DNA of 24,717 nucleotides, from positions 1 through 24,717 of the IMG/VR virus record IMGVR_UViG_3300027736_000237; one strand, 5' to 3'. The DNA is from a virus. Each line of letters begins with the position of its first letter. Position 1 is the stretch's first letter. Made by a program: the position numbers and the translations under genes. The notes under the pieces were generated by a model, which saw nothing but the letters and a program-made list of their open reading frames with translations, made no database searches and was not told the DNA's origin. Below, one piece after another: positions 1-24,717 of the stretch.

Positions 1-1
1 A

Positions 2-175
2 ACAGGAAAATTCAATTTTCTTGCCCAAACTGCTATGTCAATCGGTGAATTACCAACAACAATTATAATCGGATTTACTTTTGGTAAATGTTTAAAAAAT
101 GAAAACCAACAAAGAAAGGAAAGAATATCAAACGGCTTGTGTGATGGAATGACAATGCCTAAATTAAATTTTTGA
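2..175 (+). CDS. C-terminal fragment of an unknown protein running in from the left edge
   Basis: The second forward frame is open from the window edge to a TGA at 173-175, giving 57 residues. The fragment has a short hydrophobic run (TTIIIGFTFG) followed by a polar, lysine- and arginine-rich tail. No ribosome binding site precedes the only nearby ATG (position 35), so I read it as the end of a longer gene rather than a complete small one. It converges on the small minus-strand gene ending at 201. No family is recognised, and the frame could be open by chance at this length. Confidence 0.35.
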   Translation, partial: TGKFNFLAQTAMSIGELPTTIIIGFTFGKCLKNENQQRKERISNGLCDGMTMPKLNF

Positions 176-200
176 TAATCAGGTTTTGGAAAAAGGATCA

Positions 201-347
201 TTAAATCTTAAAGAGTTTTTTCGTTTGCTTTTTTACAGAAACTGGTTGTGGATTGCGATAATTCATCCTCAATACAGTAAAGCTGTTATGGCGCTTGCCA
301 CCATGACCATTAGCTTCATCCATTTTTAAAAATTCTTTAAAAGTCAT
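201..347 (-). CDS. Small protein (48 aa) with a capsid-targeting-like N-terminus
   Basis: The ATG at 347 overlaps the TGA of the upstream gene (ATGA arrangement), so the two are probably translationally coupled. The protein begins MTFKEFLKMDEANGHGG. The aromatic-spaced start followed by M-D-E at residues 9-11 matches the pattern of six other proteins in this window and resembles the T4 capsid-targeting sequence that ends at the prohead protease site. The remainder after the predicted cut is about 37 residues, basic, with many Lys, Arg and Asn. A very basic small peptide would suit packaging with DNA, but that is inference. No known family is recognised. Confidence 0.65.
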   Translation of the reverse strand: MTFKEFLKMDEANGHGGKRHNSFTVLRMNYRNPQPVSVKKQTKKLFKI

Positions 348-691
348 TGCTGCCTACCAGCGCCCATAGCTCTAAAGGCATTAGCAATGTATCTGTCTGA
401 TTGATCAACTTGCTTGCCAAATTTTGCACTTGCTGCTGGGTCTTTACTCACAACAGCATTAACAGCCTTCTGGATTTCATTCTCATTACCAGTTGCTTTT
501 GCTTTTGCAACAGCAGGGTCTGTAATAATCTTTTTCTTCAAATTTTGAACAACAGGATCATTTGGATTAACTTTTGATTGATTTGCTGCTTGTGGAGGAT
601 TTGTCATCTGTGATGACTGAACAGCTCCTACAGATGGAATAGTAGCCGCTGCTTCTTCTATTTGATTCATATATTTTTTAAATGATAACAT
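344..691 (-). CDS. Small protein (115 aa) with a capsid-targeting-like N-terminus, candidate internal head protein
   Basis: The protein starts MLSFKKYMNQIEEAAAT, with F4, Y7 and I-E-E at residues 11-13. This is the same aromatic-plus-(I/L/M)-x-E pattern seen in several neighbours and in T4 internal proteins. After the predicted cut the chain is rich in Ala, Gln, Asn and Lys and appears helical and soluble, with no membrane segment or cysteines. No Shine-Dalgarno precedes the ATG; an AT box (CTAAATAAATAG on the minus strand, about 698-707) lies only a few bases upstream, so the message may be nearly leaderless. It overlaps the next gene (201-347) by four bases and is divergent from a small membrane peptide at 720. 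Function unknown. Confidence 0.75.
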   Translation of the reverse strand: MLSFKKYMNQIEEAAATIPSVGAVQSSQMTNPPQAANQSKVNPNDPVVQNLKKKIITDPAVAKAKATGNENEIQKAVNAVVSKDPAASAKFGKQVDQSDRYIANAFRAMGAGRQQ

Positions 692-719
692 ATCTCTATT
701 TATTTAGGAGGACTCAAAA
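692..719. promoter_or_regulatory. Short divergent intergenic region with an AT-rich late-promoter-like box
   Basis: Only 28 bases separate two divergent genes. The minus strand reads CTAAATAAATAGAG, which resembles the T4 late -10 box TATAAATA. The plus strand carries a strong ribosome binding site, AGGAGGA (706-712), for the small gene at 720. Promoter activity is inferred from resemblance only. Confidence 0.35.
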
Positions 720-845
720 ATGAAAACATTTGTCACATTGGTAGTAGCTTTTGTTTTAGGTTTTTTAGTTGGTGTGACTTCAACAATCATTGGACAGTTT
801 CATTACTGCCCATTCGTCAAAGCAAAACTTATCCATAAACACTAA
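720..845 (+). CDS. 41-aa single-pass membrane peptide
   Basis: An ATG at 720-722 follows a strong ribosome binding site (AGGAGGA, spacing about 7). The frame runs to TAA at 843-845, overlapping the stop of the convergent HldE-like gene by a few bases. The protein is MKTFVTLVVAFVLGFLVGV followed by a polar tail with one Cys and several Lys and His. Residues 4-25 form one hydrophobic segment, suitable for a membrane anchor or an uncleaved signal. Small one-helix phage proteins include holin-type, spanin-type and superinfection-exclusion proteins. Nothing here decides between them, so no role is assigned. Confidence 0.65.
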   Translation: MKTFVTLVVAFVLGFLVGVTSTIIGQFHYCPFVKAKLIHKH

Positions 846-2224
846 TCAAACTGCCTGTTTGATATTTCATTAAACCTCATTATCTTCTCTGTTGTTGAGA
901 TGCTATCCACATAATCAAAAATTATAACATTTGATATGTTGTTACCAACAACATTTTCTTTCTTATAATCTCCACCTTTAACTATTATGTCAGGAACAAT
1001 TTTTTTAATTGTTCCTATAGGTGTGTCTTCTTCAAAAGAAATTACAAAATCCACACATTCTAAAGAAGATAAAATCTTTATCCTATCTCTTAGTGGCAAC
1101 ATTGGTCTTCCAGATCCTTTTAATCTATTGACGCTTGCGTCACTATTCAAACCAACAACCAATTTGCTTCCCTGAGATTTAGCAAATTTTAAACAATCTA
1201 CATGTGCTGATGTTAACCCAAAATCAAAACAACCATTAGTCCACACTAAATCAAAATCTCTGTTTTTCAATACAAGTGGGTTGGTAATTAATTTTGTATC
1301 AACAAAAAAATCTGATGGATTCAAAGGTTTATTATATCTGTTGGCAACATATTTTGTTCCCGCTTCAAAAGCTATACTTAAACATTCAGGAAGACATATA
1401 TCAAGACCAATAGCCATTGCGAGAAAAGAAATAAAAGCATCGCCAGCACCAATGCAACTTTCTGGTTTTATTTTTTTATTACCTGAAAATATACGATGTA
1501 TTTTTTCATCATCATCAATTGCATTTACACCTTCTCCTGCATTCGTAATAACAACATTTTCGCATCCCAATAATGCTTGAAGCCATTTTAACTGATCTTC
1601 CACATTTTCTTTATTAACAAATCTTCTCGCCTCAATTGCATTAGGTTTGAATAGATAACAACCTTCCCAAATATTAAGCTTCTTTTTGGGATCAACAAAA
1701 GATTTAGTTTGTTTTAAATATTTTTTATGCCAATCTGTAGAAAATAATCCTTTGTCATAATCTGAAAAAATATTGATATCTGCTTCTGGAATTTTAAGTT
1801 TTTCAAGATAAGTCCCAATATCATTTAAACCAAAATTAGGTTGTTCAATATCCCATCTTGTCAATGGATGAAAATCTTTATAAAATCTTTTTTTAATAGG
1901 ATTTTTTATTTTATCTGAAACAATAGAATATTTTGTTTCGATGTTGTTTTTCAAGCAAATTTGTTCAGTTTTCGGGTTAAGAAGAGAAATAAGATTTACT
2001 TTTATATTGAAATTATTAAATTGAGCAGCAACATTGGCAGCACCACCACAAAGAATTTTAGATGGTTCTTCTGTAGAAGAACAATGAATGGGAATAGGAA
2101 ATTCTGGACTAATCCTATCAACTTCTACTTGGTGATATTCATCAACAAGAACATCACCAATAACATTTATTGTTAACGAAGAAGAATAAAGCTTATCAAA
2201 AAAGCTTGAAAAAAAACTATCCAT
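842..2224 (-). CDS. hldE: HldE-like bifunctional protein: PfkB-type heptose-7-phosphate kinase plus heptose-1-phosphate adenylyltransferase domain
   Basis: The length (460 aa) and domain order match bacterial HldE (RfaE), which phosphorylates D-glycero-D-manno-heptose 7-phosphate and later adenylylates heptose 1-phosphate to make ADP-heptose. Kinase domain (1-310): VIGDVLVDEY (21-30), RISPEFPIP (37-45), CGGAANVA (59-66) and the catalytic GAGD (259-262, Asp262). Nucleotidyltransferase domain (about 326-450): VWTNGCFDF, GLNSDASVNRLKG (358-370), SFEEDTP and VKGGDY (415-420). The usual FDxxHxGH motif is altered: residues 333-341 read FDFGLTSAH, so the first His is missing and there appears to be one extra residue. 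The adenylyltransferase activity is therefore doubtful or changed, while the kinase looks intact. It is divergent from the gene at 2260. A phage copy could supply sugar for glycan or capsid modification or alter host LPS precursors; this is inference. Confidence 0.9.
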   Translation of the reverse strand: MDSFFSSFFDKLYSSSLTINVIGDVLVDEYHQVEVDRISPEFPIPIHCSSTEEPSKILCGGAANVAAQFNNFNIKVNLISLLNPKTEQICLKNNIETKYSIVSDKIKNPIKKRFYKDFHPLTRWDIEQPNFGLNDIGTYLEKLKIPEADINIFSDYDKGLFSTDWHKKYLKQTKSFVDPKKKLNIWEGCYLFKPNAIEARRFVNKENVEDQLKWLQALLGCENVVITNAGEGVNAIDDDEKIHRIFSGNKKIKPESCIGAGDAFISFLAMAIGLDICLPECLSIAFEAGTKYVANRYNKPLNPSDFFVDTKLITNPLVLKNRDFDLVWTNGCFDFGLTSAHVDCLKFAKSQGSKLVVGLNSDASVNRLKGSGRPMLPLRDRIKILSSLECVDFVISFEEDTPIGTIKKIVPDIIVKGGDYKKENVVGNNISNVIIFDYVDSISTTEKIMRFNEISNRQFD

Positions 2225-2225
2225 G

Positions 2226-2259
2226 AAATAAATAGAGTTATAACAAGGGGTGTAAAAAA
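2226..2259 (+). promoter_or_regulatory. AT-rich late-promoter-like box and leader of the 2260 gene
   Basis: AAATAAATAGAG (2226-2237) is followed by TTATAACAAGGGGTG and the ATG at 2260. The AGGGG run acts as ribosome binding site. The box resembles the T4 late promoter TATAAATA and also lies next to the divergent HldE start. Inferred from similarity to boxes upstream of other presumed structural genes here. Confidence 0.4.
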
Positions 2260-3519
2260 ATGCTTAATGATTTAGATAAAAAAATATTTGACAAAAAATT
2301 TATTAATTTTTTGGTTGAGAAAAGGATTCACCCATCACATTTACTTAAATTGGCACAGCAAATTGATTCAGGTAAAATTTTAAAAGAAAATATTTTTAGC
2401 GGCATCGGTGGTGCGCTAAAAGGTCTGTACCATGGATTCAGAGCAGGATATGGTAGCGAAGATGTAAACCAAGCAGGAGATGTTCTAATAGATCAATTAG
2501 ATTTTGCTTATAGAACATTTGCAAACAGCATTGAAAATGCAACTGGTAGTAAATCTCAAGCACAAAGCATATTAACAAAATTACGCAATAATACAGAACC
2601 TTTGTTAAAAACATCTATCACAGATCAAGACATTAAATTGACAGCTAAGAAAAAAGCAGAAATAGCAGCTAGAGAAGCTGAAATGAAAATGAGTCCTGAA
2701 AGAAGAAAAACAACAACAACAACTAGGTCACCTAAATCTTCAACTAGCTTAGCCGATTTATGGGATAGAATTTCATCAAAACCAAAACCAGCAGAACCAA
2801 CAACACCAACACCAACACCAGAACCAACAACATCGCCTATAGGAGGTTTGGGCACAACAGGTGATGGGACTAGACCAGATCCTGAAGTTGGTGATATTGA
2901 TCCAAGTCTACGAGTAGGTCCAGAACCAGAACCAGAACCACGTCCAGAAGAACAAATTTTTGGCATCGTTGGGAAAAATTTCTTGAAAAATTTTAATAAT
3001 TTTTATCATGAATTTTTTGACGAAATGAATAAAAGTGAATATTTTGGCAACGAAGAAAATAAACCTCCCTTCTCTACTCTTAAAATAATAAAAAGACTTT
3101 ATACCTATCGAGAAAGTGATACTGCATTACCATTTACTAAGAAAAATATGACTCGCTTGGGTAAAGATTCTTGGAATGAAATTCTAACAAATGCAATTGG
3201 AACTTTAAAAAGAAATAATTGTAATTTTAGTGATGAATCATTTTGTGATGATATTATCGCTTCTTTAAAAGAATTAAGCGAAAATGGATATTATTCCAAT
3301 ATACTAAATGATTTAAAACGATCTAATCAAAATTGGGTTCGATTGTTGAAAGCATTAACACAAATATCAAAGTATATAGATACATTTTGCACAAGGCATC
3401 CTGATAAATGTGAAGAAGAAGGAAAAAAAGGTGGAGAAAAACTTTTAAAGAAATTAAGAGAAAGCAAAAACATTACTTTTTCAGATTGGTTGTTAATTAG
3501 CGAAAATAAACTATTTTAA
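2260..3519 (+). CDS. Large proline-rich-linker protein with a C-terminal capsid-targeting-like motif; candidate packaged or structural protein
   Basis: The 419-aa protein has an alpha-helical N-terminal domain (about 1-150) with a glycine-rich amphipathic stretch (IFSGIGGALKGLYHGFRAGYG begins at 45, one residue pair per turn). A long Pro/Thr/Glu linker follows (about 173-232, with TPTPTPEP and PEPEPEPRPEE repeats), then a helical C-terminal domain (about 235-400) with four cysteines. The last residues read ITFSDWLLISENKLF: an aromatic-spaced segment ending I-S-E at 413-415, the same pattern found at the N-termini of seven other proteins here. A weaker version, FINFLVE, lies at residues 14-20. 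No enzyme motif is seen. Architecture (glycine-rich helix, coil, proline tail) is similar to the protein at 7833-8492, but relatedness is unproven. Confidence 0.75.
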   Translation: MLNDLDKKIFDKKFINFLVEKRIHPSHLLKLAQQIDSGKILKENIFSGIGGALKGLYHGFRAGYGSEDVNQAGDVLIDQLDFAYRTFANSIENATGSKSQAQSILTKLRNNTEPLLKTSITDQDIKLTAKKKAEIAAREAEMKMSPERRKTTTTTRSPKSSTSLADLWDRISSKPKPAEPTTPTPTPEPTTSPIGGLGTTGDGTRPDPEVGDIDPSLRVGPEPEPEPRPEEQIFGIVGKNFLKNFNNFYHEFFDEMNKSEYFGNEENKPPFSTLKIIKRLYTYRESDTALPFTKKNMTRLGKDSWNEILTNAIGTLKRNNCNFSDESFCDDIIASLKELSENGYYSNILNDLKRSNQNWVRLLKALTQISKYIDTFCTRHPDKCEEEGKKGGEKLLKKLRESKNITFSDWLLISENKLF

Positions 3520-3546
3520 GAATAGACACGATTTTATGGAGATAAA

Positions 3547-4296
3547 ATGAAATTCCTATCAAGCATTTTGTTATCATTTGCTTTAGCGTTTACTTGTTTT
3601 TCTGCTGAGTCATTTGTAGCAGTTGAACCACCACCAGTCCCTCAATCTCCAATATACTCTGTTGGCAACAAGGTTGAAGGACTAGAATTGCCAGAACCAG
3701 TTACAGTTGATTCTAATGAAGGATTCATGCTTGTTCAAGCTAAAGCTAAAGGACAAGTTAAATGGTTTGTTCTTGGTAACAGCAAAGTAAAATATGTTGC
3801 CAATGAGGCTGCAAACAGTCTCATTGTTTCTGTTCCACAATCAGGATCAATCAATATTTTTGCAATTGCTCTTAATGATGGAAAATTAACAGATTTTGCA
3901 AGAACAGACATTACTGTAAAAGGCGTAAAACCAGATCCTGTTAAACCAGATCCAGTTGATCCTGTTGATCCAGATGTAACCTTAGAAAAGGTTCCAGAAG
4001 GATTACATGTTACATTTCTTACTGATTACAACCAATCAACACCAGATATTGCAGCTGTTTTAAATAGCAAAGACATCAGAGATATTATTCTGAAAACAAA
4101 AAGTTTTTACAAAGTTTATGATGTTAGCAGCAAAGTTGTAAAAGATAAAAACATGGATACCCTTCTTAAGAAGCTAAATAGCAATAACCTATTTGTTGTG
4201 CAGAAGACTGATGGAACTGTTCTTTACTACAGTGCTATTCCAAAAACAGAAGCAGAAGTTGTTAAAGTCCTAAACAAAATTACAAAGGGAGAATAA
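3547..4296 (+). CDS. Secreted two-domain protein (249 aa): beta-rich Ig-like domain, Pro/Asp linker, Cys-free thioredoxin-like domain
   Basis: A clear signal peptide is present: MKF, hydrophobic residues 4-17, and a likely cut after FSA20. Residues 45-125 look like a beta-sandwich (alternating hydrophobic strands, ending FARTDITVKG), resembling secreted Ig/PKD-like modules. Residues 126-144 are a repeated KPDPVDPV linker. Residues 150-249 have an alternating strand/helix pattern starting LHVTFLTD and containing NNLFVVQKTDGTVLYYSA, suggestive of a thioredoxin-like fold without the CxxC. The gene is first of a tight cassette: the papain-like protease starts two bases after its stop. A ribosome binding site (TGGAGAT) precedes the ATG. 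I recall similar short secreted modules from planctomycete genomes, but cannot confirm this. Confidence 0.75.
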   Translation: MKFLSSILLSFALAFTCFSAESFVAVEPPPVPQSPIYSVGNKVEGLELPEPVTVDSNEGFMLVQAKAKGQVKWFVLGNSKVKYVANEAANSLIVSVPQSGSINIFAIALNDGKLTDFARTDITVKGVKPDPVKPDPVDPVDPDVTLEKVPEGLHVTFLTDYNQSTPDIAAVLNSKDIRDIILKTKSFYKVYDVSSKVVKDKNMDTLLKKLNSNNLFVVQKTDGTVLYYSAIPKTEAEVVKVLNKITKGE

Positions 4297-4297
4297 C

Positions 4298-5104
4298 ATG
4301 AGTTTTCCATCAATATATTTCGACGGTTATTACCGTATCCTTTCCCATACGCCAAGTCCAGAAAACGCTACTCCAAAATTTGGAGATTCATTCAGAAGCT
4401 TTGATGCTGCCGCTCTTAAAGAAATTGATATGTCTTGGGAAGGACATAGAATCCTAAACCAAAAGTCAACTAGCAGCTGTGTTGCTCACGCATCTACTGC
4501 TGGTATGGAAATTTTGCAAAAACAACGTCAAAATGTTCAAAAAGACTTTAATCCATTCTTCCATTATGCTTTAATTAATGGTGGACAAGATGGTGGCGCT
4601 TTTATTTCAGATAGTCTTGACATGCTTAAAAAATATGGAATTTGCGAAACAAACGCATTTCCATACGACCGAGTTTACTATAAGAGAAGCTTAACCAAAG
4701 AAGCTTATGATAATGCTGCAAGATTTAAGTTGGAACAAGCTTATCAATGTGAAACATTTGAAGAAGTTTGTCAAGCAATCAACCTTGGTTTTGTTGTAAA
4801 TATCGGCATTCTTGTCGGATCTAACTTCGCAAAAGTTGATTCAGAAGGTATTGCCCCACTTCCAGCAGGTGGTGGTGGTGGACATTCAATGCTTGCATGC
4901 GGAATAAAGCAACACAGTAAACATGGCTGGCTGGTTAAGCTTCAAAACAGCTGGGGTTCCAGTTTTGGTCAAGGTGGCTATTGCTACGTTAGAAAAGAAC
5001 ACTTTACAAGTCGAAGCAAACTTGATTGCTTTGCTTTCCAAGGTGTTGTAGAAGATCCTCTAGATAAAGATAAGACAGACGATGTACCTGTTGTTAAAAT
5101 ATAA
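4298..5104 (+). CDS. Papain-fold (C1 family) cysteine protease
   Basis: All hallmarks of the C1 family are visible in 268 residues. They are oxyanion Gln55 and nucleophile Cys61 (NQKSTSSCVAHAS, six residues apart as in papain), catalytic His196 (GGGGGHSMLACG) and Asn217 (LQNSWGSSFGQGGY). There is no signal peptide and no long inhibitory prodomain; about 50 residues precede the catalytic core. The gene follows a secreted protein by two bases and is followed at 5115 by a helical protein, so it belongs to a co-translated cassette. In a phage such an enzyme could mature virion proteins, act on host surface protein or take part in lysis. The sequence does not decide. The usual phage prohead protease is a serine protease of another fold, so this is not its obvious substitute. 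Confidence 0.9.
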   Translation: MSFPSIYFDGYYRILSHTPSPENATPKFGDSFRSFDAAALKEIDMSWEGHRILNQKSTSSCVAHASTAGMEILQKQRQNVQKDFNPFFHYALINGGQDGGAFISDSLDMLKKYGICETNAFPYDRVYYKRSLTKEAYDNAARFKLEQAYQCETFEEVCQAINLGFVVNIGILVGSNFAKVDSEGIAPLPAGGGGGHSMLACGIKQHSKHGWLVKLQNSWGSSFGQGGYCYVRKEHFTSRSKLDCFAFQGVVEDPLDKDKTDDVPVVKI

Positions 5105-5114
5105 GGAGCTTGAA

Positions 5115-5591
5115 ATGAGCGAACCGGAAACAAGATATTCGTTAGTTGATATTGAGGTAATGAAAGAAAGTGCCCTTAATATGGGTGCTTCTACAGAATT
5201 CATTGCCGATTGTTTAAATAAGTATGGTCCTGAAGTCCTTAGCACTGTTACAGAAGGACTTAGAAACGGATTTTCGTTTGCATTCATTCTTGAAAGTTTC
5301 AGACTATTTGGTCCATTTGTTTTAGACTTCTTTATTTCTTTGATGTCTAAAAATAAAATGCAAGCAAATCTAATGGAAATCGTAAATCAACAAACGCTAG
5401 GAGCGGCTGCTCTTAGCAGAGAAGATATCAACAATTTCGTCAAAGATGAAAACATTGACTTAATGAGTTCCAATCTTATTAAGGTTTTTATTGAAAAAAT
5501 TCTTCCATACATTGGTAAAAAATATGGTCCTCTTATAATCGAAGCAATTATTGATGCAATTACAAAAGCTGTTGATGAGGATAAATTGTGA
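5115..5591 (+). CDS. Unknown helical protein (158 aa) with three KYGP-type repeats, possibly membrane-associated
   Basis: I chose the ATG at 5115 because AAGGAG (5103-5108) lies at the right distance; an upstream start at 5082 would sit inside the protease gene. Three similar segments are visible: NKYGPEVLSTVTEGL (about 36), RLFGPFVLDFFISLM (about 63) and KKYGPLIIEAIIDAI (about 133). Each has an aromatic-Gly-Pro followed by a hydrophobic helix. Residues 53-78 are hydrophobic enough for membrane association but contain Glu60 and Arg63. A holin-like or membrane-remodelling role is possible given the neighbouring secreted proteins and protease, but no family is recognised. Confidence 0.7.
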   Translation: MSEPETRYSLVDIEVMKESALNMGASTEFIADCLNKYGPEVLSTVTEGLRNGFSFAFILESFRLFGPFVLDFFISLMSKNKMQANLMEIVNQQTLGAAALSREDINNFVKDENIDLMSSNLIKVFIEKILPYIGKKYGPLIIEAIIDAITKAVDEDKL

Positions 5592-5938
5592 GATATTTAA
5601 TTCTTACTTTACTGTTTGCATTTAGCTTAAATTGTTTAGCTCAAGATTTACCTGTTATCAAATTTCCATCTAAAAATGAAATAGATAAAGCTATAATTAA
5701 AGAGCTAATCAAAGAACTTGATGCAAACAGTAAAGAAGAGTTACTAAAGGAAGACCAACAAAAAAAAGAACTAAAAGAAAGTCCAAAAGAAGAACCAAAG
5801 TCTCTTCTGCAAGTCGTTCCCAGTACATCTTCCCCCAAATTGTATAATACACCAACAGCTGTCAAGCCTATGTATTATACAAAGCCAATTTCTTCAAAGA
5901 AAATAACAATAAGAACTAAACCTAATTGTCCTACTTGA
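5588..5938 (+). CDS. Small secreted Lys/Glu-rich protein (116 aa), GTG start
   Basis: The GTG start overlaps the TGA of the preceding gene (GTGA arrangement), showing coupling. Residues 1-19 form a signal peptide (MRYLILTLLFAFSLNCLAQ) with a likely signal peptidase I cut after CLA. The LNC does not make a good lipobox. The mature part begins with a charged region (about 30-75, KEELLKEDQQKKELKES) likely to be helical or coiled coil, then a Pro/Ser/Thr/Tyr-rich basic tail ending NCPT. It is the last gene of the 3547-5938 cassette and is followed by a double hairpin. A spanin-like or periplasmic linker role is conceivable; function unknown. Confidence 0.65.
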   Translation: MRYLILTLLFAFSLNCLAQDLPVIKFPSKNEIDKAIIKELIKELDANSKEELLKEDQQKKELKESPKEEPKSLLQVVPSTSSPKLYNTPTAVKPMYYTKPISSKKITIRTKPNCPT

Positions 5939-5967
5939 CCAAAGTAGGACAATCTTCGGTCGAAGAT
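5925..5967. terminator. Two abutting hairpins between convergent genes
   Basis: A perfect 12-bp stem (ATTGTCCTACTT at 5925-5936 with AAGTAGGACAAT at 5942-5953) overlaps by two bases a second perfect 7-bp stem (ATCTTCG at 5952-5958 with CGAAGAT at 5961-5967). They separate convergent genes ending at 5938 and 5968, and the first stem begins within the upstream gene's last codons. There is no long U tract on either strand, so termination is inferred from position and stem strength. Confidence 0.55.
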
Positions 5968-6396
5968 TTACTCGGAAATCATAGAATCTATAACACTAGT
6001 CCTTGTGACAATCATTCTTCCTTTTACACTTTCAGCAAAAGACTTGCAAAAAGCTTTCATCTTAACAATCACATTGTCGTTTTTTGCATCTTCTTTAACA
6101 GAAAATTTAGGCTCACTAAGTCTAATGTTTCTGGTATCTGATACTTCAAAAAAGACAATATTAACACCATCGACATTCTGACTGTCAATGATATTAATTT
6201 TAGGAGTTTTTGATAGATTCCAATTGATGGTATCTAAGTATAAAGTTTTGTTGGAAAGTTGTGCCTGCAATTCTGTTTCACTAATTTTCGCACCAGAATT
6301 AGAAGGCATCTTAGAAGACACTAAGATCATTATGCCTAAAAGTGTCAATGAATGAAAACCTAAAAAAACATATCTCCAAAAACTATGGCAATTCAT
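5968..6396 (-). CDS. Membrane-anchored protein of unknown function (142 aa)
   Basis: I place the start at the ATG at 6396 because GGAGGTG (6400-6406) lies three bases upstream of it. Translation from the earlier ATG at 6408 would put that site inside the coding region. After a short positive N-terminus, residues about 10-28 (VFLGFHSLTLLGIMILVSS) form a single membrane helix or signal anchor. The rest is a soluble domain with alternating beta strands (TLYLDTINWNLS, VNIVFFEVSD) and a basic C-terminal helix. It is divergent from the small gene at 6474 and convergent with the 3547-5938 cassette. No family recognised. Confidence 0.65.
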   Translation of the reverse strand: MNCHSFWRYVFLGFHSLTLLGIMILVSSKMPSNSGAKISETELQAQLSNKTLYLDTINWNLSKTPKINIIDSQNVDGVNIVFFEVSDTRNIRLSEPKFSVKEDAKNDNVIVKMKAFCKSFAESVKGRMIVTRTSVIDSMISE

Positions 6397-6423
6397 AAGC
6401 ACCTCCATACTAAATTAGTGGTA

Positions 6424-6452
6424 TTGACATGGTTCTTCAAATAGACAAGAAT
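6424..6452 (+). promoter_or_regulatory. Probable sigma-70 promoter for the 6474 gene
   Basis: A consensus -35 (TTGACA, 6424-6429) is followed after 17 bases by AAGAAT (6447-6452, four of six matching TATAAT). It lies between divergent genes, just upstream of a strong ribosome binding site. Confidence 0.45.
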
Positions 6453-6473
6453 GCAATCCCAAAGGAGGATCGT

Positions 6474-6779
6474 ATGACTGCTCAAAAGTTTGAAGAAATA
6501 AGTGAATTCCTACCATGTGAATGTGCATGTCTAGAACATCATGCTCACATTGGACTAACTTGGTGGAGCAGAGATAATATAGCACAAGGATGTCAATGCA
6601 CAATTAATATACATCTAGCGCCACAATCATTCTGGAAAAGATTGGTATATGCGTTTAAATATTTGTTCCAGATTACAACTCCATCAGGAAGCTATGATGA
6701 AGTTATAATCAACAAAAATCGTGCAGAGAAAATAAAAAAACTTATAGAAAAATACTTAGCATTAGAAAGTCAGCTTTAA
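6474..6779 (+). CDS. Small phage protein (101 aa) with a CxC-His N-terminal cluster
   Basis: The ATG at 6474 is preceded by AAAGGAGG (6461-6468), which fixes the start; a longer reading from 6429 would place the ribosome binding site inside the gene. The protein has CECACLEHHAH at residues 15-25 and CQC near 40, suggesting metal binding. Then comes SFWKRLVYAFKYLF, a short amphipathic or hydrophobic helix, then SYDEVII and a Lys-rich helical tail. This layout (Cys/His cluster, rL..A.KYiF, aromatic-D-E-hydrophobic) is one I recall from many tailed-phage hypothetical proteins encoded near replication genes. No function is known. It overlaps the stop of ThyX tail to tail by four bases. Confidence 0.7.
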   Translation: MTAQKFEEISEFLPCECACLEHHAHIGLTWWSRDNIAQGCQCTINIHLAPQSFWKRLVYAFKYLFQITTPSGSYDEVIINKNRAEKIKKLIEKYLALESQL

Positions 6780-7639
6780 GAACTTGGAAATAATTCCTTG
6801 ATCTTAGCTTGCCATTCAGCCTGTTCACGCTTATTCTCAGATGCAATCTCTGCTAAATTCCCTTGAAGATTGGAATTAGAGATTGCATCTTTTTCCAATT
6901 TCGTAAGGCTAATTGCTTCACGCATTGGATGATAATCATTCCACGCTTCAATCGTCCATGGAACCAAAGGTGTAATAAGCTCAAGAATAGCATCAGCATA
7001 CACCCTAATTTCCTTCTGAGCGTGTGCATCTGCTCGAAGTGACAAAAGATGCAATAAATTATGCAAGTTCTGTTTCCAGTACCATTCTGTGTAAAGATTA
7101 AGAGGCAAAACCATTCTGGCTTGCTCTCTTGAAACACCAGCATCCAACATTTGCAAATAAAGAGAATAAGCATCTTTACAGTTTAAATTAATCTTATCAA
7201 CAAATTCTTGAGATGACTCTTTGTCAAAAGCTTCTTCTCCACCTTGTTTGTTAGTTGTTGACTGTTTTCTTAAATCTTCAACATCAGGAATGTAAAATTC
7301 GTCTTTCATTACAGAATATCTTCCTGAAATTTCATTGAGCGATACAGTTCTGTGTCTTATCATTTGTCTAGCAATGAAGATAGGCATTTTCATATGCAGC
7401 TTAAAATCGATTCCCTCGAATGGAGAAGTGTGATTGTGACGAAGAAGATAACGAATCAGTCCTTTGTCTTCATTAACAGATTTTGTACCTTGACCGTAAC
7501 TTACTCTTGCCATTTGGGCAATTGCATAGTCACATGTCTGCCCATCTGGAATAATTCTTGGCATTACATCTACTATTTCAACAAATCCCTTGTCTAAACA
7601 ATCAATTTTAGTTTTTGAAAGAAGTGAAAACGCATCCAT
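6776..7639 (-). CDS. thyX: Flavin-dependent thymidylate synthase ThyX
   Basis: The ThyX signature RHRxxSxNExSxR is present as RHRTVSLNEISGRYS (residues 95-109). The motif belongs to the FAD- and dUMP-binding enzyme that makes dTMP using methylene-tetrahydrofolate and NADPH. HNHTSPFEGIDFKLHMKMP and RADAHAQKEIR are further typical regions. I place the start at the ATG at 7639, with GGGAG (7648-7652) upstream; an in-frame TTG further upstream lies over that site. The length (287 aa) is normal for ThyX. It works with dCMP deaminase (19059-19643) and the dNMP kinase (9713-10345) in dTTP supply for phage DNA. A terminator-and-promoter region separates it from the upstream operon. Confidence 0.96.
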   Translation of the reverse strand: MDAFSLLSKTKIDCLDKGFVEIVDVMPRIIPDGQTCDYAIAQMARVSYGQGTKSVNEDKGLIRYLLRHNHTSPFEGIDFKLHMKMPIFIARQMIRHRTVSLNEISGRYSVMKDEFYIPDVEDLRKQSTTNKQGGEEAFDKESSQEFVDKINLNCKDAYSLYLQMLDAGVSREQARMVLPLNLYTEWYWKQNLHNLLHLLSLRADAHAQKEIRVYADAILELITPLVPWTIEAWNDYHPMREAISLTKLEKDAISNSNLQGNLAEIASENKREQAEWQAKIKELFPSS

Positions 7640-7661
7640 CTGAATAACTCCCAAAGATTTA

Positions 7662-7667
7662 ATTATA
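7662..7667 (-). promoter_or_regulatory. Possible -10 element for thyX
   Basis: TATAAT on the minus strand lies 22 bases upstream of the ATG and directly downstream of the terminator at 7699-7728. No good -35 is seen at the usual distance, so this is tentative. Confidence 0.35.
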
Positions 7668-7690
7668 ATAACAGATTAATGCTGTAATAC

Positions 7691-7728
7691 AAATAAAAAG
7701 CGGAGGTTTTTTTTAGGAAACCTCCGCT
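7691..7728 (-). terminator. Intrinsic terminator of the 7833-9066 operon
   Basis: A perfect 11-bp stem (AGCGGAGGTTT at 7699-7709 with AAACCTCCGCT at 7718-7728, 8-base loop) is followed on the minus strand by TTTTTATTT. This is a classic Rho-independent terminator. It separates the upstream operon from thyX. Confidence 0.85.
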
Positions 7729-7832
7729 CTAGACATGTCATATTAATTTATTATTTATTTCTATTAGGATTTTAACAATATGGAGATCGAAACCTCCAAC
7801 TTTATATATGCCGCTAACTATTTTTTTAATCG

Positions 7833-8492
7833 TTAAAATTCTGGTTCACCTCTTGGACCTGTTCCTGTAGGCTCAGGTCTAGGTGAAGGTGCAGGTGTCG
7901 GTCTAGGCGCTGGTCCTCCAGCTTGAAGTTGTCTTTCAATTTTTGTTGACATTGCTTCTAATACTTGTTTAAGTCTTTCTATTTTTCCAACTAAACTTGT
8001 TACTGCTGGAATATTTTTCATGGCATTAATATATGAATCAAGAGCATGATGTGCGTTTTTATAAGAATCTTTCATGTGAGATACATGCATGTTTTGCCAT
8101 GCTTTTTTCATTTTATCCCAACCTTGTGTTGCCCAACCAGCTGTTTTACCGCCAAGAGAAGCACCTGCTGCTGCTCCAGCAGCTGTACCTAATGGACCAA
8201 GTGCTGATCCAGCAAGACCACCTACAGCAGCACCACCACCCACACCAAGTTTACCAATTGCAGCTTGTCCAGCACCTTTTATGCCTTGCCAAATGTTACC
8301 TAACATGCCGGGTTGGTTTTCAAATGCTTCGTTAAAATAATGAGCATTATTTCTTCCATATGTTTCAACAAAAACATTATTCAATGTTTGTGCTGGATGA
8401 ACAAATAAACTTTGTATTACCAAATGTTCAACAATTTCGTCCAAAACAGACGGACGTTCTGATATTTCTAAAAATTCTCTAAAATTTCTCAT
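7833..8492 (-). CDS. Candidate internal head protein (219 aa): capsid-targeting-like N-terminus, glycine-zipper segment, proline-rich tail
   Basis: The protein starts MRNFREFLEISERPS, with I-S-E at residues 10-12 as a possible prohead-protease site. Residues 77-117 form a Gly/Ala-rich segment with repeated GxxxG spacing (GGGAAVGGLAGSALG and onwards), typical of glycine-zipper segments that insert into or associate with membranes. Residues 120-190 are helical and charged, then a tail of PRPTPAPSPRPEP follows. The ATG overlaps the upstream gene's TGA (ATGA), with AAGGGTAG as ribosome binding site. It is the last gene of a three-gene operon whose members all carry the same N-terminal motif. If packaged and injected it might act at the host membrane; this is inference. 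Confidence 0.75.
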   Translation of the reverse strand: MRNFREFLEISERPSVLDEIVEHLVIQSLFVHPAQTLNNVFVETYGRNNAHYFNEAFENQPGMLGNIWQGIKGAGQAAIGKLGVGGGAAVGGLAGSALGPLGTAAGAAAGASLGGKTAGWATQGWDKMKKAWQNMHVSHMKDSYKNAHHALDSYINAMKNIPAVTSLVGKIERLKQVLEAMSTKIERQLQAGGPAPRPTPAPSPRPEPTGTGPRGEPEF

Positions 8493-8704
8493 GATCTACC
8501 CTTTCTTAATCTTTTCTTGTTACCTATGAAATCTGTATCAGTTAAATGTTGAATTGGTCCGGCTAGCCCATAATCAGCAACATTAAAAAACTGCGGAAAC
8601 TTTCTAGTAATCATTCCAGCGCCAATTGGTAATGCAAAATGAGCCACATCACCTGTGCTTGTAGAGACTTCATCAATTTTCAACCAATATTTGAAGCCTT
8701 TCAT
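8489..8704 (-). CDS. Small protein (71 aa) with a capsid-targeting-like N-terminus
   Basis: The protein starts MKGFKYWLKIDEVSTSTG, with F4, Y6, W7 and I-D-E at residues 10-12 followed by a small-residue stretch, as expected for a processed targeting peptide. The remaining 59 residues contain a Gly-rich hydrophobic part (HFALPIGAGMITRKFPQFF) and end in a basic tail (GNKKRLRKGRS). Both ends overlap neighbours by four bases (ATGA), and a ribosome binding site (GAAGGGTAA) lies in the end of the upstream gene. No family recognised; it may be a small cargo protein packaged in the head. Confidence 0.75.
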   Translation of the reverse strand: MKGFKYWLKIDEVSTSTGDVAHFALPIGAGMITRKFPQFFNVADYGLAGPIQHLTDTDFIGNKKRLRKGRS

Positions 8705-9066
8705 TTTGTTTTACCCTTCAAGAAATCATTGTATTTTTCTGCGCCAACAAGACCTTGAGTTTTCAAGTAATCCACAAATGTTGGTGTAACAATAGTTTTT
8801 ATATTTAATTTACTTGGAACATGATCTTTATATGTTAAATTGCCAAAAACTTTTCTATTCTTCATCATGTAATTTTTGCCAACTTTTTGCACGTCAAAAG
8901 CAGATGTACCAATTTCATCGTCACCATACATAGCTTGCGAAAATACAGAAGGTGTTTTCTCTATAGCTCTGTCTAAGCTTTTTTGATCTATATTAAAAAG
9001 ATTCAGACTTGTCATAAAGTCTGAATTCTTTCTTTCTTCGTTAATGTATTGAATAAAAGTCTTCAC
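8701..9066 (-). CDS. Candidate internal head protein (121 aa) with a GTG start and the most T4-like capsid-targeting sequence
   Basis: I choose the GTG at 9066, giving MKTFIQYINEERKNS. This aligns position by position with the T4 internal-protein leader MKTYQEFIAE, with I-N-E at residues 8-10 as a protease site. The open frame extends further upstream to an ATG at 9135 but would then begin with a hydrophobic stretch and overlap the divergent gene at 9085; I consider that spurious. The rest is soluble and helical (NLFNIDQKSLDRAIEKTPSVF) and ends in a Lys-rich tail. It is the first gene of a three-gene overlapping operon. There is no evident Shine-Dalgarno. Function unknown. Confidence 0.7.
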   Translation of the reverse strand: MKTFIQYINEERKNSDFMTSLNLFNIDQKSLDRAIEKTPSVFSQAMYGDDEIGTSAFDVQKVGKNYMMKNRKVFGNLTYKDHVPSKLNIKTIVTPTFVDYLKTQGLVGAEKYNDFLKGKTK

Positions 9067-9084
9067 ATAAATATATATTAACAC
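9066..9084 (+). promoter_or_regulatory. CATAAATA box upstream of the zinc-finger nuclease
   Basis: CATAAATA (9066-9073) differs by one base from the T4 late promoter box and lies 11 bases upstream of the ATG at 9085, which has no ribosome binding site. It overlaps the start of the divergent gene. Confidence 0.3.
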
Positions 9085-9711
9085 ATGGATAAAAAAAATA
9101 CAGGTAGAAATTATTGTTGCTTTGTTTGCGATCAAAGCTTTGAAGAAATAGATTTATTACGGTCTCATATCGTAACAAATCATAAAGAAGGTGATGATTA
9201 TGTTGTTTGTCCAGTTTGCACAAGTCCAACAAGAGATCTAGTTGCACATTATAGATCTAAGCATATTGGAGAGATAATACCGCAAGGAGCACAAACAAGA
9301 GCATTAATCATTCGAGATATTAAAAAAAAAGGCAATAAAAACAAATTAATAACAAAATTTAAACAAGGAAACTTTTATTCAGAAAAGAACAAATGTAATA
9401 TTTTCTTTAGAAGTGGTTTAGAATTAAAATTTATCAAACATTTAGAGAAAAACCCTAAAGTAAGAAAATACAAAGCAGAAAGCCTTCAAATAGAATATTT
9501 CTTTAATGGAGGAAATCACAATTATATTCCAGACATATTAGTGGAATACACAGACGGTAAAATAGAATTGTGGGAAATAAAGCCAAAATCACAAGTAAAA
9601 TGGGATAAAAACATTGCTAAATGGAAAGCAGCTAACATTTATTGTAAAAAAAGAAACTGGGAATTTATTGTAATGACTGAAAATGCGTTAAAAAAATTAA
9701 ATATATTATGA
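9085..9711 (+). CDS. TnsA-like PD-(D/E)xK endonuclease with two N-terminal C2H2 zinc fingers
   Basis: The N-terminus has two zinc-finger patterns: C12-x2-C15-x12-H28-x4-H33 and C42-x2-C45-x9-H55-x4-H60. A basic linker follows (about 77-95). The C-terminal half has the TnsA-type nuclease core: FRSGLELKFIKHL (Glu113), VRKYKAESLQIEYFF, YIPDILVEY (Asp150) and LWEIKPKS (Glu164-x-Lys166). TnsA cleaves DNA in Tn7, and stand-alone TnsA-fold nucleases are common in phages as DNA-processing or head-completion enzymes. Zinc fingers attached to a nuclease recall mobile or homing endonucleases. It stands alone on the plus strand between minus-strand genes and ends one base before the dNMP kinase stop, which fits a free-standing inserted gene. 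Role unresolved. Confidence 0.8.
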   Translation: MDKKNTGRNYCCFVCDQSFEEIDLLRSHIVTNHKEGDDYVVCPVCTSPTRDLVAHYRSKHIGEIIPQGAQTRALIIRDIKKKGNKNKLITKFKQGNFYSEKNKCNIFFRSGLELKFIKHLEKNPKVRKYKAESLQIEYFFNGGNHNYIPDILVEYTDGKIELWEIKPKSQVKWDKNIAKWKAANIYCKKRNWEFIVMTENALKKLNIL

Positions 9712-9712
9712 A

Positions 9713-10345
9713 TTAATATTTATATCCTTTTAATTGAAATTTTTCAATAACAAAAGGAATCAACTGATGTATTACTTTCTCTTCTAACGTCAAAAGATTG
9801 CTATCATTCTTTATGTAATAATCAAACATTGGGTAGTTGATATCAGCAATAATTCCATTTGCATATTTATTACCAAAATAATCTGATACTTCTCCCATAA
9901 TCTTTTCGCTATCATTTTGATCAGTGTTGCGATGACTGGGACGATCAATAAGAACAACGATGCCGCCTTTTTCTTTAATTGCTTTAGCTTCGTTAAGATA
10001 ACGACCATCTGTGATAATCACATTTTGCATTTTATTCAAAACTTTATCGATCCAAACAGAATTTTTAACTTTTCTAAATCCATCACCAATCATTTGTAAA
10101 GCTTGTCTGACATTCATTGTAAAACCGGGAGGAGGTTCGGGATTTCTTTTCCATTCTTCAATAAAATGAAAATCAACGTCAAAGTAATCACAGAAAATTT
10201 TCTTCACATTGTATGCAAAAGCAATTTTTGTAACAAGTGGTCTGTCATGATCAATATATTCCCACAGACGTGGGGCAAGCATTGCTGCAACTGTATCTTT
10301 GCCAGATGCTGCCTGTCCAAATAAGCCAACAATGATGTTTTTCAT
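9713..10345 (-). CDS. Deoxynucleoside monophosphate kinase-like P-loop protein (T4 gp1 type)
   Basis: The N-terminus MKNIIVGLFGQAASGKDTV holds a Walker A (GQAASGKD, residues 10-17) of the kind found in T4 gene 1 dNMP kinase and related phage kinases. They convert dNMPs to dNDPs for DNA synthesis. Further typical parts are the MNVRQALQMIGDGFRK region with WIDKVLNK, the NVIITDGRYLNEAKAIKEKGG strand-turn-helix and VVLIDRP. The length (210 aa) is close to the family. The start is supported by a promoter placed 6 bases upstream, which implies a leaderless message. It converges with the TnsA-like gene with a one-base gap. Substrate range cannot be read from sequence. Confidence 0.85.
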   Translation of the reverse strand: MKNIIVGLFGQAASGKDTVAAMLAPRLWEYIDHDRPLVTKIAFAYNVKKIFCDYFDVDFHFIEEWKRNPEPPPGFTMNVRQALQMIGDGFRKVKNSVWIDKVLNKMQNVIITDGRYLNEAKAIKEKGGIVVLIDRPSHRNTDQNDSEKIMGEVSDYFGNKYANGIIADINYPMFDYYIKNDSNLLTLEEKVIHQLIPFVIEKFQLKGYKY

Positions 10346-10351
10346 GACTCT

Positions 10352-10379
10352 ATTATAGTATGAAGAAGAAAAAATGCAA
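10352..10379 (-). promoter_or_regulatory. Sigma-70 promoter giving a leaderless dNMP kinase mRNA
   Basis: On the minus strand, TTGCAT (10374-10379), 16 bases, then a perfect TATAAT (10352-10357). Only six bases separate the -10 from the ATG at 10345, so transcription should begin at or next to the start codon. It overlaps the plus-strand gene at 10360. Confidence 0.65.
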
Positions 10380-10605
10380 GAATTGTTTTTGTTTTGATAA
10401 GAAGGAAAATGTTTGCAAAGTGAATATAATTCATGAATGTAAAAACATTAATATGCCAGTTAGTCCAAATGACAATTGCCATTACATTGAATTAGGAGTT
10501 TCGGTAGAACAGGTACGATTTTGGGAAGAAGAAATAAAAGGCGAAAAAGTTGTAAAAATGGAATATCCCAAAAACTTTTTTGGCAATCCTAGTGATCAAA
10601 TTTGA
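10360..10605 (+). CDS. Small cysteine-rich protein (81 aa), possible zinc ribbon
   Basis: The N-terminal half has a lysine-rich start (MKKKKCKNCFCFDKKENVCK) with Cys pairs (C6-x2-C9-x-C11 and C19), then C27 and the HYIEL region after C39. These are enough for one or two metal sites. The C-terminal half is charged and helical (VRFWEEEIKGEKVVKM). The ATG has no ribosome binding site and lies over the divergent kinase promoter. The gene overlaps the end of the nuclease at 10589 by 17 bases tail to tail. Small Cys-rich proteins of this kind are frequent in phages. No function is assigned. Confidence 0.55.
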   Translation: MKKKKCKNCFCFDKKENVCKVNIIHECKNINMPVSPNDNCHYIELGVSVEQVRFWEEEIKGEKVVKMEYPKNFFGNPSDQI

Positions 10606-11203
10606 TGTCTTTTATTGATGTTGATTCTTTATAAAGTATTTCGTAGTTAAGATGATTGCCAACTTTTGCTTTTGACATTGGTCTATTTATAACAGTTTCT
10701 TTGTCGCAACCACCAACAAGAATAATAGATGATATTTTCTTCTCTCTGTCTTCCAACATTACATAACCAAAAATATAAATGTCGCTTTTCAATTCCATCG
10801 GATTGCCATTTTTATTTGTTGCTGTTATAAGACCAGCTTCATACCAAGGTCTTTTGCTTGATGTTTTGACATCAACTTTAAATTTATTGCAAACAAAATC
10901 GTACTTGTCGCCACCTTCTCGATAAGTAAAATCAACTGGAAAACCAAACACTTTTGAGAATGCCATTTCACCAAGTTTGCCTATGCGTTCGGCTTTATGT
11001 GGATCATCCTTTGAATTAATCATTCCTCTTCCATAGAATCCTGTTTTTTTGTTTGCCCACATATTGGAAGAAAAATCATTACACATTTCATATTCGTCGC
11101 CAACAACATCAACTTTATAAACTACTTTTTCAATGTCACCAAAAGTAAGTTTCATTAAGCTTGGCTTTACTTTTTTGCCTGTATAAAACTTTTCTTCTGG
11201 CAT
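10589..11203 (-). CDS. PD-(D/E)xK-fold nuclease-like protein (204 aa)
   Basis: I place the start at the ATG at 11203 because AAGGAGA lies 6 bases upstream; an ATG at 11221 would lie before that site. The core resembles restriction-type nucleases: IGKLGEMAFSKVFG (Glu79), GDKYDF (Asp102) and KVDVKTSSKRPW (Asp111-x-Lys113), followed by strands IYIFGYVML and ISSIILVGGC. Such proteins often cut DNA as restriction-like or recombination nucleases. Specific role unknown. It follows the Ski2-like helicase by 37 bases in the same direction, so the pair may be co-transcribed and act together in DNA processing. The ribosome binding site can pair with an upstream sequence (11230-11236), hinting at translational control. 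Confidence 0.7.
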   Translation of the reverse strand: MPEEKFYTGKKVKPSLMKLTFGDIEKVVYKVDVVGDEYEMCNDFSSNMWANKKTGFYGRGMINSKDDPHKAERIGKLGEMAFSKVFGFPVDFTYREGGDKYDFVCNKFKVDVKTSSKRPWYEAGLITATNKNGNPMELKSDIYIFGYVMLEDREKKISSIILVGGCDKETVINRPMSKAKVGNHLNYEILYKESTSIKDIKFDH

Positions 11204-11208
11204 ACTAA

Positions 11209-11236
11209 TCTCCTTAAACACTTTACTTAAAGGAGA
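11209..11236 (-). promoter_or_regulatory. Hairpin able to hide the ribosome binding site of the 10589-11203 gene
   Basis: On the minus strand, TCTCCTT (11230-11236) pairs perfectly with AAGGAGA (11209-11215), the ribosome binding site; two more A-T pairs follow a mismatch toward the loop. Such structures commonly limit translation unless opened. Confidence 0.45.
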
Positions 11237-11240
11237 TAGA

Positions 11241-13031
11241 TTAAACTTTTTTACGATGAAATCTTTGTTTTAAATCAATAAAGAATTCTGATCCACACTT
11301 CCATTGACAAATCTTTGCAACCATATTCAAACAAGCACAAATTCTACCAAAGTCTTTTACAACAGCTGGTATCAATGGCGATAGTATTCCTGTTGATCTA
11401 TTATTAAGCATACAGTAATAAAGATATCCAAATTTTATTGCACTAGATTCAACAAAACTATTACCAATTAGTTCACGAATTCTATCAGAATATTGACCAC
11501 AGAACAATTTTTCTTCTTCTGTTACAAATGATTTTGTATTTGATGGAACAAGCGACAAATAATATGTAAGAAGAGAATCTTTTCTAACAGATCCTGCAAA
11601 ATAACGAGAAAAGTTTTTAATCCATATACTCAAATCGTATGGATCAATAAAGAAAGATACGCTTGGTATTCCTAATCTTTTTATTTTATAAGAATCATCT
11701 ATGAGTTCAATAAATCTCATTCTGAGAAGACAATCAATAGTATTTTTTAAATATTCTGATTTAATTTTTCCTAAACAAGCACCATAAGTATTACTTAAAA
11801 CATTCCAAATTTTATCAAAACTTAATTTTTTCTCTAAATGTATCAAAGCAAGTATGTGCCCTGCAAGCTTGTAATATTCTAAATCATCATTAACTACAAA
11901 TAGTTTAGAAACTACATTGTCAACTTTTTTGTATTCATTTGCCAAGGTTATTTTGTTATCAGGGAAAAATACATAAGCATCTCCTTGATCATCAATTCCT
12001 TTTCTGCCGCTTCTTCCAATCATTTGAAATATTTCAGATTTTTCAACAAGTTGATTTCCTCTGATGACACCAGCAATAATAACTCTTCTAGCTGGCAAGT
12101 TAACGCCTGCTGCCAATGTACTTGTTGCAACAAGCAATCTTAATGATCCTTCTTTGAATTCCTTTTCCATTACTTTTCTTTTAGCGGATGCTAAATCTGC
12201 TGAATGAAATTTTGCTTCTAATCCTTTTGATTCAATATGTTTGACCAAACGCTTGCCTAAATTCTTTGAATGAACAAATACAAGAATTTTGTCAGATATA
12301 TGTTTTTCGCAAAGATTGGTAATTGAATCGAACATGTCGATGGGATTGCCACTTTGATTCATAGATGTGTCATATTTACGATAATGAATATTAAGGGGAA
12401 CTGCTCTATATTTGGAATTTAATACAATTGTATGCTTTTTATTTAATACTGTAAGCCATTCTGCAACTTGATCAGCATTAGGCAATGTTCCACTCAGAAA
12501 AACTATTTTAGCATTATTTTTTCTTGAAAATTCAGAAAGAGCCATTTCAAGTGTTGCTCCTCTGTCATCTGTTCCTAGTATGTGTGCTTCATCGACAATA
12601 ATGACTTCTACGTCATCAAAACAATCTGGTGCTGTTCTAATCTTATGGCAGAAACTTTCTATTGTAGCGATGATTAAGTTGCCTGTAGTGGTCTTTTCCT
12701 CATCTCCAGACATAAGCCGTATCTTCTTCTCATGGAATGGATGAGAATCATCAGACCAAGCAGTGTATTTTTCAGATGCTAACGATTTAAGAGGACAAAG
12801 ATAAATTGCTTTTTTGTTTTTGCTAACAAGGACATCAAACAAAAAGAATTCTGCCATGATGGTTTTGCCACTATTAGTGGCAGAAGCAATAATAAAGTTT
12901 TTGTTTTCTTGATAATGGTCCAATACTGCGCTTTGAACAACATTGAATTTATCGAATGGATATTGATAGTGATGGAATAAAGAGGAATCTTTTTCAGCAA
13001 CTTCTTCAATATGAATGGGAATCATGTCCAT
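11241..13031 (-). CDS. Ski2-like superfamily 2 DNA/RNA helicase
   Basis: Motifs in order (numbered from the ATG at 13031): ASATNSGKT (49-57, Walker A Lys56), TIESFCHK, VDEAHIL (DEAH 147-150), FLSGTLPN (motif III, 180-182), FVHSK (motif IV), ATSTLAAGVNLPARRV (motif V) and QMIGRSGRKG (motif VI, 336-345). The QMxGRxGR form and DEAH box are typical of the Ski2/Hel308 group, which unwind branched DNA or RNA. The C-terminal 200 residues are helical as in that group. T4 uses UvsW for replication restart and recombination; this could play a similar part, but that is inference. The promoter position suggests the true start may be the second in-frame ATG at 13025. A terminator isolates it from the upstream unit. 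Confidence 0.93.
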   Translation of the reverse strand: MDMIPIHIEEVAEKDSSLFHHYQYPFDKFNVVQSAVLDHYQENKNFIIASATNSGKTIMAEFFLFDVLVSKNKKAIYLCPLKSLASEKYTAWSDDSHPFHEKKIRLMSGDEEKTTTGNLIIATIESFCHKIRTAPDCFDDVEVIIVDEAHILGTDDRGATLEMALSEFSRKNNAKIVFLSGTLPNADQVAEWLTVLNKKHTIVLNSKYRAVPLNIHYRKYDTSMNQSGNPIDMFDSITNLCEKHISDKILVFVHSKNLGKRLVKHIESKGLEAKFHSADLASAKRKVMEKEFKEGSLRLLVATSTLAAGVNLPARRVIIAGVIRGNQLVEKSEIFQMIGRSGRKGIDDQGDAYVFFPDNKITLANEYKKVDNVVSKLFVVNDDLEYYKLAGHILALIHLEKKLSFDKIWNVLSNTYGACLGKIKSEYLKNTIDCLLRMRFIELIDDSYKIKRLGIPSVSFFIDPYDLSIWIKNFSRYFAGSVRKDSLLTYYLSLVPSNTKSFVTEEEKLFCGQYSDRIRELIGNSFVESSAIKFGYLYYCMLNNRSTGILSPLIPAVVKDFGRICACLNMVAKICQWKCGSEFFIDLKQRFHRKKV

Positions 13032-13032
13032 T

Positions 13033-13060
13033 ATTATATGTATTTAAGAATTAAAGTCAA
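13033..13060 (-). promoter_or_regulatory. Strong sigma-70 promoter of the Ski2-like helicase, leaderless arrangement
   Basis: Minus strand: TTGACT (13055-13060), 16 bases, perfect TATAAT (13033-13038). The predicted transcription start is near 13025-13027, which is inside the longest reading frame. An ATG begins exactly at 13025, so this is probably the real start codon. Confidence 0.75.
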
Positions 13061-13061
13061 A

Positions 13062-13097
13062 TTTAAAAAGTAGCCCTCCAAAAAAGGAGGGCTACTT
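13062..13097 (-). terminator. Intrinsic terminator of the uvsX-to-13122 transcription unit
   Basis: A perfect 12-bp stem (AAGTAGCCCTCC at 13068-13079 with GGAGGGCTACTT at 13086-13097, A6 loop on the plus strand) ends in a U-rich tract on the minus strand (CTTTTTAAATTT). A weaker inverted repeat (AGTTC/AACCC at 13098-13108 with GGGTT/GAACT at 13129-13140) lies just upstream, over the end of the gene. Confidence 0.85.
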
Positions 13098-13121
13098 AGT
13101 TCCAACCCTGAAATCACCCCC

Positions 13122-13430
13122 TTAGAGCGGGTTTAGAACTGGGTCTGCAATCTTTCGGCGTTTGACTTCAATAAAAACCAAATTAGTAAAATCTTCTAAA
13201 TTTGAATGGAAATCAGATGAACACTCAACATTTGTTAGATACTCGTTAATTTCTGCAAATTTCTTGGCAAATGAATCAAAAGCTTGCGACAAATCATCTT
13301 GATAACGATGCAAAAGCCTCGTATAGATGTATGCCAAATCATAATCGCTCATCTTAGTAAAAAAAGTTAAATTCTTTTTCACAGTCAAATCCTCGGATAA
13401 CTTATAAACCCAACTTAAATTAGTTATCAA
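13122..13430 (-). CDS. Unknown helical protein (102 aa)
   Basis: The ATG overlaps the stop of the upstream gene by four bases (ATGA). The sequence is mostly helical with aromatic and charged residues (MSDYDLAYIYTRLLHRYQDDL, about residues 27-47, is amphipathic), a single Cys near 70 and the basic end KRRKIADPVLNPL. No membrane segment or enzyme motif is seen. It is the last gene before a strong terminator in the unit that starts with uvsX, so a replication or recombination accessory role is plausible but unsupported. Confidence 0.65.
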   Translation of the reverse strand: MITNLSWVYKLSEDLTVKKNLTFFTKMSDYDLAYIYTRLLHRYQDDLSQAFDSFAKKFAEINEYLTNVECSSDFHSNLEDFTNLVFIEVKRRKIADPVLNPL

Positions 13431-13741
13431 ACAACATTTATTGAACGAACTTTATTACCTTCGTTGTCAACAAACTTATCATCTAAAACTACTACCTTAT
13501 CATCGTCTTGACAACGGATACCAATATTATATTTATCTATTATTGTTGCTCTTTGATCATTTTTGACAATGGTATAGCAATAGTTTTTAATTTTAGTGCT
13601 ATTACCTGAATCATCTTCGTTAGTAATTCCTATTTCAATAACAAAATCATCTGGCAAATTAATTTGAATTGTGCCATATTTTTCTAAATGTTTTATTATT
13701 GATGATTGAATCCTGCTGGTGGACGGTTTCTGATTTGTCAT
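13427..13741 (-). CDS. Unknown protein (104 aa)
   Basis: The N-terminus is polar with a probable helix (RIQSSIIKHLEKYGTIQINL, which looks like part of a winged-helix start). Beta-rich segments follow (FVIEIGITNED, NYCYTIVKND, KVVVLDDKFVDNEGNKVRSI). No known family is recognised. A 61-base gap with an AT box (TATAAATA at 13782-13789, minus strand) separates it from the upstream gene, so it may have its own promoter. Its stop overlaps the start of the 102-aa gene. Confidence 0.65.
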   Translation of the reverse strand: MTNQKPSTSRIQSSIIKHLEKYGTIQINLPDDFVIEIGITNEDDSGNSTKIKNYCYTIVKNDQRATIIDKYNIGIRCQDDDKVVVLDDKFVDNEGNKVRSINVV

Positions 13742-13777
13742 GATTATTCAGCATGTTATTGCTGCTCCAGAGGAACT

Positions 13778-13789
13778 ATTATATTTATA
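13778..13789 (-). promoter_or_regulatory. TATAAATATAAT element upstream of the 13427-13741 gene
   Basis: The minus strand reads TATAAATA (13782-13789), an exact match to the T4 late promoter box, overlapping a TATAAT (13778-13783). It lies about 37-48 bases upstream of the ATG at 13741. No matching -35 was found at the right distance. Confidence 0.4.
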
Positions 13790-13802
13790 CTTACAAAATA
13801 TA

Positions 13803-14291
13803 TTATTCAATAAATGATGGTATGTCTTTTACCAAATAGTAATTATGTCCCATAAATTTTCTATCTAAACAGCTTCCATTATTAGGTTTAAGACTATTTC
13901 CTTCTTGATCATACATTTTATTCCAACAATAAACAAATTTGTTGGGAGTTAGAATTTGTGTAAGAATCATATTTTCTGAGCCAAAAAAGGCTATAGCAAT
14001 TTTAAATGAAACGGTAAATGGTAAAAAATACAAATCTTCTGACCAGATTTGTAAAGTTTCAATTATGTTTTTGTCTTCTTCAAAATAATCTGTCTCTACA
14101 CAATTAAAATAAAATTGTATATCATAACCATCGCAATTAAATAACCAAGTTTTAAAATCCTTTGCTGACAATTCTATATCAGGATTACCCTTTAAAGAAG
14201 AATATTCTTGTAATACATAACCCATCAACCTTCCATACTTTACCGCTTCTTTCAATCCATTGATGCGATTGACAGTTATGTTCTCGTTCAT
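13803..14291 (-). CDS. Unknown protein (162 aa)
   Basis: The ATG overlaps the upstream gene's stop by four bases. The sequence is a compact globular type rich in Phe, Tyr and Trp with several cysteines. Visible segments include IQFYFNCVETDYFEEDKN, LYFLPFTVSFKIAIAFFG and KFVYCWNKMYDQEG. The hydrophobic run near residues 88-103 is more likely a buried beta strand than a membrane helix. No motif of a known enzyme is visible. Position between uvsX and the small downstream genes suggests a phage DNA metabolism accessory protein, without direct support. Confidence 0.65.
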   Translation of the reverse strand: MNENITVNRINGLKEAVKYGRLMGYVLQEYSSLKGNPDIELSAKDFKTWLFNCDGYDIQFYFNCVETDYFEEDKNIIETLQIWSEDLYFLPFTVSFKIAIAFFGSENMILTQILTPNKFVYCWNKMYDQEGNSLKPNNGSCLDRKFMGHNYYLVKDIPSFIE

Positions 14292-14755
14292 CGTCCTTCC
14301 AATCTGTATACACCACGCTTTAAACGAACGCAGTTATATCCATCAGATTCAAGCTCTTGTCGAGCAAGTTTAAAATTGTTGTTCAAACCGGGAATTGAAT
14401 AATTAAAACTAGAAAACATTTTACATATTTGAGAAAACGATATCTCTTTCTTATCAAGAATTGTTTCTTTAATTTTATTTCTGATATAACGAGAAGATTT
14501 ATCTTTCGTCATATTTTTATCAATCGTTTCCGATGCTTCAGAAATAACATTGCTAGAATTTTTCACATAGTTGGAATCACAAAATATATTTGCGATTTCT
14601 TCAAGATTGACGACATTTTGAACATCGTCAATCTTGCAACCTTCAACTTTTATATTAAAACAATCAATGAACTCAGACAACGATAGCAAGTTATTGTAAC
14701 TTGTTACAATATTTTTGCCATCAGGACATTTAAGCATGACGTAAGACGGTGTCAT
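14288..14755 (-). CDS. Unknown protein (155 aa) with a C-terminal winged-helix-like domain
   Basis: A ribosome binding site (GAGGGTAAG) precedes the ATG at 14755, fifteen bases after the uvsX stop, so it is co-transcribed with uvsX. The first 70 residues have short strands (YVMLKCPDG) and acidic stretches (EGCKIDDVQNVVNLEEI). The last 65 residues (IRNKIKETILDKKEISFSQI, then a helix with LARQELESDGYN and a basic hairpin RLKRGVYRLEGR) look like a winged helix, which would bind DNA or protein. The gene also encodes a perfect 12-bp inverted repeat (14602-14636). No family is recognised. Confidence 0.65.
   Translation of the reverse strand: MTPSYVMLKCPDGKNIVTSYNNLLSLSEFIDCFNIKVEGCKIDDVQNVVNLEEIANIFCDSNYVKNSSNVISEASETIDKNMTKDKSSRYIRNKIKETILDKKEISFSQICKMFSSFNYSIPGLNNNFKLARQELESDGYNCVRLKRGVYRLEGR
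14602..14636. repeat. Perfect 12-bp inverted repeat inside a coding region
   Basis: CAAGATTGACGA (14602-14613) and TCGTCAATCTTG (14625-14636) are exact reverse complements with an 11-base loop. They lie within the 14288-14755 gene, at codons for KIDDV and VVNLE. Confidence 0.8.
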
Positions 14756-14769
14756 GATCTTACCCTCAA

Positions 14770-15975
14770 TTATCCTAGAAGATCGTCCACTTCGAGATCA
14801 GATTCGTCATCTACATCGATAACTTCACCAGATACTTTATAATTTATCACATCTGCGTATAACTGCAAATATTCTTTCATTTGTTCTTCTGTCGCATCAA
14901 GAATTCGAGAATATTCCTGAGCAATCTCAATTGGAATGTCATTTCTTTCTATCGAAGATTTAAACTTTACTTCTTTACCATCAGTAAATTCTGGATTTAC
15001 TAAAAAATTACCTGCTCCATTGGAGATTACTCTTCCAGCATCCAATAGTGCGCCCAAAGCACCACCCAATGGATTCATTCCTCTGTCAAAATAAAGAGGA
15101 ATGTTGTCAACTTCAACAAAAGGACGATAAGACCTGTTCTTCTTGTTCTGAATCTTAATATTAATACCAAGAATCTTTTTCTTAGCTGATCCAGCAACAC
15201 TTTGTTCAATCTTCTTTTGAGTTTGGCTACGCATTCTTAACGAAGCGTAAAATGGCAATCCTTGTCCCCCTCCAGCAGTAGTTTCGGGATTACCGTAAAG
15301 AACACCAATTTTGTCACGAATTTGATTGAGGACCACAACTGTAACATCATTCTGCTCCATTTCAGTGTTAAGTTTTCTTAATTCTTTAGAACAAATCTTC
15401 GCCCTTTCTCCGGGCTGTTCATTTCCACCAACAATACGCTTAAAATCAGCTTTGCTATATCCTTCAGGTAATTTTGTTTCCCTAAATTCTCTAGCACTTG
15501 GTGAAACAGAAATAGAATCATAAACGATACAAACTGGGACTTCTATTTTCTTCACTTTGCGAATATAATTAATAACACGATACATCGTGCTGAAACAATC
15601 TTCCAGTGTTTCAGGAGTATACCTTAATAACTTACTTATATCACACTTAGTTGCATTCTGAATAAATTCGCCATTGATAGCATTTTCAGTGTCAAGAATA
15701 ACTCCAATGCCACCCATTCTTTGCATGCCAGCAAGGATGTTTGCGCCAATAAGACTTTTGCTTGATGCTGATGGACCATAAATTTCAGACAATCTACCAC
15801 CGGGGATGCCACCACCATAAAACTTGCCAGAGCAACAATAATTGATAGCAAAATTGCCTGTATCAACAAAATATCGAGCTTGATCAAGTTCGGATACTAA
15901 TTCTGCGCCAGTTGCACTTGCAATATCAGTAAATAAATTATCGAGGGAAGCTGAATCTTTCTTTTGACGAGCCAT
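14770..15975 (-). CDS. uvsX: UvsX/RecA-type recombinase
   Basis: I place the start at the ATG at 15975, with GGAG six bases upstream (401 aa). It forms the presynaptic filament on ssDNA for strand exchange and recombination-dependent replication. Motifs: Walker A GPSASSKS (67-74, Lys73), which lacks the usual Gly before Lys just as T4 UvsX does (GPSKSFKS); DTEN (95-98) with the catalytic Glu; Walker B VCIVYD (148-153); loop region YGNPETTAGGGQG with downstream FYASLRMRSQ, strongly RecA-like. The acidic C-terminal tail (DVDDESDLEVDDLLG) is typical of RecA. Upstream is a dyad leader with an AGGTT box also found before ssb and dCMP deaminase. Downstream genes appear to be in the same unit. Confidence 0.95.
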   Translation of the reverse strand: MARQKKDSASLDNLFTDIASATGAELVSELDQARYFVDTGNFAINYCCSGKFYGGGIPGGRLSEIYGPSASSKSLIGANILAGMQRMGGIGVILDTENAINGEFIQNATKCDISKLLRYTPETLEDCFSTMYRVINYIRKVKKIEVPVCIVYDSISVSPSAREFRETKLPEGYSKADFKRIVGGNEQPGERAKICSKELRKLNTEMEQNDVTVVVLNQIRDKIGVLYGNPETTAGGGQGLPFYASLRMRSQTQKKIEQSVAGSAKKKILGINIKIQNKKNRSYRPFVEVDNIPLYFDRGMNPLGGALGALLDAGRVISNGAGNFLVNPEFTDGKEVKFKSSIERNDIPIEIAQEYSRILDATEEQMKEYLQLYADVINYKVSGEVIDVDDESDLEVDDLLG

Positions 15976-15993
15976 GCTAAACTCCATGCAGAA

Positions 15994-16027
15994 CAATGTG
16001 ACTCAACCTAATAGAGTGAGTCACATT
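15994..16027 (-). promoter_or_regulatory. uvsX leader: AGGTT box inside an 11-bp perfect dyad
   Basis: AATGTGACTCA (15995-16005) and TGAGTCACATT (16017-16027) form a perfect inverted repeat with an 11-base spacer. On the minus strand AGGTTGAGTCACATTG (15994-16009) ends 18 bases before the uvsX ATG. There is no U tract, so an operator or mRNA control element is more likely than a terminator. Confidence 0.55.
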
Positions 16028-16065
16028 AAAAATACTGGTTAATTTTTACGGTAATTGATTTTCTA

Positions 16066-16425
16066 TTAAATGTCATCTGAATCCTCTTGTTTTTTTAGAT
16101 AACGATCATACATAGAACCCGGAACAGGTTTTAAATTAAATTTTTCAAAAAGTGATTCTATATCAAATTCACCATGAAGAGGTACAAAAAAATCTTTTAT
16201 AGTATAAATGCTTCCACTTTGTGTATGAATGTCGTATTCATATCCATTGGTTTCTGAAGGTTGATTTACACTTACAATCATGCTTGTTCTAATTCGTTTT
16301 TCTGGTATTTCTAAAGTAAAAGGATTACCACGAGCCTTATCCCGATGATGAAAAACCGTTGCTTCGTCAGCAAAAATATGATCTCCAGCACCTTCTCTTA
16401 ATTGAACATATTCATGAAATTTCAT
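16066..16425 (-). CDS. Candidate internal head protein (119 aa) with a capsid-targeting-like N-terminus
   Basis: The protein starts MKFHEYVQLREGAGDHIF, with aromatic spacing and L-R-E at residues 9-11 followed by GAG. This is an almost ideal form of the prohead-protease-processed leader. AGGAGATT precedes the ATG, and an ACTAAATAG box (core 16451-16457) lies 25 bases upstream. The remainder is a small mixed alpha/beta domain with beta strands (TSMIVSVNQ, YEYDIHTQSG, YTIKDFFVP) and an acidic end (KKQEDSDDI). It lies downstream of a similar gene (16473-16985) and upstream of uvsX. No known family. Confidence 0.75.
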   Translation of the reverse strand: MKFHEYVQLREGAGDHIFADEATVFHHRDKARGNPFTLEIPEKRIRTSMIVSVNQPSETNGYEYDIHTQSGSIYTIKDFFVPLHGEFDIESLFEKFNLKPVPGSMYDRYLKKQEDSDDI

Positions 16426-16450
16426 CTGAATCTCCTAATTTTTACAAAAC

Positions 16451-16457
16451 TATTTAG
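16451..16457 (-). promoter_or_regulatory. CTAAATA box upstream of the 16066-16425 gene
   Basis: The minus strand reads CACTAAATAGT, resembling the T4 late -10 box, 25 bases before the ATG, with the ribosome binding site in between. A near-identical box precedes the next gene. Confidence 0.4.
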
Positions 16458-16472
16458 TGTATAAACAAGAAA

Positions 16473-16985
16473 TTATCCTTGTTGACCGGGTTGATTATAT
16501 GTTTGTTCATATTCATGTTTTGCAATTCTATAAAATTTACCTTCAGCTTCTTTAACAAGATAATCTTGAGGCTTCAAAACCATATCTTCACCCCAAGAAG
16601 CCTTAAACATAACAGGTTCATTACCTGTATATAAAGCAACCATTCTAGGGCTTTGTTCTGGATGTACAGGTCCACCAATGTTTCCTTGATATAATTTTGG
16701 AAATTTTGCAGATTTAACAACATATTGTTCACGACTAGGTCCACTCATAATAATGTCATTAACATCAGCTGTATTAGTAGTTTCTTTTCCATCAGCAGTA
16801 ACAGTAACAATCGGTTTTGACTCTTGTGCTACCGTATAGGAAAAAGGAGGCATGTTTGTATCTCTAGCAACATAATTATAATTCTTTTTCTTTTTAGTAG
16901 TTGGCAAAAAGTTTAAATCAGTAGCAACTTCCTCTATATTGATGGTATTTTCTCGCATAAGATAATATTCATGAAAACTTTTCAT
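16473..16985 (-). CDS. Candidate internal head protein (170 aa) with a capsid-targeting-like N-terminus and a PGDY-like domain
   Basis: The protein starts MKSFHEYYLMRENTINIEE, with M-R-E at residues 10-12 as a possible processing site. Residues about 28-80 are polar with a lysine cluster (TTKKKKNYNYVARD). Residues about 83-165 form a domain with strands and the segment FKASWGEDMVLKPQDYLV followed by YRIAKHEYEQTY. I have seen this type of W-G-x-x-(hydrophobic)-x-x-(G/Q)-D-Y-L-V module in phage hypothetical proteins, but its function is not known to me. AAGGAG precedes the ATG and a TACTAAATAA box lies 17 bases upstream. A terminator separates it from the ssb gene. Confidence 0.75.
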   Translation of the reverse strand: MKSFHEYYLMRENTINIEEVATDLNFLPTTKKKKNYNYVARDTNMPPFSYTVAQESKPIVTVTADGKETTNTADVNDIIMSGPSREQYVVKSAKFPKLYQGNIGGPVHPEQSPRMVALYTGNEPVMFKASWGEDMVLKPQDYLVKEAEGKFYRIAKHEYEQTYNQPGQQG

Positions 16986-17002
16986 ATTTTTTCTCCTTGA
17001 GT

Positions 17003-17009
17003 TATTTAG
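17003..17009 (-). promoter_or_regulatory. CTAAATA box upstream of the 16473-16985 gene
   Basis: The minus strand reads TACTAAATAAC, 17 bases before the ATG with the ribosome binding site (AAGGAG) directly after. It sits just downstream of the ssb terminator, as expected for a new promoter. Confidence 0.45.
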
Positions 17010-17016
17010 TATGTAA

Positions 17017-17048
17017 ACAAAAAAACACCCATAAAAATATGGGTGTTT
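17017..17048 (-). terminator. Intrinsic terminator after ssb
   Basis: A perfect 11-bp stem (AAACACCCATA at 17023-17033 with TATGGGTGTTT at 17038-17048, 4-base loop) is followed on the minus strand by a T-rich tail (TTTTTTTGTTT including stem end). Ends transcription from the ssb gene. Confidence 0.85.
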
Positions 17049-17069
17049 CTGTTAACTAATCAACAAGTA

Positions 17070-18005
17070 TTATCGTTTACCAAATCCGATGTTACCAAGC
17101 TGTGCTTCGATATCATCATCAATCAAACCTTCAACATCATCCATGATGCTGCTTTCAACCTTTGGAGCAACATTCTTGCTTGTTGCAGCTTTTGGCGCAA
17201 CTGATTGTTGTTGTGGTTCGCTTTTATCAAAAAAGCTCCTTAGTGCTTCTTCGATTTGATCGATAGTAAGATAATTTGGAATTGCTTCCAAATCATGATA
17301 CTTGGAAAGCCAAGAGGTGATTTGCTCTTTGTTTCCCAAAGCGGAAGAATCTTCAAAAAACGACTGATCGTAATTTGGATAACCGTTAGGTCCACGGACA
17401 ACCTTGACGATCTTGAAATCTCTACCATTTACTGGATGAGAGACATCACCCAAAGCTCTTTTACCAGTAGTTTCATTTCCTGACATTGAAACCCAAATAA
17501 TATTGTGAATAGTTTTGCCAATGCTAAGAATCTTAGGACCAACATTAGTTTCAATCTGATTGGTCTTGGGATTCAATTGGGAACGAACAATGCAGTTATA
17601 GTAATACCTTTCAATCGGCTTAATAGAACGTGCATCATCCTGAAGCTTCTTAGCCCGATCAGCAGGCATCTTCTTGGATTTCTCCCACATTGCATTGTAT
17701 TCTTTGCAAATAGGACAATCAGTTTCAGGACTAACTGTCCGCCACTGTTCTCCTTTAGGAGTCTGTACTAATTTCTTTGTACAGAAAATCGTTTTTGCGT
17801 TCGGATATTCACCAAGACGATGAATACGAACTGCATGAAAAAACGGCTTGCCTTTTAATTTTGGAAGAAGTCTTAGAAGAACAAATCCGTCCTTCTCTGG
17901 CATGCGAACATAATCATCGTTCGCTCCGCCCTGCTCCTTGTTTAATCTGCTCGCTTCTTTGCGGATATCATTAATATCCAGAGTATCTAACTCGTAATCT
18001 GCCAT
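17070..18005 (-). CDS. Single-stranded DNA-binding protein, T4 gp32 type
   Basis: The 311-aa protein has zinc ligands in the gp32 order: His62, then Cys75 (13 residues later, as in T4 gp32 H64/C77), then CPIC (Cys97 and Cys100). The basic and aromatic OB-fold core lies around 35-240 (DGFVLLRLLPKLKGKPFF, IERYYYNCIVRSQ, FKIVKVVRG). A Pro/Gln/Ala/Ser linker follows and then the acidic C-terminal tail (DDVEGLIDDDIEAQLG), which in T4 contacts replication and recombination partners. It coats ssDNA for the UvsX, helicase and polymerase found here. The leader carries AGGTTAAGATTCCTTG 20 bases before the ATG and a GGAATC/GATTCC dyad, which could serve autoregulation as known for gp32. A terminator follows. 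Confidence 0.93.
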   Translation of the reverse strand: MADYELDTLDINDIRKEASRLNKEQGGANDDYVRMPEKDGFVLLRLLPKLKGKPFFHAVRIHRLGEYPNAKTIFCTKKLVQTPKGEQWRTVSPETDCPICKEYNAMWEKSKKMPADRAKKLQDDARSIKPIERYYYNCIVRSQLNPKTNQIETNVGPKILSIGKTIHNIIWVSMSGNETTGKRALGDVSHPVNGRDFKIVKVVRGPNGYPNYDQSFFEDSSALGNKEQITSWLSKYHDLEAIPNYLTIDQIEEALRSFFDKSEPQQQSVAPKAATSKNVAPKVESSIMDDVEGLIDDDIEAQLGNIGFGKR

Positions 18006-18025
18006 AATCGACTGCCTTTCTACTG

Positions 18026-18041
18026 CAAGGAATCTTAACCT
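18026..18041 (-). promoter_or_regulatory. AGGTT box in the ssb leader
   Basis: Minus strand AGGTTAAGATTCCTTG ends 20 bases before the ATG. It matches the uvsX leader box at 11 of 16 positions, at nearly the same distance. Role inferred from repetition only. Confidence 0.4.
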
Positions 18042-18052
18042 GATTCCAAAGG

Positions 18053-18340
18053 TTACACTACAGGTGTTCCGCTATTATCATCGGAAGGAGGAGCTGAGTC
18101 AACAGCTTTTTCCTGCTCTGCCAATAATTTTTCCATCTGCTCAAGTATTTTAAGATTATGCTCCAATCGTTGCGTAATCTCATCTCTGCTTAAGTATTTA
18201 GATTCTCTGTCTTCAAATTCTTTTTCTAATCGAATTTCTTCTTTTCGAGTTTTTCTAATTTCTTCTCTACGAGCAAGAACTCTTTTTCTTGCTTCGCTCT
18301 TCTTAGCCTTGTTCTTTTGATCCTTTTCACGCTGATTCAT
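18053..18340 (-). CDS. Small, highly charged coiled-coil protein (95 aa)
   Basis: A good ribosome binding site (GAGGGG) precedes the ATG, which overlaps the upstream stop (TAATG). Residues 2-80 are almost entirely Lys, Arg, Glu and Leu in heptad-like order (ARKRVLARREEIRKTRKEEI, then LEHNLKILEQMEKLLAEQEK), predicting a long coiled coil. A disordered end (SAPPSDDNSGTPVV) follows. It lies 47 bases upstream of ssb in the same direction, so it may be co-transcribed and interact with replication proteins. No family is recognised. Confidence 0.7.
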   Translation of the reverse strand: MNQREKDQKNKAKKSEARKRVLARREEIRKTRKEEIRLEKEFEDRESKYLSRDEITQRLEHNLKILEQMEKLLAEQEKAVDSAPPSDDNSGTPVV

Positions 18341-19050
18341 TACTTGCCCCTCAAGTTTATCATTCCTTCAGATGATCTATCACCTTGCCAATTCAATAAA
18401 TCATTATTGTCTCGTTTAGAAGAATTCATTTCATTTTCATATCCAAGTGAAGCATTTGCTGGAACAAAATATTCATCTATAACTTCAACAGCATCATTGT
18501 TATCGTCAAGTGTTGTTACCATCATACCAATGCCATTTGTGTTATATCTCTCAGAATAAATAGGATAAACTTTGTTAATCGTAAATTTATATGGGAAACT
18601 CTTTTTGTCTACTGTTAAAGGTGGAACAAATGCTACCTTTCTAAGAATTTTTCTGCTTTTTACGTCTTCAATTTTTCTTTTTAAATTTTGAAAATTAGTA
18701 GGTGGTGCTTTGGTAATTTTTGGAATATCTTGTGGTTCATTAGCAACTTCTTCTTCTGAAGATATACTGCAATTTTCAGCTACATCAGAATTATTAAACT
18801 TGCTTTTTGCTATTGAAAAGCCATTTTTACTTAATTTGAAATTAACTTTCTTCTTGGTATAAGAATATATCTCAACATCATAGATAAATATATCTCTACG
18901 AGCAAGTTGCGTAAGAATGTACTTAGCAAGTTTGTCTTCTGGATAATCTTCATCTACTTTGCCAAACTTGTTTTTAAAAACAAGTGGCTCGTTTTTATCG
19001 TAGTCAAGATCTTCTTTTTGTTTATAATACTTAAATTCTATTTCAAACAT
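18340..19050 (-). CDS. Unknown protein (236 aa) between dCMP deaminase and ssb
   Basis: The N-terminal 75 residues look like a small alpha/beta domain (MFEIEFKYYKQKEDLDYD, KYILTQLARRDIFIYDVEIY). A polar low-complexity middle follows (about 85-125, with EEEVANEPQDIPK), then a second domain from about 140 (ILRKVAFVPPLTVDKKSF, YKFTINKVYPIYSER, GIGMMVTTLDDN, AVEVIDEYFVPA) with a beta-rich pattern. The tail is polar. The ATG lies 8 bases after the dCMP deaminase stop with no clear ribosome binding site, so coupling is likely. No family recognised; context suggests replication support. Confidence 0.7.
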   Translation of the reverse strand: MFEIEFKYYKQKEDLDYDKNEPLVFKNKFGKVDEDYPEDKLAKYILTQLARRDIFIYDVEIYSYTKKKVNFKLSKNGFSIAKSKFNNSDVAENCSISSEEEVANEPQDIPKITKAPPTNFQNLKRKIEDVKSRKILRKVAFVPPLTVDKKSFPYKFTINKVYPIYSERYNTNGIGMMVTTLDDNNDAVEVIDEYFVPANASLGYENEMNSSKRDNNDLLNWQGDRSSEGMINLRGK

Positions 19051-19058
19051 ATTTTAAC

Positions 19059-19643
19059 CTAGTGTTCCAGTATTAATTTTTCATCAAGCTCAACTATATC
19101 AACGCCACATTTCTCAAAGAGAAATCTACTTCCAACAGAATAATCCTTATCTTTATTTGATAAACAAAACAATTTTTTTATTCCAGAATTTATAATTAAT
19201 TTTGTACACTCAACACATGGCAAAGTACACCATGCAAACATATGCGATCCGTTTAAATCAGCAGATGCATTAACTATAGCATTTGCTTCAGCATGAGCGC
19301 AAGAACATAATTCAAGCCTTTCTCCAGATTTACATCCAATAATTTTTCTTGGACACTGTTTTTCATAAGCATAATTCTTGATAAATTCTTCTTCATCAAA
19401 ATTAGGATCTATTTTGTATTTATCTTCTTCTGTAAGCTGCGGAAGAAAAATTGTTTTAAGATGTTCTGGACTATCACAATGAGGTGCATTTCTTGGTGGA
19501 CCATTGTACCCCATACTAACAACCTTAGTTAACAAGCTATTAACAATAACTACTCCAATTTTTCTTGAATAACATGGATTTTTGATATCGCCAAAAAGCT
19601 TAGCTGTAAGCATATACTTGCGAACAAACTCAATGTTAAACAT
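19059..19643 (-). CDS. Deoxycytidylate (dCMP) deaminase
   Basis: Zinc-dependent cytidine/dCMP deaminase motifs are clear: CAHAEANAI (His117, Glu119) and CTLPCVECTKLI (Cys143, Cys146), preceded by GYNGPPRN at 45-52. The enzyme turns dCMP into dUMP, feeding ThyX. A long insertion (about 55-112) between the substrate region and the HAE motif contains extra cysteines (C97, C104, C113, C115) that could bind a second zinc, as in T4 dCMP deaminase. In T4-type enzymes dCTP activates and dTTP inhibits; whether that holds here is not visible. The leader shares the AGGTT...CACATTG box with uvsX. Length (194 aa) is normal. Confidence 0.95.
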   Translation of the reverse strand: MFNIEFVRKYMLTAKLFGDIKNPCYSRKIGVVIVNSLLTKVVSMGYNGPPRNAPHCDSPEHLKTIFLPQLTEEDKYKIDPNFDEEEFIKNYAYEKQCPRKIIGCKSGERLELCSCAHAEANAIVNASADLNGSHMFAWCTLPCVECTKLIINSGIKKLFCLSNKDKDYSVGSRFLFEKCGVDIVELDEKLILEH

Positions 19644-19663
19644 TGTGATCTCTCATGCTGTGG

Positions 19664-19678
19664 CAATGTGACAAACCT
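19664..19678 (-). promoter_or_regulatory. AGGTT box in the dCMP deaminase leader
   Basis: Minus strand AGGTTTGTCACATTG ends 20 bases before the ATG and matches the uvsX leader box AGGTTGAGTCACATTG apart from one gap and one change. Confidence 0.45.
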
Positions 19679-19682
19679 AAGA

Positions 19683-20105
19683 TTATTCGTTTATCTGGAA
19701 GTTTAACTTATCCATCTCTTTACGCAACATATGCCCTCGATTGTGAGCATCTTCTCTTGAAGCATTTAAAGCTTGCAAATGTGCATAAATTCTATCTTTG
19801 CAATACCTGCTTTGAATGCATTCTCTTTTCAAGGCAATACATTCATCATCACCTTCAGCTGCCAATTCTGCTGTTTTATCAGATTTGCCAAGATCTTTTT
19901 GTTCTTTAAATTTTTGGATAAATTTTCTTTTATATTCAAGTTCAGCTATAGAAAAGCATTTCATAGCCAATGCGTGACCGGCTCCCACATAATCAATAAT
20001 TCCGCCTACTTTTTCAAAAAATATATTAAGCGTTGCGTCTGTAAAATTTAAATCACGAGAATCAATTGTCCACACCTGATCATTTAACGCAATCTTCTCG
20101 ATCAT
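19683..20105 (-). CDS. Unknown helical phage protein (140 aa)
   Basis: A TAGGATG ribosome binding site precedes the ATG at 20105. The protein begins with a short beta part (MIEKIALNDQVWTIDSRDL), then a long largely helical section (YKRKFIQKFKEQKDLGKSD) and a C-terminal helix (LQALNASREDAHNRGHMLRK). It has four cysteines (C50, C89, C96, C102) spaced unevenly. The C-terminal pattern of Arg, Glu, Asp and His followed by Leu-Arg-Lys-Glu recalls small phage proteins often found beside DNA metabolism genes, but I cannot name the family. It lies between the methylase-like gene and dCMP deaminase on the same strand. Confidence 0.65.
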   Translation of the reverse strand: MIEKIALNDQVWTIDSRDLNFTDATLNIFFEKVGGIIDYVGAGHALAMKCFSIAELEYKRKFIQKFKEQKDLGKSDKTAELAAEGDDECIALKRECIQSRYCKDRIYAHLQALNASREDAHNRGHMLRKEMDKLNFQINE

Positions 20106-20181
20106 GATTCATCCTACTTTCTGCGAAAAAGGGAAAAGGGAATCACATACCATCAATTCAAAATAGTAAGGCTTATAGTCA

Positions 20182-20946
20182 TTAATTTTTGCCGCCCCAC
20201 TGTTGTGCCATTGCATCAGCAATTCCTTGGTAAGTCCTGCTCCTGATTTTCCACCTATCGTCGGTTGGCGCAAGCTTATTCTGCCCTGAATCAACTTGAT
20301 TTCCCCATCGTTTTTTTCCATTAACTATACGAGGTGGGTAAATTTTAGTAGGCACCAATAACGGAAGATTTTTTAACCAAATACATGTCGCCTTGCTCGC
20401 ATCACTTCCAAATTGCCATGGTTGAATTATTTGATCTGATTTGCGGATACGAGTCGAAATACATCCGATTGGATTCTCAAGGGCAATCATATGAATCGGA
20501 GCATCCATGAGCGACTTGACGAACTCTAATGCCTCTTCTGTTTTTTCTGATCTTCCAGCAGTCCTAGAGTTCCAGTGCATTCCAGAAGCACAAAGATAAG
20601 TGCATGGAGGATGAGCAATCATCAGATCCCAATGAGGATGATCAATAGGTCTTCCAAACAAAATTCCATTCTTCTCAATGTACTCGATGCCATCTTGAGT
20701 TGGTCCAATACACGAACACTCTGACAAATCAACATCTCTTGAATGACACCAACCACTGCCATCGGGATCACATTGTGATGTAAACTGCACTGGTTCCCAT
20801 CCTTCGAGCATATGTCTAACATCACCCTCGTAGTGTGCTCCAATCGATTCAGATGGCAACAAATCGCATGACCAAGCATCATGTCCAGCAGACTTAAAAG
20901 CATCCCTAACAACACCACTATACTCACAAGCAACTAAAACTCTCAT
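20182..20946 (-). CDS. DNA cytosine methyltransferase-like phage protein
   Basis: The N-terminus MRVLVACEYSGVVRDAF and the following GHDAWSCDLLPSE form the SAM-binding start (motif I type) of a phage family commonly annotated as DNA (cytosine-5) methylase. WDLMIAHPPCTYL contains the PPC (113-115) of motif IV, whose Cys115 is the expected nucleophile. ALENPIG holds an ENP (157-159) in place of the usual ENV of motif VI. The length (254 aa) is short; the usual target-recognition domain is reduced or absent, so true methylation is uncertain. An insert at about 54-100 has four cysteines (C59, C67, C77, C79), possibly a zinc site. A likely role is protecting phage DNA against host restriction or modifying cytosine. 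Confidence 0.75.
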   Translation of the reverse strand: MRVLVACEYSGVVRDAFKSAGHDAWSCDLLPSESIGAHYEGDVRHMLEGWEPVQFTSQCDPDGSGWCHSRDVDLSECSCIGPTQDGIEYIEKNGILFGRPIDHPHWDLMIAHPPCTYLCASGMHWNSRTAGRSEKTEEALEFVKSLMDAPIHMIALENPIGCISTRIRKSDQIIQPWQFGSDASKATCIWLKNLPLLVPTKIYPPRIVNGKKRWGNQVDSGQNKLAPTDDRWKIRSRTYQGIADAMAQQWGGKN

Positions 20947-21021
20947 CTTGTCCTTATTTTTATTATTATATTGTCATTATAAATAGACTCCTTTTAATTT
21001 ATTTTTAAAATAAAAACAGAA

Positions 21022-22554
21022 TCAATCAATTGGATTTGATGGATCTTGTTTCTTTTTCTTACCTTTCTTTAAATTGTTATCATTAGTAACAGCGGCGTTA
21101 TCAGATGTAACACTATAAGTGTTAGCATCTTGTTGAGCTTTATTGTGCATCTTATTTTTATATTTATCAAAATCTATTTCAGATAGGGTGAGTATTTCGT
21201 CATTGTATTCTACTGGGAAATGGTATCTACTTTTACCATTTCTACTTTTGATAACGAATATTCTGCCAACTTTAGCACTAGCTTCATCTGTAGTTCTATT
21301 GATAGACCATAGACCATCAAGAGGCTTAAACATGTCAAAAGATGCTCCAATGTTACCTTCTTCAATGAACTCCGATGAAGACAATTCGGCAGCTGATTTA
21401 TTCGGCTGCATTGCAGTAAAGACAACCATTTTCTTTTCACAAGCAAGTCCTCTTAAGTCACGAATAATTCTATACTTTGATTCCCAAACAGGAACTCCGG
21501 GAGTATCTTTCATTTCACCGGGATAATCTACTATCAATACATCGGGAACAAATCCGTATAATTCCAATTGATTCATATAAGCTCTAATATCATTTACATC
21601 AATACTTCCGGCAGGAAACTGTTTGACAACCAATCTATTCTTATCTTCGTATTCAAGCCCCTTATATTCAAGAATATTTTTAATTTCTTCCTTTTGACTG
21701 ACAAGTTTACCAAAAGGCATTCCAGAATAAACTGAAGTAAATCTTTTGGAAATTGAAACCCAATCCATTTCAACAGAAACAAAAGCTACTTTAAAGCCTT
21801 TGTTTACATTTTCAACAGCAGTCTTAACCAAGGCTAATGATTTACCAACACCGGGAAGAGCGATGTAAGCGTAAATTTCTCCACGACGAGGTCCACCACC
21901 AGATAGTTCAAAATCAATTGATAAAAATCCTGATGTAAATTTATCGACTCTTTCTTCATCCTTGGTTAATTCGTTAAAAAACTGATCAATTTGCGTAAAA
22001 TATTGGAAGCCTGCATCGAAAGTCTTGGAAACTAACATGCAATTACGGAATCTTTCATAAACTTTAGCCCATGTTTCTTCTGAATCAGGATTCTTCTTAA
22101 GATCCCTTTGTGATTCCTCCATTGCTATCCTAAGACTTTGAATCTTAGAAAAATTAACCAATTTATTGAAAAGAATATCTCTTGATGCTTGATTAGGAAT
22201 AAAGAATTCATACAAAGACTGAAATTCTGATCTGTAATAAACTTTAATAGAATCTGGCTTATCTCTTACTTTTTCAAGTAAATCATTTTCTAATATTTGC
22301 TTATCAGGTATACCAGTAGGATATTCTTCAAATAATTTAAATAATATTTTACAAGCTTCTACATGAACCTCATTGGAGAAATATTCTGGAGAAATTAAAG
22401 CTTTTCCTTGGATAAGGAAATTTCTGTCAGTTAATAAAATACCAAGAATTCTTCGTTGGAAATTCTCATCCCAACGAAATTTAGCCTGAGTATTCTGTTG
22501 TTGAAGCATATTCTCCAACAACTTTTGCTGATCTTCTGTCAGTTTAACTTCCAT
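21022..22554 (-). CDS. Replicative DNA helicase, DnaB/gp41 type
   Basis: The 510-aa protein has an N-terminal helical domain (about 28-175), a linker and a RecA-like motor from about 205. Motifs: SGFLSIDFELSGGGPRRGEI leading to Walker A ALPGVGKS (232-239, Lys238); VSVEMD (259-264, with the catalytic Glu262); Walker B DVLIVDY (338-344); TAMQPNKSA (sensor-like); and VIKSRNGKSRYHFPVEYN, a C-terminal Arg-finger type segment. This fits the hexameric helicase that travels on the lagging strand. The C-terminus is a polar lysine-rich tail. It shares an operon with the 184-aa gene at 22569, fourteen bases upstream, and probably works with the polymerase and ssb. Confidence 0.93.
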   Translation of the reverse strand: MEVKLTEDQQKLLENMLQQQNTQAKFRWDENFQRRILGILLTDRNFLIQGKALISPEYFSNEVHVEACKILFKLFEEYPTGIPDKQILENDLLEKVRDKPDSIKVYYRSEFQSLYEFFIPNQASRDILFNKLVNFSKIQSLRIAMEESQRDLKKNPDSEETWAKVYERFRNCMLVSKTFDAGFQYFTQIDQFFNELTKDEERVDKFTSGFLSIDFELSGGGPRRGEIYAYIALPGVGKSLALVKTAVENVNKGFKVAFVSVEMDWVSISKRFTSVYSGMPFGKLVSQKEEIKNILEYKGLEYEDKNRLVVKQFPAGSIDVNDIRAYMNQLELYGFVPDVLIVDYPGEMKDTPGVPVWESKYRIIRDLRGLACEKKMVVFTAMQPNKSAAELSSSEFIEEGNIGASFDMFKPLDGLWSINRTTDEASAKVGRIFVIKSRNGKSRYHFPVEYNDEILTLSEIDFDKYKNKMHNKAQQDANTYSVTSDNAAVTNDNNLKKGKKKKQDPSNPID

Positions 22555-22568
22555 GCTAAAAAAATCCT

Positions 22569-23123
22569 TTAGATGTACAGGTGTTCATGTTCACTTAAGG
22601 AAACTTGTCCTACACGGATAGTTTTCTCTTTAGTGATTTTCTTCCCAACATGACGAGCAGCATTCCATATTATCTGCTTCGTGTAAATAATAAATTTCGT
22701 GTTGATGATGAGTTTCAAATTAATATCAGGTCGTTCTTGTAGTGGAACAAATTTTTTAACTAATTTTTCCAAAATTTCTTCTTGAGGTTCACCAAATTTG
22801 CGACGATAGGCACCGTGATGTGTTTTATTTTTCCATAAATCCTTTAATGAATCAAATAATTTCTTAAATATTCCTTCTTGAGGAACATGTTTTTCCAATA
22901 TATCAAAAGATGACTCAATATAAGTTTGTCTCTTATAATAACTTCCAGCTCTTAAAACAGACATAAGAAGTTCTTGTTTAATATCTTCTACATCTAATTG
23001 GTGATTATTGCGGGAATTGTTAGAAATTAATTGCCAACTGGCATAAAGACATAATTGTCCAAATTTCTCTTCTAGTTCTTTAAATTCCTCTGCGTTAATC
23101 TTAAACATCTGAAATATTGTCAT
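22569..23123 (-). CDS. Unknown protein (184 aa), weakly sigma-factor-like
   Basis: A strong ribosome binding site (AAGGAGG) precedes the ATG at 23123. The segment KFGQLCLYASWQLISNN followed by DVEDIKQELLMSVLRAGSYY (residues about 20-63) looks like sigma-70 region 2, where an acidic D-x-x-D-x-x-Q-E helix binds polymerase. Then KRQTY and a long charged helical part follow. The last third (INTKFIIYTKQIIWNAARHVG, then KKITKEKTIRVGQVSLSEHEH) may be a second helical domain. It could be a phage late sigma factor, which would suit the AT-rich late-type boxes seen here, but similarity is weak. It sits directly upstream of the replicative helicase. Confidence 0.6.
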   Translation of the reverse strand: MTIFQMFKINAEEFKELEEKFGQLCLYASWQLISNNSRNNHQLDVEDIKQELLMSVLRAGSYYKRQTYIESSFDILEKHVPQEGIFKKLFDSLKDLWKNKTHHGAYRRKFGEPQEEILEKLVKKFVPLQERPDINLKLIINTKFIIYTKQIIWNAARHVGKKITKEKTIRVGQVSLSEHEHLYI

Positions 23124-23154
23124 TTCAAGTACCTCCTTGATAGCTGTAGACGCA

Positions 23155-23182
23155 ATGCTAGTCTTAATTTTAATAGAGTCAA
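23155..23182 (-). promoter_or_regulatory. Probable sigma-70 promoter upstream of the 22569-23123 gene
   Basis: Minus strand TTGACT (23177-23182), 16 bases, TAGCAT (23155-23160). The -35 overlaps the stop of the polymerase gene. The -35 hexamer is the same as in the helicase and polymerase promoters. Confidence 0.5.
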
Positions 23183-24489
23183 ATTTCAGAGTAATTTTTC
23201 AAAAATGCTAAATTTTCACCAAATTTGATATCAACAAAAAGTCTCAATGGTCTGTATTCAGAAAATTCTTTCTGTAAAACATCTTTTATTTGATTCACTG
23301 AAGAACTAAGTTTTTCTTTTTTGATAGAAAAAACAAAACAGTCATGAATTGAAAATAATAATCTGAAATCTTTGTTTTCAATTGATTGAACATCATTCAT
23401 CTTCATAAAACAAAAGACAGCAGCTGGAGAATGAACAGAAAAGTTCATTGCTTTGTAACCATCATTTTCACTAAAGCTTTTCTTTCTCTTAAAATAATCA
23501 AAACAATGACCAACATTGTCAGCTTGAGCCATTTGTTGTGTCACATAGTCAAATGCTTTGCTAAATAAAGACTTTATTTTTCTCAAGTAAATTTGTGATT
23601 CATTAATAGAACAACCTAGAGATTCAGATAGCTTAGATGCAGAAATACCATAAATTGTTGGTAAAAATAACTTCTTACCTAAATCTTTATAGTTCTTATC
23701 TTCAAAATTATTTAAATCAAGAACATATTGAGCTATCTGCTCATAGGGATGACCTGTGTTATACAATAGTGTATTCAAGTTAGCATCATTACTCAAAAAT
23801 GCTAACACATATAACTCTAGTGCTTTAAAGTCAAAAGATACAAATATTTCGTCTTCTGGTAAAGCAAAATTTACCTTAATTTCATGTGTTAAACTATGTG
23901 GATTAAAATTTTTACTTGAAATTAATTTAGAGTTAAGTCTACCATTTTCTTGAAATCTAGATGAATAGTAAGGATAAACAAGTGTAGCTTCGTTATCTAA
24001 AATGATTCCTTGATTTTCCATATGTGGAATTGTATGACAAAGTAATTTCTGAAACACATTGGTATAAATCTTAATATTTTCTGATTTAATAAATTTCAAA
24101 AAAGTTGAAATTATATCACTTAATTTTTCAAAAGAACAACTTATATCGTTGTAGTCAACAAACCAATTTAAGTCAAAAAACACTTTAAAATCAATTAATT
24201 TTCTGCAATTTTGTTTTAGGCAAAATGATTGAAAAAGCTTGGTATTTAAGCAAATTATTGGTCGATTATATTCTGCTAAACAATTCACAATATGGTGTAC
24301 AAATGAACATGTGTTGTTTTGATGTAATTTTATTTCAAATTCAGAACCCTTTGGTCCATGGAACTTTATGTGAAGTAAAAGATTTTTCTTGTCTGTTAAA
24401 TCAGGTTCATTTAAAATTTCCAAATAAATAAATGGCTCGACACAAAATGTGTCGTAAATTTTTTCAAAAGTAGTTTTGTCAATGTTCAC
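23179..24489 (-). CDS. Short family A DNA polymerase (palm and fingers, no recognisable exonuclease)
   Basis: The family A motifs lie in the C-terminal half: an NGRLNSKLIS stretch like the TGRLSS element before motif A; motif A FVSFDFKALELYVLAFLS (Asp220, Glu225); motif B KKLFLPTIYG (Lys272 or 273, Tyr280-Gly281); YKAMNFSVHSPAA like the conserved NxxxQ-x-x-A-A helix; motif C FSIHDCFVF (His382-Asp383). At 436 residues it is shorter than most phage polymerases (about 600-700). The first 150 residues have a faint exonuclease-like pattern (ICLNTKLFQ, IDFKVFFDLNWF) without its catalytic carboxylates, so proofreading is probably absent or on another protein. The GTG start at 24489 sits 7 bases after a -10, implying a leaderless message. 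A T4-like phage with family A rather than family B polymerase is notable. Confidence 0.88.
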   Translation of the reverse strand: MNIDKTTFEKIYDTFCVEPFIYLEILNEPDLTDKKNLLLHIKFHGPKGSEFEIKLHQNNTCSFVHHIVNCLAEYNRPIICLNTKLFQSFCLKQNCRKLIDFKVFFDLNWFVDYNDISCSFEKLSDIISTFLKFIKSENIKIYTNVFQKLLCHTIPHMENQGIILDNEATLVYPYYSSRFQENGRLNSKLISSKNFNPHSLTHEIKVNFALPEDEIFVSFDFKALELYVLAFLSNDANLNTLLYNTGHPYEQIAQYVLDLNNFEDKNYKDLGKKLFLPTIYGISASKLSESLGCSINESQIYLRKIKSLFSKAFDYVTQQMAQADNVGHCFDYFKRKKSFSENDGYKAMNFSVHSPAAVFCFMKMNDVQSIENKDFRLLFSIHDCFVFSIKKEKLSSSVNQIKDVLQKEFSEYRPLRLFVDIKFGENLAFLKNYSEI

Positions 24490-24525
24490 AAAGAAAAATC
24501 TACGCTAATTCACAACGAAAGTCAA
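24490..24525 (-). promoter_or_regulatory. Sigma-70 promoter giving a leaderless polymerase mRNA
   Basis: Minus strand TTGACT (24520-24525), 17 bases, TAGATT (24497-24502), then 7 bases to the GTG start. Transcription should begin at or within one or two bases of the start codon. Confidence 0.65.
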
Positions 24526-24571
24526 AAAGAATTTTGTTTAACTTTGGCACACTTTTTGCTTCGTGCGGAGA

Positions 24572-24704
24572 AATATAAGTTATTATATATACATTCCCAA
24601 TTACTTCGTAATTGGGAATGCTTTAGTTTAAGCAGTAACAATATTTACTCTTCGCTTCGCTCAGAGTAAATAAGTTACTGCTTAACAAAAATATAACTTA
24701 AATT
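24572..24704. repeat. Large composite inverted-repeat structure (outer arm enclosing two hairpins)
   Basis: Hairpin 1 is a perfect 13-bp stem (CATTCCCAATTAC at 24592-24604 with its complement at 24608-24620, 3-base loop). Hairpin 2 spans 24628-24685, with a 12-bp outer stem (TTAAGCAGTAAC / GTTACTGCTTAA) and, after a small bulge, a 10-bp inner stem (TATTTACTCT / AGAGTAAATA). An outer arm pairs 24572-24583 with 24693-24704 (11 of 12). The whole can fold as a three-way cruciform. No gene is seen in 24490-24717. Confidence 0.75.
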
Positions 24705-24717
24705 AAAAAAATTATTG

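Follow-up and report, generated by a model that had tools for sequence, protein, structure and literature searches.

Twin GNA-triloop hairpins between inward-facing sigma-54-like sites upstream of a phage DNA polymerase gene: a possible replication-initiation site

Two long hairpins lie upstream of a DNA polymerase gene in the genome of an uncultured phage, raising the question of what such a structure does beside a replication gene. The window analysed here is a virus fragment of 24.7 kb (24,717 nucleotides) whose right end falls inside the hairpin element. An initial annotation had described a three-way cruciform-capable structure at this end of the window, built of two long near-perfect hairpins within an outer inverted repeat, and had named a replication origin, a structured noncoding RNA and a packaging or recombination site as its possible functions. 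The stretch upstream of the polymerase is indeed free of genes, and both hairpins are present as described (Table 1).

A single-copy locus shared by divergent phages

The remainder of the element is carried by a near-identical contig, L001, in which the sequence past the window end continues with further A+T-rich DNA, a second flanking site and a divergently oriented gene. The intergenic region of L001 measures 517 bp, with the polymerase on one side and a divergent gene of unknown function on the other. The polymerase itself is short, at 436 residues, and its Pfam match, spanning residues 165-426, covers the polymerase domain alone.

Relatives were gathered using the polymerase and its alignments, giving 16 contigs, 14 of which include upstream sequence. 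The element was found in all 14, always upstream of the family A polymerase, in the gap between divergent genes. These contigs represent nine distinct variants, with polymerases down to 35% identity. Six variants make up the clade of the window (clade A: L001, L002, L003, L004, L015 and L132), and the remaining three (L067, L113 and L115) form a second clade with polymerases 35-36% identical to that of the window. The latter three were first picked up through the right-hand flanking motif, which is therefore present in them by construction; the other six were found without it. All relatives are metagenomic fragments, and the sample is small, being nine variants in two clades.

No DNA matching the element was detected in 50,697 catalogued phage records, and the closest polymerase in the catalogue (LR756511, 32% identity) is not surrounded by such hairpins. 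Relatives were also sought by pattern. The H1 apex CTCTGAGCGAAGCGAAGAG matched unrelated, mostly G+C-rich viruses (a subset of contigs L008-L033) that lack the rest of the element and in which this 19-mer at times caps a short hairpin, e.g. acaCTCTGAGCGAAGCGAAGAGtgt; a search for the convergent flanking sites matched many repeat-rich contigs without hairpins; and a third pattern returned only chance matches besides known members.

The genes neighbouring the element are alike in both clades, and nothing there points to a rearranged genome. These phages encode UvsX-, gp32- and DnaB-like proteins as well as SbcC-like and further recombination proteins, and a UvsW-like helicase gene lies nearby. 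Elsewhere in the window, a 162-residue protein (13803-14291, minus strand) gave a weak AID/APOBEC-like deaminase match below the cut-off (E=0.0011), and small proteins at 344-691, 8489-8704, 16066-16425 and 16473-16985 (minus strand) begin in similar fashion with a motif M-x-x-F-x-x-Y/W-x-x-x-x-E, recalling the capsid-targeting leaders of T4.

Table 1. Features of the polymerase-proximal region, in window coordinates unless contig L001 is named
Feature	Position	Strand	Description
DNA polymerase, family A	23179..24489	-	436 aa; Pfam DNA_pol_A E=8.8e-26; PHROG DNA polymerase
Sigma-70-like polymerase promoter	24497..24525	-	TTGACT - 17 - TAGATT, directly before the GTG start
R site	24544..24559	+	TTGGCACACTTTTTGC; sigma-54 -24/-12-type; points into the hairpins; 9/9 variants
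Outer inverted repeat	24572..24704 (arms 24572-24583 with 24693-24704)		Present in the window; non-conserved; outside the element
Hairpin H2	24592..24620	-	Perfect 13-bp stem CATTCCCAATTAC / GTAATTGGGAATG; 3-nt loop GAA, C-G-closed on the minus strand
Hairpin H1	24628..24685	-	First of the pair in polymerase sense; stem of 12 bp (outer) and 10 bp (inner), then a 2-bp apex; both-side changes in relatives
A+T-rich stretch, hairpins to L site (start)	24686..24717		Goes on in L001 7720-7806, 87% A+T
L site	L001 7704-7719 (past window end)	faces inward	Sigma-54-type; partner of the R site

Hairpin conservation and loop type

Folding of the 158-nt region containing the hairpins gave a z-score of about -9 on either strand, and none of 200 shuffled sequences folded equally well. 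Covariation in related phages had been suggested as a check, and the hairpins proved to be conserved there, with stems that remain paired despite sequence change. Across five close variants every cell of the 37 pairs was paired (100%), a value reached in 0 of 500 shuffles; in 12 of the 37 pairs both partners had changed, and no pair had a change in just one partner. In H2 alone, both-side changes affected 8 of the 13 pairs among the five variants, with pairing intact throughout. This covariation is evidence for a maintained palindrome; it is not proof of selection on the fold, because template-switch correction of palindromes could contribute. The outer inverted repeat fared differently. It exists in the window with 11 of 12 positions matching, as annotated, but its eight core pairs were kept in 52.5% of cells across the five variants compared with 52.3% in shuffles. 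Because the outer repeat is not conserved, the description as a three-way structure was dropped.

A C-GNA-G triloop caps all 18 hairpins of the nine variants, on the polymerase-sense strand every time, and the middle position is A in 16 of them, C in L113 and T in L132. In H1 the inner stem is topped by a tandem sheared-type GA/GA step, then GC and the GAA triloop, and this GA/GA step beneath the GC-GNA-GC apex recurs in all six clade A variants. Read on the opposite strand, the loops become TNC and the tandem GA step is gone. Stems range from 9 to 24 bp across variants and vary in sequence, and G-T pairs within them amount to one in ~240 internal pairs. The 111-kb and 91-kb relatives (G001 and G002) contain no further triloop hairpin with a stem of at least 12 bp.

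Structured RNAs contain several percent G-U pairs as a rule. GNA loops are known to produce extraordinarily stable DNA mini-hairpins, with GCGAAGC as the type case (PMC4686876), and in the promoters of phage N4 the loop-closing C-G pair together with a 5' G and a 3' A in the loop is needed for extrusion under natural supercoiling (PMC4496689). The loop class and the near-absence of G-U pairs therefore suggest that the hairpins act as DNA-type rather than RNA-type structures. Calculated DNA folding energies do not tell the two strands apart, the parameters containing no GNA bonus. Covariation by itself does not denote RNA; here the loop type indicates DNA.

Flanking promoter-like sites and A+T-rich DNA

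The hairpins are framed by two inward-facing sites that, by consensus match, look like sigma-54 promoters. The R site sits 60-70 bp ahead of the polymerase start; its partner, the L site, is full in seven of the nine variants, carries GT for GC at -12 in L132 and is absent from L113. In each of eight contigs the sequence TTGGCAY-N5-TTGC occurs exactly twice, in convergent orientation around the hairpins. Scoring with a sigma-54 matrix built from 29 Salmonella sites (PMC3844500) placed the L and R sites at ranks 1 and 2 of all positions in both the 111-kb and the 91-kb contigs, with scores within the range of true Salmonella sigma-54 sites. In the 111-kb contig these values are approached by a third site and by the best of the shuffled scores, in the 91-kb contig by nothing. 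The -24 GG / -12 GC core with its 10-base spacing is seen at 17 sites in the nine variants, 16 with GC and one with GT, a substitution likewise found in the sigma-54 sites of pspA and pspG (PMC3844500).

The two larger contigs, which are incomplete, yielded no sigma-54 gene and no credible activator, the activator-domain matches being of Walker-A type only. To our knowledge, hairpins are not commonly framed by convergent sigma-54 sites, and sigma-54 promoters are not usually linked with phage DNA.

Two further observations concern these motifs. A palindrome, CGACACA-TTT-TGTGTCG, lies in the first polymerase codons (window ~24430-24460; L001 ~8035-8055) and is conserved or nearly so in the clade of the window; relative to the R site and its orientation it is ~100 bp upstream, the position expected for an activator site. 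Separately, inverted copies of sigma-54-like units (TTGGCAYG-N4-TTGC ... GCAA-N4-CRTGCCAA) are numerous in unrelated viral contigs, including L059, L057, L060, L062, L096 and others, some with several copies per few hundred bases, and these may be decoys, regulators or repeats.

Both flanking genes appear to have promoters of their own. The TTGACT-type promoter adjoining the polymerase start has the same layout in most variants, and the left gene has a similar one at its start codon in six of the nine. Because the polymerase promoter sits at the start codon, H1 and H2 would lie upstream of the main polymerase mRNA and, given the arrangement at both genes, outside both short leaders; for the same reason the inward sites are not obviously required for expression of either gene.

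Between the L site and the hairpins the DNA is strikingly A+T-rich, at 85-91% in six of eight variants (86-91% after the left site in clade A without L132), against a yardstick of 86% for the 99.9th percentile of 80-bp windows. The exceptions are L115, at 79%, where the region contains a 9-bp repeat in 10.7 copies, and L132, at 67%.

Candidate functions of the element

Because a promoter-like site, A+T-rich DNA and DNA-type hairpins adjoin replication genes, we favour the interpretation, tentatively and at somewhat less than even confidence, that this ~230-bp region is a cis-acting DNA element for replication initiation, combining a T4-type promoter, an unwinding element and extrudable hairpins. 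An inward promoter would fire through host RNA polymerase with sigma-54, or through a phage protein that adopted the site, and its transcript would enter the A+T-rich stretch and open the duplex, like the transcripts of T4 oriF and oriG. Divergent transcription of the two flanking genes would supply negative supercoiling, under which the GNA hairpins could extrude on the polymerase-sense strand; if SSB-resistant, as in N4, they would keep the duplex open and could mark the strand for assembly of helicase, primase or polymerase.

The closest precedent is T4 oriF and oriG, where transcription diverges and a promoter leads into an A+T-rich element (PMC3016281); the arrangement here is likewise a promoter, in this case predicted from sequence, followed by an A+T-rich unwinding stretch of ~100 bp. 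Several T4 origins lie at transcriptional divergence, and the phages studied here share UvsX-, gp32- and UvsW-like proteins with T4. However, the T4 promoters are middle-mode (MotA) whereas the present sites are sigma-54-like, paired and convergent; hairpins receive no mention in PMC3016281, in contrast to the twin GNA hairpins described here; and the polymerase is of family B in T4 and of family A here. The hairpins resemble the N4 virion RNA polymerase promoters in the loop, which has three bases, begins with G, ends with A and has a closing C-G pair, on one particular strand (18/18 hairpins), but N4 stems are short (5-7 bp) with conserved bases and a downstream start motif, whereas here two hairpins of free sequence, with stems of 9-24 bp, follow one another. 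H1 contains GCGAAGC (GCGTAGC in L132), the d(GCGAAGC) mini-hairpin, and all others are C-GNA-G, although the mini-hairpin is a structural motif and not a biological system. Similarly, the flanking sites match RpoN -24/-12 promoters in TGGCAY-N5-TTGC, in fixed spacing with a free spacer and in scores within the known Salmonella range, but differ in forming a convergent pair around hairpins, with no activator or activator-binding site identified.

Several points count against an origin. L132 combines an L site bearing GT at -12 with a stretch of just 67% A+T, and L113 has no L site. Convergent transcription between the L and R sites would overwind the hairpin region, not unwind it, and template switching in replication can maintain perfect palindromes without selection. 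No initiator protein for such an origin was identified. At 4-fold sites the GC skew tracks the gene strand, with no change of sign at the element, and the cumulative skew has a local minimum ~4 kb away; because 4-fold-site skew follows the gene strand, this minimum says nothing about an origin, and skew was discarded as uninformative, neither for nor against. The origin proposed in the initial annotation stands as the best option on anatomy and position beside replication genes, without a switch in 4-fold-site skew to accompany it.

Probably the element serves either to begin phage DNA replication or to turn genes on. Taken by itself, the second is an unlikely but serious alternative, in which hairpins extruded by negative supercoiling control transcription. 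They might serve the flanking genes as promoter or switch, much like the N4 virion RNA polymerase promoters, or sense supercoiling as an operator placed between the divergent pair; the L and R sites would then be genuine sigma-54 promoters whose transcripts continue into the gene on the far side. The C-GNA-G triloops are what N4 promoter hairpins require, the element does lie between divergent genes, and its flanking sites score like known Salmonella ones; against this, the long stems of free sequence depart from the short N4 hairpins with their conserved bases and start region, and the polymerase has its own promoter beside its start in most variants. The search for an N4-like giant virion RNA polymerase (PF00940) was silent in five incomplete contigs, and the resulting lack of a single-subunit RNA polymerase is a weak objection because all controls of that search were silent too. 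The hairpins could instead belong to a structured noncoding RNA or 5'-leader made from one inward promoter, and the stable fold on both strands, the compensatory changes in the stems and promoter-like sites placed to transcribe the hairpins would all fit. We nevertheless consider an RNA improbable, and the annotation's proposal weakened: what is conserved is characteristic of DNA hairpins, in that G-U pairs are nearly absent and the loops are not RNA tetraloops but GNA triplets, a type stable in DNA; the window has no Rfam match at the gathering score, there is no terminator that would yield a discrete RNA, and scarcely any single-stranded RNA motif is conserved between the clades.

Even less probable is a site for recombination, resolution or packaging that would be recognised in its cruciform or single-stranded hairpin form. 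A cruciform-capable element that is single-copy and phage-wide, in phages encoding SbcC-like and other recombination proteins, would be in keeping with such a role, but its position is fixed beside the polymerase, the neighbouring genes bear no trace of rearrangement, and the sigma-54-type sites would be left unexplained. Packaging in particular found no support, since the sole weak terminase-like match in the 111-kb relative is ~46 kb away. A mobile element of the MITE type with terminal repeats is disfavoured by orthologous position, a single copy per genome and slow co-evolution. The simple explanation offered in the initial annotation, a pair of bidirectional terminators serving convergent genes, would account for the intergenic position of the hairpins and has virtually no probability left: extension to the right revealed a divergent gene, and in the eight variants tested neither hairpin has a U-tract behind it on either strand, bearing out the annotation's own remark that the structure is much more than a usual terminator.

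Few extruded DNA hairpins have a proven role, the N4 promoters being the standard example. Here, a whole family of uncultured phages retains a twin GNA-hairpin element at a constant position despite deep divergence, and at ~230 bp this element is compact enough for direct tests on plasmids. Should replication initiation be its function, the start of replication would be coupled both to supercoiling and to one of the host's sigma factors. It is conceivable, albeit doubtful, that the element represents a new type of origin that unites a pair of GNA hairpins, extruded by supercoiling, with convergent sigma-54 promoters, so that the sigma-54 status of the host would gate the start of phage replication.
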